A stretch of DNA of 64,000 nucleotides. Origin: Aliiroseovarius zhejiangensis (GTDB lineage Bacteria > Pseudomonadota > Alphaproteobacteria > Rhodobacterales > Rhodobacteraceae). This document shows, in pieces, positions 1-64,000 of this stretch (positions within the stretch are counted from its first letter, which is position 1; each line of letters begins with the position of its first letter). The notes below the pieces were generated by a model. It was not told the DNA's origin. It saw only the letters and a program-made list of their open reading frames with translations, and made no database searches. The translations under genes were made by a program, and so were the position numbers. The DNA is taken from the NCBI RefSeq assembly GCF_014656375.1, contig NZ_BNCH01000002.1, forward strand, positions 1 through 64,000, in the 5' to 3' direction.

Positions 1-176
1 ATGAGCCAGACCCTCTCTTAGATCAGGCCGCTAACTGCCCCAAAAACTCTGACGACGGACAGCTCTTCGAGGCGTGTGATCTTGTGGTCGGCGATCTGGG
101 CAATTGGAGTATCTGGATGGTTTGATCATGCGGCGGATTAACTGCATCGCAAGGATGTGAACTCGCTCGCTAACAC

Positions 177-200
177 AAGACATCGAAACGACAATGTCTT
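177..200 (+). promoter_or_regulatory. Inverted repeat in the leader of the HTH gene (copy 1)
   Basis: Arms AAGACAT (177-183) and ATGTCTT (194-200) form a perfect 7-bp inverted repeat with a 10-bp spacer. It ends right before the GAGGAG ribosome site (201-206) of the HTH gene. The same repeat is at 5061-5084 in the second copy. It could be an operator bound by the encoded regulator, or an RNA hairpin that affects translation. The choice between these is inference. Confidence 0.5.
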
Positions 201-213
201 GAGGAGAGCAGTC

Positions 214-615
214 ATGCCTTATAGTCCTACAGCCAACAATCTTTCTGACGCGATCGACGCATCAGGCCTTACCCAACGCGAAATTGCTGACCGGGTAGGG
301 TTCAACCATCCAAACGTTCTGTCAATGATGAAGCAAGGGGTGACACGTGTTCCACTGCAACGCATCCCTGCGCTTGCTCAGACGCTTGGTATGGATCCGA
401 GCCAGTTCTTGTTGGTGGCGATTGAAGAGTATCACCCCGGTGTTTACGAAGTGCTTTGTGACGTGCTTGGCCTGCCGCTTACGGACGCTGAGATGGGGGT
501 GGTTCTGATGTTTCGCATGGCATGCATGCGCGGCGATATCGAACTCGAAGGGCCGTTCAAGAAGGCGCTGGAAGGCTTGATGGAAATGGCTGAGGTGGCT
601 TCGACAAGCAGATAA
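214..615 (+). CDS. HTH (Cro/C1-like) regulator, copy 1
   Basis: A 133-residue protein with an N-terminal helix-turn-helix of Cro/C1 type: residues around 17-45 read like the LTQREIADRVGF...VLSMMKQG pattern, followed by a segment with the look of an XRE dimer arm (IPALAQTLGMDPSQFL). The remaining 70 residues are helical with no motif I recognise. I chose ATG 214 because GAGGAG lies 8 bases upstream; an in-frame GTG at 157 would add 19 residues that run through the inverted repeat. The protein is almost the same as the one at 5098-5499 (N-terminus MPYS here, MAFS there). It probably acts as a small DNA-binding repressor. Its target is unknown; the leader palindrome suggests autoregulation. Confidence 0.8.
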   Translation: MPYSPTANNLSDAIDASGLTQREIADRVGFNHPNVLSMMKQGVTRVPLQRIPALAQTLGMDPSQFLLVAIEEYHPGVYEVLCDVLGLPLTDAEMGVVLMFRMACMRGDIELEGPFKKALEGLMEMAEVASTSR

Positions 616-635
616 GTCAGATGGGATATCAGAGA

Positions 636-752
636 CCAACCCTTCTGCCCGGCATGCCCATCGAAGCCTATCTTAAGACCGATGAACGTACCCCGCTCAG
701 TTACCTCACCAAGCCGTTGATGGATTATTTCTATAAGACGATGAGAGGGTGA
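636..752 (+). pseudogene. C-terminal fragment of an HlyD-family type I secretion adaptor
   Basis: The frame beginning at 636 has no start codon of its own and reads PTLLPGMPIEAYLKTDERTP and then SYLTKPLMDYFYKTMRG before a TGA at 750-752. The LxPGMPxEAxIxTxERTxLSYLxKPLxDxF pattern is the characteristic C-terminal end of HlyD/PrsE-type periplasmic adaptor proteins of type I secretion. Only about 37 residues remain, and the fragment starts exactly where the HTH repeat ends. A recombination event most likely replaced the upstream part of the adaptor gene. Confidence 0.75.
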
Positions 753-929
753 GGCGTTAATTGTTTGGCAGATTGTGCGTTCTTAAATCGCGCTTTGCGT
801 TTTCATATTGTTCCGAAGTATGTCTGGGTTCGCAGACTCGGGACCTTGGAAGCAAGTTGGTAAAATAGATGTTCACTCGTAAAGCGGCTTGTGGTCCCAC
901 CAGCACGTGCAATCTTGTGATACCTCTAC
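753..929. other. Intergenic, no feature seen
   Basis: AT-rich stretch between the HlyD fragment and the end of the Hpt gene. I see no open frame with coding character and no clear terminator. Confidence 0.5.
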
Positions 930-1313
930 TCAGGGGAAGAGGTCAGAGGGGCCGAGATAACTGTGTTGAAGGTCCTTTATGTAATCAAGTAATCCTTCGA
1001 CCAGTGAAGCCAACTCTTCAGACTGCGCCCTGCTTTTTGTCGTCGCCTGATCCAACTTCGCAGCCGTGATCTCCACTTGCTTTGCGTTCTCGCCCAATTG
1101 CTCAAGGCCTATCGTGCCAGCGAGGCCATATATCCTGTGTGCCCTTTCCTTTATCTTTACGATGGCATGGGCTGCTTCTTGATCGGTGTCGATACAAGTA
1201 AGAAGGTTGCTGAAGTGCTCGAGATGTTGGTCGAGACTTCGCAGATACTTCGCTTGGATGCTGATGATTGCGTCATTTAGCGCGGTATGATCTGTCGACT
1301 CCATATTTGACAC
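930..1313 (-). CDS. Histidine phosphotransfer (Hpt) domain protein
   Basis: A small all-helical protein (127 residues from GTG 1313, or 124 from ATG 1304) built as a single Hpt domain. The phosphoacceptor motif is AHRIYGLAGTIG, with His59 in the longer numbering, followed by the LGxxAxxVE helix typical of Hpt folds. Such proteins carry phosphate between receiver domains. It lies 2 bases (GTG) or 11 bases (ATG) after the receiver/GGDEF-like gene, so the two are co-transcribed and presumably interact. Neither start has a strong ribosome site. Assignment to the phosphorelay is well supported; direction of flow is not visible from sequence. Confidence 0.85.
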   Translation of the reverse strand: MSNMESTDHTALNDAIISIQAKYLRSLDQHLEHFSNLLTCIDTDQEAAHAIVKIKERAHRIYGLAGTIGLEQLGENAKQVEITAAKLDQATTKSRAQSEELASLVEGLLDYIKDLQHSYLGPSDLFP

Positions 1314-1315
1314 TC

Positions 1316-2299
1316 TTATCTTAGGGTAAACAGGCCGTTAATTCGGTCCCAAATACTTGGCTTGGTTGAAGTTGGTTGAGCAGCGCGGCCATTTTGATCT
1401 GCGGATGCAATGGCGTCATCAATCAACTGCAAGGGATTTCGGGAAGCCAAAAGCGACATTGTAACTGGCTCTCCCATGATGACCTGGATTTTATCGTGGT
1501 CTGCGGCCTCAAACTCATCAACACTTGCCTGTATTCGCTGCGCCAGATCATCAAGTGCGCTCGAAATGATACGCTGGGTAACGCAAACAAATCGACCGCG
1601 CCCACAATAGGACAAAAGATAGCTTCTACTCTTCATATTGAGTGCTATCGCGTCTGCCACGTCTACAAGTGTCATGTAGGTGTCGCTCAAGCTGGAACTC
1701 GACCAAAGCTTCTCAAAATCACGTATAGCGAACGCAATAACCGTTGATTGGAAGATTTTTCCGCGAGACAGTTGTAGGAGATAGTTTTCCAGGACCAACT
1801 TATCTATTGCCCCTGGCACTTCGTCGATGGTTACCGCGTCGTCAATCGAGAAGCTGAATGCCTCACCGACCTTGTTTCTAAGCGATTGAAGTTCGCGTGC
1901 CGATCCGGTTGCAATCCGTTGCTCTTTCACCAGTTTCTCAGCCAAACGGATTCTTGTGCCAAGCTCCAACGGATCGAATGGTTTACTGATGTAGTCTGTT
2001 GCACCTGCAGCAAACGCACGATCAATATAGGATCGGTCCGTCATCGCCGTTATCATGAGTATCGGGCATGTCTTGTAGTGAGGCAGAGCCCTGATAACAC
2101 CACAGAGTTCAATTCCATCCATTTCCGGCATCTGAATATCTAGCAGAATGCAGTCAAATGGAGACGTTGCATTCGAGATTTCTCGTAGCGCAGCCGTGGC
2201 TGAGTTCACGAGAGTATGCTCGACAAAGCCGTCGGTCTTAAGAATTGCGTCAAGCAGTTCCAGCACATATTTGTCATCGTCGACGGCAAGGATCTTCAA
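1316..2299 (-). CDS. Response regulator with degenerate GGDEF-like output domain
   Basis: 327 residues. Residues 1-125 form a receiver: DDD acidic cluster near the N-terminus, phosphoacceptor Asp54 in LLDIQMPEMDG, and the conserved Lys in SKPFDP. Residues about 165-315 have the layout of a diguanylate cyclase domain, including the AD..A.....GR ending (ASADQNGRA), but the active loop GG(D/E)EF is replaced by GRGRF. It should therefore not make cyclic di-GMP, and the domain may bind a partner or ligand instead. The start is TTG 2299 with GGGAG 9 bases upstream. It is followed by the Hpt gene, which suggests the Hpt protein phosphorylates or dephosphorylates this receiver. Confidence 0.8.
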   Translation of the reverse strand: MKILAVDDDKYVLELLDAILKTDGFVEHTLVNSATAALREISNATSPFDCILLDIQMPEMDGIELCGVIRALPHYKTCPILMITAMTDRSYIDRAFAAGATDYISKPFDPLELGTRIRLAEKLVKEQRIATGSARELQSLRNKVGEAFSFSIDDAVTIDEVPGAIDKLVLENYLLQLSRGKIFQSTVIAFAIRDFEKLWSSSSLSDTYMTLVDVADAIALNMKSRSYLLSYCGRGRFVCVTQRIISSALDDLAQRIQASVDEFEAADHDKIQVIMGEPVTMSLLASRNPLQLIDDAIASADQNGRAAQPTSTKPSIWDRINGLFTLR

Positions 2300-2529
2300 C
2301 TTCTCGTCTCCCAGTCGTTCCTGCGAAACTCTCGATATCGCATAGGTGATTCCTAAACCCAGTATTCAGAGAGCCTACCGATTTTCTATGTTGGGTTGTA
2401 GATGAGAATTGAGGCTGCAATTTGGCAGTGAATAATGTTGGGGGAAGTTGAAGCTGCTATGTTTTGAGAACCCTAACCGGAATCAGAAAAGCGATAGACG
2501 TAGCAGTGGGATTTCCCTGATTGCTGACG

Positions 2530-2919
2530 CTATTCAGCTGCAGCTCTATGCCAAGCTGCGTGTAACAGGGTGGGCAACCCAACCGGATCAAAGGGTTTGG
2601 CTATTACGTCGAGCGCACCCAGTTGTTTGAGCATCACTGAAACGTCGTTTTGGACTTTAGCTGTCATGAAGATCACCGGCACTTGTTCAAGGCCCGGTAA
2701 ACGACGCAACTCCGTCCAGGTTTCTTCCCCGGTCATCCCTGGCATCATCATGTCCAGGAGGAAAAGGTCTGGCTGGAAGGCCAATGCACTGGCTATTGCT
2801 TCTTTGCCAGAACTACATGACTGCACAGTTAACCCACCTATGGAACAGAGAGACAACTCCACAATCGTTCGAATATCCGCGTCATCATCGACGTGCAGGA
2901 TTCTTTGCAGCTCGGTCAT
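2530..2919 (-). CDS. CheY-like single-domain response regulator
   Basis: 129 residues forming one receiver domain: acidic DDD after the first strand, phosphoacceptor Asp56 in LLDMMMPG, Thr in FMTAK, and Lys in AKPFDP. There is no output domain, so it acts as a phosphate shuttle or by protein binding. It sits 30 bases downstream of the histidine kinase stop and is separated from the second receiver gene by 230 bases. Together with the kinase and Hpt protein it makes a possible His-Asp-His-Asp relay. Confidence 0.9.
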   Translation of the reverse strand: MTELQRILHVDDDADIRTIVELSLCSIGGLTVQSCSSGKEAIASALAFQPDLFLLDMMMPGMTGEETWTELRRLPGLEQVPVIFMTAKVQNDVSVMLKQLGALDVIAKPFDPVGLPTLLHAAWHRAAAE

Positions 2920-2949
2920 ATCGGAGTTGTTCCTGGTTTGTGTTAGCGC

Positions 2950-4371
2950 TCAGTCGGGTAGTGTCTCAAACTCAAGTAGAAACGTGGTGCCGACGCCAAC
3001 AACGCTTTCAAAGTCTATATTCGCACCGTGTTTGTCGAGGATGCGTTTTGTGATGTGCAACCCAAGGCCCGTTCCCCCAAACTTCCGCGTATCGGAGGCG
3101 TCGAGCTGTGAAAACGGTTTGAACAGTTTATCCCTTGCCTCTTGAGGAATTCCTATACCTTGGTCCGCGACGCGAATAATGGCCATTCCGCCTTCCTTCT
3201 CTGCCGAGACGCGGATGATGTCTCCTTCGTCAGAGAATTTAATCGCGTTCGAGAGCAAGTTCGCCATCACCTGGAGCAGGCGTGATTTGTCACCAAGGAT
3301 CATGAGCACTTCACCAGAGGTTTCGAAAGCAACCTCGATCCGTGAGTTCCGCGCATAATGAGAAATAGCGTCAACTGCTTCCTGCACTATTTCTTCGAGA
3401 TTCATCGTTTCTAAGTGCAGGTCAATCTGGCTGGCTTCCATTTTTTGAAGATCCAGAAGCTCACCGATAAGAAGAAGCAGACGATCCGTGTTTCGCTGCG
3501 CCATGTCCAGCAAAGGTGATAACTCAGCAGGTATCTCGCTCGCCGCGCCACTTCTCATCAGGTCAAGTGACCCCTTGATCGACGTTAGTGGCGTACGCAG
3601 TTCATGGCTGACGGTAGAGAGAAATTGCGACTTCGCTTCGGACGCTCTCATGGCCCGGTCGCGTTCCAGCTTCAAACTCTCGAACTGGCGCATATTCTTC
3701 CTGTAGAGATCAACAAATATCCGCGAACAATCCACTATGAAATATAGAACAAAGCCGACCGTGATGAACTGCAGCCAAAGATAGGAGTCAATTGGTGGTC
3801 GGACGACAATCAGGTCGCGCGCGGGAATGAAAATGAAAGCAAGACCGTAGATCACCAGCTTAATGAGAAGGAGTTGTGGAATCTGGTGATTGTTGACGGC
3901 GGCAAAAAGCGCTGCGGCAAACAACAGGAACAGGGGCGTGAAATGAAGGGCTGGACCCTCTGACCACGACATTACTATTGCAAATGAAGCAATTGCGAGC
4001 GTACTTAGAATTTGGCTCATGATGACCAGAGCGAGATATTTTCTAGTCTCGCGAACGCTGCCACCTTTCCAAACGATCACTTTTTTGGAAATGCAAAGGT
4101 CTGTCGCTTCCGCAAGCAGGAGGAACAAATAGCATATAGAGGCAAGGAAGAAGTCGAAGTAGTAAGCCGTTAAAAGGGCAACGCCTGCGAACATCGCCTG
4201 CCGTTGCCACAACAACTCCATACCGACTTTGACAAAGTCTTTCAACTGATGCTCTGACCGGATTTTCTGGAGCCGCTTTCCACTGCCAGGCTTGTCCGCA
4301 AGCACCACAAAGTCACGCTTGGGTATACGCTTTGCCAACCAGATCAATGGCGTTTTCAAAGATATGTTCAT
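2950..4371 (-). CDS. Membrane sensor histidine kinase
   Basis: 473 residues. About residues 55-220 contain five to six hydrophobic helices forming an integral membrane sensor with no large periplasmic loop. A short coiled coil leads into the HisKA dimerisation domain with SHELRTPL (His256), then the HATPase domain with the N box (NLLSNAIKF), G1 (DQGIGIP), F box (FKPF) and G2 (GGTGLGL). It has no receiver of its own, so phosphate must pass to the separate CheY-like protein encoded just downstream. The multi-helix sensor could detect a membrane or hydrophobic signal, but nothing in the sequence names it. ATG 4371 is the first start in the frame and gives a complete protein. Confidence 0.92.
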   Translation of the reverse strand: MNISLKTPLIWLAKRIPKRDFVVLADKPGSGKRLQKIRSEHQLKDFVKVGMELLWQRQAMFAGVALLTAYYFDFFLASICYLFLLLAEATDLCISKKVIVWKGGSVRETRKYLALVIMSQILSTLAIASFAIVMSWSEGPALHFTPLFLLFAAALFAAVNNHQIPQLLLIKLVIYGLAFIFIPARDLIVVRPPIDSYLWLQFITVGFVLYFIVDCSRIFVDLYRKNMRQFESLKLERDRAMRASEAKSQFLSTVSHELRTPLTSIKGSLDLMRSGAASEIPAELSPLLDMAQRNTDRLLLLIGELLDLQKMEASQIDLHLETMNLEEIVQEAVDAISHYARNSRIEVAFETSGEVLMILGDKSRLLQVMANLLSNAIKFSDEGDIIRVSAEKEGGMAIIRVADQGIGIPQEARDKLFKPFSQLDASDTRKFGGTGLGLHITKRILDKHGANIDFESVVGVGTTFLLEFETLPD

Positions 4372-5021
4372 GCCGCTGACCGGTCCTGCAGAATGTTCTC
4401 TAAGCTGGGCGCAAGAGCTTCCTGTTTGATGTCGATTTGCAAGTTCGCGCCCTCCTGAGTTCAGCGGTCTATATGGACACCCGAGGTTTCAACCTGCCAG
4501 CGCTCTGCTACGTTGCGGGGCGTGTCGCTGCATGAGCATGGTGTCAGACAAGGAGGCTGTTTCATGCGTCAGTTTACAGTATTCCGTTCACCGCACTGTA
4601 TATGATAAATTGTGGGCAATGTCGTCAATACAGTTATGGGTTGATTTCTTCATCTGTGCCGAGTGTGTTTCCGTCTATGGATCGAGTTCCTATAAGCGCA
4701 AGAAGAACTGGCCGCTGGTCGTTGAAACGGCGGTGACTGTGGCGGCAACGAGTCTGGTCACGGCAGTGCAGTCCCAGCTAGTTCTTTAGTGGATTAAGGC
4801 CGCACATGGGGTGAACGCAATTAAGCAGAAAGACACCGATCAGATGCTGCCTTGGAACTGACCGGGCTGAAGTCCCGCTTACATTGCATCGCTCACGTGC
4901 GACCCGTTTGATTGAACTGTAGTTTCGTGTTTGGTAAACATATGCAGATGAAACATGAGATCAAAAGCTATCTTTGTAGTTCTCAAAAACTGCAGAAACA
5001 AACGACCTCCGAATGGAAGGG
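4372..5021. other. 650-bp non-coding stretch upstream of the kinase genes
   Basis: This lies between the kinase start and the second HTH repeat and probably holds the promoter of the minus-strand kinase operon. The only open frame of any size (4532-4789, plus strand, 85 codons) lacks a recognisable domain and a ribosome site, and I do not call it a gene. The stretch may contain decayed mobile-element sequence, but I cannot name any. Confidence 0.5.
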
Positions 5022-5519
5022 TTAACTGCATCGCAAGGATGTGAACTCGCTCGCTAACACAAGACATCGAAACGACAATGTCTTGAGGAGTGTAGTCATG
5101 GCCTTTAGCCCCACAGCCAACAATCTATCTGACGCGATCGACGCATCAGGTCTTACCCAACGCGAAATTGCCGACCGGGTTGGTTTCAACCATCCAAACG
5201 TTCTGTCAATGATGAAGCAAGGGGTGACACGTGTTCCACTGCAACGCATCCCTGCGCTTGCTCAGACGCTTGGTATGGATCCGAGCCAGTTCTTGTTGGT
5301 GGCGATTGAAGAGTATCACCCCGGTGTTTACGAAGTGCTTTGTGACGTGCTTGGCCTGCCGCTTACGGACGCTGAGATGGGGGTGGTTCTGATGTTTCGC
5401 ATGGCATGCATGCGCGGCGATATCGAACTCGAAGGGCCGTTCAAGAAGGCGCTGGAAGGCTTGATGGAAATGGCTGAGGTGGCTTCGACAAGCAGATAAG
5501 TCAGATGGGATATCAGAGA
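5022..5519. repeat. 498-bp direct repeat, right copy
   Basis: Second copy of 138-635. The repeated unit includes the palindromic leader (arms 5061-5067 and 5078-5084), the HTH gene and a 20-base tail. Twelve mismatches against the left copy cluster at the start of the gene. Confidence 0.95.
5098..5499 (+). CDS. HTH (Cro/C1-like) regulator, copy 2
   Basis: 133 residues, same fold and length as the gene at 214-615. The proteins differ only at residues 2-3 (Ala-Phe here, Pro-Tyr there); the other coding differences are synonymous and lie in the first 30 codons. The start ATG 5098 has GAGGAG upstream, as in copy 1. No gene follows in the same direction until the integrase 295 bases away, so it is probably monocistronic. 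Both copies look intact. Confidence 0.8.
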   Translation: MAFSPTANNLSDAIDASGLTQREIADRVGFNHPNVLSMMKQGVTRVPLQRIPALAQTLGMDPSQFLLVAIEEYHPGVYEVLCDVLGLPLTDAEMGVVLMFRMACMRGDIELEGPFKKALEGLMEMAEVASTSR

Positions 5520-5793
5520 GCAAGACGAGATACCATTACGGATAATTTATCTGTGTAGCCACAACGTAAATTATCTGCACGGCTTGCCTTCTGCCAAGTG
5601 TGCTTCCGGCTAGAGTGCTGCCGTCACAAATGGAGATCCAGTAAAATTTGGATGCGATGGTGTGGTCGCAAGAGAATCATCCTTACCACCTGTAATTTGA
5701 TGAGATTTCTTAGAATCTTGATGGGAAAACACCCGACGGCTTAATCCACCCCTGCTATAGTATGTTCAGAACAATCGAAAAGGATGACTGCAT
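5520..5793. other. Leader region of the integrase gene
   Basis: Contains two near-identical short direct repeats (AATTTATCTG at about 5546 and AAATTATCTG at about 5568) and, closer to the integrase, the sequence TATAGT near 5755 that could serve as a -10 box. No coding frame is evident. The role of the repeats, for example as a binding site for integrase or regulator, is inference. Confidence 0.35.
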
Positions 5794-6741
5794 ATGGGTA
5801 AGCCCAAGAAAACCGTCTCAGATGCCTGCAATAGCTGGTTGAAAACCTGTCTGCGTAATGAGCTCGAACGCTCTACGCTGAAGGCTTATCGAAGTCATGC
5901 CAAGATCCATATTGAACCGAGGATAGGGCATCTTCTGGTCAATGACCTGTCGCGCGGTGAAGTCCGAGAATTCATGGATGAATTGCTTGACGAAGACGTA
6001 TCCCGTGCGCTGGTAAAGAAGATCATGGTCAGCCTGCGAGCCATTCTTTCGGAAGCCGTGGAACGCGAATGGGCGACCCACAATGCTGCTGCTGAAGTGA
6101 AAGTCAAACGAAGCTCACGTCGCGATGCGAAGCGCGCTGACATTCCCACCAAGGAAGAGATCCGGAAGATCATCAACAATGCCCCAAAGACACATCGGGC
6201 CATGTTCATCACGGCTATCTTCACGGGTATGCGGATTTCCGAATTGAGGGGACTGACCTGGGAGGCTGTGGACTTCGATCGTAAAGTAATACGCGTATTC
6301 CAGCGCGCAGATGAGTATTGCGAGATCGGCTTGCCAAAGAGCAGGGCAGGGGCCCGTGAGATCCCGATGGCTCCGATGGTGCTCAACACACTAGGGGATT
6401 GGAAGGTGCAAAAGCTGAGGAGCGATCAGAATCTGGTCTTCCCAAATACGGTTGGCAAGGTGCAGAACTACTCGAACATTTACAATCGCGTGTTTAAACC
6501 AATGTTGGTTGAGAACGAGATTGTTGATCAAGAAGGAAATGCAAGGTTTGGCATTCATGCACTCCGACATGCCGCCGCATCGCTGTTCATTGAACAAGGC
6601 TGGACGCCGAAGAAAATCCAGACGCTTCTTGGGCACGCATCGATCACCATGACAATGGATGTCTATGGGCACCTCTTCGAGAATGCGGAAGAAGATGTGT
6701 CTATGTTTGAGAAACTGGAGCGAGATCTGTTGGCCGCGTAG
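5794..6741 (+). CDS. Tyrosine-type site-specific recombinase (integrase)
   Basis: 315 residues, full length for phage-type integrases. The N-terminal 60 residues are the SAM-like core-binding arm (AYRSHAKIHIEPRIG...), and residues about 120-300 are the catalytic domain. The catalytic set is complete: Arg147 in TGMRISELRGL, His255 and Arg258 in HALRHAAAS, His281 in LLGHASI and the nucleophile Tyr291 in DVYGHL. AAAGGA lies upstream of ATG 5794. It is the only recombinase gene in the low-G+C block whose other end is a tRNA-Phe fragment at 17167-17214, so it is a candidate for the enzyme that moved the island. However, an integrase normally sits next to the intact tRNA, so it may belong to a nested element. 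Confidence 0.93.
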   Translation: MGKPKKTVSDACNSWLKTCLRNELERSTLKAYRSHAKIHIEPRIGHLLVNDLSRGEVREFMDELLDEDVSRALVKKIMVSLRAILSEAVEREWATHNAAAEVKVKRSSRRDAKRADIPTKEEIRKIINNAPKTHRAMFITAIFTGMRISELRGLTWEAVDFDRKVIRVFQRADEYCEIGLPKSRAGAREIPMAPMVLNTLGDWKVQKLRSDQNLVFPNTVGKVQNYSNIYNRVFKPMLVENEIVDQEGNARFGIHALRHAAASLFIEQGWTPKKIQTLLGHASITMTMDVYGHLFENAEEDVSMFEKLERDLLAA

Positions 6742-7082
6742 ATACAGCGCAAAAATGCGTCACGCATCCAATGCCGCCGTCATGATCACGAAACACACTT
6801 TGCGCGAGGGGTGTCAATAGTTTCGCTCCTTGGTCGCTGCGGTGAACCAGAAATCCTCCGTTACGTAAACCTCAAATCTGTCCCGCAGGCGCTGATGTTA
6901 AACACCCATCAGACGTGCTCCGAAGACCGAACCAGAAAAGAAAGATTGGTTCCTTTAGGATTGCAGCGGTTCTAAACTGTCTCTATGTACCACGTTCCGG
7001 GTGTGCAGATGCTTTCTTGTTCTTCCATCTCGAAAGAGAGTAGCCTCATCCCGACTTCTGAGCTCTTACGGAGATCGACTAG
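6742..7082. other. Intergenic between integrase and amidase gene
   Basis: No coding frame on either strand with supporting start signals. The ribosome site of the next gene (ACGGAG, about 7069) is at its end. No terminator hairpin with a T run is visible. Confidence 0.5.
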
Positions 7083-8063
7083 ATGACGCCATTCGCAGTT
7101 GCCGGTGTGCAAATGTACGTGAATGCATTGCAGCCGAATGTTGACGGCATGATCCATCGACTGGATGTGCTCATGGCACGGTTTCCGTGGACGCAAATGG
7201 TGCTGTTCAGCGAGCTTGCGCCCTTTGGGCCGTTGACCAAAACCGCGCTGCCATTGCAGAATGAGGCGATTGACCGGTTCCGCGAGGCTGCGGTGAAGCA
7301 CAATATCTGGCTGATCCCTGGCTCGATGTTCGAGCGTACTGAGGATGGACAGATCTACAATTCCTCTACGGTGTTGAACCCGCAGGGTGAGACGGTGGCG
7401 GTCTACCGAAAGATGTTCCCCTTCCGCCCGTATGAAGCGGGGGTGGCGGCTGGAACCGGGTTCTGCGTGTTCGACGTGCCTGAGGTTGGTCGGTTCGGCT
7501 TGTCGATTTGCTATGATATATGGTTTCCCGAGACCACGCGCCAACTGACCAGCCAGGGCGTGGAGGTGTTGTTGCACCCCGTCCTGACCGGCACCACCGA
7601 TCGCGATGCCGAACTGGCGATTGCGAGGGCCACCGCCGCACAGTTCCAGTGTTATGTCGTTGATGTCAATGGGTTGGGCGCTGGCGGGGTTGGCCGATCC
7701 TGCGTCATTGACCCGTCGGCGACCGTTCTGCATCAATCGGCAGGGCAAGAGGACATGTTCCCGCTGGAGTTGGACCTGAACCAGGTGCGCAGACAGCGCG
7801 AAACCGGGATGAAGGGACTGGGCCAGGTGCTCAAGAGCTTCCGCGACCGTTCGGTCGACTTTCCGATCTATGACCGCAGCAGTGGCACCGACGCCTACCT
7901 GCATCAGCTGGGGCCGCTTGAGACGCCCAAGCAAGGCTCTCGCGCAGGTATCCTTTTGGACGAGGAGGGCAGGGCGGCCATGCCGGTCAAGCCCTTCGCG
8001 CGCCGCACCCATCCGAAGGATCATCAGGAACTGTTCGATCCGGTAAAATCCTCGAGTAGTTGA
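7083..8063 (+). CDS. Carbon-nitrogen hydrolase (nitrilase-fold amidase)
   Basis: 326 residues, a complete nitrilase-superfamily domain. The catalytic triad is visible: Glu44 in FSELAPFG, Lys110 in YRKMFPF and Cys143 in SICYDIWFPE. These enzymes hydrolyse or form C-N bonds in amides, N-carbamoyl amines or nitriles through a cysteine thioester. The C-terminal 60 residues after the fold are variable and contain no motif. GGAG precedes ATG 7083. It is the first gene of a four-gene operon with a PLP decarboxylase, an ATP-grasp ligase and a C45 enzyme, so its substrate is probably an amide or carbamoyl derivative of an amine made there. N-carbamoylputrescine amidase is one relative, but specificity cannot be read from sequence. 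Confidence 0.85.
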   Translation: MTPFAVAGVQMYVNALQPNVDGMIHRLDVLMARFPWTQMVLFSELAPFGPLTKTALPLQNEAIDRFREAAVKHNIWLIPGSMFERTEDGQIYNSSTVLNPQGETVAVYRKMFPFRPYEAGVAAGTGFCVFDVPEVGRFGLSICYDIWFPETTRQLTSQGVEVLLHPVLTGTTDRDAELAIARATAAQFQCYVVDVNGLGAGGVGRSCVIDPSATVLHQSAGQEDMFPLELDLNQVRRQRETGMKGLGQVLKSFRDRSVDFPIYDRSSGTDAYLHQLGPLETPKQGSRAGILLDEEGRAAMPVKPFARRTHPKDHQELFDPVKSSSS

Positions 8064-8125
8064 CGTGAAGCGATAAACAGTCAGTATGGGAGGCTCGTCC
8101 GTTTTTACAACGCGGGGATCCTGCC

Positions 8126-10882
8126 ATGCAGTCCATGAGTGACTACTACTCGGCGATCCAGCTTCGATCGGATCGATGGAGCGCCATGCGCGAGGCGACA
8201 GCAGCACTTGCCCGCGACCCTGGTGGAACACGCTCCGACAAGCAGATCGAGAAGATTAACCAGCTGTTCGAGTCGCTCGCTCTGATCGAGGCGTATTGGG
8301 CTTTTCCAGGCGTGCAGGCCTTCGATCACATTCGACGGCAGTTCGAACACAAGAACTATGAGGACGTTGCATTCGCCGTGCAGCGGATCACCCGGGCACT
8401 TACGACGGGTGCATATCGACGGCGACACATTCCACTGGAACGCGACAGCGCAGATGCCGAGGAACATGAAGACGAGGTGATCCAATCCATCGAAGCTCGT
8501 GCTCTGGCAAAGCCGTATTTCGAGGTGATGATCGTCGATGATGTGAACGAGCATCAGGAGCGCTGGCTGAAGAGCAACTTTTCTAGGATGCGGCGGTTTG
8601 AAGACCCCTTCCACTATGAAACGGTTGTGGTTCCCAGCCTGCAGGACGCGCTGATCGGGATTCTCTTCAATCACAATATTCAGGCCATCGTGGTTCGGCC
8701 GGGCCTGATCATGGAATCCAAGGTTGAGCTGTCTATTCTGACCCGCTACTTGAACCGTGCGGGAGGGATTGATTCAATCGAGGCGCTGTTGCCCGAGGAT
8801 TATGGTCCCGAGCTTTGCCGTTTGATCGCCAAGGTGCGCCCCGAGCTGGATGCCTATCTGGTGACGGATCGTTCCGTTGAAGATATCGCCGGGCTTGATC
8901 TGGGGATATGCAGGCGAGTTTTCTATAATCAGGAAGACTTCCTGGAGCTTCACTTGAATATCCTGCGCGGCGTTCAGGCGCGCTACAAGACCCCGTTCTT
9001 TACCGCGCTCGTCGAATACTCCAAGCAACCAACCGGCGTCTTTCACGCCATGCCGATCAGCCGGGGCAAGTCGATTTCGCGCAGCCACTGGATTCAGGAT
9101 ATGGGTGCGTTCTATGGACCCAACATCTTCCTTGCGGAGACCTCGGCCACGTCTGGCGGGCTTGACAGCCTGCTGGAGCCGCATGGCCCCATCAAGGAAG
9201 CGCAGGAACTGGCCAGCCGGGCCTTTGGATCGAAACAAACCTATTTTGCCACCAACGGCACCTCGACGTGCAATAAGATCGTCGTGCAGGCGCTGGTCCG
9301 ACCCGGCGATATCGTTCTGGTCGACCGCGATTGCCACAAGTCGCACCATTACGGCATGGTTCTGGCTGGCGCGCAGGTAGTCTATCTCGACAGTTACCCA
9401 CTCAATGAATACTCGATGTATGGCGCGGTTCCACTGCGCGAAATCAAGCATCAGCTCTTGCGGCTCAAAGCAGCGGGCAAGCTTGATCGGGTGCGCATGC
9501 TTCTGCTGACTAACTGCACATTTGACGGGGTTGTCTACAACGTCGAGCGGGTGATGGAGGAATGCCTCGCGATCAAGCCCGATCTCGTATTCCTCTGGGA
9601 TGAGGCATGGTTCGGATTTGCCCGGTTTGGCCCAACTTACCGGCAACGCACCGGTATGAACGCGGCGAACAACCTGCGGGAAAGGTTACGCACCGCGGAC
9701 CATGCCCGTGCTTACGAACAGCAGAAGACAGAGTTGGAAGGCGCTGACGAGGAAACACTGCTCAACACGCGACTTCTTCCGCCACCTGCAGCACGTGTGC
9801 GCATATATGCAACGCAATCCACCCACAAAACGCTGACGTCGCTTCGGCAGGGCTCGATGATCCATGTGAACGATCAGGACTTCAAAGGTGAGGTCGAAGC
9901 GAGTTTCCAAGAAGCCTACATGACGCACACATCAACGTCGCCCAATTACCAGATTATCGCCAGCCTTGATGTGGGGCGGCGTCAGGTCGAACTGGAAGGG
10001 TTCGAATTTGTCCAGCGGCAGGTCGAAGCGGCCATGTCGATGCGCCGCGCCATCGCAACTCATCCCTTGCTTCAGAAATACTTTAAGGTTCTGACCGCCG
10101 GCGACATGATTCCCGAACAGCACCGCGAAAGCGGGGTGCAAACCTATTACGACCCCGAGCAGGGCTGGACCGATATCTGGGATTGCTGGGAGAAGGACGA
10201 GTTTGTCTTGGATGCCACGCGCGTGACGCTGGCAGTCGGTGGCACGGGCTGGGACGGCGACACCTTCAAAACCGATATCCTGATGGACAAGTACGGCATC
10301 CAGATCAACAAAACCTCGCGCAATACTGTGCTGTTCATGACCAATATCGGAACGACGCGATCGTCGGTGGCCTACCTGATCGAGGTGCTGGTCGAGATCG
10401 CCAAGGAACTCGATGAATTGCTTGACGACGCTTCGATTATGGAGCGGCGCGGGTTTGAAAAGCGCGTCGCAAACCTGATGCATGATTTGCCTCCATTGCC
10501 GGATTTCAGCCGTTTCCACGATGCATTCCGAACAGACCAGATCACCGGAGAGGGGGATATCCGTTCAGCCTTCTTTCTGAGCTACGATGAGAAGAATTGT
10601 GATTATCTCGAACTCGACGGATCAATTAACGAGGCGCTCGAAAGCGGTGAGGATCTGGTTTCGGCTTCGTTCATTATTCCGTATCCGCCAGGGTTTCCGA
10701 TCCTTGTCCCTGGCCAGGTGGTGAGTAAGGAAATCCTGGGTTTCATGCGGGCTTTGGATGTGAGTGAAATCCACGGCTATCGCGATGATCTAGGGCTGAG
10801 GGTGTTCACGCAAGAGGCACTGAAGCAACAGGCCAAGACCAACGCTGCCCGGCTGAAACTGAACGATGCGCGCCATAAATGA
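8126..10882 (+). CDS. PLP-dependent Orn/Lys/Arg decarboxylase family protein, 918 aa
   Basis: A large fold-type I PLP enzyme. About residues 1-310 form an N-terminal extension including a wing-like region (FEVMIVDDVNEHQERW), and the catalytic part begins near ISRGKSISRSHW. Expected signatures are present: NGTSTCNKIV, the cofactor-stacking DRDCHKSHHYG, the Asp in LWDEAWFGFARF, and the PLP-binding Lys568 in STHKT. The C-terminal domain ends with FSRFHDAF and PYPPGFPILVPG, typical of this family. It should remove the carboxyl group from a basic amino acid to give a diamine or agmatine. At 918 residues it is longer than the usual 700-760. ATG 8126 is used, with ATG 8135 as alternative. The partner genes suggest the amine is then acylated. 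Confidence 0.88.
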   Translation: MQSMSDYYSAIQLRSDRWSAMREATAALARDPGGTRSDKQIEKINQLFESLALIEAYWAFPGVQAFDHIRRQFEHKNYEDVAFAVQRITRALTTGAYRRRHIPLERDSADAEEHEDEVIQSIEARALAKPYFEVMIVDDVNEHQERWLKSNFSRMRRFEDPFHYETVVVPSLQDALIGILFNHNIQAIVVRPGLIMESKVELSILTRYLNRAGGIDSIEALLPEDYGPELCRLIAKVRPELDAYLVTDRSVEDIAGLDLGICRRVFYNQEDFLELHLNILRGVQARYKTPFFTALVEYSKQPTGVFHAMPISRGKSISRSHWIQDMGAFYGPNIFLAETSATSGGLDSLLEPHGPIKEAQELASRAFGSKQTYFATNGTSTCNKIVVQALVRPGDIVLVDRDCHKSHHYGMVLAGAQVVYLDSYPLNEYSMYGAVPLREIKHQLLRLKAAGKLDRVRMLLLTNCTFDGVVYNVERVMEECLAIKPDLVFLWDEAWFGFARFGPTYRQRTGMNAANNLRERLRTADHARAYEQQKTELEGADEETLLNTRLLPPPAARVRIYATQSTHKTLTSLRQGSMIHVNDQDFKGEVEASFQEAYMTHTSTSPNYQIIASLDVGRRQVELEGFEFVQRQVEAAMSMRRAIATHPLLQKYFKVLTAGDMIPEQHRESGVQTYYDPEQGWTDIWDCWEKDEFVLDATRVTLAVGGTGWDGDTFKTDILMDKYGIQINKTSRNTVLFMTNIGTTRSSVAYLIEVLVEIAKELDELLDDASIMERRGFEKRVANLMHDLPPLPDFSRFHDAFRTDQITGEGDIRSAFFLSYDEKNCDYLELDGSINEALESGEDLVSASFIIPYPPGFPILVPGQVVSKEILGFMRALDVSEIHGYRDDLGLRVFTQEALKQQAKTNAARLKLNDARHK

Positions 10883-10900
10883 TAATGATGGGAGGACCCA

Positions 10901-12361
10901 ATGCCAAAGGCCGTCTTGAAGAACATCTCGGAAATCCGCCGTCACTTCCACCGAAACGAGGATCCGATTTATTTCATCTCCGCGACCAACTTCAATCTGC
11001 TGGGCTTGGACGAATGGTGCAAGAATTTCAAATATATATGCTACATTGACTGCTATGATGGCAGGCATCCCAATGTCTTCTGCCCGTCTGAGCAGCCCCA
11101 TGCCGAGTTTCAGTCGATCGAGGATATCAACAACTACCTTCTGCAGCACAAGGAAGTGATTGACCTGATCAAGCGGCGCGGGGGGAAACCGAAGTTCGTC
11201 TTCCTGATGTTCGACGAAGAAACCGAGCGGCTGAGCAAGGAGCTGGGCGCCGAGGTCTGGTTCCCCAAGGCCAAGCTGCGTACCAGCATGGACAACAAGA
11301 TCGAAACCGTTCGCATCGGCAACAAGGCGGGCGTGCCGTCGGTGCCCAATGTGCTGGCCGAGGTGAAATCCTACGAGGACTTGCGCAAGACCTGCGAGAA
11401 AGCCGGGATCGGACATGATCTGGTTTTACAATCGGCCTTTGGCGATAGCGGGCACACGACCTTCTTTGTCAAATCCGAAGCTGATTTCCGGCGTCACGAG
11501 CACGAGATCGTTGGCGAAGGCGAGATTAAGATCATGAAGCGGATCGACTGTCGTGGCTCGGCGATCGAGGCCTGCGCGACCAAGGAAGGCACCATTGTGG
11601 GCCCGCTGATGACCGAGCTTGTGGGTTTCAAGGAACTCACCCCCTATCGTGGCGGCTGGTGCGGGAACGAGATTTTCTCGACCGCCTTTCCCCCGAAGGT
11701 GCGCCAACAAGCCCGCGAACTGACTTTCAAATTCGGCGAGCAGCTGCGCAAGGAAGGTTATCGCGGCTATTTTGAGCTGGATTTCCTGATCGACAAGAAA
11801 ACTAATGAGATCTGGCTGGGGGAACTGAATCCACGCATCACTGGTGCATCTTCCATGACCAACCATGCGGCTTTCGCCCATGCGGATGCGCCCCTGTTTC
11901 TGTTCCACCTGCTTGAGTTTTCGAGGAAGAAGTTCAATCTGGATGTGGAGGAGTTGAACGAACGCTGGGCTGATCCTGCAATGATTGACAGCTGGTCGCA
12001 GATGGTGATCAAGCATACCGAAGACACGGTTGATATCGCATCGCAGGTGCCCGAAACTGGTATCTACAAAATGAACGAGGATGGCAGCATCAATTTTGAC
12101 CGTTTCGACTATCACCGCCGCGCGGTGGAAAGCGAGAACGAGGCGTTCTTCCTGCGCATACTCCAGCCGGGTGACTATCGATATGAAGGGGCCGATATCG
12201 GCATAATTGTCACTCGCGGCCGATCGATGACTCAGGGCTTCAAGCTAAACGAGCGCGGCAAGCGTTGGATTCACGGAATCAAACAGGGTGTCGCCGGGCG
12301 ACCGTTGCCCATGGCCGAGGCGGGGCCTGCCTTGGCCGATCCCGCGTTCAAGATCATGTAG
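10901..12361 (+). CDS. ATP-grasp ligase (carboxylate-amine ligase type)
   Basis: 486 residues. The central part has an ATP-grasp layout: LRTSMDNKIETVRIGNKAGV before the A subdomain, LVLQSAFGDSGHTTFFV as the glycine-rich ATP loop, and the metal-binding ending YFELDFLIDK...IWLGELNPRITGASSM. Such enzymes activate a carboxylate as acyl phosphate and join it to an amine or thiol. It resembles biotin-carboxylase-like ATP-grasp proteins but has no biotin-related domain. GGGAGGA lies 8 bases before ATG 10901, 18 bases after the decarboxylase. The likely task is to join an acid to the amine produced by that enzyme. The stop overlaps the next start by one base. Confidence 0.82.
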   Translation: MPKAVLKNISEIRRHFHRNEDPIYFISATNFNLLGLDEWCKNFKYICYIDCYDGRHPNVFCPSEQPHAEFQSIEDINNYLLQHKEVIDLIKRRGGKPKFVFLMFDEETERLSKELGAEVWFPKAKLRTSMDNKIETVRIGNKAGVPSVPNVLAEVKSYEDLRKTCEKAGIGHDLVLQSAFGDSGHTTFFVKSEADFRRHEHEIVGEGEIKIMKRIDCRGSAIEACATKEGTIVGPLMTELVGFKELTPYRGGWCGNEIFSTAFPPKVRQQARELTFKFGEQLRKEGYRGYFELDFLIDKKTNEIWLGELNPRITGASSMTNHAAFAHADAPLFLFHLLEFSRKKFNLDVEELNERWADPAMIDSWSQMVIKHTEDTVDIASQVPETGIYKMNEDGSINFDRFDYHRRAVESENEAFFLRILQPGDYRYEGADIGIIVTRGRSMTQGFKLNERGKRWIHGIKQGVAGRPLPMAEAGPALADPAFKIM

Positions 12362-13353
12362 TGTCAGACCGGATGCAGCTGAACTGGCGGGCCATATCTG
12401 AGGCGGAGCCTGGTCCTGTTTGGGCCGAGCTATTCGGCGAATACTGGCCGGACTATCACCGCTGGTGGCTGCGCGATGGGGCCGAGGCGCGCCCCGGTTA
12501 TTTGGACAGTGTAAAGGCCCTGCAAGAGTATATGCCCGAACTGGTGCCGCTCTTCGAACAGCTGTGCGCGCTTGCCGGCGGGTCAGATCACGCCGCGCGG
12601 TTTTTGTCTCTCTATTGCCCGCCCCCCTATCTGTCGGGGTGCAGTCAGGCGATCTGGCCCGGAGCTGAGCCGGTTCTGGTGCGAAATTATGATTACAGCC
12701 CGCACGCCTTTGACAGCCTGATTCTGCACACTTCCTGGCAGGGCCGCACGGTGATGGGCACAAGCGATGGCATGTGGGGCCTTGTGGACGGTATGAACGA
12801 TGCCGGGCTGGCGGTGTCGCTGACCTTCGGTGGCCGCAGGGTGGTGGGTGACGGGTTTGGCGTGCCGCTGATCCTGCGCTATGTGCTTCAGACCTGCGAA
12901 ACCGCGAAAGAGGCGGGCGAAGTGCTGAAACGAGTGCCCACGCATATGAGCTACAATGTGACGGTTGTCGATGCCAAACGGAAGTATCTGACCGCCCTGA
13001 TGGCCCCGGACCGCGAGACCATACTTACGACTGCGGCAGTCGCCACCAATCACCAAGAGCGTGTAGAGTGGGCCAGCCACGCCAGGTTTACCGCCACTGT
13101 CGAACGCGAACGGTTCCTTTTGCAGCGACTGACGCTCCATGTCGAACCGCAAGAGAAGTTCATCAACTCATTCCTGCGACCGCCGCTCTATTCAACTGCA
13201 TTCACTCAGGGCTTCGGCACGCTTTACACGGCTGTCTACAGGCCCAGGAAACGGAAGCTCGACATCCATTGGCCCAAGGCCCGGTGGGAGCTGCATCTCG
13301 ACAATTTCCAAGGTGGCGCGAGGCAGATCTTCACTCCTGTACACACAGTTTGA
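12361..13353 (+). CDS. C45-family Ntn hydrolase / acyltransferase
   Basis: 330 residues from GTG 12361, or 326 from ATG 12373. The GTG overlaps the upstream stop by one base (TAGTG), supporting coupled translation. The family is that of isopenicillin-N acyltransferase and acid ceramidase-like amidases (C45), recognised from YLSGCSQAIW followed by LVRNYDYSP. Cys94 (GTG numbering) is the expected autoproteolysis site and nucleophile, which would split an N-terminal alpha chain of about 93 residues from the beta chain. The enzyme would cleave or exchange an acyl group on an amide. It is the last gene of the operon and has no signal peptide, so it acts in the cytoplasm with the ligase and decarboxylase. 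Confidence 0.8.
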   Translation: MSDRMQLNWRAISEAEPGPVWAELFGEYWPDYHRWWLRDGAEARPGYLDSVKALQEYMPELVPLFEQLCALAGGSDHAARFLSLYCPPPYLSGCSQAIWPGAEPVLVRNYDYSPHAFDSLILHTSWQGRTVMGTSDGMWGLVDGMNDAGLAVSLTFGGRRVVGDGFGVPLILRYVLQTCETAKEAGEVLKRVPTHMSYNVTVVDAKRKYLTALMAPDRETILTTAAVATNHQERVEWASHARFTATVERERFLLQRLTLHVEPQEKFINSFLRPPLYSTAFTQGFGTLYTAVYRPRKRKLDIHWPKARWELHLDNFQGGARQIFTPVHTV

Positions 13354-13691
13354 ACCTTTGTTGGAACCTGAGCCCGCTTCGTGTGACAAGTTTCTTTGCG
13401 CGTATTTTGTAGAAGCGACAGACGGCAAGATTGTGGGCAATCTGCGCCCCCCCCTTTTTGCACCAGACGCACTTTAAAGACTCTCAGCTAATCCATGAGG
13501 TCTGTGGTGTTTGAACCTAGAGCTACCGCTACCCGCTAGCCTCGACTTCTGCGGTGCGGCCCTCCGGAGAAGGAGTTGCTAAGATTTCTTACGAATTCCT
13601 CACAGAATATCGATGATCAAGAGATTGGATTTGTCACGAGAAACCGCACCTTACGGTCGATACCGCCCTGCGCAAGATTATCATGCAGAGA
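13354..13691. other. Convergent intergenic region
   Basis: Between the C45 gene and the 3' end of the caspase-type gene. A run of eight C then TTTTT occurs near 13449-13461 but without a paired arm. No coding frame with a ribosome site is seen; the frames crossing it are shadows of the neighbours. Confidence 0.5.
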
Positions 13692-15548
13692 TCAGCACGT
13701 CGAATACTCCGGAGCCAAAACAAGCCCCCTTGTGTTGCTCCCCTCTTCATCGGGTACAATTGCCCCACGAGATATCCAACACTCGAGTAACTCAAAATCG
13801 GACTGGCTTAGCGCAATGTTGTCATGTTCGGAACCCGTCGACATAGCCCGTAAGATACCGGATTCCGCAGGATTGCCTGCTGTGATGAGCGAGCTGTTTC
13901 CCGCTATCCGCTCCAGTGTCTCGAGATTAGGGCTCATACCTGACGAGTTGTGGCAACCCGCACACTTGTCGAGCAGCAGGTCGTGAACGCCGGTTGCCAG
14001 CTCTGAGTCTGACATCAGAACGGTAAATCCGTCGACGCCACTCTCAATTGGATTGACAGGCGCCGGTCGAAGATCGAGCGCAGCAGTTTGAATGAAAGGA
14101 TTGTCACGGCAAGCGTCCAGTAAGATCAACGTGTATTCCACGGTCGACTCACGGATCGCGCGGATGACATTGCGGATAGTCATTGCGCCCGCTTCGAGGT
14201 CTCGCTTGTTTTGTATGTCTGCATCAACAGGAAGCATGTAATTCTCATTGTCGACCTGGACTCCATGACCGGAATAGTAGAACGCAACAATGGTCGGTGC
14301 CTCGGAAGCTTCGATCAAGTCAACAACTCCATCCAACGTATAGTTTAGCTCTTCCAGTGATACATCCGTCGCTATCAATGTCATGAAACCCAAGTCACGG
14401 AAGGAACTGGAGACTGAAACAACGTCCGAGATCGGAGTTTGTAGGTCGGGTGCATTTATATAGTCCGCATTACCCACAATGAGCGCGATCTTTCGAAAAC
14501 TGCGATCTGCCAGATTTAGACTGACACCCAGTTCATTCTGAAAATCTGGAACCTGATCTCCACTCGTCTGCGTTGAAACGGCGGCCTTGATCTTCGGCGC
14601 GATGTAGTCGACATCGGTAGCGCCATCCCTAAGTGCCTCACTGAGCGCATAGCTGAACGGAGAGGTCTTTCCATCAATCGTGTTCACATCGAACGCCACC
14701 TTTCCCGGTGCAGTTGCGTACATCACGAGTGATCGCGTGGGTGCGTCAAACCCAGCCAAGCCCATCGTGCCGAATTTCTCAGTACCATCGTATCGGTTTG
14801 TTCCGAACCAGGATGTGTATGATAGCGCCAAGGCACCGATTAAAGCTGCAATGACCACATAGCGATAAGGAAGCCGCAGCATTCCGAGCGCCCAGTTGGG
14901 CCTTACGCCGGAGGCTTCGACCTTCGAGACAACAAACCTGTCCTCCCTGATCAGTGGAACCCAGAACTCGCGGGCAAACTCCAGCGATAGAAATTCGCTG
15001 TGCCCGAGGTCATGAAAGCGGTCACGGACCGCGACTGCTCCGAAGCCATCGACGCCTGACGTGCCATAGCCCCAAGTCAGGGATTTGGCCGCCAGAGGCC
15101 AGATATCACGCATGCCGCATTCGTTGACTATCGTATTGCGCTGCTCCGCCTCGGGGAATTGCGAGGCCAAACGATCCCAGGGGAAATCTTGTGCGATGAT
15201 GGAGCCACACAAGATGATCCGCTTCAAGCGGATACGCGGATTGGAAAGCAGTACTCTTGAGAGCGCGTAGGTTCCGAAGCTATGCGCGATTATAGTAACT
15301 TCGTGATCCGGATAGCGATGCAGTGTTTCTTCAATCCGTCTTTCAATCTTTCTTATTGTAGGTGTCTTCAGAAACCTAAATGGAAGCAGGAACCTCAGAA
15401 GATCAAACCGTCCGTATTTGACTGGAATAACGGTCGTGCCGGTCTCTTCCTCCAGCAAAATCGAAAGCGGCCCCTGCCACCAGGCACGAGTTCGTATGCC
15501 ATGCAGCAGAAGGACAATCTGAGGGGCGCCAGACCTTTCTTCTTTCAT
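13692..15548 (-). CDS. Alpha/beta hydrolase - TM - caspase-like - cytochrome c fusion protein
   Basis: 618 residues from ATG 15548; TTG 15587 would add 13 residues, but GGGAG lies 13 bases before the ATG. Domains in order: (1) residues 10-215, alpha/beta hydrolase with LLLHG oxyanion loop and nucleophile Ser90 in AHSFG; (2) one membrane helix, about 228-248; (3) residues 268-335, which read like the C-terminal p10 end of a metacaspase (LVMYATAPGKVA...SPFSYAL); (4) residues 345-490, the p20-like part with His428 in YSGHG and Cys480 in LLDACRDNP; (5) a cytochrome c-like segment with CAGCH (529-533) and a planctomycete-type ending. The p10 part preceding the p20 part suggests circular permutation. 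The helix predicts a periplasmic caspase and heme domain. The function of the whole protein is unknown. Confidence 0.85.
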   Translation of the reverse strand: MKEERSGAPQIVLLLHGIRTRAWWQGPLSILLEEETGTTVIPVKYGRFDLLRFLLPFRFLKTPTIRKIERRIEETLHRYPDHEVTIIAHSFGTYALSRVLLSNPRIRLKRIILCGSIIAQDFPWDRLASQFPEAEQRNTIVNECGMRDIWPLAAKSLTWGYGTSGVDGFGAVAVRDRFHDLGHSEFLSLEFAREFWVPLIREDRFVVSKVEASGVRPNWALGMLRLPYRYVVIAALIGALALSYTSWFGTNRYDGTEKFGTMGLAGFDAPTRSLVMYATAPGKVAFDVNTIDGKTSPFSYALSEALRDGATDVDYIAPKIKAAVSTQTSGDQVPDFQNELGVSLNLADRSFRKIALIVGNADYINAPDLQTPISDVVSVSSSFRDLGFMTLIATDVSLEELNYTLDGVVDLIEASEAPTIVAFYYSGHGVQVDNENYMLPVDADIQNKRDLEAGAMTIRNVIRAIRESTVEYTLILLDACRDNPFIQTAALDLRPAPVNPIESGVDGFTVLMSDSELATGVHDLLLDKCAGCHNSSGMSPNLETLERIAGNSSLITAGNPAESGILRAMSTGSEHDNIALSQSDFELLECWISRGAIVPDEEGSNTRGLVLAPEYSTC

Positions 15549-15846
15549 TTGTACATGATGCTCCCTCGTACGAACCTTCGTCAACAAATGTTCAATATGC
15601 AGCGATCCGGCCTTTGGATTTCCTCAATCTGGTCCCGCGTGGACGACCCGATGGGCGGGACAACTATGCGCGAAATCGCCAACTCGGAGACTGAGAAGGA
15701 CTGTCGGCAACTGGCTGCGCCTGGAACCACGCGGTCTTTCGGGATCGTTGTTCAGTGACTGCTCTGGGGTCGTGGTAAACCGATGCGTGCGAAACACCTG
15801 GAACGCTCGCAAAACTCATTGTTGTTCGCGAACCAAACTCTCGGCC
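15549..15846. other. Intergenic between two minus-strand island genes
   Basis: About 300 bases upstream of the caspase fusion gene. Its ribosome site is at 15562-15566. No frame here has coding character, and I saw no terminator for the upstream gene. Confidence 0.45.
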
Positions 15847-16983
15847 TCATTCATTACCAAAGTGCAGCAGGCGCACTTCGCCGGTGGTGATTTGGACAGC
15901 ATAGATACGATACGCCCCAGCGTCTGAATGGGCGCTGTCGTGGCTCGCCACAGCTTCGAGAAGCAGCCATCCGTTGCTATAGACATGGGGTGTCAGCGGT
16001 GGCCCATGTTCGTTGCCATAGTCGAACAGATCGGTCAGCCCGGGAAAGGCTGTGGTAAGGATGAAGATTGAAGAACGGCTTCCGTCCAAACCGAAAACCT
16101 TGATCTCGCCTGTTCGGGAAAAGGCGCCAGTTGTAATGAGCAAACGACTCTCGGGATCGTAGAGCAACCCGGCTGCGTCATACTCGTCCAGGCTGGTCAC
16201 AACTGCCCACGCTCCGGTCTGTACATCGATAGAGTAAAGATAGCCTTCCGCGCCATAGGTGATGCAATAGATCGTCTGCGAGACTGGGTCATATACGGCC
16301 GCTGCCGGCAGGAAGATATCAGGGACATTGGGTGTTGCCGCAAACCGGCGCGTGCCTGTTGGGCCAGTAAGGTCAATCCCCTTCTCATCGAAAACCAGGG
16401 TGAATTGCGAGCTGCTGCCCCTGTTGTCGAACCAGTCGCGGATTTTCGGTGGCAGATCATCGGACGCAACGACCAGTTGTGAAAGGTAGTCACGCGCGAG
16501 ACCGGCGGTTCTCGTATCAACGTGATCTATCTTCACAGGCACGTCGGTGGCGTTGTGTATCCCCCGAAAGCTGCTGATCCGCTCTGTTTCCATACTGTCG
16601 GCCAAAGTGTCGACGAGCGTTCGGAATTTCCGCCCCAATGGGCGAAAAACCAGGGGCAGCCCAGAGACCTGCACTCCAGCCATCGGAATCCCAAAGAGGG
16701 TGACCTTGCTGTCTCTCGGGCTTGGACCACTCCTTATGATCTCGCCGATATTGGTCCCTTCCGTTGCCTCGACCTTCCAGTGCAGTTCCCCATCGTCCAG
16801 CAACACAAGACCGATTTCTTGACCTGGTCGATCCACCAAGACCCGGGCCTCGGGCAAGGCATAGTAATCCTCCGTCTGGTACCCCTTGGCGACTGCCACG
16901 ACGTGTATCTCGCGCTGGGCCAAAACCGGACCGGCAAGTCCCAGCAAAAGGCAAATCAACAAGCTTCTATGCAAACGGAACAT
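15847..16983 (-). CDS. Secreted protein of unknown function, possible beta-propeller
   Basis: 378 residues from ATG 16983. I chose this start because it begins directly with a signal peptide (RLHRS, a run of LLICLLLGLAG, cleavage near VLAQR); the frame extends 56 codons further upstream without a better signal. The mature part lacks cysteine pairs or a known catalytic motif. In its second half, repeats such as AAAVYDPVSQTIYCITYG, GYLYSIDVQTGAW and AGLLYDPESRLLITTG look like blades of a beta-propeller, and the last residues return to that pattern (YRIYAVQITTGEV). It is encoded next to the caspase fusion in the same direction and would share the periplasm with it. Partnership is inference. Confidence 0.7.
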   Translation of the reverse strand: MFRLHRSLLICLLLGLAGPVLAQREIHVVAVAKGYQTEDYYALPEARVLVDRPGQEIGLVLLDDGELHWKVEATEGTNIGEIIRSGPSPRDSKVTLFGIPMAGVQVSGLPLVFRPLGRKFRTLVDTLADSMETERISSFRGIHNATDVPVKIDHVDTRTAGLARDYLSQLVVASDDLPPKIRDWFDNRGSSSQFTLVFDEKGIDLTGPTGTRRFAATPNVPDIFLPAAAVYDPVSQTIYCITYGAEGYLYSIDVQTGAWAVVTSLDEYDAAGLLYDPESRLLITTGAFSRTGEIKVFGLDGSRSSIFILTTAFPGLTDLFDYGNEHGPPLTPHVYSNGWLLLEAVASHDSAHSDAGAYRIYAVQITTGEVRLLHFGNE

Positions 16984-17166
16984 CGGCGTCTCACGTAACG
17001 AATGGGCGACGAAGTGACTGAAGTCTGCCGTCACCGGGTTACGACGCATTTTACCGCGGCGTGTCACTCCAGTCGAGAACAGCAGCCCACAGTTCTTAGC
17101 GCATTGTTGGCCTAGTGTAGTTGCAACGTAAATGTTTGGATTCTGCGCCAATCGAATCCTCTGGAT

Positions 17167-17214
17167 GGATTGAAAATCCTCGTGTCGGTGGTTCGATTCC
17201 GCCCCCGGGCACCA
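17167..17214 (+). other. 3' part of tRNA-Phe (GAA): attachment site at island edge
   Basis: The sequence GGATTGAAAATCCTCGTG continues as a T arm (GGTTCGATTCC) and ends with CCCGGGC, A73 and an encoded CCA. This is the 3' half of tRNA-Phe, with anticodon GAA in the TTGAAAA loop. The 5' half is absent: the bases before 17167 neither form an acceptor strand (no GCCCGGG) nor a D arm. A 48-nt 3' tRNA copy is the usual scar of tRNA-targeting integrases. The orientation puts the island on its left and the original chromosome on its right. The intact gene should lie beyond the left edge of the window. Confidence 0.85.
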
Positions 17215-17346
17215 TAATAATCCTTCAAACCTGCCGGTTACCCCCCCACATGGGGCCTCGTTCAGCTTGACAGCATCACATGAAATTATTTAACAAGTGA
17301 AATAAATCCGAGCGACAGTTTGCCGGGAACGCAATAGGGGGGCGGA

Positions 17347-18855
17347 ATGAACAGTTTGACTGAGAACATAACCAAACTGGAAGGATATCTGGCAGGGTTT
17401 CGCGAAAAAGGTGTTCCGAACCGCATCGGGGGCACGGACCGGGCCGGGGCAGGGGGGGTGTTCGCAAACCACACGCCCGTCGACAAAAGCCTGATCTGCA
17501 ACGTGGCCCTCGGCACCGCCAAAGACATCGACACCGCCGCACAAGCCGCTCATGATGCGTTTGCCGACTGGCGTGACATGGCCGCGACCGAGCGGCGAAG
17601 GATCCTGATCCATCTTGCCAACGCGATCGAGGCACGGGCCGAAGAAATCGCCCTGTGCGAATGCTGGGATACCGGGCAAACCATCCGCTTCATGTCGAAG
17701 GCCGCGCTGCGCGGCGCCGAGAATTTTCGGTACTTCGCGGATCAGGTGGTGCAGGCAAGGGATGGACAGCACCTGAAATCGCCAACCCTGATGAACATCA
17801 CCACCCGCGTGCCGATCGGCCCGGTGGGCGTTATCACGCCTTGGAACACGCCATTCATGCTCTCGACCTGGAAGATTGCGCCCGCCCTGGCGGCGGGTTG
17901 TACCGTCGTGCACAAACCCGCCGAAGCCAGCCCTCTGACCGCGCGGCTCCTGGTCGAGATCGCAGAAGAGGCCGGCCTGCCCCCCGGCGTGCTGAACACC
18001 GTCAACGGCTTTGGCGAAGACGCGGGAAAGGCGCTCTGCGAACACCCGAAAATTCGTGCCATCGCATTCGTGGGGGAAAGCCGGACAGGGTCACGGATCA
18101 TCAAACAGGGGGCGGACACGCTGAAACGCAACCATCTGGAGTTGGGCGGCAAGAACCCGGTCATCGTCTTCGATGATGCCGATCTCGACCGGGCGCTTGA
18201 TGCCGTAATTTTCATGATCTTCTCAATCAACGGCGAACGCTGCACCTCGTCCTCCCGCCTCATCGTGCAGGACACGATCCGTGACGCGTTCGAAGCGAAA
18301 CTGATCGAACGGGTGAACAACATCCAAGTTGGCCACCCGCTTGACCCCGCGACGGAAATTGGCCCGCTTGTCACGCAAGAACATTTCAACAAGGTGACAT
18401 CGTATTTTGACATTGCGAAACAGGACGGTGCAACGATTGCCGCCGGCGGGGTGACGGTCGGGGACCAGGGATATTTCATCCGTCCCACCTTGTTCACCAA
18501 TGCCACCAACGACATGCGCATCGCGCGGGAGGAAATCTTTGGCCCCGTTCTGACCTCGATCCCCTTCACAACCGAAAACGAAGCGCTCGCCATGGCCAAT
18601 GACACCCCTTATGGCCTGACCGGCTATCTTTGGACCAACGACCTGACCCGCGCGCTGCGCTTCACGGACAAGCTGGAGGCCGGGATGATCTGGGTGAACT
18701 CCGAAAACGTGCGCCACCTGCCGACGCCCTTTGGCGGCACCAAAGCTTCGGGCATCGGACGCGATGGCGGTGACTGGTCTTTCGATTTCTACATGGAGCA
18801 GAAACATATCGGCTTTGCCACCGGCCAACACAAAATCATGCGATTGGGTGCGTAG
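17347..18855 (+). CDS. hpaE: 5-carboxymethyl-2-hydroxymuconate semialdehyde dehydrogenase
   Basis: 502 residues, a standard NAD-dependent aldehyde dehydrogenase. Visible are the substrate-path PWNTPF motif, the general base Glu in LELGGKNP and the nucleophilic Cys in NGERCTSSSR. The sequence matches the HpaE subgroup (ends with MEQKHIGF type C-terminus), and the next three genes belong to the same route. It oxidises the ring-cleavage semialdehyde of homoprotocatechuate (3,4-dihydroxyphenylacetate) to the dicarboxylate. It starts 133 bases after the tRNA-Phe scar and leads the hpa operon. A regulator is not seen next to it. Confidence 0.85.
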   Translation: MNSLTENITKLEGYLAGFREKGVPNRIGGTDRAGAGGVFANHTPVDKSLICNVALGTAKDIDTAAQAAHDAFADWRDMAATERRRILIHLANAIEARAEEIALCECWDTGQTIRFMSKAALRGAENFRYFADQVVQARDGQHLKSPTLMNITTRVPIGPVGVITPWNTPFMLSTWKIAPALAAGCTVVHKPAEASPLTARLLVEIAEEAGLPPGVLNTVNGFGEDAGKALCEHPKIRAIAFVGESRTGSRIIKQGADTLKRNHLELGGKNPVIVFDDADLDRALDAVIFMIFSINGERCTSSSRLIVQDTIRDAFEAKLIERVNNIQVGHPLDPATEIGPLVTQEHFNKVTSYFDIAKQDGATIAAGGVTVGDQGYFIRPTLFTNATNDMRIAREEIFGPVLTSIPFTTENEALAMANDTPYGLTGYLWTNDLTRALRFTDKLEAGMIWVNSENVRHLPTPFGGTKASGIGRDGGDWSFDFYMEQKHIGFATGQHKIMRLGA

Positions 18856-18874
18856 CAGGCCTTTTTCTTGTTAT

Positions 18875-18909
18875 AAATATCCCGGGGAGCACGAGGGGCT
18901 GGCCCCTCG
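18875..18909. repeat. REP-like palindromic repeat, copy 1
   Basis: AAATATCCCGGGG followed by the palindrome CGAGGGGCTGGCCCCTCG lies between hpaE and hpaD. The same unit in reverse orientation is at 25602-25646. As RNA it would fold into a strong GC hairpin and could affect hpaE mRNA stability or reading into hpaD. Confidence 0.7.
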
Positions 18910-18935
18910 TTCCGACAGACATCAAAGGAAATCCG

Positions 18936-19778
18936 ATGGGACAGATTGTTCAAGCCGCGAAAATCACCCACGTGCCCAGCATCTGGATGTCGCACACGAT
19001 GAAGAAATACAAAGGCATCCGGCAGCCCGCCATTGATGGCTATGCGAAGCTCAGGCAGGACGCGATTGACAGGGGCGTCGAAACCTTCATCGTATTCGAC
19101 ACCCACTGGATCACCAACCAGGGGTTTCACCTGAACGCCAAGGACCACCACAAGGGCCGGTTCATCAGCCATGAACTGCCGCATATGCTGGCGGATATGG
19201 AGTTTGACTACCGGGGCGACAGTGCTCTGGCCCACAGCATCCTGAATGTGCTTGAAGAACGCGGCGAACGCGCCATGGGTCACGCGCAACCCGATCTGGG
19301 AATGGAATATGGCACGCTTTTGCCAATGCATTTCATCAACGAGGGCGTGAATGCCCGCGTCCTGCCCGTCGCCGTGAATCAATTCTCGTCCATTGAGGAA
19401 AACCGCCGCTGGGGCGCCGCGATTGCCGAGGGCATCCGGCGGTCGGATCGCAAGGTCTCGGTGCTGGCATCCGGGTCGCTCAGCCATGACTTCACGCCGA
19501 ACGAACGCTCGGTCGACGGGCTGAACTCGGTCAATGGCGAGTTCAACCGCCAGATGGACTTGCGCGTGCTCGATCTGTGGCAGAACGGGAAATGGGCCGA
19601 GTTCCTCGACCTCCTGCCTGACTATGCCGTCAAATGCACCGGCGAATGCGCGATGAATGACACCGCGCTTCTGTTCGGGGCGCTGGGCTGGAAGGAGTAC
19701 GAGGGCCGTATCGACATCTACACGCCCTATTTCGGAAGCTCCGGCACCGGGCAGGCCAATATCAGTTTCTCGGTCTGA
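18936..19778 (+). CDS. hpaD: 3,4-dihydroxyphenylacetate 2,3-dioxygenase
   Basis: 280 residues, class III (LigB-type) extradiol ring-cleavage dioxygenase fold, non-heme iron enzyme. Its HpaD identity rests on MSHTMKKYKGIR near the N-terminus, the FDTHWITNQGFH segment carrying the iron-binding histidine, and SHDFTPNER near the C-terminal side. It opens the aromatic ring of homoprotocatechuate next to the hydroxyl to give the semialdehyde used by HpaE. The gene follows hpaE after 80 bases that contain the REP-like hairpin. The start ATG 18936 follows AAAGGA at 18926-18931. Confidence 0.85.
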   Translation: MGQIVQAAKITHVPSIWMSHTMKKYKGIRQPAIDGYAKLRQDAIDRGVETFIVFDTHWITNQGFHLNAKDHHKGRFISHELPHMLADMEFDYRGDSALAHSILNVLEERGERAMGHAQPDLGMEYGTLLPMHFINEGVNARVLPVAVNQFSSIEENRRWGAAIAEGIRRSDRKVSVLASGSLSHDFTPNERSVDGLNSVNGEFNRQMDLRVLDLWQNGKWAEFLDLLPDYAVKCTGECAMNDTALLFGALGWKEYEGRIDIYTPYFGSSGTGQANISFSV

Positions 19779-19788
19779 CGGGGCTTGC

Positions 19789-20643
19789 ATGCGGATTTCC
19801 AGTTTCACGGCCGGGGGCAAGGCCCTCTATGGCGCGATCACCGAAGCCGGGGCGGTCGCCCTGTCGACAGAGTTTCCCCAATGGCCCACGCTGTATGACG
19901 TCATTGCGGCGGGAGGCTTTGGCAGGCTTGTCGAAGCGGGGCGGGGCCGGGGCGTCACGCACACGGATTTCACCTTTGACATGGTGATGCCCGACGCACG
20001 GCGCATCCTGTGCGTCGGCGTCAACTTTCCGAACCGGAACGCGGAATACAAGGATGGCAGCGCGCAACCCAAACACATGTCACTGTTTCCACGCTTCGCC
20101 AGCGGATTCACCGGGCACGATCAACCACTGATCCGCCCGCCGGAAAACCACACGCTGGACTATGAAGGCGAGGTTGCGATCGTCATCGGCACGGCGGGAC
20201 GCCGGATCGCGGCCAAGGATGCCTATGATCACATCGCCGCCCTGACGCTTTGCAACGAAGGGACCATCCGCGACTGGGTGCGTCACGCCAAGTTCAACGT
20301 CACGCAAGGCAAGAATTGGGACCGTTCCGGCGCGATGGGGCCATGGCTCGTGCCGTTCAGCGACCCCGCGCAACTGGATGACGCGCGCCTCCAGACCCGC
20401 GTGAACGGTGAGCTGCGGCAGGACGATCACTTGCGCAACATGATGTTCCCGATCCGCGAGCAGATCGCCTATATCTCGACCTTCATGACGCTTCAGCCCG
20501 GTGACATCATTGTCACCGGCACGCCCACAGGGGCAGGCGCACGGTTCGATCCGCCACGTTATCTGGTCCCCGGTGACGTGGTCGAGGTCTCGGTTGTGGG
20601 CATTGGCACCCTGCGCAACACCGTCGATGACGAAGCGCCATGA
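19789..20643 (+). CDS. hpaG: Fumarylacetoacetate hydrolase-family enzyme (HpaG-type isomerase/decarboxylase)
   Basis: 284 residues from ATG 19789. One FAH domain is seen: ILCVGVNFPNRNAEY, the metal-binding DYEGEVAIVIG, TLCNEGTIRDWV, and the closing GDIIVTGTPTGAG...GDVVEV. In this operon it should decarboxylate and isomerise 5-oxopent-3-ene-1,2,5-tricarboxylate. Enterobacterial HpaG is about 430 residues with two such domains; this one is single-domain. It overlaps hpaH by four bases (ATGA). The exact step could also be a different FAH-type reaction, so the symbol is a pathway-based assignment. Confidence 0.75.
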   Translation: MRISSFTAGGKALYGAITEAGAVALSTEFPQWPTLYDVIAAGGFGRLVEAGRGRGVTHTDFTFDMVMPDARRILCVGVNFPNRNAEYKDGSAQPKHMSLFPRFASGFTGHDQPLIRPPENHTLDYEGEVAIVIGTAGRRIAAKDAYDHIAALTLCNEGTIRDWVRHAKFNVTQGKNWDRSGAMGPWLVPFSDPAQLDDARLQTRVNGELRQDDHLRNMMFPIREQIAYISTFMTLQPGDIIVTGTPTGAGARFDPPRYLVPGDVVEVSVVGIGTLRNTVDDEAP

Positions 20644-21440
20644 CCCCGGACGATCACACCGCAGCGGCTGCCGATTTGCTGGACGCCGAGCGGACAGGCA
20701 AGCAAATCGGTTTGCTTACACTGCGCCACCCTGAAATGGGCATGGACGATGCCTATGCCGTGCAAAAGGCGCTCTGTGACCAGAAGCAGGCCGATGGGCG
20801 GCGCGTGATTGGCTGGAAGATCGGCCTGACCTCGAAGGCTATGCAATATGCGCTGAACATCGACATTCCGGACAGTGGCATCCTGTTCGATGACATGCTG
20901 TTTGACACTGGTGCGACGGTGCCCGCCGGGCGCTTTATCCAACCCCGGATCGAGGCCGAGATAGCGTTCGTGATGAAAACCTCGCTGAGCGGTGGTGACG
21001 TGACGCAGGAAGATGTGATCGCCGCCACCGACTACGTCTGCCCATCGCTTGAAATCCTCGATACGCGCATATGCCGGGTTGACCCTGAGACCGGGCAGAC
21101 GCGGACCGTATTTGATACGATCAGCGACAATGCAGCCAATGCAGGCGTCGTTTTGGGCATGGATCGCCACGCCATCGACGCGCATGATCTGCGCTGGGTG
21201 GGCGCTATCACCCTCCGCAATGGCGAGGTCGAGGAAACGGGGCTGGGGGCGGGCGTTCTGAACGATCCCGTTGAAAGCGTCGTCTGGCTGGCCCGGCGCA
21301 TGGCCCAATATGGCCAGCGCATCGAACCTGGGCAGATCATCTTGTCGGGCAGTTTCATCCGCCCGGTGGAGTGCCCGCCCGGCACAGACATCCATGCCGA
21401 TTTTGGCCCGTTCGGCGCTGTCGATATCCATTTTGCCTGA
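20640..21440 (+). CDS. hpaH: 2-oxo-hept-4-ene-1,7-dioate hydratase
   Basis: 266 residues, hydratase/decarboxylase family related to MhpD. Motifs are VIGWKIGLTSKAMQ, the metal-binding QPRIEAEIAF, and PCPPGTDIHADFGPFG at the C-terminus. It adds water across the double bond of the decarboxylated ring-fission product, ahead of aldol cleavage. The start overlaps the hpaG stop, so translation is coupled. The aldolase (HpaI), isomerase (HpaF) and 4-HPA monooxygenase genes are not in this window. Confidence 0.85.
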   Translation: MTPDDHTAAAADLLDAERTGKQIGLLTLRHPEMGMDDAYAVQKALCDQKQADGRRVIGWKIGLTSKAMQYALNIDIPDSGILFDDMLFDTGATVPAGRFIQPRIEAEIAFVMKTSLSGGDVTQEDVIAATDYVCPSLEILDTRICRVDPETGQTRTVFDTISDNAANAGVVLGMDRHAIDAHDLRWVGAITLRNGEVEETGLGAGVLNDPVESVVWLARRMAQYGQRIEPGQIILSGSFIRPVECPPGTDIHADFGPFGAVDIHFA

Positions 21441-21549
21441 AGCTTGGCGTGGGGTCTGCGCCGCAATCGCGCGGCGCTTGGGCGCAAATGGTTGCACGCC
21501 TTCGCAAACTGTTTGATAGAACCGGGGTCCATCCAGACGGAGACCCCGC

Positions 21550-22674
21550 GTGAAGCTGCGCTTTGATCACGGTCCAGACCAGACGCCCTGCCAGTTCGAC
21601 GCGCCCCGGCGGCTGATCGTCGCGCGCGAGGTGCAGGATGTTGTCCCCGCGCTGGCCGAGCTGGACCGCGCCCGTGCGCAAGGTGCCTGGGTGGCCGGGT
21701 TTGCCAGCTATGAACTGGGATATGCGCTGGAGCCGCGCCTTGTGCCCCTGATGCCTTCGACCCGACGCCTGCCCCTGTTACAGTTCGGCGTTTATGACGC
21801 CCCCTGCACGCCCGCGGCGCTTGCCGATGGTCCCGCTGCGTTGGCCGGGCTGTCACCGGATTGGACCCGCGATCTTTATGACCGCGCGTTTCAGCAGGCG
21901 CATGACTATATCTGTGCGGGCGATACCTATCAGGTAAACCTGACTTTCCCGATCCGCGGGCACGCCTCCGGATCACATCACGCTCTTTATAGCGCGCTGG
22001 CCCGCATCCAGCCTGTGCGGTTCGGTGTGTATGTGCAGGCCGAGGGGCTGCCTGCGATACTGTCCCGCTCGCCCGAACTGTTCTTCCGCACCTCTGCCAC
22101 GGGCCAGATCGAAACGCGCCCGATGAAAGGCACGCAACCACGCAGCGCCGATCCGATTGAAGACGCCCACCGTGTCGATTTCCTGCGCAACGACGAAAAG
22201 AACCTGGCGGAAAATCTGATGATCGTTGACCTCTTGCGCAATGACATCTCTCGGATCTGCACAGCGGGCAGCGTTTGCGTGCCCGAGCTTTTCACAGTTG
22301 AAAGCTATGAGACCGTGCATCAGATGGTTTCGCTCGTGCGCGGCCAGATGCGGCAAGGCACCGGGCTGGGCGACATATTCCAGGCACTGTTTCCTTGTGG
22401 TTCGATCACAGGCGCGCCGAAACTGCGCGCGATGGAGATCATCGCCGAGCTTGAGGACAGCCCGCGCGAGATCTATTGCGGCACCATCGGTTGGGCCGCG
22501 CCGGACGGGCGGTCGGAGTTCAACGTCGCCATCCGCACCCTGATGGTCGAGGATGGCGCGGTGACGCTGAATGTCGGCGGCGGCGTCGTCTATGACAGCA
22601 CTGCGCCGTCGGAATACGAGGAAGCCCTATGGAAAGCACGTTTCGCGACGCAATTGATGACGACACACGGCTGA
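21550..22674 (+). CDS. pabB: Aminodeoxychorismate synthase component I
   Basis: 374 residues, starting at GTG 21550. It is a chorismate-binding enzyme: SRSPELFFR, the RPMKGTQPR segment holding the catalytic Lys, DLLRNDISRIC, and PCGSITGAPKLRAMEII. The protein is shorter than fused TrpE-type enzymes and is of PabB length. Together with a glutamine amidotransferase subunit (not in the window) it makes 4-amino-4-deoxychorismate for folate. It overlaps pabC by 46 bases, an operon arrangement common in alphaproteobacteria. Confidence 0.88.
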   Translation: MKLRFDHGPDQTPCQFDAPRRLIVAREVQDVVPALAELDRARAQGAWVAGFASYELGYALEPRLVPLMPSTRRLPLLQFGVYDAPCTPAALADGPAALAGLSPDWTRDLYDRAFQQAHDYICAGDTYQVNLTFPIRGHASGSHHALYSALARIQPVRFGVYVQAEGLPAILSRSPELFFRTSATGQIETRPMKGTQPRSADPIEDAHRVDFLRNDEKNLAENLMIVDLLRNDISRICTAGSVCVPELFTVESYETVHQMVSLVRGQMRQGTGLGDIFQALFPCGSITGAPKLRAMEIIAELEDSPREIYCGTIGWAAPDGRSEFNVAIRTLMVEDGAVTLNVGGGVVYDSTAPSEYEEALWKARFATQLMTTHG

Positions 22675-23267
22675 TCGAAACGATGCTGTGGACGCCCGAA
22701 GGCGGGGTTCACAGGCGGGAACGACACTTGGCCCGTCTGGCGCGATCGGCGGCGCGGTTGGGATATGTTTTGCCGAAGGCAAATGCGGTGCTGGACGGGG
22801 TGGCGGCCCCATCTCCGCGCCGGTTGCGGCTGACGCTGGACCGTCACGGCACGCTTGATCTGGCGATGACACCGCATCAACCGCTGGCTCCTGACGCGAT
22901 CTGGACTGTGCAGATTTCGTCACGGACGCTTCTGTCAGATGACCCGTGGCTGACGGTCAAATCCACCCGCCGGGCGCTTTATGACAACACCCGGGCGGCG
23001 TTGCCCCGCGGTGTTGATGAAGTCGTTTTTCTGAATGAAAGAAGTGAGTTATGCGAAGGGACGATCACCAATATCTTTGCTGATTTCGGGCAGGGGCTGG
23101 TCACGCCGCCGGTCTCTTGCGGCCTGTTGCCCGGCATCCTGCGCGAAGAACTGCTGGCAGAGGGGCGGGTTCAGGAGCGTGTCATATCGGCGGATGACCT
23201 TCGCCATGCAAAGGCGGTGTTCATCGGAAACGCCCTGCGCGGCCTGATCCGGGCGCGTATGGTCTGA
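22629..23267 (+). CDS. pabC: Aminotransferase class IV (aminodeoxychorismate lyase-type)
   Basis: 212 residues of PLP fold type IV: the residues ETMLWTPEGGVHRRERHLARL and the C-terminal LLPGILREELL and ALRGLIRARMV are characteristic. The cofactor Lys lies in the first half of the protein (VKSTRR). Its gene is coupled to pabB, so the likely reaction is elimination of pyruvate from aminodeoxychorismate to give 4-aminobenzoate. The family also contains D-amino acid and branched-chain aminotransferases, so the assignment relies on context. It ends 40 bases before the convergent tRNA-Tyr gene. Confidence 0.8.
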   Translation: MESTFRDAIDDDTRLIETMLWTPEGGVHRRERHLARLARSAARLGYVLPKANAVLDGVAAPSPRRLRLTLDRHGTLDLAMTPHQPLAPDAIWTVQISSRTLLSDDPWLTVKSTRRALYDNTRAALPRGVDEVVFLNERSELCEGTITNIFADFGQGLVTPPVSCGLLPGILREELLAEGRVQERVISADDLRHAKAVFIGNALRGLIRARMV

Positions 23268-23307
23268 GACCTTCATCCTTTGTGGGGAGGCGCTTGCCGG
23301 GGGAAAG

Positions 23308-23391
23308 TGGTGGGCGACCTTGGAATCGAACCAAGCGTGCGTCTCCGCGAGGGAGTTACAGTCCCCTGCCACACCTTGCGGCCTGTCGCCC
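23308..23391 (-). tRNA. tRNA-Tyr (GTA)
   Basis: On the minus strand the sequence starts GGGCGAC, includes GGGGACTGTAACTCCC with anticodon GTA, a long variable arm (CGCGGAGACGCACG) as in bacterial tyrosine tRNAs, a T arm GGTTCGATTCC and ends GTCGCCC-A-CCA. The acceptor pairs completely and the CCA is encoded. It is 84 nt and sits between pabC and rlmB. Confidence 0.95.
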
Positions 23392-23558
23392 ACTTTCCCG
23401 GCGCGCGTTGCGCCGAATGTGGGGCTGATTATCCCGCCCACGCCGAAGGGTCAATACGAAAATTCGTCCATTTTTCGCCCACTGGCCGGTGATCGGCCCT
23501 TGTCTCGCCCACGCAATCGCCGCATTGTCCGGGCCTTGCGAAAAGAAGGGCATGCGGC

Positions 23559-24344
23559 ATGGTGAAAAAGCCGAAATGGGTGGTTCAGAAGGAAAAGGCG
23601 CGGCGCGATGCTGCGGCCGAAACCGTGTGGCTGTTCGGGCTGCACGCGGTGCGCGATGCGCTGATGAACCCGGATCGGGAGCGGTTGCGCCTGATCGTGA
23701 CAAAGAACGCGGCGGACAAACTGGCCGAGGCCATTGACGCGTCCGGCATGACGCCGGAAATCGCGGACGCCCGCAAGTTCCCCGCGCCCCTTGATCCGAA
23801 CTCGGTGCATCAGGGGGCGGCGCTTGAAGTGAAACCCTTGGCTTGGGGCAGTGTGGCCGACCGGGTGATGGGCGGGGCGGGGGGCCTGCCCGTTGTGGTG
23901 CTTCTGGACCGTGTCACCGACCCGCACAATGTGGGGGCCATCCTGCGGTCGGCCGAAGTGTTCGGGGCCAGCGCGGTCATCGGGACGGCACGCGGGTCGG
24001 CGCCGGAAACGGGGGCGCTGGCCAAGACCGCCTCGGGCGCGCTTGAACGTCAGCCTTACCTGCGCATCCGCAACCTTTCCGACACGATGGTCGAGCTGCG
24101 CGAGATGGGATTTGTCGTGCTGGGGCTGGATGGCGAGGCCGACATGACCCTTGATGCCGCTCTGGACGCCCATCCCGACCGCCCTGTCGCGCTGGTTCTG
24201 GGGGCCGAGGGGCCGGGGCTGCGTGACAAGACCAAAGCCACCTGCGATCAACTGGTCAAGATCCCATTTGCGCGCGATTTCGGGTCGCTCAATGTCTCGA
24301 ACGCGGCTGCAGTGGCGCTTTCCCGCACACGCGCGTCCCGCTGA
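23559..24344 (+). CDS. rlmB: 23S rRNA 2'-O-methyltransferase, SpoU/TrmH family
   Basis: 261 residues. After a basic N-terminal tail comes a small substrate-binding domain (LFGLHAVRDALMNP), then the SPOUT methyltransferase domain with the three expected motifs: LDRVTDPHNVGAILRSAEVFG, ALVLGAEGPGLR and IPFARDFGSLNVSNAAAVAL. It methylates a ribose in 23S rRNA (G2251 in E. coli) or a close equivalent. Divergent from tRNA-Tyr. Confidence 0.88.
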   Translation: MVKKPKWVVQKEKARRDAAAETVWLFGLHAVRDALMNPDRERLRLIVTKNAADKLAEAIDASGMTPEIADARKFPAPLDPNSVHQGAALEVKPLAWGSVADRVMGGAGGLPVVVLLDRVTDPHNVGAILRSAEVFGASAVIGTARGSAPETGALAKTASGALERQPYLRIRNLSDTMVELREMGFVVLGLDGEADMTLDAALDAHPDRPVALVLGAEGPGLRDKTKATCDQLVKIPFARDFGSLNVSNAAAVALSRTRASR

Positions 24345-24410
24345 TCACTTCCCCTTGAGGGGGGTGGCTTTTTCTGCAGATAGTGGTCTGATAAGGGCGT
24401 GGGGGGCCAC

Positions 24411-24887
24411 ATGAAGACAACACAACGATCACGCCGACAGGTTCTGTCGGGACTGCTTGCTGCGCCGATGGCGGTTGGCTTAGTGGTGCCGCGTGCACGT
24501 GCTGCGGCGGCTGCGGCAGTGTATATCGAAGATGGCGTGGCGTGGGACGGGCATGATCCCGTCGCCTATTTCACCACCGATGGCCCTCTGCCCGGCCTGC
24601 CGGAATTTGCCTTTGACCACAACGGCGTGACCGTCCTGTTTGCCAATGACGAACATCGGGCGATGTTTGCCGATGATCCGATGCGTTATGCACCGCAATA
24701 TGGCGGCTATTGCGCCTATGCGATGAGCAAGGGGCAGATCGCACCGACCGTGCCCGAGGCCTGGACGATCCATGACGGGCGACTTTATCTGAACTTCAGC
24801 CTTGGTGTGCGCGAGCTGTGGCGCGCAGATATGGATGGTCATATCGCTCAGGCGGACGGGTTCTGGCCTGGTGTGCTGAGCGGCTAA
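24411..24887 (+). CDS. Tat-exported YHS-domain protein
   Basis: 158 residues from ATG 24411. Its twin-arginine signal starts with SRRQVLSGLLA and is followed by a hydrophobic stretch up to ARAAAA. The mature part is a YHS-like domain: VAWDGHDPVAYFTT, then FAFDHNGVTVLFANDEHRAMF and APQYGGYCAYAMSKG. These domains often bind metal, and Tat export fits a folded, metal-loaded protein. Function unknown. The 60 bases before it contain no visible terminator for rlmB. Confidence 0.75.
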   Translation: MKTTQRSRRQVLSGLLAAPMAVGLVVPRARAAAAAAVYIEDGVAWDGHDPVAYFTTDGPLPGLPEFAFDHNGVTVLFANDEHRAMFADDPMRYAPQYGGYCAYAMSKGQIAPTVPEAWTIHDGRLYLNFSLGVRELWRADMDGHIAQADGFWPGVLSG

Positions 24888-24980
24888 AACCCTGCGCGCC
24901 CGCTGCCGTGACGTGGCCGCGCCGTGTTCACAAGTTCTTTACAACCCCTTTTCCTACGTGGGTTTGCACATACTTGTTGA

Positions 24981-25073
24981 TCGAGAGCGGGCTGTGGAAC
25001 GCCCGATATCTCATTTCACTGTCCCTCGTTCCACCACCTTGCGCCCGACCATCTGGTTTCGGGCGCATTTTTC
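24981..25073 (+). ncRNA. Candidate structured small RNA or leader
   Basis: The stretch 24888-25131 has no gene but holds several RNA elements on the plus strand. A hairpin with CGGGC/GCCCG arms (24988-24992 and 25001-25005) has GTGGAACG at 24994-25001 in its loop, and that octamer is the exact complement of CGTTCCAC at 25027-25034. The two pairings either exclude one another or form a pseudoknot. A strong terminator follows at 25041-25073. A promoter was not clearly identified. I do not recognise a named RNA family. Confidence 0.4.
25041..25073 (+). terminator. Intrinsic terminator upstream of the CoA-binding gene
   Basis: Perfect 8-bp stem GCGCCCGA/TCGGGCGC (25041-25048 and 25059-25066) with an inner CCA/TGG pairing in the loop, followed by ATTTTTCTTT. 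It stands 59 bases before the next gene, so it ends a transcript that starts upstream of it. Confidence 0.75.
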
Positions 25074-25131
25074 TTTGCACGGGCAGGGTTGGGGGATTGG
25101 AAACAGACCCGCATCAGCCTATCTGTCGCGT

Positions 25132-25584
25132 ATGACACATGACGATACAGATGCCCGCCTGACATCCATCCTGACCTCGACCCGCGTGATCGGGCTGGTC
25201 GGGCTGTCCCACAAACCGGAACGTGCAAGCCATGAGGTTGCCGGGTTTCTGAAGCGGAAGGGGTACCGCGTGATCGGGGTCAATCCCGGACTGGCCGGGC
25301 AGGAGATGTTCGGCGAAACCGTTGTCGCTTCGGTCCGTGATCTGCCGCCCGAAACCGATATGATCGACCTGTTCCGCCGCTCGGACGCTGTCGCCCCCAT
25401 CGTGGACGAGGCGTTGAATGCGCTGCCGGATCTGAAGACGGTCTGGATGCAGCTGGGGGTCGAGAATGCCGAGGCCCGCGCACAGGCCGAGGCAAAAGGT
25501 GTCACCGTGGTGGAGAACCGTTGCCCGAAGATCGAGTTTCCGCGCCTCTTTGGCAACGCCGCGCTGGAGCAACTGGTCGGCTAG
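25132..25584 (+). CDS. CoA-binding domain protein (YccU-like)
   Basis: 150 residues from ATG 25132. It forms a single Rossmann-type CoA-binding domain as in the N-terminus of succinyl-CoA synthetase alpha: VIGLVGLSHKPERASHEVAGFLKRKGYRVIGVNPG, TDMIDLFRRSDAVAPIVDEAL, VWMQLGVENAEAR, and VVENRCPKIEFPRLF at the end. The role of these small cytosolic proteins is not established; they bind CoA-like nucleotides. A frame extension to 24913 covers the candidate small RNA and is not believable. Confidence 0.8.
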   Translation: MTHDDTDARLTSILTSTRVIGLVGLSHKPERASHEVAGFLKRKGYRVIGVNPGLAGQEMFGETVVASVRDLPPETDMIDLFRRSDAVAPIVDEALNALPDLKTVWMQLGVENAEARAQAEAKGVTVVENRCPKIEFPRLFGNAALEQLVG

Positions 25585-25601
25585 GCTCACGTCGTGAGCC
25601 T

Positions 25602-25646
25602 GAGGGGCCAGCCCCTCGCGGCGATGCCGCTCACCCCGGGATATTT
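25602..25646. repeat. REP-like palindromic repeat, copy 2
   Basis: TGAGGGGCCAGCCCCTCG then CACCCCGGGATATTTT. The palindrome core and the CCCCGGGATATTT block match the reverse complement of 18875-18909, with an extra 10 bases between them. It sits between the convergent CoA-binding gene and hisE and could act as a shared terminator. Confidence 0.7.
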
Positions 25647-25666
25647 TCGGCCAGAAGAAACGAAGG

Positions 25667-25981
25667 TCAGTCTTTGCGGGCGGCTTTTTCGGCGATGCCG
25701 GAGGTGCCGTCGCGGTGTTCAAGCTCGGCCAGCACATCTGACAGTGGCACGTCGCGCGCGGCCAGCATAACCAGCAGGTGATAGATCACATCGGCGGCTT
25801 CGGCGGTCAGGTTGTCGCGGTCGCCCTTGGTGGCGGCGATGATGGCCTCGATCGCTTCTTCGCCGAATTTCTCGGCGCATTTTTCCGGGCCTTTGGACAG
25901 GAGTTTTGCGGTCCAGGAAGTGCCGGGATCGGCCGTTTTGCGGGCGTCGATGGTGGCGGCGAGGTGGTCGAGAATGCTCAT
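25667..25981 (-). CDS. hisE: Phosphoribosyl-ATP pyrophosphatase
   Basis: 104 residues, MazG-like helical fold with the acidic cluster [18 protein letters not shown] and [14 protein letters not shown] that binds metal and pyrophosphate. It carries out the second step of histidine synthesis, PR-ATP to PR-AMP. The start overlaps the hisF stop by four bases. The fused HisI domain seen in enterobacteria is absent, so PR-AMP cyclohydrolase must be encoded elsewhere. Confidence 0.92.
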
Positions 25982-26757
25982 GTCAGCCTCATCGGGATGC
26001 CGGCGGCGGCCATGTGTTCCTTGGCTTCGCGGATGGTATGGTCGCCGAAATGGAAGATCGAGGCGGCAAGCACGGCACTGGCGCCGCCTTCGATGACGCC
26101 TTCGACCAGATGATCGAGCGTGCCGACGCCGCCGCTTGCGATCACTGGCACGTGCACAGCGTCCGAAATGGCGCGGGTCAGGGGCAGGTTGAACCCTGCG
26201 CGGGTGCCGTCACGGTCCATCGAGGTCAGCAGGATTTCCCCCGCCCCTTTGCTCTCTATCAGTTTGGCAAATTCGACCGCGTCGATGGGATCGCCGCTTT
26301 CATCAAGTGCGGGTTTGCGGCCCCCATGGGTGAAGATGCCCCATTTTCCGGGGGCGATGGTCTTGGCGTCGATCGCCACCACGATGCACTGGCTGCCGAA
26401 CCGATCAGCCGAGCGCGCGATTACGTCCGGGTCGGCCACGGCGGCAGAGTTGAAGCTGACCTTGTCGGCCCCTGCAAGCAGCAGGTCGCGGACGTCTTCG
26501 GGCGTGCGTACGCCGCCGCCGATGGTCAGCGGCATGAAGCACTGTTCCGCCGTGCGGGTTGCCAGATCATACATGGTGCCGCGGTTTTCATGCGTGGCCT
26601 TGATGTCGAGAAAGCAAAGCTCGTCGGCGCCGGCGGCATCATAGGCGCGCGCCTGTTCCACCGGGTCGCCCGCGTCGATCAGGTCGACGAAGTTGACGCC
26701 TTTGACGGTGCGACCCTCGGCCACGTCAAGGCAAGGTATGATGCGGGTTTTCAGCAT
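25978..26757 (-). CDS. hisF: Imidazole glycerol phosphate synthase, cyclase subunit
   Basis: 259 residues of (beta/alpha)8 barrel. The start [23 protein letters not shown] carries the catalytic Asp of the CLD motif, and the second catalytic Asp is in LTSMDRDGT; phosphate is bound by GGV and GIG-type loops. It uses ammonia delivered by HisH to close the imidazole ring. It is co-transcribed with hisE, but is separated from hisA by a gene on the opposite strand. Confidence 0.95.
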
Positions 26758-26857
26758 TTCTGCGCGGTCCTTGGCTGATCACGGTTTGTTTTATTTGTTC
26801 AAGCCGTGACTGACCAGAGCATTGTCGCATTCAAACCTGGATAAAAGGAATGGGCTG

Positions 26858-27301
26858 ATGATGAAACTTACCCTTGCAACGCTTGTGTCGATGGTTGCTC
26901 TGCCAGCGATGGCTGAAATAGTGAAAGTGCCCGCATCCGGTTCCGTTCCTGACACAATGGATGCTTTGGAGGCCGCTGTTGGGAACGCGGGCGCAACGGT
27001 GTTCGCGCGTGTTGATCATGCAGGCGGGGCTGCGTCGGTGGAGATGGAGCTTGCGCCCTCGCAGCTTCTGGTCTTTGGCAACCCCAAGCTGGGCACACCT
27101 GCCATGCAGGATGATCCGCTGGCCGGGTTGATGCTGCCGCTGCGGGTGCTGGTGTATGAGGATGGCGATGGCGCGGTCTGGCTTGCCTATGAAGCGCCCG
27201 CCGACATGTTGGGGGAGTTCGGCATCGCAAATGACGCGCCCTATGTCGGCATGATGACTGGCGCGCTGGACAAGTTGACGGCCGCGGCGGCTGGGGGCTA
27301 A
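26858..27301 (+). CDS. Exported DUF302-domain protein
   Basis: 147 residues from ATG 26858 (or ATG 26861). A signal peptide is clear: [19 protein letters not shown], cleavage before EIV. The mature part has the DUF302 pattern: [37 protein letters not shown], and [22 protein letters not shown]. Function unknown; exported proteins of this family are common. It runs opposite to the his genes and its stop overlaps the hisA stop by four bases. Confidence 0.85.
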
Positions 27302-28014
27302 AGCGCCGCCAACGCCGCTTTCAGATCAATCGCCCCATCATAAAGCGCGCGGCCCGAAATGGCACCGTTCAGGGATGCGCCGCAATCGCGCAGCGCAATA
27401 AGGTCATCCAGCGAACTGACGCCTCCGCTAGCGATCACCGGGATTGACACCGCACGGGCGAGGGCGGCTGTCGCTTCGACATTCGGGCCTTGCATCGCGC
27501 CGTCGCGGTTGATGTCGGTGTAGATGATGGCGGCGACGCCAGCGTCTTCAAACGACTTGGCAAGGTCGGTGACCATCACGTCGGTTTCCGTGGCCCAGCC
27601 TTTGGTGGCAACGCGACCGTTGCGGGCGTCGATCCCCACGGCCACCTTGCCGGGAAAGGCACGGGCGGCCTCGCGAACCAGATCCGGGTTCTCGACCGCG
27701 ACCGTTCCAAGGATCACGCGCGACAGGCCCTTTTCGATCCAGCCTTCGATGGTCGCCATGTCGCGGATGCCGCCACCCAACTGGGCAGGAACGTCGATGG
27801 CGGCAAGGATCGCCTCGACCGCAGCGCCGTTCACCGGTTCGCCTGCAAAAGCGCCGTTCAGGTCGACAAGGTGAATCCACTCACATCCCGCATCCTGAAA
27901 CGCCCGCGCCTGAGCCGCCGGGTCGTCGTTGAAGACGGTGGCCGCCTCCATCTCGCCGCGCAGGAGGCGCACGCATTGGCCGTCTTTCAGGTCGATGGCG
28001 GGATAGAGGATCAT
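27298..28014 (-). CDS. hisA: ProFAR isomerase
   Basis: 238 residues of (beta/alpha)8 barrel, paralogous to HisF. Catalytic Asp in [15 protein letters not shown] at the start and the second acid in [15 protein letters not shown]. Phosphate loops are QLGGGIRD and ASGGVSS. It converts ProFAR to PRFAR in histidine synthesis. In the genome it lies between two plus-strand genes, so it is transcribed either through them from hisH or from its own promoter. Confidence 0.95.
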
Positions 28015-28151
28015 GGCGGGCTCCGATGCTTGGTGCTTTTGGTGCTTTTTGCACGGAAGTTGCCGCTTGCCAAGCCACGCCTCCCGTCACGTCACACTTG
28101 CCATAATCGGTGTCTCGGGGTCAGGATATTTCCAGATTCAGGGAGGAATGA

Positions 28152-28535
28152 ATGAAACGTTTGGTTATGGCGCTTGCGCTGAGTGTCGGTATGGCAGCCC
28201 CCGCCTTCGCGGATGCTGTTGAAGGCGTGTGGAAAACGCAGGTGGATGACGGGAACTACGCCCATGTCACGATGTCGAAATGCGGGTCTGCGATCTGTGG
28301 TGTGATTTCCAAGGCCTTCAACGCAGATGGGCCGATCAAGTCCGACAATATCGGCAAGCGGCTGGTCTGGGACATGCAGCCGAATGGTGGCGGCAAGTAT
28401 TCAGGTGGCAAGATCTGGCAGCCCTCGACCGGCAAGGTCTTCAAATCCAAGATGACGCTCTCGGGCAACAGCTTGAAGGTGGAAGGCTGCGTTGCGGTGT
28501 TCTGCAAGAAACAAACGTGGTCACGGGTGAAATAG
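28152..28535 (+). CDS. Exported DUF2147 protein
   Basis: 127 residues with signal peptide MKRLVMALALSVGMAAPAFA. The mature part matches DUF2147: VEGVWKTQVDDGNYAHVTM, CGSAICG, GGKIWQPSTGKVFKSKMTLSGNSLKVEGCVAVFCKKQTW. Such small beta-rich periplasmic proteins lack an assigned role. The cysteine pairs CGSAIC and GCVAVFC may form disulfides. GGGAGG is about 10 bases upstream of ATG 28152. A terminator follows. It lies between hisH and hisA in opposite direction. Confidence 0.85.
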   Translation: MKRLVMALALSVGMAAPAFADAVEGVWKTQVDDGNYAHVTMSKCGSAICGVISKAFNADGPIKSDNIGKRLVWDMQPNGGGKYSGGKIWQPSTGKVFKSKMTLSGNSLKVEGCVAVFCKKQTWSRVK

Positions 28536-28560
28536 GCTGGATGAAACAGGACGATCGGGA

Positions 28561-28586
28561 GGGCGCTGTTTCAGCGCCCTTTCTTT
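28561..28586 (+). terminator. Intrinsic terminator after the DUF2147 gene
   Basis: Stem GGGCGCTG (28561-28568), loop TTT, stem CAGCGCCC (28572-28579), then TTTCTTT. It lies at the convergent point with hisH and ends within its last bases. Confidence 0.8.
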
Positions 28587-29224
28587 CACGGCGTCCAGCT
28601 CAGGAAATTGGCGATCATCCGAAGCCCCGCAGCCTGACTTTTTTCCGGGTGGAACTGCATACCAATCAGGTTGTCTCGCCCGACAATGGCCGTGATATCG
28701 CCCGCGTAGTCGCAATGGGCGAGCCGCTGTGCAGCGTCGTCCACCACGAAGTGATATGAGTGTACGAAATAGGCATGATCGCCTGTCGCTACCCCGTCCA
28801 GCACCGGGTGGGCGTGATCGATCACCAGATCGTTCCAGCCCATATGCGGGACTTTCAACGTGGGATCGGACGGAGTGATCTTGCGCACATGGCCCTTGAT
28901 CCAGTCGAAGCCGGGGGTGTCCTGATATTCATGGCTCATGGTGGCCAGCATCTGCATTCCCACACAAATCCCCATGAACGGGCGGGCTTGCCGGATCACG
29001 GCCTCTTCCAGCGCCTCATAGATGCCACGATGGTCTGACAATTGCTGCCGACATGCCGGAAAGGCACCATCACCGGGCAGCACGACGCGATCAGCACGGG
29101 CCACGTCCTCGGGCTTTGTGGTGACAATGACCTTACCTGCGCCGGTTTCTGCCGCCATGCGCTGAAACGCTTTTTCGGCCGAGTGCAAGTTGCCGCTGTC
29201 ATAGTCGATGATCACGGTCAGCAT
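28586..29224 (-). CDS. hisH: Imidazole glycerol phosphate synthase, glutaminase subunit
   Basis: 212 residues, class I glutamine amidotransferase. Catalytic Cys in FMGICVGMQML; His and Glu in GMQFHPEKSQ. The oxyanion strand is preceded by DRVVLPGDGAFPA. It delivers ammonia to HisF. It follows hisB after 24 bases in the same direction; the hisA gene is more than 570 bases downstream because of the DUF2147 gene. Confidence 0.95.
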   Translation of the reverse strand: MLTVIIDYDSGNLHSAEKAFQRMAAETGAGKVIVTTKPEDVARADRVVLPGDGAFPACRQQLSDHRGIYEALEEAVIRQARPFMGICVGMQMLATMSHEYQDTPGFDWIKGHVRKITPSDPTLKVPHMGWNDLVIDHAHPVLDGVATGDHAYFVHSYHFVVDDAAQRLAHCDYAGDITAIVGRDNLIGMQFHPEKSQAAGLRMIANFLSWTP

Positions 29225-29248
29225 TAAGGGTCTCCGAGTGGGGTCGCG

Positions 29249-29836
29249 TTACAGCGCGCCCTTGGTCGAGGGGATGGCGTCGGCTTTGCGCGGGTCGGTC
29301 TCAACGGCCAAGCGCAACGCGCGGGCGACGGCTTTGAACCCCGCTTCCGCTACGTGGTGGGCATTGAAGCCATGCAACTGGTCCACATGCAGCGTGATGC
29401 CGCCATGGGTCGCCAGCGCCTGAAAGAACTCGCGCACCAGCTCGGTGTCAAACGTGCCGATTTTGGGGGCCGCAAAGTCCATGTTCCACACCAGAAAAGG
29501 GCGGCCTGACAGGTCCAAAGCGGCCCGCACCTGCGCGTCATCCATCGGCAGGTGGCATTCACCATAACGTCGGATGCCCTTCTTGTCGCCAAGGGCTTCG
29601 GTCAGGGCCTGCCCCAATGCGATGCCGGTGTCTTCGACCGTGTGGTGGTCGTCGATGTGCAAATCGCCTTCGGCGCGGATCGTCATGTCGATCAGCGAAT
29701 GGCGCGACAACTGGTCCAGCATGTGATCGAAGAACCCCACGCCGGTCTGGTTGTCATACGTGCCGGTTCCGTCGAGGTTCACCTCGACCGAAATCTCGGT
29801 TTCCGCAGTCTTGCGGGTGATCTTTGCGCGCCGCAT
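29249..29836 (-). CDS. hisB: Imidazoleglycerol-phosphate dehydratase
   Basis: 195 residues, the monofunctional form (no phosphatase domain). Metal-binding motifs are [27 protein letters not shown] and, on the second half, [20 protein letters not shown]. It is the first gene of the his block, so its upstream region (29837-29926) is the probable promoter. Confidence 0.95.
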
Positions 29837-29926
29837 CGGGTCGTCCTTCTTCCGTCTGCGCCCCTTATAGGGGGCAGGCGCGGCGCGGGGAAGGCGTCAA
29901 ATGCCGTCGCTCTCCGGGTGTGGCAA

Positions 29927-30643
29927 TCAGGCGGCCTGCGCCTGCATGAAATCGCGTGGGCAGAGCGAGATCAGATGGTTCAGATCATCGCGGCCCATAT
30001 AGGTCATGAACCCTTTCAGCGGGGTATTGCTGCCCTTGGGATACCACGCCAGCGCACCGGGATCGGTGTGCATGTACCCTTCGCGTTCGGCCAGCCCGCG
30101 AAAGGCATAGCGTTCGGGCATGAAGCCGAAGACGTGATCGGGCGACCAGCGCAAGAGGCAGGTGGCCAGTGCGAACCGGGCCAGCAGCCCCGGCAGGCCG
30201 GTGCCGCGATAGCGATCATCGCCCTTCACCCAAAGCTCGCCGTGATAACAGACATGGCCCCTGATGCGCCGTGCCCCGGGGCCGGGCTGATAGCAACTGC
30301 GCTCCATATCCAGATCCAGCCCGACGGGGGGAAAATCTCTGAAATTCTGTCCAAGGTAGTCCGACAGCGCCAGACCACCCAGATCGAACCGGCGCATGGC
30401 CTGAGTGTGGACCAGCGCGCCCTGCGGGGTCCAGCCCAGAATCCAGAAGCCGTTCCGGTCGCTCATCCGGTGCCGTTTGGGATCAAAAGGCGCGCCGATC
30501 GGCTGATGGGGGCGGTGCGTGGTGATAAGGCGGTCATACAGAGCGAAATCCGAGCCGATCTCAATCTCCATTCCGTGTTCACGGGCCATATCCAGGATCG
30601 AGCCCACGAAGCGCACCCCTTCAAAACTGTCGTGAATGGTCAT
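29927..30643 (-). CDS. GNAT-fold-like protein of unknown substrate
   Basis: 238 residues with no signal peptide. Around residue 165 it reads DRYRGTGLPGLLARFALATC, followed by HVFGFMPERYAFRGLAEREGY, which resembles the acetyl-CoA-binding motif A and the later beta-alpha unit of GNAT acyltransferases. The first 150 residues are not similar to any motif I know. The size is close to that of autoinducer synthases but the defining residues of LuxI are not seen. It follows a LysR-like regulator gene in the same direction after 170 bases. Confidence 0.5.
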   Translation of the reverse strand: MTIHDSFEGVRFVGSILDMAREHGMEIEIGSDFALYDRLITTHRPHQPIGAPFDPKRHRMSDRNGFWILGWTPQGALVHTQAMRRFDLGGLALSDYLGQNFRDFPPVGLDLDMERSCYQPGPGARRIRGHVCYHGELWVKGDDRYRGTGLPGLLARFALATCLLRWSPDHVFGFMPERYAFRGLAEREGYMHTDPGALAWYPKGSNTPLKGFMTYMGRDDLNHLISLCPRDFMQAQAA

Positions 30644-30813
30644 TTGGTTCTCCCATGCTCGTGGTTCATGGGAATCTTAACCTATGCGGGAAAGTTTACG
30701 AATCGATTTGCGTATTTTCGCGAAAAACGGGAAATCAGGCAGATTTATGCGCGGTTTCTGGCCCTTTTCGGACCATTTCGCGGCCATTTGGCGACCCGCG
30801 CCCGGGCCGGATA

Positions 30814-31698
30814 TCAGTCGAGCCGCGGCGGGATGACATTCATGGTGAACTCCGCGTCCATGGCGTCGCGCTCCGTGTCACTTAGATTGGCGATCACCAC
30901 GTTGCGGGTCCGGTCGATCAGGGTGGCCAAGGCAAATTCGCCATCGGCAAACCGGCAGGCCATCGCCAGCCGCTGATAGCTGATCGCCTTCAGTTCGTTA
31001 TCATCGCCGTGACCGATGCGCGTGTGGATGTGATCCAGACGAATGCCGCGCGTGGTGGCGACGTCGTGAAATGGTATCGCCAGCAGGTTGGCAAAGCCCG
31101 GACCACCTGGCAGATTGGCAATGCCCTTGCCCACCGAGGACCGGTACTTTTCCCACCCGAACCAGGTGGCATAGGATGATGCCTCTCCCACCTCGGTGCA
31201 GATCCAGTCCCCCGTGTCGTCGTTGAAGCGAAACACCATCAGATAAGGGCGCAGCGGGGCAAAGGCCGGGCTTTCCAGCGCGCCTTCGGATCTGGCCCAG
31301 GCGTGAAAACCGAACTGGATCAGCGGCGATCCCATGTCCCAGATCGCGGTCAGCGGGTGCTGTTGCAGGTAATAGGGCACGTCGCCGATCTGCTTGCCCA
31401 GATAAAACAGCTCGTTCACATGCTTGCTTTCGCCATGCAGCCAGGCCTCGCCGCGCGCGATCAATTCCTCGGCTTCCCGAAGGGCGTTTCGGCCATCTTC
31501 GGTCAACTGATATTGCCGGTTGTGAAAGCTGAACAGTTTCCGGCCCTTGTGGGCTTCCAGCGATGCAATGTGACGGCGGATGGTCTGGCGCGTACTGTCC
31601 AGTTCGCGCACGGATTCGGACAGATTCAACGTGCGCGCCAAGGATGCAAAAGAACGCAGCATCTCGAACAGAAGCGCGGGGCTGCTTCGATTGGTCAT
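30814..31698 (-). CDS. LysR-like transcriptional regulator
   Basis: 294 residues from ATG 31698. Its N-terminus is a winged helix-turn-helix of LysR type: FASLARTLNLSESVRELDSTRQTIRRHIASLEAHKG then LFSFHNRQYQLTEDG. The remaining 230 residues are unlike the usual LysR substrate-binding domain; they contain many aromatic residues (GDWICTEVG, SSYATWFGWEKY). It may therefore form its own subfamily. The 5' extension to 31761 has no ribosome site. It precedes the GNAT-like gene and is divergent from the XRE gene. Confidence 0.72.
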   Translation of the reverse strand: MTNRSSPALLFEMLRSFASLARTLNLSESVRELDSTRQTIRRHIASLEAHKGRKLFSFHNRQYQLTEDGRNALREAEELIARGEAWLHGESKHVNELFYLGKQIGDVPYYLQQHPLTAIWDMGSPLIQFGFHAWARSEGALESPAFAPLRPYLMVFRFNDDTGDWICTEVGEASSYATWFGWEKYRSSVGKGIANLPGGPGFANLLAIPFHDVATTRGIRLDHIHTRIGHGDDNELKAISYQRLAMACRFADGEFALATLIDRTRNVVIANLSDTERDAMDAEFTMNVIPPRLD

Positions 31699-31927
31699 TC
31701 TTGCACCCGAGCCGGCTTCACCAAACTGTTTCCGATGTGGACTTTGACATGATCCGGTCAATATATCGCAGAAAATATCGTTTTGAAATAGATGTTTAGT
31801 CTATCGGGTAAAAAAATCATCCATGCGGGTTACATTTTTATAACCAAATCGTGCATGACTCATCACTTGGGTCCGCGGTCGAAACCTGACATTCTCTTTT
31901 AACGGGAAGCAATTAAGTGGTGAGAAA

Positions 31928-32290
31928 ATGGTCCATCCAGTCGATGTCCATGTGGGTAAGAAAATCAGAGAAGTCCGTCTGCTGCGCGGTCTGACTCAGG
32001 TAAAAGTGGCGGAGCAATTGGGGCTTTCGTTCCAACAGCTTCAAAAGTACGAAACGGGATACAACCGTGTCTCGGCCAGCAAGATGTTCGAGATTGCACA
32101 GCTTCTGAACGTTCAGCCGGGTTATTTCTTCGAAGGGCTGGCCGAGGCCGGCACATCGGAAGACGAAGCCATGGATGAACGCACGGCGAAAGCCGCGCAG
32201 GCGCTGTCATCAATCCAGGACGTCAAGGTGCGCAACCAGATCCAATCCATGATCCACGAACTGGCCAACCGCCAGTCGTTGAGCGCCTGA
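31928..32290 (+). CDS. XRE-family transcriptional regulator
   Basis: 120 residues: a Cro/C1 HTH (GKKIREVRLLRGLTQVKVAEQLGLSFQQLQKYETGYNRVSASKMFEIAQLL) and a C-terminal helical tail ending in a hydrophilic region. The same type of single XRE gene is common near tRNA clusters in Rhodobacterales. A clear terminator follows. The gene is monocistronic and its 230-bp upstream region is shared with the divergent LysR-like gene. Target unknown. Confidence 0.88.
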   Translation: MVHPVDVHVGKKIREVRLLRGLTQVKVAEQLGLSFQQLQKYETGYNRVSASKMFEIAQLLNVQPGYFFEGLAEAGTSEDEAMDERTAKAAQALSSIQDVKVRNQIQSMIHELANRQSLSA

Positions 32291-32334
32291 GCAAAAGCAC
32301 GACCTTTCTGAGGGGGAAGGGATGTGGTGGAAGG

Positions 32335-32360
32335 GGGACGTGCAATGCGCGTCCCTTTTT
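32335..32360 (+). terminator. Intrinsic terminator of the XRE gene
   Basis: Stem GGGACGTGC, loop AAT, stem GCGCGTCCC (one T-G pair), followed by TTTTT at 32356-32360. Confidence 0.85.
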
Positions 32361-32432
32361 CTTCTAAACTTCTGCCACAGGTGCCGGAAAACCCGCCACC
32401 ATGTGCTGTCACATCTATCCGAGAAATCCCAT

Positions 32433-32507
32433 TGGAGCGGGCGAGGCGATTCGAACGCCCGACCCTAACCTTGGCAAGGTTATGCTCTACCCCTGAGCTA
32501 CGCCCGC
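32433..32507 (-). tRNA. tRNA-Gly (GCC), copy 1
   Basis: On the minus strand GCGGGCG begins the acceptor, followed by a D arm (AGCTCAGGGGTAGAGC), anticodon GCC in CTTGCCAAG, T arm GTTCGAATCGC, and CGCCCGC-T-CCA. Full length 75 nt with encoded CCA. Identical to the copy 120 bases away. Confidence 0.97.
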
Positions 32508-32552
32508 ATCCTGATGGGTATGTTCAGCCATTGGCCGAACCGGGGAACCGAT

Positions 32553-32627
32553 TGGAGCGGGCGAGGCGATTCGAACGCCCGACCCTAACCTTGGCAAGGT
32601 TATGCTCTACCCCTGAGCTACGCCCGC
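32553..32627 (-). tRNA. tRNA-Gly (GCC), copy 2
   Basis: The same 75 bases as 32433-32507, at an exact offset of 120 bases; the short flanks ATTGGAGC... and ...CGCATCCT are duplicated as well. This copy is upstream in the transcript. Confidence 0.97.
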
Positions 32628-32815
32628 ATCCTTCGGTGAGCCGTGAGATATGAAATCCAACGCAGGGCTGCAAGGGGAAAAACGCATGAAACCGCGAAAT
32701 TCGACACGGATGGGGGTTCTTGCCGCATTTTGCCTGCACGCAAACGCTGCCCGGTTGCGCGACAAGGAATAAGGGCCGCCACGCCGGCGACCCCTGTCGG
32801 CACCTATCGTGGCGC
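32628..32815. other. Intergenic between tRNA-Gly and pyc
   Basis: The promoter of the minus-strand tRNA-Gly genes is expected here. I see no coding frame and no terminator. Confidence 0.4.
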
Positions 32816-35800
32816 TTATTCCAGTTCGATCATCAGATCCTTGGCGTCGATCTGCCCGCCGGGCTGGACATGCACGGCCTTTACGGTGGCGTCGCGTTCG
32901 GCATGGATGCCGGTTTCCATCTTCATCGCCTCGATGGTCAACAGAAGATCGCCTTCGCGCACCGATTGGCCCGGGCTGACCGCCACGGTCGCCACCACGC
33001 CGGGCATGGGGGCGCCGATATGATAGGGATTGCCCTCGTCCGCCTTGGGGCGCTTCGTGGTCGTTGCTTTGACCAGCCGGTTCGGCACGCGGATGACACG
33101 CGGCTGGCCGTTCAGTTCAAAGAACACCTTGACCTCGCCATCCTCGTTGGTTTCCCCCACCGCTTGCAGGCGAATTTCCAGTGTCTTGCCCGGATCGATC
33201 TCGGTCGAGATCTCCTCGCCCGGTTCCATTCCATAAAAGAACGTTTTGGTGGGCAGGGTGCGTACCGGGCCGTATTGGCGGTGGCGCCCCATGTAATCCA
33301 GAAAGACCTTGGGATACATCAGGTATCCGTTCAGGTCCTCATCGTCGATCGCCAACCCCTCAAGCTCTTTCGACAGGCTGGCACGGGTGGCCTCCAGATC
33401 GACGGGTTCCAGGTGCTTGCCAGGGCGTTCGGTGTTGGGCGTTTCGGCCTTCAGCACTTTCTTCACGATCCCCGCCGGGAAGCCACCCGGGGGCTGGCCC
33501 AGATTGCCGCGCATCATGTCGATGACACTGTCGGGAAAGACGACATCGGTCTTGGGGTCTTCGACTTCGGTGCGGGTCAAGCCTTGGCTGACCATCATCA
33601 ACGCCATATCCCCCACAACTTTCGAGGACGGCGTGACCTTCACGATATCACCGAACATCTGGTTCACGTCGGCATAGGTCTGTGCCACCTCGTGCCAGCG
33701 TTCTTCCAGCCCCAGCGACCGCGCCTGGGCCTTCAGATTGGTGAATTGCCCGCCGGGCATTTCGTGCAGATATACCTCTGACGCTGGGGCGGCGAGCCCA
33801 CTTTCGAAAGCGGCATACTGCGCCCGCACCCCTTCCCAATAGTTCGAGATCTCGCGGATTGCGCCGATATCCAGCCCAGTGTCGCGGTCGGTGTTGTCCA
33901 GCGCCTCGACGATCGAGCCGAGGCAGGCCTGTGACGTCCCGCCCGAGAACGCATCCATCGCGGCGTCCACCGCATCGACGCCCGCATCGGCCGCAGCCAG
34001 AATGGTCGCCCCGGCAATGCCCGATGTGTCATGGGTGTGGAAATGGATCGGCAACCCGACCTCGTCCTTCAGTGCCTTGATAAGCACCCGCGCGGCGGCA
34101 GGTTTCAAAAGACCCGCCATGTCTTTCAGGCCCAGAATATGGGCGCCCGCGGCTTCAAGCTCTTTCGCCATGCCCACGTAATAGTTCAGGTCATACTTGG
34201 CGCGATCCGGGTCAAGGATGTCGCCCGTGTAACAGATCGTGCCTTCGCAAATCTTGCCCGTGTCGATCACCGCATCCATCGCAACGCGCATGTTTTCGAC
34301 CCAGTTTAGGCTGTCGAACACGCGGAACACGTCCACGCCGGTCAGCGCGGCCTGTTTGACAAACGCCTGCACCACATTGTCGGGATAGTTCGTGTATCCC
34401 ACCCCGTTCGAGGCCCGCAACAGCATCTGCGTCAACAGGTTGGGCATGGCTTCGCGCAGGTTGCGCAGGCGCTGCCATGGGCATTCCTGCAAGAAGCGAT
34501 AGGCCACGTCGAAGGTTGCCCCGCCCCAGCATTCGACCGAGAACAGGTCCGGCAGGTTGGCGGCGTAAGCGGGCGCGACCTTGATCATGTCGATCGAGCG
34601 CATGCGGGTCGCCAGAAGCGACTGGTGTCCGTCGCGCATGGTGGTGTCGGTGATCAGGAGTCTCTTCTGCGCCTTCATCCAGTCGGCCACGGCGTTCGGC
34701 CCGCCGTCCTCCAGCAACTGGCGGGTGCCGGGGGCGAGATCTGCGCGCAATGCCGGGGGCTTGGGCGGTTTCAGATCGGCGGGCGGCGCGGCGCGGCCCT
34801 GCGTTTCGGGATGTCCGTTTACCGTGATATCCGCGATATAGGTCAGAACTTTCGTGCCCCGGTCGCGACGCTTCTTGAACTGGAACAGTTCGGGCGTCTC
34901 GTCGATGAACTTGGTCGTATACTGGTTGTTCAGAAAAGTTGGGTGCTTCAGCAGGTTCTCGACAAAGGCGATATTGGTCGACACCCCGCGCACCCGAAAC
35001 TCGCGCAGTGCACGGTCCATCCGCGCGATGGCTTTTTCGGGCGTCGGCGCCCAGGCTGTCACCTTCGTCAAAAGACTGTCGTAGTAGCGCGTGATGACGC
35101 CGCCCGCATAGGCCGTGCCGCCATCCAGCCGGATGCCCATACCGGTCGCCGAGCGATAGGCAGTGATGCGGCCATAATCCGGGATGAAGTTGTTTTGCGG
35201 GTCTTCCGTGGTCACGCGGGTTTGCAGCGCGTGACCGTTCAGGCGAATGTCATACTGGCTGGCCTTGCCCGTCGCTTCCGCCAGCGATTTACCCTCGGCA
35301 ATCAGGATTTGCGCCTGCACGATGTCGATCCCGGTGACTTCCTCGGTCACGGTGTGTTCGACCTGCACGCGGGGGTTCACCTCGATGAAATAGAACTTGC
35401 CGGTTTCCATATCCATCAGGAACTCGACCGTGCCCGCGCATTCGTAATTCACATGGGCGCAGATCTTGCGGCCAAGTTCGCACAGTTCTTCGCGCTGGGC
35501 TTCGGACAAATAGGGGGCAGGGGCGCGTTCGACGACCTTTTGGTTGCGGCGCTGGACCGAGCAGTCGCGCTCATACAAGTGATAGATGTTGCCATGGCTA
35601 TCACCCAGGATCTGCACCTCGACGTGGCGGGCGCGGGTGATCATCTTTTCCAGATAGCCTTCGCCATTGCCGAAGGCGGCTTCCGCTTCGCGCCGGCCTT
35701 CCAGCACTTTTTCTTCCAACTCGTCCGGGCCGTGGATCGGGCGCATGCCCCGGCCGCCGCCGCCCCAGCTGGCCTTCAGCATCAGGGGATAGCCGATTTC

Positions 35801-36256
35801 GGCGGCCTCGGCGCGGATCGCATCCATGTCATCGCCCAGCACCTCGGTCGCCGGGATGACCGGCACACCCGCCTCGATGGCCACCTTGCGGGCCGAGGCC
35901 TTGTCACCAAGCGCGCGCATGGTGGCGGCCTTGGGGCCGATGAAGGTGATGCCGGCGGCCGTGCAGGCGTCCACGAAATCGGGGTTTTCCGACAACAGAC
36001 CATAGCCCGGATGGATCGCATCGGCCCCACAGTCGCGCGCCACGCGGATAATCTCGTCAATCGAGAGATAGGCAGCGACCGGGCCAAGACCCTCGCCGAT
36101 GCGATAGGCTTCGTCCGCCTTGAACCGATGCAGGCCCAGCTTGTCCTCTTCGGCATAGACGGCGACGGTTTTCTTGCCCATCTCGTTGGCGGCGCGCATC
36201 ACACGAATGGCGATCTCGCCCCGGTTGGCGATCAGAATTTTCTGAAAGTCCTGCAT
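32816..36256 (-). CDS. pyc: Pyruvate carboxylase
   Basis: 1146 residues, full length for the single-chain enzyme. Domains in order: biotin carboxylase (1-455, with KASWGGGGRGMRP and FIEVNPRVQVEHTVTE), carboxyltransferase (530-830, with DTTMRDGHQSLLATRMR, metal ligands in HFHTHDTSG), an allosteric linker, and the biotin carrier (1075-1146, biotin Lys1112 in EAMKME). It forms oxaloacetate from pyruvate and bicarbonate, feeding the TCA cycle. The gene is monocistronic. The start ATG 36256 fits the family N-terminus (QKILIANRGEIA). A long plus-strand frame over it is a shadow. Confidence 0.97.
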   Translation of the reverse strand: MQDFQKILIANRGEIAIRVMRAANEMGKKTVAVYAEEDKLGLHRFKADEAYRIGEGLGPVAAYLSIDEIIRVARDCGADAIHPGYGLLSENPDFVDACTAAGITFIGPKAATMRALGDKASARKVAIEAGVPVIPATEVLGDDMDAIRAEAAEIGYPLMLKASWGGGGRGMRPIHGPDELEEKVLEGRREAEAAFGNGEGYLEKMITRARHVEVQILGDSHGNIYHLYERDCSVQRRNQKVVERAPAPYLSEAQREELCELGRKICAHVNYECAGTVEFLMDMETGKFYFIEVNPRVQVEHTVTEEVTGIDIVQAQILIAEGKSLAEATGKASQYDIRLNGHALQTRVTTEDPQNNFIPDYGRITAYRSATGMGIRLDGGTAYAGGVITRYYDSLLTKVTAWAPTPEKAIARMDRALREFRVRGVSTNIAFVENLLKHPTFLNNQYTTKFIDETPELFQFKKRRDRGTKVLTYIADITVNGHPETQGRAAPPADLKPPKPPALRADLAPGTRQLLEDGGPNAVADWMKAQKRLLITDTTMRDGHQSLLATRMRSIDMIKVAPAYAANLPDLFSVECWGGATFDVAYRFLQECPWQRLRNLREAMPNLLTQMLLRASNGVGYTNYPDNVVQAFVKQAALTGVDVFRVFDSLNWVENMRVAMDAVIDTGKICEGTICYTGDILDPDRAKYDLNYYVGMAKELEAAGAHILGLKDMAGLLKPAAARVLIKALKDEVGLPIHFHTHDTSGIAGATILAAADAGVDAVDAAMDAFSGGTSQACLGSIVEALDNTDRDTGLDIGAIREISNYWEGVRAQYAAFESGLAAPASEVYLHEMPGGQFTNLKAQARSLGLEERWHEVAQTYADVNQMFGDIVKVTPSSKVVGDMALMMVSQGLTRTEVEDPKTDVVFPDSVIDMMRGNLGQPPGGFPAGIVKKVLKAETPNTERPGKHLEPVDLEATRASLSKELEGLAIDDEDLNGYLMYPKVFLDYMGRHRQYGPVRTLPTKTFFYGMEPGEEISTEIDPGKTLEIRLQAVGETNEDGEVKVFFELNGQPRVIRVPNRLVKATTTKRPKADEGNPYHIGAPMPGVVATVAVSPGQSVREGDLLLTIEAMKMETGIHAERDATVKAVHVQPGGQIDAKDLMIELE

Positions 36257-36411
36257 CTCACTCTCCCCCTAAACATGGCGCAACAGGCCGGTTTGGGAAA
36301 AGTGGTAGGGTGTGCTGCATTGCAGCGCAATAGGGTTTGTAAGGATTTGGTAAGGATTCTGGCTAAATTGGTAATTTTTCTTTACCAATTACTCACAGGT
36401 CCAGCACTGAC

Positions 36412-37596
36412 CTATTGCGAGCGGGATAGCAATCCGCCCGGCTGGCGTGTGATTCGGCCCTCCAGCTCCAGATTGACCAGTTCGGGAAGGATGTCACCCG
36501 ATCCCGCGCCCATATGATCACCCAGATCGCGGATCAACTGATCCTCGGCCAGCGGGCTGGGGCCAAGCCGCGCCAGGATCTGGCTATGCAGCTGGGCAGT
36601 TTGCGCCAGCGTTCTTTTGTCCTTGGGTCGTGCATTTTCTTCGACCTGCGGAGGTGTCGCTTGCGCGGAAGCGTTCGCGTCCTCGTTCGTGCCCGGCGCG
36701 ATGGCCGGACCGATGGCGTCGATCACATCTTGCGCCCCGCGCACCAGGGCCGCCCCGTCACGGATCAGGAAATTGCAGCCCGAGGCACGGGCGTCAAAAG
36801 GATGGCCGGGCACGGCCAGCACATCACGCCCCTGATCCAGCGCGTTGCGCGCGGTGATGAGCGACCCGGACTTGGCAGCCGCCTCGACCACGACAACGGC
36901 GCGGGCAAGGCCCGAGATCAGGCGATTGCGACGTGGAAAATGACGGGCTTGCGGGGTCAAGCCGGGCGGTTGTTCGGACAGGCGCAACCCCTTGCGCCCG
37001 ATGTCTTCGGCCAGAACGGTGTTTTCCTTGGGATAGATGACATCAACGCCTCCGGCCATGACCGCGATGGTGTGCCCGGCCTCAAGCGCCACCTGATGCG
37101 CCACCGTGTCCACACCACGCGCCAGCCCGGAGACGATGGTGAAGCCCGCGTCGCTCAGGTCTTGGGACAGTTTGCGGGTCATGCGCAGCCCGATCGAGGA
37201 TGCGTTGCGCGCCCCGATCAGGGCGACCATCGGGCGGTGCAGCAGCGCAATGTCGCCCATGGCCCAGATAAATGGCGGCGGGTCCGCGATTTCTGACAAC
37301 AGTTCAGGGTAGTTCGGCGTGCCCCACGTGACCATTCTGGCCCCGGCAAAGCGTGCGCGGCGGTGTTCGGCTTCTGCCACTTCGGGCGGGCAGGGGGTGT
37401 AATCCTTGACGCCCGCTTGGGCGGCGACATCTGGCAACGCCTCAAGCGCGGCCTGAGCAGAGCCGTGTTCCGTCAGCAGTCGAAAGAAAGTCGCAACCCC
37501 GACACGGCGCGAGCGCAAGAGACGGATCCACGCCAGTTCATCTTCCTCAGACTGAGGGGTGGGGGTGGGGTGAAGCAGGGAAGCTGAAAGGTCCAT
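36412..37596 (-). CDS. dprA: DNA-processing protein DprA/Smf
   Basis: 394 residues. N-terminal SAM-like helices; a Rossmann-like core with the signature VALIGARNASSIG, VSGLARGVDTVAH, GGVDVIYPKENTVL, PRRNRLISGLARAVVVVEA, SGSLITARNALDQGRDVLAVPG; and a C-terminal winged-helix (DML1-like) domain after an alanine/proline-rich linker at about residues 305-330. It binds single-stranded DNA and loads RecA in natural transformation. No other competence gene is nearby. Confidence 0.93.
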   Translation of the reverse strand: MDLSASLLHPTPTPQSEEDELAWIRLLRSRRVGVATFFRLLTEHGSAQAALEALPDVAAQAGVKDYTPCPPEVAEAEHRRARFAGARMVTWGTPNYPELLSEIADPPPFIWAMGDIALLHRPMVALIGARNASSIGLRMTRKLSQDLSDAGFTIVSGLARGVDTVAHQVALEAGHTIAVMAGGVDVIYPKENTVLAEDIGRKGLRLSEQPPGLTPQARHFPRRNRLISGLARAVVVVEAAAKSGSLITARNALDQGRDVLAVPGHPFDARASGCNFLIRDGAALVRGAQDVIDAIGPAIAPGTNEDANASAQATPPQVEENARPKDKRTLAQTAQLHSQILARLGPSPLAEDQLIRDLGDHMGAGSGDILPELVNLELEGRITRQPGGLLSRSQ

Positions 37597-37644
37597 GGGC
37601 GTGTTGATTCCGTCTCTTGCGGGTTAACCATGCGCCACCAATCG

Positions 37645-38583
37645 TTAACGGGTGGTGAACACATGCCAGATCGCCCAGAAATAACTCGCCACCCCCAGAA
37701 GCAGGGCGAACGCGGTGACCTCTTCGGTTGGAATGCGCCAGCCATTTTCCCATAGAAACCAATAGCCTAGACTGGCGGTCACCGGGGTGGCCACTACCAC
37801 CAGATAGCGGTGTGCGACCAGACCACCGGATGGAATGCGCCACCTTTTGCCGGGGGTGCGCGGCGCTTTGCGGATCAGCAGCCACCACGTTGCCACCGCA
37901 ATCGTCAAGATGCCCGCTGACATGGGAAGGGCCGTGGTGGCCATTGCCCCGCCCAAAACCGCGGCCGCAGCGCCCAGTCCCCAGTGTTCCGCCTTGGTCG
38001 CGGTCCAACGCCCGCCGTGATCCAGAAGCACAAGGCCCGTCAGCCACACGGCGGAACTGGCAAAGGCATAGAACGCGAACGCGCCGGGGGCGGCGCGATC
38101 CATGCCGGGCTCGCCCCATGTCCATGTAGCCCAGATCGCCCAGATCAGGCCCAGCCCGGCAAACAGACAGCTCTGCGCGGTCAGGCCAAGACGCCGCATT
38201 GCCCATCGCAGCGCAAACAACCCCAGCAATACGTCGATGAGCGCGTGCCAACTGATCGAGGGCCAGACCCAGGACACCGGCGGCGCTTCGTGAACCAGCG
38301 GAATAACTGTGCCTTCGGTCACCCAGCCGAACAGGCTACCGGCCAGCAGCAAGCCCGCCAGCCCGAACCGTTCGGCATAGGGCAGCAACAGCAGCAGAAT
38401 CCAGGCAAAAAAAGCATAGTATGCCGTCAGTTCCAGCAGTTCGAGGCCAGCCTCGGCAGGCCGGGACAACAGGTCATGAACCATTTGCGACGGCCCTTCG
38501 TTGACGAAGAACAGCTCGGAAAAGAACATCAGGATCAAAGCCGCGCCGCAAATCGTCAGGATCCGCGCGCGCAGGGGGGTCAC
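37645..38583 (-). CDS. Polytopic membrane protein of unknown function
   Basis: 312 residues with about eight to nine hydrophobic helices, beginning with AALILMFFSELFFV. It is rich in Trp in the middle (WVWPSISWHALIDVLLG and WAIWATWTWG). No transporter or enzyme motif is visible. The start overlaps the tldD stop by four bases (38580-38583), so it may be translated together with tldD. Possible roles cannot be inferred. Confidence 0.75.
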   Translation of the reverse strand: MTPLRARILTICGAALILMFFSELFFVNEGPSQMVHDLLSRPAEAGLELLELTAYYAFFAWILLLLLPYAERFGLAGLLLAGSLFGWVTEGTVIPLVHEAPPVSWVWPSISWHALIDVLLGLFALRWAMRRLGLTAQSCLFAGLGLIWAIWATWTWGEPGMDRAAPGAFAFYAFASSAVWLTGLVLLDHGGRWTATKAEHWGLGAAAAVLGGAMATTALPMSAGILTIAVATWWLLIRKAPRTPGKRWRIPSGGLVAHRYLVVVATPVTASLGYWFLWENGWRIPTEEVTAFALLLGVASYFWAIWHVFTTR

Positions 38584-40004
38584 GCCGCCGATCCGCCCAC
38601 GGTCAGCCCGCCGATCAGCAGCGACGGCTGGCCCACGCCCACCGGCACCGATTGGCCCGCCTTACCGCAGGTGCCGATGCCCGGATCCATCGCCATGTCA
38701 TTGCCAATCGCGCGGATCTGTTTCATCGCGGCCGGGCCGTCGCCAATCAGCGTGGCCCCCTTGACGGGTGCGCCGATCTTGCCGCCTTCAACGCGGTAGG
38801 CTTCTGTGCAGGAGAACACGAATTTGCCGTTGGTGATATCGACCTGCCCACCGCCGAAACCTACGGCATAGATCCCGTCTTTCAACTCGCCCAGCACCTC
38901 TTCGGGCGTGGCGGTGCCGCTTTCCATGATCGTGTTGGTCATGCGCGGCATCGGGGCGTGGGCATAGCTTTGCCGCCGCCCGTTGCCGGTGGGGGCAACG
39001 CCCATCAGGCGGGCGTTCTGGCGGTCTTGCATATACCCGACCAGCACGCCGTCCTCGATCAAGACCGCGCGGCCCGTGGGCGTGCCCTCGTCATCCACGG
39101 ACAGCGACCCGCGCCGGTCGGGCAGGGTGCCGTCATCGACCACGGTCACGCCCCGGGCGGCGACCTGCGTGCCCACAAGGCCCGAGAAGGCCGAGGTGCC
39201 CTTGCGGTTGAAATCGCCTTCCAGGCCATGCCCCACAGCTTCGTGCAACAGGATGCCGGGCCAGCCATTGCCCAGGACCACGTCCATCACGCCCGCAGGG
39301 GCAGGGACCGCGTCCAGATTGACCAGCGCGATGCGCAAGGCCTCGCGGGCCGACGCCTGCCATGTGTCGGGGGTCATCAACCCGGTCAGACCCGTCCGGC
39401 CACCCCCGCCGGACGAGCCGCTTTCGCGCCGCCCGTCCTGTTCGACAATGACCGAGACATTCAGCCGCGTCATCGGGCGTGTGTCCGAGACCAGAGCACC
39501 ATCCGGGCGCAGGATATGAACCTCCTGCAAACTGGCGGCCAAGGTGGCCGATACCTGCACCACGCGCGGGTCAAGGTCGCGGGTGAAGGCGTCGATGTCG
39601 CGCAGGGTTTCGATCTTCAGGCCAAAGCCCGCATCGGCCATCGGGTCGGCATCGGTATAGAGCTTCTGATTGGTGCGGGCAGGGGCGTCTGCCCAGGTGC
39701 CGCCCCCGTCGCCCACAGCGAGGCGCGCAGTGGCCGCTGCGCGGCGCAGGGCGGCCTCGCTGATTTCTGAGGAATGGGCATAGCCCGTCGTCTCGCCTTT
39801 GACCGCACGCAGCCCGAACCCTTCGGACGCGTCATAGCTGGCGGTGCGCAACCGCCCGTCGTCAAACACCAGCGCCTCGGACCGCATCCGCTCCAGAAAC
39901 AGCTCGCCATCATCGGCACCATGCGTCACTTCGGCCAGAAGGGCACGGGCGCTGTCGGCATCCAGGTGGGTCTCAAACGGGCGAAACGGTGTGGCGTCTT
40001 TCAT
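38580..40004 (-). CDS. tldD: Metalloprotease TldD
   Basis: 474 residues from ATG 40004; a further upstream extension has no ribosome site. The zinc motif HEAVGHGLEGD and the C-terminal glycine-rich pattern GTCGKAGQSVPVGVGQPSLLIGGLTVGG are those of TldD, which with TldE/PmbA degrades unfolded peptides. TldE is not in the window. The gene diverges from ctaC, with 205 bases between them. Confidence 0.95.
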   Translation of the reverse strand: MKDATPFRPFETHLDADSARALLAEVTHGADDGELFLERMRSEALVFDDGRLRTASYDASEGFGLRAVKGETTGYAHSSEISEAALRRAAATARLAVGDGGGTWADAPARTNQKLYTDADPMADAGFGLKIETLRDIDAFTRDLDPRVVQVSATLAASLQEVHILRPDGALVSDTRPMTRLNVSVIVEQDGRRESGSSGGGGRTGLTGLMTPDTWQASAREALRIALVNLDAVPAPAGVMDVVLGNGWPGILLHEAVGHGLEGDFNRKGTSAFSGLVGTQVAARGVTVVDDGTLPDRRGSLSVDDEGTPTGRAVLIEDGVLVGYMQDRQNARLMGVAPTGNGRRQSYAHAPMPRMTNTIMESGTATPEEVLGELKDGIYAVGFGGGQVDITNGKFVFSCTEAYRVEGGKIGAPVKGATLIGDGPAAMKQIRAIGNDMAMDPGIGTCGKAGQSVPVGVGQPSLLIGGLTVGGSAA

Positions 40005-40209
40005 GGGGGCCTCGAAATAGCGCGAATGGCGGATTTGTTGCTTAACCTGAGAAGGTTTTTCCTTGTTCCCAGCTTTGTAATATGGTTTCTCGTCAAAGAG
40101 AAACAAGGAATCCCGCGCAAGGGCCCGGGAGAGGTATGAGCGAGCTATTGCCGCGCCGCCCGAAAGGGTGGCATTCGGATCACGCCGCACAGGGAAGAGA
40201 AAGACGAAC

Positions 40210-41070
40210 ATGATGCGTGTCAGCAGCCTTTTCGCCACTGCAACTGCCATCCTGACCGCGGGTCAGGCATATGCGCAGGAAAATCTGGAAATCATCGGCA
40301 AGCCGGTTGATGGCGCGATGGGGTTTCAGCCCTCGGCCACCAGTGTCGCACAGGCAGCGCATGGGCTGGATGGGATGATCAACTATATCATCATCGCCAT
40401 CACGATTTTCGTGACCCTGTTGCTGGCCATCGTGATCGTGCGCTTCAACCGGCGCGCGAATCCCGAGCCCGCAACCTTCACCCACAACACCCCGATCGAG
40501 ATTGTCTGGACCCTTGTGCCGGTGGTCATCCTGGTCTTCATCGGGGCGTTTTCCCTGCCGGTGCTGTTCCAGCAGCAGGTGATCCCGAAAGGCGACGTGG
40601 TGATCAAGGCGACCGGCTATCAGTGGTACTGGGGATACGAATATCCCGAGCACGAGTTTGGTTTCGACAGCTTCCTTCTGGCGAAGGAAGAGCTGGAAGA
40701 ATACGGCTATAGCGATAGCGAATACCTGCTGGCCACCGACACCGCCGTTGTCGTGCCCACCGGCAAGAAGGTCGTCATCCAGGTCACAGGTGCAGACGTG
40801 ATCCATTCCTGGACCATCCCGGCCTTCGGTGTGAAACAGGACGCCGTTCCCGGTCGTCTGGCCGAGCTGTGGTTCGAGGTCGACGAGGGCAAGGAAGGCA
40901 TCTATTTCGGCCAGTGTTCTGAACTGTGCGGCAAGGACCACGCCTATATGCCGATCACCGTCAAAGCCGTCACCCAGGCTGAGTACGACACCTGGCTCAA
41001 GGGCGCGGTTGAGGAATACGCAGGCAACGTGAATTCCCTGCCGAGTGTGCAGGTCGCCACCGCCGAATAA
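40210..41070 (+). CDS. ctaC: Cytochrome c oxidase subunit II
   Basis: 286 residues from ATG 40210 (a second ATG follows). Signal peptide of about 24 residues ([14 protein letters not shown]), then two membrane helices ([19 protein letters not shown] and [17 protein letters not shown]), then the cupredoxin domain with the CuA site: His in [12 protein letters not shown] and the ligands in [14 protein letters not shown]. It receives electrons from cytochrome c. No subunit I gene is in the window; in Rhodobacterales it is usually apart. Confidence 0.95.
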
Positions 41071-41080
41071 ACCGTGTCAG

Positions 41081-41131
41081 GGGCGCGGCCTCGTGCCTGC
41101 GCCCTTTTCAGGCCGCCCTATTCGGGGCGGC
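41081..41131 (+). promoter_or_regulatory. Two hairpins between ctaC and ctaB
   Basis: Hairpin 1: GGGCGC (41081-41086) with GCGCCC (41099-41104), then TTTT. Hairpin 2: GCCGCCC (41112-41118), loop TATTCG, GGGCGGC (41125-41131). The first has the form of a weak terminator or attenuator, so the subunit gene may be expressed more strongly than the assembly genes. Confidence 0.55.
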
Positions 41132-41178
41132 TCTCGCAAACTGAAACCGACAGTCAAATTCAGATCGCATAGGATCCC

Positions 41179-42120
41179 ATGAGCGACGCGAGCATCCAGA
41201 CCAACACCGACACCGGCGAGGCCGGGTTTGGCGACTATTTCGCGCTGTTGAAGCCGCGTGTGATGTCGCTGGTCGTGTTCACTGCATTGGTGGGGCTGCT
41301 GGTCGCCCCGGTCGGCGTGAATCCCGTGGTCGGTCTGGCCTCGATCCTGTTCATTGCCGTCGGCGGAGGTGCCTCGGGCGCGTTGAACATGTGGTGGGAC
41401 GCCGATATCGACCGCAAGATGCGCCGCACGCAGTCGCGCCCCATCCCGTCAGGCAAAGTGACCGAGGGCGAGGCGTTCGCCATCGGCATGGCCCTGTCTG
41501 CCATGGCCGTGGTGATGCTGGGTCTGGCGGCAAACCTGATGGCGGCGGCGCTGTTGGCGTTCACCATCTTCTTCTATGTGGTGATCTATACCATGTGGCT
41601 GAAACGCTGGACGCCGCAGAACATCGTTATTGGTGGCGCCGCCGGGGCCTTCCCGCCGATGATCGGCTGGGCCGTGGCAACGGGCGGCATCTCGATCGAA
41701 AGCGTTTTGATGTTCGCCCTGACATTTGCATGGACCCCGCCGCATTTCTGGGCGCTGGCGCTGTTTACCAAGGGTGACTATGCCAATGCGGGCGTGCCGA
41801 TGCTGACCGTGACGCATGGGCGCCGGGCGACCCGCGCACATATCCTGGGCTATTCGCTGGTGCTGGCTGTTGTGGCCATCGCGCTGGGCCTGACCTCCAT
41901 CGGCGGACCGGTCTATCTGGCGGTGGCCCTGATCCTGAACGGTATGTTTATCAAAGGCGCATGGGACGTGTTCCGCCGCGACGATGCGGCGTCAGACGCC
42001 GACCGCCACAAGGCTGAACGCGGGCTGTTCAAGCTGTCGCTGGCTTATCTGTTCCTGCATTACGGCGCGCTGCTGGTCGAAGCCTCGCTGAAACCCTTTG
42101 GGCTTGGGGGTTGGGGCTGA
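41179..42120 (+). CDS. ctaB: Protoheme IX farnesyltransferase
   Basis: 313 residues with about nine membrane helices. Polyprenyl-binding motif [19 protein letters not shown] and the second conserved loop [14 protein letters not shown]...[15 protein letters not shown] are typical of heme O synthase. It makes heme O for cytochrome oxidase. The stop is overlapped by the start of the following 54-codon gene. Confidence 0.95.
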
Positions 42121-42284
42121 TGGCGATCAAGGTTGATCACGAACTGCACAAACGCCGCCTGAGCCGCAATATCGGCGTCGGCGTCGCGCTGATCCTGTTC
42201 GTCGGGCTTGTTTATGGCCTGACCGTCGCCAAGGTCAGCGACATCTATCAACCCGATCCCGCCGCGTCGGAGGTCAGCAAATGA
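42120..42284 (+). CDS. Small membrane protein of the cta operon (CoxF-like)
   Basis: 54 residues, ATG 42120 overlapping the ctaB stop by one base, and its TGA overlapping the ctaG start (ATGA). It starts [19 protein letters not shown] and has one membrane helix ([17 protein letters not shown]). Small genes between ctaB and ctaG are known in Rhodobacterales as putative assembly factors. Its position and single helix suggest a role in oxidase assembly; the exact function is unknown. Confidence 0.8.
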
Positions 42285-42856
42285 GCTTGACCCGCCCGCA
42301 GAAAACAGCCGCCAAGATGGTGGGCGTGGTGATCCTGATGGGGTCATTGTCATGGGCTGCAGTGCCGTTTTATGACTGGTTCTGCCGCGTGACGGGCTTC
42401 GGCGGGGAAACCGCGGTGGCGCAGCGCGGGTCGGATGTGGTGCTGGATCAGAAGGTGCTGGTCCGTTTTGATGCCTCGAAAGAACGCGGTATGCCGTGGG
42501 AATTCAAGCCCATGCAGCACGAGATGGAGATCAATCTGGGTGAAACCGGGCTGGCCTTTTACGAGGCCTACAACCCGACCGACCGCCCCGTCGCCGGCAC
42601 CGCCAGCTACAATGTCGCGCCGTTTGCGGCGGGCGGGTATTTTACCAAGATCGACTGTTTCTGCTTTGAACAGCAGGTGCTGCAACCGGGCGAGCGCGTG
42701 ACCATGCCGGTGACCTTCTATGTCGACCCGGACATTCTTGACGACCGCGAGGCGAAATATCTCAAGGCCATCACGCTGTCATACACATTCCACGAAACAG
42801 AACTGCCGGACGAGGTCGCCCAACTTGCGCCAGACGCCCCGGCAGTGCAAAACTGA
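42281..42856 (+). CDS. ctaG: Cytochrome c oxidase assembly protein CtaG/Cox11
   Basis: 191 residues: one N-terminal membrane helix followed by a periplasmic domain with the copper-binding Cys motif CFCFEQQ and the features [18 protein letters not shown] and [10 protein letters not shown]. It delivers copper to subunit I. Coupled to the 54-codon gene. Confidence 0.95.
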
Positions 42857-42882
42857 GCCAGAAGAACAGGGACTATACGCTT

Positions 42883-43683
42883 ATGGCACATGCAAAAAAT
42901 CACGACTATCACATCCTGCCACCCTCGGTGAACCCGTTCCTTGGGGCCGTGGCGGGGTTCATCATGTTGTTCGGTGCGGTTCAGTGGATGGCCAATGGCG
43001 TTCCGTGGATCTTCTTCATCGGTCTGGCTGGCGTGCTTTACGTCATGTACGCGTGGTGGGCGGATGTCGTGCACGAAGGCGAAACCGGCGATCACACCTC
43101 GGTCGTGAAGATCGGGCTGCGCTATGGCGTGATCCTGTTCATTATGTCCGAAGTCATGTTCTTCGTCGCCTGGTTCTGGAGCTTCTTCAAACACGCGCTG
43201 TATCCCATGACCGAAGGCTCGCCCGCGATTGATGGCGTCTGGCCGCCCGAAGGGATCGAGACGTTTGACCCCTGGCACCTGCCGCTGATCAACACGCTGA
43301 TCCTGCTTCTGTCGGGCGCGGCCGTCACCTGGGCCCACCATGCGATTGCGCATGAAAACAACCGCAAGGATCTGGTCACCGGACTGGCGCTGGCGGTGAT
43401 CCTGGGTGTGCTCTTCACCATCTTCCAGGCTTATGAATACAGCCACGCCGCCTTCGATTTCGCAGGCAACATCTATGGTGTGAACTTCTTCATGGCGACG
43501 GGCTTTCACGGCTTCCACGTGATTGTGGGGACGATCTTCCTGTTCGTCTGCCTGCTGCGTGCGATGCGCGGGCATTTCACCCCGGAAAGCCATGTCGGTT
43601 TTGAAGCCGCCGCCTGGTACTGGCACTTCGTTGACGTTGTCTGGCTGTTCCTGTTTGCCAGCATCTATATCTGGGGCAGTTGA
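42883..43683 (+). CDS. ctaE: Cytochrome c oxidase subunit III
   Basis: 266 residues with seven membrane helices. Family markers are [41 protein letters not shown] and [15 protein letters not shown]. The gene ends at 43683 and a strong terminator follows. Confidence 0.96.
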
Positions 43684-43708
43684 ACCTGACCCGAAAATAG
43701 TCCTATTC

Positions 43709-43740
43709 GGGGCGCGAGGGGAAACCTTCGCGCCCCTTTC
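43709..43740 (+). terminator. Strong hairpin terminator after ctaE
   Basis: 12-bp stem GGGGCGCGAGGG with CCTTCGCGCCCC (one G-T pair) closed by a GAAA tetraloop (43721-43724), followed by TTTC. It separates ctaC-ctaE from SURF1 or attenuates into it. Confidence 0.75.
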
Positions 43741-43762
43741 ACTTGAGTTGCCGGACCCGCAT

Positions 43763-44461
43763 ATGAGCTTTCGCCTGATCCTGACCGCCATTCTCAGCTT
43801 CGCCGTTCTGGGCGTGTTTCTGGGGCTTGGAAAATGGCAGCTGGATCGGTTGCATTGGAAAGAAGGCGTGCTGGACGAGATTGACCGCCGAATCGCGGCG
43901 GCCCCTGTTGATCTGCCCGCGCAGCCCGATCCGGACCATGACAGGTTCCTGTCGGTGAAGGTGATGGGAACGATGGGGTCCGAAACGCTGCGCGTGCTGG
44001 TCAGCAGCCGGGACGCGGGGGCGGGCTATCGGCTGATTTCTCCGCTTACGATGGAAGACGGCGCGATCCTTGTGGACCGGGGGTTCATCCGGGTATCTGA
44101 TCCCATGCCCCCGACGCCGGATGGTCCGGTGACCGTCATCGGCAACCTGCACTGGCCGGATGACCGAAACAGCGCGACACCCGAAAATGAAATCGACACC
44201 AACACATGGTTTGCCCGCGATATCGACCAGATGGCCGATGTTTTGAACACCCGCCCGTTGCTGGTCATCGCCCGGCAAACCACGCCCACTGAGCCGGGTA
44301 TCCTGCCGATGCCCGTCACCAGTGATGGCATTCCCAACGACCACCTTGAATATGCCGTCACATGGTTTTTGATGGCGGCGACATGGGTGGTGATGACAGT
44401 CTTTGCGCTTTGGCGTATGAAACGCCGGACACGTGACACCCTCGCCCCAAGGAGCGACTGA
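43763..44461 (+). CDS. SURF1-family oxidase assembly protein
   Basis: 232 residues from ATG 43763. One membrane helix at each end (LILTAILSFAVLGVFLGLGKWQLDRL and HLEYAVTWFLMAATWVVMTVFAL) enclosing a periplasmic domain, the standard SURF1 form. It helps insert heme a in subunit I. The stop ends directly before thrC. Confidence 0.92.
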   Translation: MSFRLILTAILSFAVLGVFLGLGKWQLDRLHWKEGVLDEIDRRIAAAPVDLPAQPDPDHDRFLSVKVMGTMGSETLRVLVSSRDAGAGYRLISPLTMEDGAILVDRGFIRVSDPMPPTPDGPVTVIGNLHWPDDRNSATPENEIDTNTWFARDIDQMADVLNTRPLLVIARQTTPTEPGILPMPVTSDGIPNDHLEYAVTWFLMAATWVVMTVFALWRMKRRTRDTLAPRSD

Positions 44462-44462
44462 A

Positions 44463-45860
44463 ATGCGCTATATTTCCACCCGTGGCGACGCCCCGGTTCT
44501 GAGCTTTGAAGATGCCATGCTGACGGGTCTGGCCCGTGATGGCGGCCTTTATGTGCCCGAAACCGTGCCGACCATGAGCGCGGGCGACATCGCCGCCCTG
44601 GCCGGGCTGCCCTATGAAGAGGTCGCGTTTCGCGTGATGCGCCCGTTCGTGGGCGACACGTTCACGGATGAAGAGTTCGCCGAGATCATCGCTAAAGCCT
44701 ATGCCGGCTTCAACCACGACGCCCGCGCGCCGCTGGTGCAGCTTGGCCCGAACCACTTTCTGCTGGAACTGTTCCACGGCCCCACGCTGGCGTTCAAGGA
44801 CTTCGCCATGCAACTGATCGGGCAACTGTTTCAGGTGGCGCTGAGCCGTCGCGGCGAGCATGTAACCATCGTCGGCGCGACCTCTGGCGACACCGGGTCC
44901 GCGGCGATCGAGGCGTTCAAGGGGCTGGATGCGGTCGACGTGTTCATCCTGTTTCCGCATGGTCGCGTTTCCGATGTACAGCGCCGCCAAATGACCACGC
45001 CGGACGAGGCAAACGTCCACGCGCTGGCCGTGGATGGTGATTTCGACGATTGTCAGGCGCGTCTGAAGGATATGTTCAACGATTTCGCCTTTCGCGACGC
45101 GGTGAAACTGGCTGGCGTGAACTCGATCAACTGGGCACGGGTGCTGGCGCAGGTGGTGTATTATTTCACCTCGGCGATTGCGTTGGGTGCGCCGCATCGC
45201 ACCGTCAGCTTCACCGTGCCCACGGGGAATTTCGGTGATATTTTCGCAGGCTATATCGCCAAGAAAATGGGGCTGCCGATTGATCAACTGGTGATCGCCA
45301 CGAACCAGAACGACATTTTGCACCGCACCATGGAGACCGGCGCCTATACCAAGGCGGGCGTGACGCCCTCGATCAGCCCGTCGATGGATATACAGGTCTC
45401 GTCCAACTTTGAACGTGTGCTGTTTGACGCCTATGGGCGTGACGGCAAGGTGGTGGCCGACCAGATGGCCGACCTGTCAGATGGTGGCTTCAAAATCAGC
45501 CAGGGCGCGATGGAGTTCCTACGCGACAACTTCGACAGCGGACGCGCCTCCGAGGATGAAACCATGGCGCAGATTCGCGCCGCGTTCGCGCAAACGGGCG
45601 AAGTCCTCTGCCCCCATTCCGCCGTTGGCGTGAAGGTGGCAAACGAGCATCTGGGCGCAAGCCCCATGATCACGCTGGCCACCGCACACCCGGCCAAGTT
45701 TCCTGCCGCCGTCAAGGAGGCCTGCGGGCAGGACGCACCCTTACCGCAGCATATGGCAGGACTGTTTGACCGGGACGAGCGAGTAACCCGCGTGGCCAAC
45801 GACCTTGAGGCGCTGAAAAGCCTGATCTGCGAACGCGCCGGAAAGGTCATCTCTGCATGA
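44463..45860 (+). CDS. thrC: Threonine synthase
   Basis: 465 residues, PLP fold type II. It begins MRYISTRG, and PLP Lys112 is in LAFKDFAMQ. Further markers: VGATSGDTGSAAIEAFKG and TVPTGNFGDIFAGYIAKKMG. Converts O-phosphohomoserine to threonine. It begins one base after the SURF1 stop and overlaps the peptidase start by four bases. Confidence 0.96.
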   Translation: MRYISTRGDAPVLSFEDAMLTGLARDGGLYVPETVPTMSAGDIAALAGLPYEEVAFRVMRPFVGDTFTDEEFAEIIAKAYAGFNHDARAPLVQLGPNHFLLELFHGPTLAFKDFAMQLIGQLFQVALSRRGEHVTIVGATSGDTGSAAIEAFKGLDAVDVFILFPHGRVSDVQRRQMTTPDEANVHALAVDGDFDDCQARLKDMFNDFAFRDAVKLAGVNSINWARVLAQVVYYFTSAIALGAPHRTVSFTVPTGNFGDIFAGYIAKKMGLPIDQLVIATNQNDILHRTMETGAYTKAGVTPSISPSMDIQVSSNFERVLFDAYGRDGKVVADQMADLSDGGFKISQGAMEFLRDNFDSGRASEDETMAQIRAAFAQTGEVLCPHSAVGVKVANEHLGASPMITLATAHPAKFPAAVKEACGQDAPLPQHMAGLFDRDERVTRVANDLEALKSLICERAGKVISA

Positions 45861-47119
45861 GCGTATGTCTGGACAGGCTGCCCAACGGCGTCAGCGTCGT
45901 GACCGAGCATATGCCGGGGTTGGAGAGCGCCTCGGTCGGGGTGTGGGTGACGGCGGGTGGGCGGCATGAAACCCCCGCCCAGAACGGCATTGCCCATTTT
46001 CTTGAGCATATGGCATTCAAAGGCACCGAAAAACGGTCCGCCCTTGAAATCGCCGAGGCGATCGAAGATGTGGGGGGCTATATCAATGCCTATACCTCGC
46101 GCGAGGTGACGGCCTATTACGTGCGCGTGCTGAAGGATGATGTGGCGCTGGGGCTAGATGTGATTTCGGACATCGTGCTGAACCCGGTGTTCGACGACAG
46201 CGAGATCGAGATCGAGCGCGGCGTGATCTTGCAGGAAATCGGACAGGCGCTGGATACGCCGGACGACGTGATTTTCGACTGGTTGCAGGAAGCCGCGTTT
46301 CCCGATCAACCGATGGGGCGCACGATCCTGGGGCCGGTGGAGCGTGTGCGTTCGTTCTCAAAAAACGACCTCTCGGCGTTCGTGGGGCAGCATTACGGGC
46401 CGGAGCAGTTGATCCTGTCGGCAGCGGGGGCGGTCGATCATGACCAGATCCTTCGCCTTGCCGAAGCAGCCTTTGGGCATCTGAAGCCCCGCAATCCCCG
46501 CGTGACCGACCCGGCACGCTGGGCAAGCGGGTCGCGCATCGAACAGCGGCCGGGGCTGGAGCAGGTGCATTTCGCATTGGGGTTTGAAGCCCCCAGCTAT
46601 CGTGACGATGCGTTCTATGCGGCGCAACTGTTCAGTTCGGCCCTGGGCGGCGGCATGTCCTCGCGTCTGTTTCAGGAGGTGCGCGAAAAGCGGGGGTTGT
46701 GCTATTCGATCTTCTCGCAGCTCGGGGCCTATGACGACACGGGGATGATGACGATCTATGCCGGCACGTCAGGCGACGATATTGCCGATCTGTCGCGGCT
46801 GTGCATCGACGAGATGAAGCGCGCCGGAACGGATATCACGGAGCGGGAGCTGGACCGGGCGCGGGTGCAGATGAAGGCAGGGCTGCTGATGGGGCTGGAA
46901 AGCCCGTCGTCGCGGGCTGAACGGATGGCGCGGCTGGTTGCGATCTGGGGCCGCGTGCCGCCGCTGTCGGAAACGGTCGAAAAAATTGACGCGGTGACGC
47001 TGGCCGATCTGCGTGATTTCGGTGCTGGGCTGATACGGGGCGACATGGCGATGGCGGTCTATGGACCCGCAGAGCAGGCGCTGAGCCTTGAGGCCCTGCA
47101 AGAGAGGCGTGTGGCCTGA
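45857..47119 (+). CDS. M16-family zinc peptidase
   Basis: 420 residues. Inverted zinc motif HFLEH (residues 47-51) in GIAHFLEHMAFKG, with the third ligand in EIERGVILQEIG. The full length is that of the mitochondrial processing peptidase beta relatives in alphaproteobacteria. It probably degrades small peptides; physiological substrate unknown. Coupled to both neighbours. Confidence 0.93.
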   Translation: MSVCLDRLPNGVSVVTEHMPGLESASVGVWVTAGGRHETPAQNGIAHFLEHMAFKGTEKRSALEIAEAIEDVGGYINAYTSREVTAYYVRVLKDDVALGLDVISDIVLNPVFDDSEIEIERGVILQEIGQALDTPDDVIFDWLQEAAFPDQPMGRTILGPVERVRSFSKNDLSAFVGQHYGPEQLILSAAGAVDHDQILRLAEAAFGHLKPRNPRVTDPARWASGSRIEQRPGLEQVHFALGFEAPSYRDDAFYAAQLFSSALGGGMSSRLFQEVREKRGLCYSIFSQLGAYDDTGMMTIYAGTSGDDIADLSRLCIDEMKRAGTDITERELDRARVQMKAGLLMGLESPSSRAERMARLVAIWGRVPPLSETVEKIDAVTLADLRDFGAGLIRGDMAMAVYGPAEQALSLEALQERRVA

Positions 47120-47703
47120 TGCTGGGACGGTCCAAGAAGGTCAGGATCGAAACCGAACGTCTGACCCTGCGCCCCCCTGCCCATGGCGATTTTCGCGGCT
47201 GGGCGGCGTTGCGCGCCGCCAGCCGCGACTTCCTGACCCCGTGGGAGCCGACCTGGGCGCAGGATCATCTGAGCCGCAAGAGTTTCACAAATCGCGTCTA
47301 TTGGGCCAATCGTTCGATCCAAGGGGGCACCGCGCTTCCACTTTTCATGTTTCGACGGGCGGACAAGGCGCTTGTGGGCGCGGTGACGCTGGATCATATA
47401 AGGCGCGGCCCGTCCCAGGCGGGCACCACTGGATACTGGATCGGGGAACGGTTTGCGCGCCAAGGATATATGCGCGAAGGGCTGGAGGCCGTGGTCCATT
47501 ACGCGTTCAACGAGCTTGACCTGTCACGGCTCGAGGCCGGATGCCTGCCCGAAAATGCCGCGTCGCGCGGGGTGCTGGAAAAGGTCGGCTATAAATACGA
47601 AGGCGTCGCGCAAAGCTATTTGCAGATCAACGGACGCTGGCGCAATCACGTGCTCTATGCCAACCTTCGATCAGACCGGCGCGGGCGCACGCAGGCCGGA
47701 TAG
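47119..47703 (+). CDS. GNAT acetyltransferase, RimJ/RimL type
   Basis: 194 residues. Begins IETERLTLRPPAHGDF, with the CoA region ATTGYWIGERFARQGYMREGLEAVVHYAFNELDLSRLEAGCLPENAASRGVLEKVGYKYEG. The Rim subgroup acetylates N-termini of ribosomal or other proteins. The start overlaps the peptidase stop by one base, so the two are co-expressed. Confidence 0.88.
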   Translation: MLGRSKKVRIETERLTLRPPAHGDFRGWAALRAASRDFLTPWEPTWAQDHLSRKSFTNRVYWANRSIQGGTALPLFMFRRADKALVGAVTLDHIRRGPSQAGTTGYWIGERFARQGYMREGLEAVVHYAFNELDLSRLEAGCLPENAASRGVLEKVGYKYEGVAQSYLQINGRWRNHVLYANLRSDRRGRTQAG

Positions 47704-47721
47704 GTCAGAGGCGGGGCGGTC

Positions 47722-49140
47722 ATGGGCGATCTGGAACCAGTGGACGGTGCGTTTGAAACACGGCTGCGTGCTGTGTTGCCCGATCCGGTGTTTCGCCCCC
47801 TGACGCCCGCCTATCAGGAAGAACCGCGTGGACTGTTTCATGGGACCGGGGGTCTGGTGCTGGCGCCATCCTCGGTCGACGAGGTTGCGACGATCATCCG
47901 CGAATGTGCTGCGGCGCGCGTGCCGGTGGTTCCGTTTGGCGGCGGCACTGGTCTGGTGGGGGGGCAGGTCATGCCGGACGCTGCCCCGGTGATCCTGAGC
48001 CTTGAGCGGATGACGAAAATTCGCGCCATTCACCCGTCCGAGAACGTGCTTATCGCCGAGGCCGGAGCGGTGTTGGCCGACATTCAGGCCGCCGCGGATG
48101 AGGTGGATCGACTGTTTCCCCTGTCGCTGGCGTCCGAAGGATCGTGCCGGATTGGTGGATGCCTGTCCACCAACGCGGGCGGGGTGAACGTGCTGCGCTA
48201 TGGCTCGGCCCGTGATCTGTGCCTTGGGGTCGAGGCGGTGTTGCCTGACGGGTCAATCCATCATGGGCTGAAACGATTGCGCAAGGACAATACCGGTTTC
48301 GATATTCGCGCGCTTCTGTGCGGGGCCGAGGGAACACTGGGCGTGATCACCGCCGCCAGCCTGCGACTGTTTCCGCAACCGGCCCGGCAAGGCACCGCAC
48401 TTTTGACGGTCCGCGATCCATCGGCGGCGCTGGATATGCTGGCGATGGCGCAAGCGCGGCTCGGGCAGGGGATCAGCGCGTTTGAGCTGATCAAGGGGAC
48501 CGGGCTGGATTTCCTGCGGATTGCGGGGCTTGGCGGCGCGCAGCCCTTTGCCACGCGCCCGGACTGGTCGGTGCTGATCGACCTGGGACTGGGTGCGGGT
48601 CAAGACCCCGAGGCCGAACTGGCCACCCTGTTTGCAGACGCCGAGCGGGTCGGGCTAACCGACGATGGCGTGATTGCCCAAAGCGCCGACCAGCGCGCCG
48701 CCCTTTGGAAACTGCGCGAGGACATACCGCTGGCCAACCGTGCCATCGGTGCGATCAGTTCGCATGATATATCCCTGCCGCTGTCGGTGATCGCTGATTT
48801 TCTGCATGAAGCAGACGCAGCCCTTGCGCAGCTCGCGCCGTTTCGGGTCAATGCGTTCGGGCATTTGGGTGATGGCAACCTGCATTACAACGTATTTCCG
48901 CCCGAAGGGCAGACGGTGGTGGCATATGCTGACAAGCGCCAACAGGTGCGCAGCATCGTCTATGATCTGGTGCAATCTCATGCAGGATCGTTCAGCGCAG
49001 AGCACGGGATCGGTCGCCTGAAACCTGAGGAGTTGACCCGCTATGGCGACCCGGCGCGACTGGCCGCGATGCGCGCGATCAAGGATGCGCTGGACCCTAG
49101 CGGCATCATGAATCCCGGCGTGATCTTTAGCTCGGCGTGA
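47722..49140 (+). CDS. FAD-linked oxidase (D-2-hydroxy acid dehydrogenase type)
   Basis: 472 residues of the vanillyl-alcohol oxidase fold. The FAD-binding part includes VPVVPFGGGTGLVGGQVMP and LFPLSLASEGSCRIGGCLSTNAGG; the C-terminal part includes NAFGHLGDGNLHYNVFPP and SFSAEHGIGRLKPEEL with GIMNPGVIF. Relatives oxidise D-lactate, glycolate or D-2-hydroxyglutarate. The length and motifs fit the D-2-hydroxyglutarate or D-lactate branch. The lack of glcE/glcF neighbours speaks against a glycolate oxidase. Confidence 0.85.
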   Translation: MGDLEPVDGAFETRLRAVLPDPVFRPLTPAYQEEPRGLFHGTGGLVLAPSSVDEVATIIRECAAARVPVVPFGGGTGLVGGQVMPDAAPVILSLERMTKIRAIHPSENVLIAEAGAVLADIQAAADEVDRLFPLSLASEGSCRIGGCLSTNAGGVNVLRYGSARDLCLGVEAVLPDGSIHHGLKRLRKDNTGFDIRALLCGAEGTLGVITAASLRLFPQPARQGTALLTVRDPSAALDMLAMAQARLGQGISAFELIKGTGLDFLRIAGLGGAQPFATRPDWSVLIDLGLGAGQDPEAELATLFADAERVGLTDDGVIAQSADQRAALWKLREDIPLANRAIGAISSHDISLPLSVIADFLHEADAALAQLAPFRVNAFGHLGDGNLHYNVFPPEGQTVVAYADKRQQVRSIVYDLVQSHAGSFSAEHGIGRLKPEELTRYGDPARLAAMRAIKDALDPSGIMNPGVIFSSA

Positions 49141-49171
49141 ATGGTTGCAAAAAGATACTGGTAAATAGAAA

Positions 49172-49205
49172 AATAAAACGCCCCGCCGGGGTGAGGCAGG
49201 GCGTT
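49172..49205 (-). terminator. Terminator of apt (minus strand)
   Basis: On the minus strand ACGCCC and GGGCGT arms enclose a short secondary stem, followed by TTTTATTTTTC. It lies in the convergent region with the FAD oxidase gene. Confidence 0.6.
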
Positions 49206-49287
49206 GCACGATATGTCATGCCAGCAAGCAGCGCCTGAACTCCCGTCAGGCAGGGACAGGTTTAGCGGCACGTCGTTAACAAGAGGT

Positions 49288-49827
49288 TCACAGCCCTTCG
49301 AATTCGCACAGAACATGGACATCCATGCCCATCTCCTCAAGCAGCTTACGCCCGCCCAGTTCCGGCAGGTCAACGATGAAGGCGCAGCCGACGATCTCGC
49401 CGCCCAGCCGTTCGATCAGCTTGATCCCCGCTTCGGCGGTGCCGCCCGTCGCCAGAAGGTCATCGACCAGCAAGATCTTTTCGCCGGGCTGGATCGCGTC
49501 GTCATGGATTTCCACCACGGCCTCGCCATATTCCAGCGTATAGGATTGTGACAACGTGGCGCCGGGCAGTTTGCCCTTCTTGCGGATCGGCACGAAGCCA
49601 AGGGTCAGTTGGTGGGCAATCGCGCCGCCCAGTATGAAGCCGCGCGCCTCAAGCCCGACAACCTTGTCGATCTGTTCGCCCGCGTAAGGATGCAGCATCT
49701 GGTCGATCGCCATGCGAAACCCGCGCGGGTCGGCAAACAGGGTGGTTACATCGCGAAACAGGATGCCTTCGTGCGGAAAATCAACGATGGTGCGGATGTA
49801 GTCCTTGACGGTCTTGCCCTTGTTCAT
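49288..49827 (-). CDS. apt: Adenine phosphoribosyltransferase
   Basis: 179 residues from ATG 49827. PRPP motif [14 protein letters not shown], the N-terminal [13 protein letters not shown] and the hood [11 protein letters not shown]. It salvages adenine to AMP. The mtnP gene upstream in the same direction produces adenine from methylthioadenosine, so the two form a salvage pair. Confidence 0.95.
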
Positions 49828-49898
49828 GGGAACGCCTTTCGCAGAATGGGTCGGCATTTGTGTGGCGCAATCCGGTCACTGACGCAAGTGGCGTGTGG

Positions 49899-50768
49899 TC
49901 ACAGCACCCGCCCGGCCACGGCGTCCAGTCTGCCCAAAAGGGTGGGGTCGCGCTTGTCCGGTGCCGTCATGATCGCCATGTCCAGCGCCCGGTCGCAGCC
50001 ATGCGGGCAGGGTGCGCGGTTGGCCCCCAGCAGGGCCGGCAACCCCGCCACCATACGTCTTGCCTTGTCGCCATTGCCGGTGAGCGTTGCGATGACCTGT
50101 GCCACGTCGACCTCGTCATGATCGGGGTGCCAGCAGTCGTAATCGGTGACCATTGCGACCGAAGCATAGCAAAGCTCGGCCTCGCGGGCGAGCTTTGCTT
50201 CGGGCATGTTGGTCATGCCGATCACGTCCGCCCCCCATTGGTCCCGGTACATCCGGCTTTCGGCCAACGTGGAAAATTGCGGGCCTTCCATCGCCAGATA
50301 GGTGCCGCCCTCATGCACCGTGACACCCGCCGCGCGGGCCGATACGGTGCAGGCGGCGGACAGGCGGGGGCAGGTCGGGTGGGCAAAGCCCACATGCGCC
50401 ACGCAGCCCGAGCCGAAAAAGCTCTTGGCGCGGGCGAACGTGCGGTCAATGAACTGGTCCACGATGACAAAATCGCCCGGTGCCATATCCTCGCGAAACG
50501 ACCCACAGGCTGACACGCTGATCACATCCGTGACGCCCAGGCGTTTCAGCGCGTCGATATTGGCGCGATACGGCACGTCCGAGGGCGCATGCACATGCCC
50601 GCGCCCATGGCGGGGCAGAAACGCCATGTTCACGCCGCCCAATCGCCCGGTCAAAACCTGATCGGATGGGGTGCCCCAGGGCGAGGAAACGTCTTGCCAC
50701 CGCGCCTCCTCCAACCCGTCAATCTCGTAAACACCCGACCCACCGATGATGCCAATGACCGTGTCCAT
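49899..50768 (-). CDS. mtnP: 5'-methylthioadenosine phosphorylase
   Basis: 289 residues from ATG 50768, with AGGAGG upstream. N-terminal VIGIIGGSGVYEIDG, phosphate site FLPRHGRGHVHAPSDV, nucleoside site TYLAMEGPQFSTLAESRMYR, and GMTNMPEAKLAREAELCYA. It releases adenine and methylthioribose-1-phosphate. The frame is open further upstream but lacks a start signal. Confidence 0.95.
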   Translation of the reverse strand: MDTVIGIIGGSGVYEIDGLEEARWQDVSSPWGTPSDQVLTGRLGGVNMAFLPRHGRGHVHAPSDVPYRANIDALKRLGVTDVISVSACGSFREDMAPGDFVIVDQFIDRTFARAKSFFGSGCVAHVGFAHPTCPRLSAACTVSARAAGVTVHEGGTYLAMEGPQFSTLAESRMYRDQWGADVIGMTNMPEAKLAREAELCYASVAMVTDYDCWHPDHDEVDVAQVIATLTGNGDKARRMVAGLPALLGANRAPCPHGCDRALDMAIMTAPDKRDPTLLGRLDAVAGRVL

Positions 50769-50833
50769 GCAAGCCTCCTGCCGTGAAAGTTGTGGTGACT
50801 TTGGGCAATCAATCAGCGGGTGGCAAGGTGGTT

Positions 50834-51406
50834 TTAGGGCGCAATCGGTAAAGTGGGCAGCCCGCGCACGCCGGACTGGGTGTTGAAGCGATCCAATGCG
50901 TCGGCAAAGCCCGACAGGGGCCACCGCAGGGATTGCGATGTGCCGTGCCGGTCACGGAATTCGAAGGCAAACTCCCCTCCGGACTGCATCACGCCGATCA
51001 GCGTCAGGGCATCGTCACCAAAAAACGTGCACCTCAGCCCGGTCAGGCACCCCCGGCGCAGCGTGTTCCAGACCCGCCTGCCACCGTCCTTGATCCGAAA
51101 ACCGTCGGGTGAGAACAGCGTGCCGGCCTCGGTGCCGAATGCCACTTCGGGACGGTTGTCTGCATTCGTGATGAACACGAACAGTGCGGCAAATTTGGGT
51201 TTGGGCGAAAACACATCGACCCAACGGATGTAACAGCGTTGTTCCAACGCCTCTCCCGCCCTGCGCTCATCACAGGCGGTTGTCCAGATCCCGGATTTCG
51301 ACTGATGGGTGACGCGCCAGTTTGACGGGCGGTCGTTGCCGTCAGCATCCTGCGCGGCGGCGGGGCTTGCGGCAATGATCAACGCGGCCAGCACAGGTTT
51401 GAACAT
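50834..51406 (-). CDS. Exported conserved protein, weakly IalB-like
   Basis: 190 residues from ATG 51406. Signal peptide of about 18 residues (VLAALIIAASPAAAQ). The mature part has Cys pairs (TTACDERR and QRCYIRW; RRGCLTGLRCTFF) and reads like the small periplasmic proteins related to invasion-associated locus B (IalB). The relationship is weak by eye. Function unknown. Confidence 0.65.
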   Translation of the reverse strand: MFKPVLAALIIAASPAAAQDADGNDRPSNWRVTHQSKSGIWTTACDERRAGEALEQRCYIRWVDVFSPKPKFAALFVFITNADNRPEVAFGTEAGTLFSPDGFRIKDGGRRVWNTLRRGCLTGLRCTFFGDDALTLIGVMQSGGEFAFEFRDRHGTSQSLRWPLSGFADALDRFNTQSGVRGLPTLPIAP

Positions 51407-51576
51407 GAGATCTCCGGTTTGCTGATCGTCTGACCATGCCGGGCAACTTGCCTCACGGTCCAATCACGAAGCAGCGACGGAAAAACGGGGTGTGCCATGT
51501 CGCATGCTTCTTTCATTCCGTGCAGATACCCGTTAGACACCCCCATCGCGAACAACCCCTCCTGCAAGGTGACCCC

Positions 51577-53211
51577 ATGCCCCGAGCCCTTCTGGCACGC
51601 TATGCCGCCCGTATCGAACGCCCTGATCTGCGCCTTTCCCAATCGGAAGAGCTGACGCCGAACCGGCTGAAGATCGAAATTCTGTCTGGTCTGACAGTAG
51701 CGCTTGCGTTGGTGCCGGAAGCCGTGGCGTTTGCGTTCGTGGCCGGGGTTCACCCGCTGGTTGGCCTTTATGCGGCGTTCATGGTCGGTCTGATCACGGC
51801 GGTGATCGGGGGGCGACCGGGCATGATCTCGGGTGCGACGGGGGCGCTGGCGGTCGTCATGGTGTCACTGGTGGCCAAGCACGGCGTCGAATATCTGTTT
51901 GCGACCGTGATCCTGATGGGGCTTTTGCAGGTGTTCGCGGGCGTGATGCATTGGGGCAAGTTCATTCGGCTGGTGCCGCATCCGGTGATGCTGGGCTTCG
52001 TGAATGGGCTGGCGATCGTGATTTTCCTGGCGCAGCTGACACAGTTCAAGAACCCGGACAATACGGATCAATGGCTGTCCGGCCTGCCGCTTTACAGCAT
52101 GTTGGGCCTTGTGGGGCTGACGATGCTGATCATCTGGGGAATGCCCAAGCTGACCCGGATCATTCCCGCCCCTCTGGCCGGAATCGGGATTGTAGCGGGC
52201 ATTGTCATTGCCTTTGGCATCGAAGTGCCCACGGTGGGGGACCTGGCCTCGATCAAGGGCGGGCTGCCCAGTTTTCACAACCCCTTCGGCACGGGCGAAG
52301 GGATTTATCCCCCCGCCATGCTGGCCCCTTTCACGCTGGAAACCCTGTGGATCATCCTGCCCTACGCGATCATTCTCGCGGCCATCGGCCTGATTGAGAG
52401 CCTTCTGACCCTAAACCTTGTGGGCGAGATGACGGGTCATCGCGGTGGCGCCTCGCAGGAGTGTATCGCGCAGGGCACGGCCAATGTCGTCACCGGGTTC
52501 TTCGGTGGCATGGGGGGCTGCGCGATGATCGGGCAGTCCATGATCAACGTGAAATCCGGTGGGCGCACGCGGATTGCGGGGATCGCGGCGGCGCTGTTTT
52601 TACTTTTGTTCATCGTCGTAGCCTCGTCGTGGATCGAGATGATCCCGCTCGCGGCCCTTGTCGGTGTTATGTTCATGGTCGTGATCGGCACCTTTGCATG
52701 GAACTCGCTGACCATCCTGCGCCGGGTGCCCAAGACCGACGCGTTCGTCATCCTGCTGGTCACGGCCGTGACGGTGTACGAAGACCTTGCGGTTGCGGTT
52801 GTCGTGGGCGTGATCGTCTCGGCGCTGGCCTATGCGTGGAACGCGGCGGCGCGCATTCACGCGGTCACGCGCGAAGAGAACGGGGCCAAGGTCTATGACG
52901 TCGAAGGGCCGTTGTTCTTTGGCTCGACCGACGGGTTTGTCGAACTGTTTGACGTGAAGAACGACCCCGATCTGGTGGTGATCGAGTTTGCCCGCTCGCG
53001 CGTGGTCGACCAGTCGGCCCTGCAAGCGATCGAGGCCGTTGCCGCCAAATACGAGGCTGTCGGCAAGAAAGTCCAGTTGCGCCACCTGAGCCGCGATTGC
53101 CACCGGTTGCTGACCAAAGCCGGCCACCTGATGGTCGACAGTGATGACGACCCCGATTACGAGGTCGCGGCGGATTACTCGGTTCGCACGGGGATCCTGG
53201 GCAGCCACTAG
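51577..53211 (+). CDS. SulP-family anion transporter with STAS domain
   Basis: 544 residues from ATG 51577. It has around 11-12 membrane helices with the SulP signature region ([30 protein letters not shown]), and [14 protein letters not shown] cytosolic STAS domain of about 100 residues closes the chain ([16 protein letters not shown]...[34 protein letters not shown]). Such proteins carry sulfate, bicarbonate or dicarboxylates; no specificity can be read. The frame extends upstream without a ribosome site. Confidence 0.93.
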
Positions 53212-53864
53212 GCGCCGGGGGCCAGCGCCTCCAACCCATCCAGATCGCCCGTTTCCAGCGCAACCCGCGCGCGGGCGATCAGGACGACAGGCCAGTCCCA
53301 CCAGGCCAGCCGGTTCATCCGCGCAATGTCATCAGGCGGCAGGCGCATCTTGACGACCTGCGCCGGGTTGCCCACGACAATGGCGTAATCCGGCACGTCC
53401 GAACGCACCACCGCGCCTGCGCCGATAATCGCGCCATTCCCGATGGCTACGCCGGGGCAGACAATCGCGCCAAAACCCAGCCAGACATCGTGACCAATCA
53501 TCGTATCGCGACTGTCGGGTTGGCCCATGACTTCTTGATCCAGGGCGAAGATGCCGAAAGGAAAGCTGGTCAGCCCGGCAAACTCATGGTTTGCTGCGGC
53601 GGTGATGAAGCGCACGCCATGGGCGATCTGACAGAACTTGCCGATGATCAGCCGCCCCTCGGACATGGGGAAGTGATAGGGGGCCAGCTGCCCGGCCCAG
53701 CCGTCAAACGGCGGTGGATCGAAATCAGAGGCATAGGTGAAATCGCCCACCTCGATATTGGGCTGATCTATGACGTTGGACAGGAACACCGTGCCTTCGT
53801 GGATCGAACCATCGGGCAGGGTGACGGGGTGGACGCGCGTGGCGTCGGGCATGGAAAACGGCAT
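53208..53864 (-). CDS. CatB-related O-acetyltransferase (left-handed beta helix)
   Basis: 218 residues. Hexapeptide repeats form a left-handed beta helix ([32 protein letters not shown]), with the XAT-type catalytic His in ANHEF and the family signature [18 protein letters not shown]. Members acetylate streptogramins, chloramphenicol or sugars; the physiological substrate in this organism is unknown. The stop overlaps the SulP stop. Confidence 0.85.
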
Positions 53865-53963
53865 GTGACCTCCTGAAAAAACAGCATTGAAGACATCAGG
53901 CCGAATTGTTCATGTCACCCTCCATGGTTGCGAAACCAGATTAGCAGGCGGATGGCCCCGCGT

Positions 53964-54569
53964 CTATTCACCCGGTCGGTTCAGGGTGAACTTGTCGGTG
54001 ACGACCGTGTAATCACGATAGCCCAGCCGCGCCAAGGGGCGGGCGAGGGTGATGTCAAACATGCCGTCCACCATGCAGTCATCGTGCAGGTGGATGCCCG
54101 TCACCTCGCCAAAGCAGACCAGGTTTTCGTCGCCGGGCAGGCGGGTTATCCGGGTCAGCTTGCATTCAAGCGCGGCAGGGGCGGCGGGCAGGCGCGCGGC
54201 GGCGATGGTGTTGCACTCCACCCGTTCCAGATCTGCCAGGGCAATTTCGTCCACATCGCGGGGATAGCTGCCCGAGGTAAGGTTCATCGCATCCGTCAGC
54301 GTGTCCCCGACCATATGAATGCAGAACACCCCGTTGGCGTTGATGTTGTCCAACGTATCCTTGCCCAGTTTGCGGTCCCCCTTGCCAGAGGTCGAGGCAA
54401 ACATCACCTGTGGCGGCTCATAGGCGGCGCCGTTGAAAAAAGAATAGGGCGCAAGGTTGTCCGACCCGTCAGACCCTCGCGTTGAAATCCACGCGATGGG
54501 GCGCGGGACGATCAGCGCGTTGAACGGATTATGGGGCAGCCCGTGCCCGTTTTTCGGTTCATAGAACAC
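53964..54569 (-). CDS. Flavin reductase-like domain protein
   Basis: 201 residues from GTG 54569 (VFYEPKNGHGLPHNPFNALIVPRP). It has the FMN-binding split barrel: PRPIAWISTRGSDG, LAPYSFFNGAAYEPPQVMFAST, and the hydrophobic dimer strand near VCFGEVTGI. It is of the type that supplies reduced flavin or uses flavin directly. The frame stays open 70 codons upstream without a convincing start. A GAGAAG site precedes the GTG. Confidence 0.8.
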   Translation of the reverse strand: MFYEPKNGHGLPHNPFNALIVPRPIAWISTRGSDGSDNLAPYSFFNGAAYEPPQVMFASTSGKGDRKLGKDTLDNINANGVFCIHMVGDTLTDAMNLTSGSYPRDVDEIALADLERVECNTIAAARLPAAPAALECKLTRITRLPGDENLVCFGEVTGIHLHDDCMVDGMFDITLARPLARLGYRDYTVVTDKFTLNRPGE

Positions 54570-54640
54570 CTGCTTCTCGCTTTCTTTTCTGCGTGTTGAC
54601 GTGATAGCAGCAAAGAACGGCAAATGGCGAGGGGCGGCAG

Positions 54641-55159
54641 GTGTATCACCTGACACAAGAAACCGAAAAGGACTGGTGGGAGGTCGAGGCGCTTTATGAT
54701 CTGTGCTTCGCACCGGGGCGCGAGGCGCTGTCTTCGTATCGGTTGCGCGATGGGGTCGACCCGGTGGCGCGCCTGTCACTGGTCGCGCGGGACGATGCCG
54801 GGATCATGGCCGGGGCGATCCGGTATTGGCCGGTCGTGATCTGCGGCAAGCACGGGTCACATGACGCGCTGTTGCTTGGCCCCGTTGCCGTCCACCCCAC
54901 CCGGCAGGGCGAAGGCCTTGGGGGGCACCTGATCCGCGAAAGCCTGTTGGTGGCACAGGATCTGGGCGGGCAGCGGGTGATGCTGGTGGGCGATGCCTCG
55001 TATTATGCGCGCTTTGGGTTTTCCAGGCTGGATGGCGTGGAAATGCCGCCACCCACCAACCCGGACCGGGTGTTGGCCTATCGGCTTCAGGATGGCGGAT
55101 GGGCGGGTGTCACCGGCAAGGTCACACGGGTTACATCCGCACCTGACGCCCCCGCTTGA
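54641..55159 (+). CDS. GNAT acetyltransferase (N-acetyltransferase)
   Basis: 172 residues, GTG start 54641. A GNAT fold with the CoA loop LGPVAVHPTRQGEGLGGHLIRESLL and a C-terminal region YYARFGFSRL. Substrate unknown. Divergent from the flavin reductase gene and convergent with the small membrane protein gene, with which it overlaps by 29 bases. Confidence 0.82.
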   Translation: MYHLTQETEKDWWEVEALYDLCFAPGREALSSYRLRDGVDPVARLSLVARDDAGIMAGAIRYWPVVICGKHGSHDALLLGPVAVHPTRQGEGLGGHLIRESLLVAQDLGGQRVMLVGDASYYARFGFSRLDGVEMPPPTNPDRVLAYRLQDGGWAGVTGKVTRVTSAPDAPA

Positions 55160-55409
55160 CGCCCGCGAACAGACCGACCTGCGGTGCACCGCCCGACTGG
55201 CTGGCCATCCGGCTCAGCCGGTCATGCCAGCCCTTGCGCGGCCAGAAATTGTGTCGGATCGACGTAATCGCCGCAGCGCCCAGAACGGCGAGGGCGCCGG
55301 ACAGGGCATAGGACAGAAACGCCCAGACAGCACCGATGTCAAAGCTGAGGGCCAGCGCGGCGGCGGCGGTTCCCGTGAAGATTCCGGTGATAATGAAACT
55401 GATCGGCAT
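55131..55409 (-). CDS. Small membrane protein
   Basis: 92 residues from ATG 55409, with AAGGAGAA upstream. Two hydrophobic helices (ISFIITGIFTGTAAAALALSF and AFLSYALSGALAVLGAAAI) are followed by a basic tail (RKGWHDRL, GVKRGRQVRM). Its frame has the G+C pattern of a real gene. Function unknown. Confidence 0.65.
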   Translation of the reverse strand: MPISFIITGIFTGTAAAALALSFDIGAVWAFLSYALSGALAVLGAAAITSIRHNFWPRKGWHDRLSRMASQSGGAPQVGLFAGVKRGRQVRM

Positions 55410-55488
55410 GAGGGTTCTCCTTGTTTCGTTCCAGTTTTGTTCCAAACTGGTGAACAAAGTGATAACTGCCGAAAATTTTCGTCAATCC

Positions 55489-57756
55489 TTACACGGCGAC
55501 AGACGATTGCGCGGGTTTTCTGCGGGTCAGCATTTCCAGCACAGCCGGGCGAACCGATTGGGCACCGGACAGCCGTGCTTCGTCGATGACATCGCGCAGT
55601 TCCAGAATATTTGTACGCCGTATCAAATGCTTGACCGGTCCAATCGACGCAGGCCGCATGGACAGGTGACGCACGCCAAGCGCCGCAAAGCAGACCGCTT
55701 CGATGGGGCGACCCGCATCTTCGCCGCAAAAGCTGAGCGGCGTTCGCGCAGCGTCGCAGCGCGTCACGATTTCTTCGATCAGGTTCAGAAAGGACACGTT
55801 CAAAGTGTCATAGCGCCGCCGCACACGTTCATTTTCGCGGTCGGCGGCAAAGAAGAACTGTTTCAGATCGTTGCCACCGATCGAGATGAAATCCGCCATT
55901 TCGTAAAAATGCTGTGGCGCAAACACCATGGACGGGGTTTCCAGCATCGCGCCAATCTCGGTTTTCTCGGGCAGAATATGACCCAGCGCGCGTTCGCGCT
56001 CCAGTTCGGCCAGCACCATTTCACGGGCGTCCCGAAACTCGTCGGTCTGGGCGATGAACGGGAACATCACGCTTAGATCACGACCGGCGGCCGCCCGGAT
56101 CAGCGCCTGCAACTGCATCCGCATGACGCCGGGCTTGTCCAGCCCCACCCGGATCGCACGCCACCCCAGCGCCGGGTTCGGCTCATCCAGCGGGTTCATA
56201 TAGGGCAGCACCTTGTCCGACCCGATATCCAGCGTGCGAAACACAACACGCTTGCCCTTGGCGGCGTCCAGGACGCGGGCATAGGTGGCCGCCAGATCTC
56301 CGCGCCGTGGCACGCGATCCACGGTCAGGAACTGAAGCTCGGTCCGGAACAGGCCCACCCCCGCAGCACCTGAGTTTTCAAGCGAGGGCAGGTCGGCCAT
56401 CAGCCCCGCGTTCATATGCAGCTTTACCTCGGTGCCACACAGACCCATGGCCGGTTTGTCGCGCAGGCTGCGATAGCGTTCCTGTTGCGCGGCCTCCATC
56501 GCCATCTTGTCGCGGAAGGCGTTGACGATGGTTTCCTCCGGTCGCAGATGCACGATGCCGTGCTCGCCATCGACCAGAATATGATCGCCATTCAGCGCCT
56601 CGGTCGAGATGCGACCGGCCTGCACGATCAGGGGGATGGCCAGCGCGCGCGCCACAATCGCGGCATGGCTGGCGATCGAGCCTTCTTCCAGCACGATCCC
56701 GCGCAATCCGCGCCCATATTCCAGCAACTCGCCTGGCCCGATATTGGTGGCGATCAGGATCGGGTTTTCGGGCAATTCCGCGCCGGTTTCCTTGCCCTGA
56801 CCGGTCAGGATCCGCAAGAGACGGTTGGACAGGTCGTCCAGATCATGCAGACGCTCGCGCAGGTATGCGTCGGGCACCTGGCTCATCCGCGCGCGGGCGG
56901 CGGATTGTTCTTTTTCAACCGCGGCTTCGGCGGACAGGCCGCGATCGATGTCTTCTTCCATGCGCCGCAGCCAGCCCTTGGAATTGGCAAACATCCGATA
57001 GGCTTCAAGGACTTGCATCTGGTCCTTGTCCTTGGTCAGCGTGTTGGCCAGAAGCTCGTCCACTGACACCCGTAATTGTTCAATTCCTTCATGCAGGCGT
57101 ATCTTTTCCGCCTCGGGGTCATCGGCCACGGGATTGGTGACGACAACGCGCGGATCATGCAGCCAGACATGGCCTTCGGCCGCCCCTTCCTGCCCGACAC
57201 CTCCGGTAAAGGTGGTTGGACGCTGGTGCAGCGCCCCCATGGCCTCGCCTTCGCCGACAAAGGCGCCCAGCTCGGTCATTTCGGCCAGCACCATGGCGAC
57301 AACCTCCAGCCCGTAGAGCTCGTCGGCCGAATACTCACGTTCATCCCTGGACTGAATGACCAGAACACCAAGGTTTTCGCCCAGACGCTGGATCGGCACA
57401 CCCAGGAAGCTGGAGTAAATTTCCTCGCCTGTTTCGGGCATGTAGCGGAACCCGCGCTCAGACGGGGCATTCTTGGTATTGATCGGGCGGCCACGGCGGG
57501 CAACGCGTCCGACCAGACCCTCGCCCACGCGCAGGCGCGTTTGGTGAACCGCCTCTGCTCTCAGCCCCTCGGTCGCGCACAGTTCCAGAGTTTCGCTGTC
57601 CCGAAACAGATAGATCGAGCAGACCTCGACCCCCAGACTTTCCGCGATCAGAGAGGTGATCCTGTCCAGCCGCTCCTGCCCCTCGGACGCCGAGGCAAGG
57701 GTTTCGCGCAGCTTCACTAGAAGCTTGCGACTGTCACTTTGCTGGCTTTCTGCCAT
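55489..57756 (-). CDS. ptsP: Nitrogen-type phosphoenolpyruvate-protein phosphotransferase (EI-Ntr)
   Basis: 755 residues. GAF domain at residues 1-160, then HPr-docking helical part, phosphohistidine motif EEGSIASHAAIVARALAIP, and the C-terminal PEP-binding barrel (VGLFRTELQFL, RTLDIGSDKVLPY, FISIGGNDLKQFFFA, SFCGEDAGRPIEA). It starts the PTS-Ntr phosphate chain, which senses nitrogen status. It is next to lysC as in other Rhodobacterales but here separated from it by an AT-rich insert. Confidence 0.95.
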   Translation of the reverse strand: MAESQQSDSRKLLVKLRETLASASEGQERLDRITSLIAESLGVEVCSIYLFRDSETLELCATEGLRAEAVHQTRLRVGEGLVGRVARRGRPINTKNAPSERGFRYMPETGEEIYSSFLGVPIQRLGENLGVLVIQSRDEREYSADELYGLEVVAMVLAEMTELGAFVGEGEAMGALHQRPTTFTGGVGQEGAAEGHVWLHDPRVVVTNPVADDPEAEKIRLHEGIEQLRVSVDELLANTLTKDKDQMQVLEAYRMFANSKGWLRRMEEDIDRGLSAEAAVEKEQSAARARMSQVPDAYLRERLHDLDDLSNRLLRILTGQGKETGAELPENPILIATNIGPGELLEYGRGLRGIVLEEGSIASHAAIVARALAIPLIVQAGRISTEALNGDHILVDGEHGIVHLRPEETIVNAFRDKMAMEAAQQERYRSLRDKPAMGLCGTEVKLHMNAGLMADLPSLENSGAAGVGLFRTELQFLTVDRVPRRGDLAATYARVLDAAKGKRVVFRTLDIGSDKVLPYMNPLDEPNPALGWRAIRVGLDKPGVMRMQLQALIRAAAGRDLSVMFPFIAQTDEFRDAREMVLAELERERALGHILPEKTEIGAMLETPSMVFAPQHFYEMADFISIGGNDLKQFFFAADRENERVRRRYDTLNVSFLNLIEEIVTRCDAARTPLSFCGEDAGRPIEAVCFAALGVRHLSMRPASIGPVKHLIRRTNILELRDVIDEARLSGAQSVRPAVLEMLTRRKPAQSSVAV

Positions 57757-58158
57757 ACATACCTTTCCCTGTTCCTGCGGGTGTCACGGAACCGACTGGT
57801 AAAAAAGGCGGAACCATGAACCACTTGGGCGAACCCTACCGTAATCGCAGCAGCCCACATTTTCCAGAAAGTCCTTTGAAATGTTTGCGCTAAATCGAAA
57901 CAGGTGGCGACTTATCGCGCAAATGCCTGTCATTTCAGCGGTTTGACGATGGAATTGGCAGGTCGTGCCTGTCCGCAGGCTGGATGATCTTTGGGCTAAG
58001 TGGCCGGTATGCGGACGAAGCGGTCGCACGCCATTCAAAATCGAATGGCAGCTTGTCCCTGAAGTCGAACTGTCACACGCAGAGTCGACATCAACCACAA
58101 AGCGCGCGCACCAGAGGCTTGACAGATCCGCAGAAAAGAGAACGCAAAGGCGAGCAAT
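57757..58158. other. 402 bases upstream of ptsP without a gene
   Basis: Contains the promoter region of ptsP. No open frame with coding character is seen. A segment GGCTTGACAGATCCGC near 58114 contains a TTGACA sequence, but its direction is away from ptsP and the distance to any -10 box is unclear. Confidence 0.45.
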
Positions 58159-58659
58159 TCACCAGGTTAGCAGCTTTGTATTGCAATGATCGCTGTTAAA
58201 TCGGCCTTGTTCTTTTAGTTGGTTGAAAATCCAAAGAGTATTGACGTTCATATCTTTGGAGGCACCAAAGTAGGTTTCCCCTAGGTCTTGTGACAGCCTG
58301 TTATACAGGTCTGGGTTTTCGACTTCTTTGACCACGCCTGTTTCTTGTGTCCAGATAAACATGAAATCGTTTCCATGCTCTGGCCAAGCCCACCCAAATG
58401 CTGCGAATTCAGTCAGGTGAATTGGAAAAACTTCTTTGGCAATGATGTCACCAGCCACTGTTCGGAGCACAGCATCTGGTATGAAGTATGAATTTCTAAA
58501 ATTGACGTTAGCCTCGTATCCAATTTCAGCGCCACTAGGCAGACGAACGCAATCGCCATATTTTAGGGAATATAAGCCGGATAGAGAGAGTGCTGGTATG
58601 CCCATCAGGCTACATAAACCTAGCACTACTACCAGTGCACCTCCAAGAAATCGCCGCAT
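58159..58659 (-). CDS. Small exported or membrane-anchored protein, possible partner of the MuF gene
   Basis: 166 residues from ATG 58659 (TTG 58665 is an alternative). The N-terminus MRRFLGGALVVVLGLCSLMG is a signal peptide or anchor. The mature part has a CVRLPSGAEIGYEANVNF segment and many aromatic residues, with no known motif. It follows the MuF-type gene by two bases. AT-rich base use sets both apart from ptsP and lysC. A periplasmic immunity or accessory role is possible but unproven. Confidence 0.55.
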   Translation of the reverse strand: MRRFLGGALVVVLGLCSLMGIPALSLSGLYSLKYGDCVRLPSGAEIGYEANVNFRNSYFIPDAVLRTVAGDIIAKEVFPIHLTEFAAFGWAWPEHGNDFMFIWTQETGVVKEVENPDLYNRLSQDLGETYFGASKDMNVNTLWIFNQLKEQGRFNSDHCNTKLLTW

Positions 58660-58661
58660 TT

Positions 58662-59546
58662 TCAATATCGGCTTTTAGCTGGATCGGCGTAAATTTGCCC
58701 GCTTACACTGCCTGACCACTGGCCAGTTATTGAATATGGGACACCTTCACGAACGCCCAATCTCTGACGACCGTTGGGTGGCAAGCCGACCCGCCCACGT
58801 AGGTAGTCATTTAGTGGCTTGTGAATGTTGTCGTACAGGATGCTGCCGGGGCTATAGTCGTCGACTTCGACGCCAACGTCCAAAGGGTCAGCAAATTCGT
58901 CGTTTAAGTAGAGGTCCAAGCGGCCTTCGATGCTGAGGATTCCATTGCTCTCGGAGACATGTCCAGAAAATGCCCCACCTATCGTTGTGTCTCCAATACT
59001 AAACACGACACCATTCATACTGTAAGTGTTCTCGAAGTTGTAGGATACACTGCCTGAGCGTGAATTTCTAGCAGCGTTGGCGATCTGCTTTTTAAGTGGC
59101 TCGCCGTGAAGATCAATAAATGCTTCCCCGATTTTACGGCTGTGCCCTCTCTCGGAGAGAGTGACGCCCCGCCCTCGTCCATTGAAATAATGGTTTACGA
59201 AGTCGTTGTTGTCCCAGCCTGACTTTGTGCCAACCCCGTCTATAGATAGTTCAATATACTCAGATATATCAGGAAAATACGGCTCTGCTGTGCAACGGCA
59301 GTTATAGTCTTCCCCTGGATGCCCACCTTCAGGTGGATCACCCCATGAGAAAATCTGTCCTTCGCGTTCTGCATGAGCTGAGCGCACTTTGCCATCGCGG
59401 CGTGTTCGCCAGATGTAATGTGTTGTTGGTCGCTCTTGCTTGATCGACCGCAGAATCGGGGTGCCTTTTCTCAGATATTCCTGAAAGGCTTTTCGGTAGA
59501 TGTGTTGATCGACAATCAAAGATGCCTGCGCGTAGGAGAAATTCAA
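58662..59546 (-). CDS. Protein with MuF-like motif and unknown C-terminal domain
   Basis: 294 residues, TTG start 59546 with GGAGG upstream. Residues about 40-95 carry the phage MuF/minor head protein signature: TTHYIWRTRRDGKVRSAH followed by WGDPPEGGHPGEDYNCRC. The N-terminal half of a normal MuF protein is missing. Residues 100-294 form a beta-rich segment (GGAFSGHV, SIEGRLDLYLNDEFADPLD, YSITGQWSGSVSG) that I do not recognise. Fusion of a MuF motif to a variable C-terminal domain is known from polymorphic toxins. It may therefore be a toxin, or just a prophage remnant. Confidence 0.6.
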   Translation of the reverse strand: MNFSYAQASLIVDQHIYRKAFQEYLRKGTPILRSIKQERPTTHYIWRTRRDGKVRSAHAEREGQIFSWGDPPEGGHPGEDYNCRCTAEPYFPDISEYIELSIDGVGTKSGWDNNDFVNHYFNGRGRGVTLSERGHSRKIGEAFIDLHGEPLKKQIANAARNSRSGSVSYNFENTYSMNGVVFSIGDTTIGGAFSGHVSESNGILSIEGRLDLYLNDEFADPLDVGVEVDDYSPGSILYDNIHKPLNDYLRGRVGLPPNGRQRLGVREGVPYSITGQWSGSVSGQIYADPAKSRY

Positions 59547-59969
59547 GGAAAGCTCCCTCCACTTTGGTTAACAAGCTGATAACCAGCCGTACGCTCCAGT
59601 CAGGTAGGACCCATCCGCCGTATTGTTCGTAAAATCCACGCGCCCCAAACGCCCCAAAACCGGGCCACTCGGCCACGTGCCTTGCTCGAAAGTTATACAG
59701 TTCCCGGATGAAAGGAAAAGTCCGGCGCTTGCAGGTGACTAATCTGCCAAAAAAGCCAGTGATTTCCGCGAACCAGTCATACATTCGTCACGCGGCTTCA
59801 GTGGTTTTGGGCTCCAATCCGGCCCTTCGCGTCCCATCGCGCGAAGGACCGCTGACGGTGCGGCTAGGGTCGCGCAGCTCCTCCATCCTGAGCAAAATGG
59901 AAAACCGCCGTCTATAATGGAAAATCTACGTATCGAGGTTCGCTTGCGTGAACGGTAAACCGTTGCGGA
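59547..59969. other. Foreign-looking stretch between the MuF-type gene and lysC
   Basis: 423 bases. One minus-strand frame (59338-59784) is open but contains no recognised domain, and overlaps the MuF gene. A pair of GC-rich arms (CGCGAAGGACC) is near 59840. The stretch may hold the promoter of the MuF pair and the 3' region of lysC. Confidence 0.4.
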
Positions 59970-61205
59970 TCAGGCTTTTTCCAGCTCGAACGCATCATGC
60001 AGCGCCTGCACGGCCAGCTCCATGTATTTGCGGTCGATCAGGACCGAGATCTTGATCTCGGACGTGGTGATGACCTTGATGTTGATGCCTTCTTTTGACA
60101 ACACGTCGAACATCTTGGCGGCGATGCCTGTGTGGCTGCGCATCCCGATGCCGACGACCGAGATCTTTGCCACATCCTTGTCGGCCACGATGTCGTGGAA
60201 ATTGATGTCACCGCGCGCTTTGGCGTCGGTCACCGCCTTTTCGGCGCGGGCGACCTGATCGACGGGGCACGAAAACGTCATGTCCGTGCGACCCTCTTCC
60301 GAGATGTTCTGAACGATCATGTCCACATTCACGCCCGCTTCGGCCAAGGGTGTGAAAATCGCCGAGGCGATGCCGGGGCGGTCGGCGACCGAGATCAGCG
60401 TCATCTTGGCTTCGTCGCGTTGATAGGCGACACCGGCAACAACTTTACTTTCCATGATATCCTCCTCGTCGCAGACCAGAGTGCCTGCATTGGGGTCGTA
60501 TTCCTCGAAGCTCGAGAGCACCCGCAGCTTTACCTTGTAGCGCATGGCCAGCTCGACCGAGCGGGTTTGCAGCACCTTGGCCCCCAGCGAGGCAAGCTCC
60601 AGCATCTCTTCAAACGCGATCCGATCCAGCTTGCGCGCCTTGTCCGAAATGCGCGGATCGGTGGTGTAAACCCCGTCCACATCGGTATAAATGTCGCAGC
60701 GTTCCGCCCCGAAGGCTGCGGCGAAGGCCACGGCGGTGGTGTCTGATCCGCCCCGGCCCAGCGTGGTGATCCGGCCATCATCGGCAATGCCCTGAAAACC
60801 GGCGACCACAGCCACGCGCATGCCTTCGCCGAACTTCGCCATGATGTTTTCGCTTGGGATTTCCTCGATACGTGCGGCGGAATGAACGCCCGTGGTCTTG
60901 ACCGGCACCTGCCAGCCTTGCCAACTGCGGGCCGGCACGTCCATTTCCTGCAGCCGCAGGGCCATCAGACCCGCGGTCACATTCTCGCCCGAGCTGACCA
61001 CCGCGTCATATTCACGGGCATCGAACAGCGGCGAGGTTTCTTCGACCCAGCCCACCAGTTCGTTCGTCCGCCCGGACATGGCCGAGACAATGACAATCAC
61101 GTCATAGCCATTCGCCACCTCGCGCGCGACCCGTTTCGAAGCCCGGTGAATCCGGTCCAGCGTGGCGACCGACGTGCCGCCGAATTTCATCACCAGAATT
61201 GGCAT
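59970..61205 (-). CDS. lysC: Aspartate kinase
   Basis: 411 residues from ATG 61205. Kinase N-terminus MPILVMKFGGTSVATLDRI, substrate loop TTLGRGGSDTTAVAFAAAFGA, and two ACT domains at the C-terminus (VADRPGIASAIFTPLAEAGVNVDMIVQ and VGIGMRSHTGIAAKMFDVLSKEGINIKVITTSEIKISVLI). It commits aspartate to Lys, Thr and Met synthesis and is feedback controlled. A longer upstream reading (to 61265) has no ribosome site. Confidence 0.96.
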   Translation of the reverse strand: MPILVMKFGGTSVATLDRIHRASKRVAREVANGYDVIVIVSAMSGRTNELVGWVEETSPLFDAREYDAVVSSGENVTAGLMALRLQEMDVPARSWQGWQVPVKTTGVHSAARIEEIPSENIMAKFGEGMRVAVVAGFQGIADDGRITTLGRGGSDTTAVAFAAAFGAERCDIYTDVDGVYTTDPRISDKARKLDRIAFEEMLELASLGAKVLQTRSVELAMRYKVKLRVLSSFEEYDPNAGTLVCDEEDIMESKVVAGVAYQRDEAKMTLISVADRPGIASAIFTPLAEAGVNVDMIVQNISEEGRTDMTFSCPVDQVARAEKAVTDAKARGDINFHDIVADKDVAKISVVGIGMRSHTGIAAKMFDVLSKEGINIKVITTSEIKISVLIDRKYMELAVQALHDAFELEKA

Positions 61206-61305
61206 CTTGGCCTCAAATCCCGTCCGTTTTCCTGTGTTTGCGCGTGTGTAGGGTGTGGGGCGCAAAAGCGCAAGGCTGCGCGTGTCAGGGCAGGCAGCCT
61301 GCGGG

Positions 61306-61758
61306 TCAGTTTGCCTTGCGGGTCGGGGTGAACGGCAGGGGCATCACCGGCACCCCATCTTCCAGCAATTCGCGCGCGTCGGCCAGTTTGGCTTCGCCAT
61401 AGATGGACCGTTCGGGTGCATCGCCCAGATGCATCGCGCGCGCTTCGCGGGCAAATGCCCCCCCGACATATTCGCTTTCGGCTTCGATCCTGGCGCGCAG
61501 CCGCGCGATCTCGGCCTCGATCTCGGAATTGGGGGCGGCGAGGGGGGTGGGCTTGTCAGGAGCTGTCGACCCGGGCGCGGTGGCCGCGGTTCGCGCCGGG
61601 CGCACCTTGGGGGCCATCAGGCTTTTTTCCACCTTGGTCGACCCGCAATCCGGGCAGATAACATGGCCCGCCGCGCGCAACCCGTCATAGGCTGCGGCGT
61701 TCTGGAACCAGCTTTCGAATGTATGGTTCCGGTCGCATTTCAAGGCATAGCGGATCAT
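61306..61758 (-). CDS. DUF1178 family protein
   Basis: 150 residues from ATG 61758. It begins MIRYALKCDRNHTFESWFQNAAAYD, with a zinc-ribbon-like CPDCGSTKVEKSLMAPKV, an alanine/proline-rich linker and a helical tail (EYVGGAFAREARAMHLGDAPERSIYGEA). This matches the DUF1178 family of unknown function. Confidence 0.88.
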   Translation of the reverse strand: MIRYALKCDRNHTFESWFQNAAAYDGLRAAGHVICPDCGSTKVEKSLMAPKVRPARTAATAPGSTAPDKPTPLAAPNSEIEAEIARLRARIEAESEYVGGAFAREARAMHLGDAPERSIYGEAKLADARELLEDGVPVMPLPFTPTRKAN

Positions 61759-61841
61759 CGTCTTTTCCGAAGTTACCTGACCGAATATATATGGCGATGC
61801 GCAAGGGCGGGTGCAAGCCATCGCAGGCGAAGCTGCTGTTC

Positions 61842-62345
61842 TTACAAGCCGCGCTTGCCCGTGGAGGGGTCAAAGTTGCGGATGATCCGGCGCAGTTCCG
61901 GCTCCCACACCAGTTGAGCGGCTTTCTTCTGCGACACCCATTTTCGCCGCCTTTGCCCGTGTTCGGGGAAGGTTTTGTGCTGCTTGCGCACCTTCAGCGG
62001 AAACACCGCGACGACACAGGGCAGGCGTTCGCCCTCATGCGATTTCGTGTAGGAGTAAAAGCCCAGCACCTCGTGGCTCAACTTGCCCTCGACACCCGCT
62101 TCTTCGAAGGCTTCCTTGGCCGCCGCGCCGGCAGGGGTTTCCCCATCCATCGGCCAGCCCTTGGGCAGGATCCAGCGGCCCGACCCGCGCGTTGTGATCA
62201 GCAGCACTTCGACCTTGCCGTCTTTCACGCGATAGGGAAGGGCACCGAACTGCGTGCGCACGGACCGCTTGTCCCCAAGCGAAAGCCGTATCGGCCGTGG
62301 CTTACCCTTAGCGATCGTCACTTTATTGCTGCCCTTGATACCCAT
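61842..62345 (-). CDS. NUDIX hydrolase
   Basis: 167 residues. Nudix box: the Gly-leading loop ILPKGWPMDGETPAGAAAKEAFEEAGVEG fits the pattern G-x5-E-x7-(R/K)E-x2-EE-x-G, in which an Ala-Lys replaces the usual Arg at the third position. It probably hydrolyses a nucleoside diphosphate linked to another moiety. Members of the KGWP subgroup often act on diphosphoinositol polyphosphates or dinucleoside polyphosphates. Substrate not known. Confidence 0.85.
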   Translation of the reverse strand: MGIKGSNKVTIAKGKPRPIRLSLGDKRSVRTQFGALPYRVKDGKVEVLLITTRGSGRWILPKGWPMDGETPAGAAAKEAFEEAGVEGKLSHEVLGFYSYTKSHEGERLPCVVAVFPLKVRKQHKTFPEHGQRRRKWVSQKKAAQLVWEPELRRIIRNFDPSTGKRGL

Positions 62346-62481
62346 CTTTCCGGTGAAAACACCCGGTTATTGTTCTGCTAATGTCAAGATAGCCCGTTTG
62401 GAAGGAAAGGAAAGAGAAAAGCCATATGTGGTGCGGGTGCGCATGGCACCCGCCACATCCGGTATGAATATGCCGGGTCGG

Positions 62482-64000
62482 TCAGTCTCGCGTACCAGCA
62501 AAACGTTCCTGCCAGCTTTCCCGATCCTCGTCCGAGATCTTCGCGAAGACGTTCTCCGGCACGCTAAAGCTGTGCCCGGCGGGCAATGCGCCAAGCGCTG
62601 CGGGCACGTCGTCGGGCCAACTGTCATCCTCCGTGTTCATCGCCTTGAGCATTGTGTCCGCCGCATCAGGGATGAAGGGCGCTGACAACACGGCATAGAG
62701 ACGGATCAGGTTCAGCGCCAGACGGATTTGCGCCGCCGCCTGATCAGGATCTGTCTTGAAGGTCGTCCACGGGGCCGCCGTTTGCAGATATTCGTTACCC
62801 GCAACCCAGATGCCGCGCAATTCCTGCGCGGCTTTGCGGATATCCATCGCTTCCATATGCGCCTCATAAGCGCGGACCTTGGCGGTCAGATCGGCGATCA
62901 GAGCGTTTTCCAGATCGCCATAGCTGCCACCCTCCGGCACGGCTTCCGAGAATTTCGAACGGCAGAACTTGGTCACGCGGCTGACGAAATTGCCCAGCAC
63001 GTCTGCCAGATCCTTGTTGACGCTGGCCTGGAAGTTCTCCCACGTAAATTCACTGTCCGAGTTTTCCGGCGCGTGGCTCAGCAGCCACCAGCGCCAGTAA
63101 TCCGCGGGCAGAATCGACAGCGCCTGATCCATGAACACACCGCGCCCCTTGGAGGTCGAGAACTGCCCGCCATCATAGTTCAGGTAGTTGAACGACTTGA
63201 TGTAATCGACCAGTTTCCACGGCTCACCCGACCCCATGATGGTCGCGGGGAAGCTGAGTGTGTGGAACGGCACATTGTCTTTGCCCATGAACTGGACATA
63301 GCGGACATCGTCAGCCCCTTTGTCAGTGCGCCACCAGCGGTGCCAGAACGCGTCAGGTTCGCCCAGCTTGTCGGCAAGCTCGGCGGTGGCGGCGATATAT
63401 TCGATGGGCGCGTCGAACCAGACATAGAACACCTTGCCTTCCATGCCCGGCCAGTCTTCATCGCCCTTCTTGACCGGCACACCCCAATCCAGATCACGGG
63501 TGATGCCGCGGTCTTGCAGCCCGTCGCCGTCATGCAGCCATTTCTTGGCGATGGACGTGGTCAAAACCGGCCAGTCAGTCTTGGTGTCGATCCACTGATC
63601 CAGTTTGTCCTTCAGTTTGGACTGGCGCAGATACAAATGCTTGGTCTCACGCACCTCAAGGTCAGTGGACCCGGAAATTGCCGAGCGCGGGTTGATCAGG
63701 TCTGTGGGATCAAGCTGCTTGGTGCAGTTTTCACACTGGTCGCCGCGCGCGCCGTCGTAACCGCAGTTGGGGCATTCGCCTTCGATATAGCGGTCCGGCA
63801 GGAACCGTCCGTCGGCATTGGAATAGACCTGCTTCTCGCTGACCTCTTCGATCAGCCCGTTTTCGGCCAGCTTGCCCGCGAAATGCTGGGTCAGCTTGTG
63901 GTTCCGCGCGGACGAGGAGCGCCCGAAATTGTCAAACGACAGGCGGAACCCATCAGCGATCTCTGATTGCACCGCGTGCATCTCGGCGCAGAACTCGGCC
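62482..64000 (-). CDS. metG: Methionyl-tRNA synthetase (5' part beyond the window)
   Basis: About 505 codons are visible; the frame stays open through the right edge, so the N-terminus with the HIGH motif lies outside. Present are a zinc knuckle ([18 protein letters not shown]), [13 protein letters not shown], the KMSKS-type loop (FSTSKGRG), and the C-terminal anticodon-binding helices. The internal ATG at 63981 is not the real start because homologous sequence continues upstream. Confidence 0.95.

Follow-up and report, generated by a model that had tools for sequence, protein, structure and literature searches.

Architecture of the gene

The window, meaning the whole 64,000-nt stretch of DNA that was analysed, carries on its minus strand a gene for a protein of 618 amino acids, in which a hydrolase, a membrane helix, both halves of a caspase and a cytochrome-like domain follow one another. 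The features of this gene are as follows.

13692..15548, minus strand: whole gene, 618 aa, in the order hydrolase, membrane helix, p10, p20, cytochrome-like domain (translation, Pfam)
14934..15548, minus strand: alpha/beta hydrolase, residues 1-205 (family alignments, model, fold search)
15279-15281, 15105-15107 and 15000-15002, minus strand: hydrolase triad S90, D148 and H183
14802..14858, minus strand: membrane helix, residues 231-249 (Kyte-Doolittle; helix 220-251 in the model)
14547..14768, minus strand: caspase p10 half, here N-terminal, residues 261-334 (Pfam PF00656, relatives' model)
14496..14546, minus strand: linker of ~17 aa between the former C-terminal end (p10) and the former N-terminal end (p20), residues 335-351
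14094..14495, minus strand: caspase p20 half, residues 352-485 (Pfam, alignment, relatives' model)
14265-14267 and 14109-14111, minus strand: catalytic H428 and C480, both in p20
13761..13988, minus strand: predicted planctomycete-type cytochrome c domain, residues 521-596, without the MPP loop (alignment)
13950..13964, minus strand: CAGCH, putative heme-attachment motif, residues 529-533

Translation from the ATG at 15548 yields 618 codons and a stop with zero internal stops. This is the same single frame that the initial annotation had read at 13692-15548, and the motifs it had named (S90 in AHSFG, H428 in YSGHG, C480 in DACRDNP and CAGCH at 529-533) stand at the positions it gave. The membrane helix recognised there coincides with the best 19-residue Kyte-Doolittle window (231-249), which is preceded by three Arg within 15 residues and followed by one Arg and one Lys within 15 residues. 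The domain anatomy of the protein as a whole is considered very likely to be correct.

A sequencing error at the domain joints had been named beforehand as something that would undo the idea of a fusion. No sign of such an error was found, each caspase half being complete, and third-position GC is alike across the five parts of the protein (0.53-0.60). A frame error or a chimera at the joints was discarded as unlikely, given the complete in-frame halves. An artefact of the assembly is hardly credible either. The gene comes from one assembly only (3.4 Mb in 19 contigs), but in-frame joints of complete domains would hardly result from a misjoin, and the source contig measures 641 kb, a length which is no independent proof of the gene because it stems from the same assembly.

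Circular permutation of the caspase

The initial interpretation holds with regard to the domains, the catalytic residues, the helix, the planctomycete-type CxxCH and the periplasmic C-terminal side; what it overlooked is the order of the caspase halves. Judged from its sequence, the caspase is circularly permuted, with a complete p10 (261-334) ahead of a complete p20 (352-485), and for this reason its mechanism would differ from the one first envisaged.

On the whole protein, Pfam Peptidase_C14 matches in two stretches with an E-value of 1.1e-28 and 101 bits (cut-off 21.4). Residues 352-489 correspond to positions 1-140 of this model, and a segment of roughly 100 residues running from the helix to the start of p20, scanned alone, corresponds to positions 160-225 of Peptidase_C14 (PF00656) at 33.3 bits against 21.4. 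Separate models of p10 and p20 were built from relatives only, the window protein being excluded, although models seeded by that protein had served to collect these relatives. The p10 model reaches 48.7 bits at residues 263-334 (model 2-70 of 71), and the p20 model 130.4 bits at residues 352-485 (model 1-134 of 134). A second p10 remnant C-terminal to p20 is absent (-2.3 bits).

Both halves align with bacterial caspases at 25-40 % identity. The His-Cys dyad of H428 and C480 lies in columns that are invariant across 23 aligned sequences, as do D375 and D478 of p20, which we take to be the two acidic residues that metacaspase structures place in the S1 pocket. The acidic pocket suggests that the predicted protease prefers Arg or Lys. 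At the start of p10 stands D268, a candidate for the conserved Asp described there in the type III literature. A sequence search of the PDB returned MALT1 and one chance-level pilin, and nothing else.

Order of the halves in other caspases

A search for the domain order in other genomes had been proposed in the initial annotation. In 238 loci, frames of at least 100 codons were counted with p20 above 25 bits and p10 above 15 bits, and among these loci p10-p20 was found only in seven copies of the gene itself. The order p20-p10 occurs in 176 frames with 171 distinct p20 sequences, and in none of these 176 other caspase frames, each having either half once, does p10 precede p20. The remaining frames comprise 18 with p20 only, three with p10 only, one p20-p10-p20 and one below both thresholds. 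In the relatives for which both pieces were listed, the counterpart of residues 258-340 stands behind that of residues 350-490.

With the whole protein or its caspase part as query, matches were obtained in 15 of 61, 71 of 385 and 95 of 398 genomes, the own genome included in each, and at an E-value of 1e-18 in 53 of 292 genomes, again including the own genome; the four sets overlap, and only some of the matches were turned into loci. No permuted partner was seen among the matches listed in these four genome searches. Since this covers the matches as listed and, in one search for relatives, the best 80 of 535, the absence of the permuted form elsewhere is not proven.

Five matches were checked as suspects, four of them reaching p10 (G038, G677, G948, G988) and one running past p20 (G658). 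In G677, G948, G988 and G658 the p10 match stands after p20, and G038 (locus L013) has only a weak p10 of 9.5 bits behind p20 and was counted as p20 only; all five were rejected as permuted relatives. Four of the 176 p20-p10 frames had been fetched as such suspects, with matches into p10 or past p20. A scan of genome contigs with the whole protein found no relative, and the full protein occurs in none of 20 congeners (two of them less than 90 % complete), one of which, G007, has separate caspase matches. Phage records gave zero matches and plasmids no near DNA match. The permuted protein is a single sequence, and a second example is lacking.

Predicted structure of the caspase

A structure prediction of residues 250-618 had likewise been proposed at the outset. 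AlphaFold2 gives a confident caspase fold (pTM 0.63) with the halves predicted together, a packing judged by pLDDT and pTM and derived from an alignment (A6) in which p10 rows and p20 rows are separate. The pLDDT of most p10 and p20 blocks is 80-97, dropping to 74 at the beginning and to 76 around residue 365; behind residue 490 the blocks mostly reach 27-45 and at best 63. The row sets for A6 were varied by script until MAFFT set the p10 and p20 rows in place. Alignments A2, A3 and A5 were discarded since rows of one half had come to lie on the other half, and A4 since the same had happened to the ends of its p10 rows.

In a Foldseek search against the PDB, chains of JF1cpCasp2 rank 1, 2, 3 and 5. 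The top match, 8vp4_B, has an E-value of 1.6e-10 over 249 columns on a chain of 237 residues, with a TMt of 0.68, an rmsd of 4.5 and 16 % identity. MALT1 chains come next, some with about 130-160 columns and others longer at an rmsd above 10. Against viral models, the best folds are mostly giant-virus caspases, one of them at an E-value below 0.001. The permuted protease is probably active.

Comparison with known caspases

The best structural match is cpCasp2, a name used in PMC7760212 for circularly permuted caspase-2; its small subunit precedes the large one with a short linker, as in the window protein. Rev-caspase-3 and -6 are further engineered permuted caspases cited in that source. Such proteins are man-made from human caspases, in contrast to the window protein, whose acidic pocket suggests Arg or Lys. 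The engineered human-derived permuted caspases are Asp-specific.

In algae with secondary plastids, type III metacaspases are marked by p10 before p20, and one of them is redox-regulated via a Cys pair, according to PMC5756287 and PMC8455989. The window protein has the same order as these proteins (e.g. GtMC2 and PtMCA-IIIc), p10 ending before p20 starts by Pfam and the relatives' models rather than by the models of PMC6426788. This likeness is one of domain order, not of compared algal sequences, and the window protein differs from type III metacaspases in being bacterial and fused to a hydrolase, a helix and a heme domain. The 2019 survey PMC6426788, which classed prokaryotic homologues by this order of the halves, reports having found type III forms in neither Archaea nor Bacteria, among 11 archaeal and 1,121 bacterial p10-bearing proteins. 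In the later literature searched, most subscription journals lying outside it, no bacterial case with p10-p20 order was recognised. Bacterial metacaspases of type I order and p20-only orthocaspases belong to the same p20 and p10 families, mostly with an N-terminal hydrophobic stretch; the window protein is set apart by the p20-p10 order in 176/176 of their frames with each half once.

The C-terminal cytochrome-like domain

The C-terminal domain had been described as a CAGCH motif with a planctomycete-type cytochrome c ending, and it does align with a planctomycete cytochrome domain from CxxCH to L..WI..GA. When residues 490-618 are shuffled 100,000 times, a CxxCH arises in 220 cases. About 100 residues around CAGCH reach a z-score of 7.55 (1000 shuffles) against the cytochrome domain of a Singulisphaera plasmid protein, a value that is somewhat flattered because this partner was the best of 22 CxxCH occurrences outside the gene (29 with the seven copies). 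Control windows of the same Singulisphaera protein starting at 0-400 gave z-scores of -1.2 to 0.6, and the one starting at 450, which overlaps the motif, gave 4.1. With the CxxCH pentad masked, z is 4.03, with 17 residues aligned around L..WI..GA and at least one shuffle scoring higher. The likeness therefore leans on the pentad.

PSCyt1 domains, e.g. on the Singulisphaera plasmid pSINAC01, have the stretch from CxxCH to L..WI..GA in common with the window domain, which differs from them in standing behind a protease and in lacking the MPP segment. This segment before the last helix, presumably the carrier of the axial Met, falls into a gap of the alignment. No Pfam cytochrome family matches the domain at E-values up to 10, the NCBIfam model NF047812 (LIC11213 lipoprotein) reaches an E-value of 1.6e-4 and 21.8 bits, short of its cut-off of 100, and a sequence search of the PDB yields only cytochrome c4 at an E-value of 1.4. 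Relatives of the domain were found in none of 240 genomes of the class and not on plasmids. CcmE, which serves c-heme attachment, is encoded in the genome, so that a periplasmic CxxCH can be supplied with heme.

As far as the sequence can indicate, attachment of heme to the CAGCH domain is rather likely, and gating of the caspase by heme or redox state is a tentative proposal. The heme domain could instead be only structural or electron-transferring, or its CxxCH never loaded with heme, in which case the caspase would be constitutive and controlled by expression. The lack of a Pfam cytochrome family, of the MPP loop and of any relative in 240 genomes would suit this account, as would the shrinkage of the planctomycete likeness to 17 aligned residues under masking. 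The z-score of 7.55 against a named planctomycete cytochrome domain and the presence of CcmE speak against it, and it is considered unlikely.

Topology

The initial annotation had put the C-terminal side, including the caspase, into the periplasm. This topology is adopted because no signal peptide is seen by eye before the hydrolase, Arg residues lie ahead of the helix and a c-type heme needs the periplasm, for which CcmE is available in the genome. A periplasmic caspase is also in keeping with its ordinary relatives: a hydrophobic stretch of 15 residues lies within 120 residues ahead of p20 in 134 of the 157 p20-p10 frames in which p20 begins after position 20 of the frame.

Origin of the gene

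The upstream acyltransferase has a match in six of the 20 congeners. The four with 66-81 % identity have decarboxylase, ATP-grasp and acyltransferase genes grouped as in the window; in these, DNA similarity extends to the end of the acyltransferase gene or stops a little earlier, and the caspase gene does not follow, nor do the next window genes tested. Third-position GC of the caspase gene is 0.572, compared to 0.637-0.786 in six other window genes. Based on the absence in congeners, the break in similarity and the lower third-position GC, the caspase gene is accessory and was probably acquired already fused.

The same low third-position GC would also suit a gene that is debris of recombination, its p10 and p20 stemming from different or tandem caspase genes and its product being inactive. 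A tandem frame does exist (L082 2869-4443, Chitinophagaceae, p20-p10-p20, the second p20 weak at 30.3 bits), and the p10-p20 order is known from one example. However, the halves are complete, catalytic and pocket residues are kept, the joint is short and clean and a single fold is predicted confidently, and debris is therefore regarded as quite improbable. The tandem order of the Chitinophagaceae frame is a possible kind of intermediate for permutation by duplication.

Elsewhere in the window, a direct repeat of 300 nt with 96 % identity (135-434 and 5019-5318) carries two near-identical HTH genes (157-615 and 5041-5499). Between these lie a response regulator (1316-2299) and a histidine kinase (2950-4371), and a phage-type integrase (5794-6741) comes next; GC is about 0.50. 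The whole looks like a small integrative element. At 58159-59546, a low-GC gene pair stands in a GC-rich stretch and encodes a Phage_Mu_F domain protein, which we read as toxin-like, and downstream a small protein without a Pfam match that could be its partner.

The hydrolase family

Residues 1-205 remain below the Pfam cut-offs for alpha/beta hydrolases (best 17.8-20.6 bits against 25.8-26.3), and a relative, L024, exceeds that of Hydrolase_4 (29.9 against 27). The alpha/beta hydrolase fold and the Ser-Asp-His triad are found in alignments and model. H16, G17, W24, H89, S90, G92, N142, D148, R177 and H183 are invariant in seven hydrolase rows; in a ten-row alignment with nine viral relatives S90 and D148 are invariant, H183 nearly so and R177 not. 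A model built with the viral relatives has a mean pLDDT of 82, and among solved structures it comes closest to lipases and esterases, with modest scores (best E-value 2.4e-5, TM ~0.45).

Viral contigs were fetched by the codon pattern of IAHSFGTY, and 10 of 12 reach an E-value of 6e-21 or lower with the family model; a viral scan with one hydrolase relative as query gave no match. Within the class, 10 of 289 genomes match the model, three of them at E-values below 1e-20, own genome included. The window hydrolase as single query matches 2 of 295 genomes of the family, its own and G173. The hydrolase of G978 is 46 % identical to it.

Triad and motif set are common to a family with variable partners, which include a receiver in front or tails of TPR (Singulisphaera), WD40 (G404) or beta-rich (G978) type, the latter two labels being a reading of the sequence; other tails are short. 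Most of the members read, though not L218 and L219, show by eye a hydrophobic stretch after the hydrolase. Among the members read, a caspase and cytochrome tail occurs only in the window protein.

Genomic neighbourhood and a possible role in defence

Several relatives of the hydrolase are found in the company of defence genes. On an Enterobacter hormaechei plasmid, the hydrolase stands behind a PDC-M60C-like receiver and adjoins PDC-M60A and PDC-M60B; this fusion (L025 5572-6726) is located where PDC-M60C might be expected. A relative on a Bradyrhizobium plasmid adjoins an oligonucleotide cyclase and a SAVED protein, and one on a Rhizobium plasmid adjoins PD-Lambda-4_A (E-value 1.3e-288). For the relatives of Novosphingobium, Singulisphaera, G173, G404 and G978, no defence neighbour was recognised among the few neighbours scanned.

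On three prophage contigs, the hydrolase is the last of three genes converging on terminase and portal genes, with PHROG names assigned for L216 and for the portal of L220, and L224 being likened to L216 by eye. These cassettes (L216 10800-12724, L224 5854-7787, L220 10525-12656) encode proteins of ~230-300 aa and 128 aa and a hydrolase of ~295 aa. A PADLOC scan of all three genes of L216 and of the first gene of L220 yielded nothing better than a single match at chance level (E-value 0.029), and the cassette is a candidate for a new defence system. From the gene order with the portal, we read the contigs as putatively P2-like. PMC9122126 describes an antiviral hotspot of P2 between gpA and the portal gpQ.

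Beside the caspase gene itself, no known defence gene was recognised among six neighbours with ordinary or no Pfam names, and PADLOC on one neighbour gave nothing. The caspase protein has a partial PADLOC match over p20 (PDLC02987, 24.2 bits) rather than a full system-protein match. The gene adjoining it (15847-17151, minus strand) has a signal-peptide-like start and is matched by no model of Pfam, NCBIfam or PADLOC. A defence or death role may be put forward with reserve, because of the hydrolase family's company in other organisms and not because of the protein's own locus.

Ordinary periplasmic work, namely protein processing or quality control under oxidative stress with the heme domain as redox sensor, could also employ a permuted caspase with no part in death or defence. 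The hydrophobic leader before p20 in 134/157 ordinary relatives and the locus without a recognised defence gene are compatible with this, whereas the recurrence of the hydrolase family with defence genes and on prophages and the accessory nature of a gene whose full protein is missing in 20/20 congeners argue against it. On balance, such ordinary work appears rather improbable.

Proposed mechanism and implications

The best explanation, to which we assign a probability of roughly 50 %, is a membrane hydrolase joined to a permuted periplasmic caspase that is gated by its own heme domain and brings about a growth stop upon stress or phage attack. The protein would pass the inner membrane once, with a serine hydrolase of a lipase-like family on the cytosolic side. 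On the periplasmic side, the permuted caspase (p10, then p20) would be followed by a c-type heme domain directly behind Cys480, the first Cys of the heme motif lying 49 residues behind it.

According to PMC7760212, joining p10 to the N-terminus of p20 lets a caspase assemble in active form without cleavage between the subunits. Since the published permuted caspases are active uncleaved, the window protease may require no activating cleavage and would then not be a zymogen of the usual kind. With this cleavage lost, the protease would need some other control; only the heme domain has been added at the end of p20 that the permutation sets free. Apparently without the usual axial Met, this domain might hold or gate the active-site loop depending on how far it is loaded with heme, on redox state or on a gas ligand. 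Once active, the protease would cut after Arg or Lys in periplasmic proteins, possibly including its own stalk, and the hydrolase would provide a second output on the opposite face of the membrane. The likely purpose would be a growth stop triggered by stress or phage.

In its boldest form, this reading would make the protein a natural bacterial reverse caspase that is born active because evolution exchanged the subunits in the manner of the engineered forms, and that is switched not by cleavage but by a domain with covalently bound heme, fused to the active-site loop. Upon a heme, redox or gas signal, the protease would act in the periplasm and the lipase-like domain of the same chain would attack from the cytosolic side, making a one-protein suicide device; we regard this as doubtful. 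The comparison with eukaryotic apoptosis is an analogy. No report of a bacterial caspase joined to a cytochrome c domain was found in a literature search that left most subscription journals outside.

A bacterial protein with p10-p20 order would mean that a permutation made in the laboratory is also natural outside algae, in contrast to the absence from prokaryotes in the 2019 survey. Through this protein, a hydrolase family whose members occur beside phage-defence genes is connected with a caspase. It is compact enough for a direct test of heme or redox control of a caspase and would let the activation of such proteases be studied in a natural case. A permuted caspase in bacteria suggests that zymogen cleavage can be exchanged for other control.
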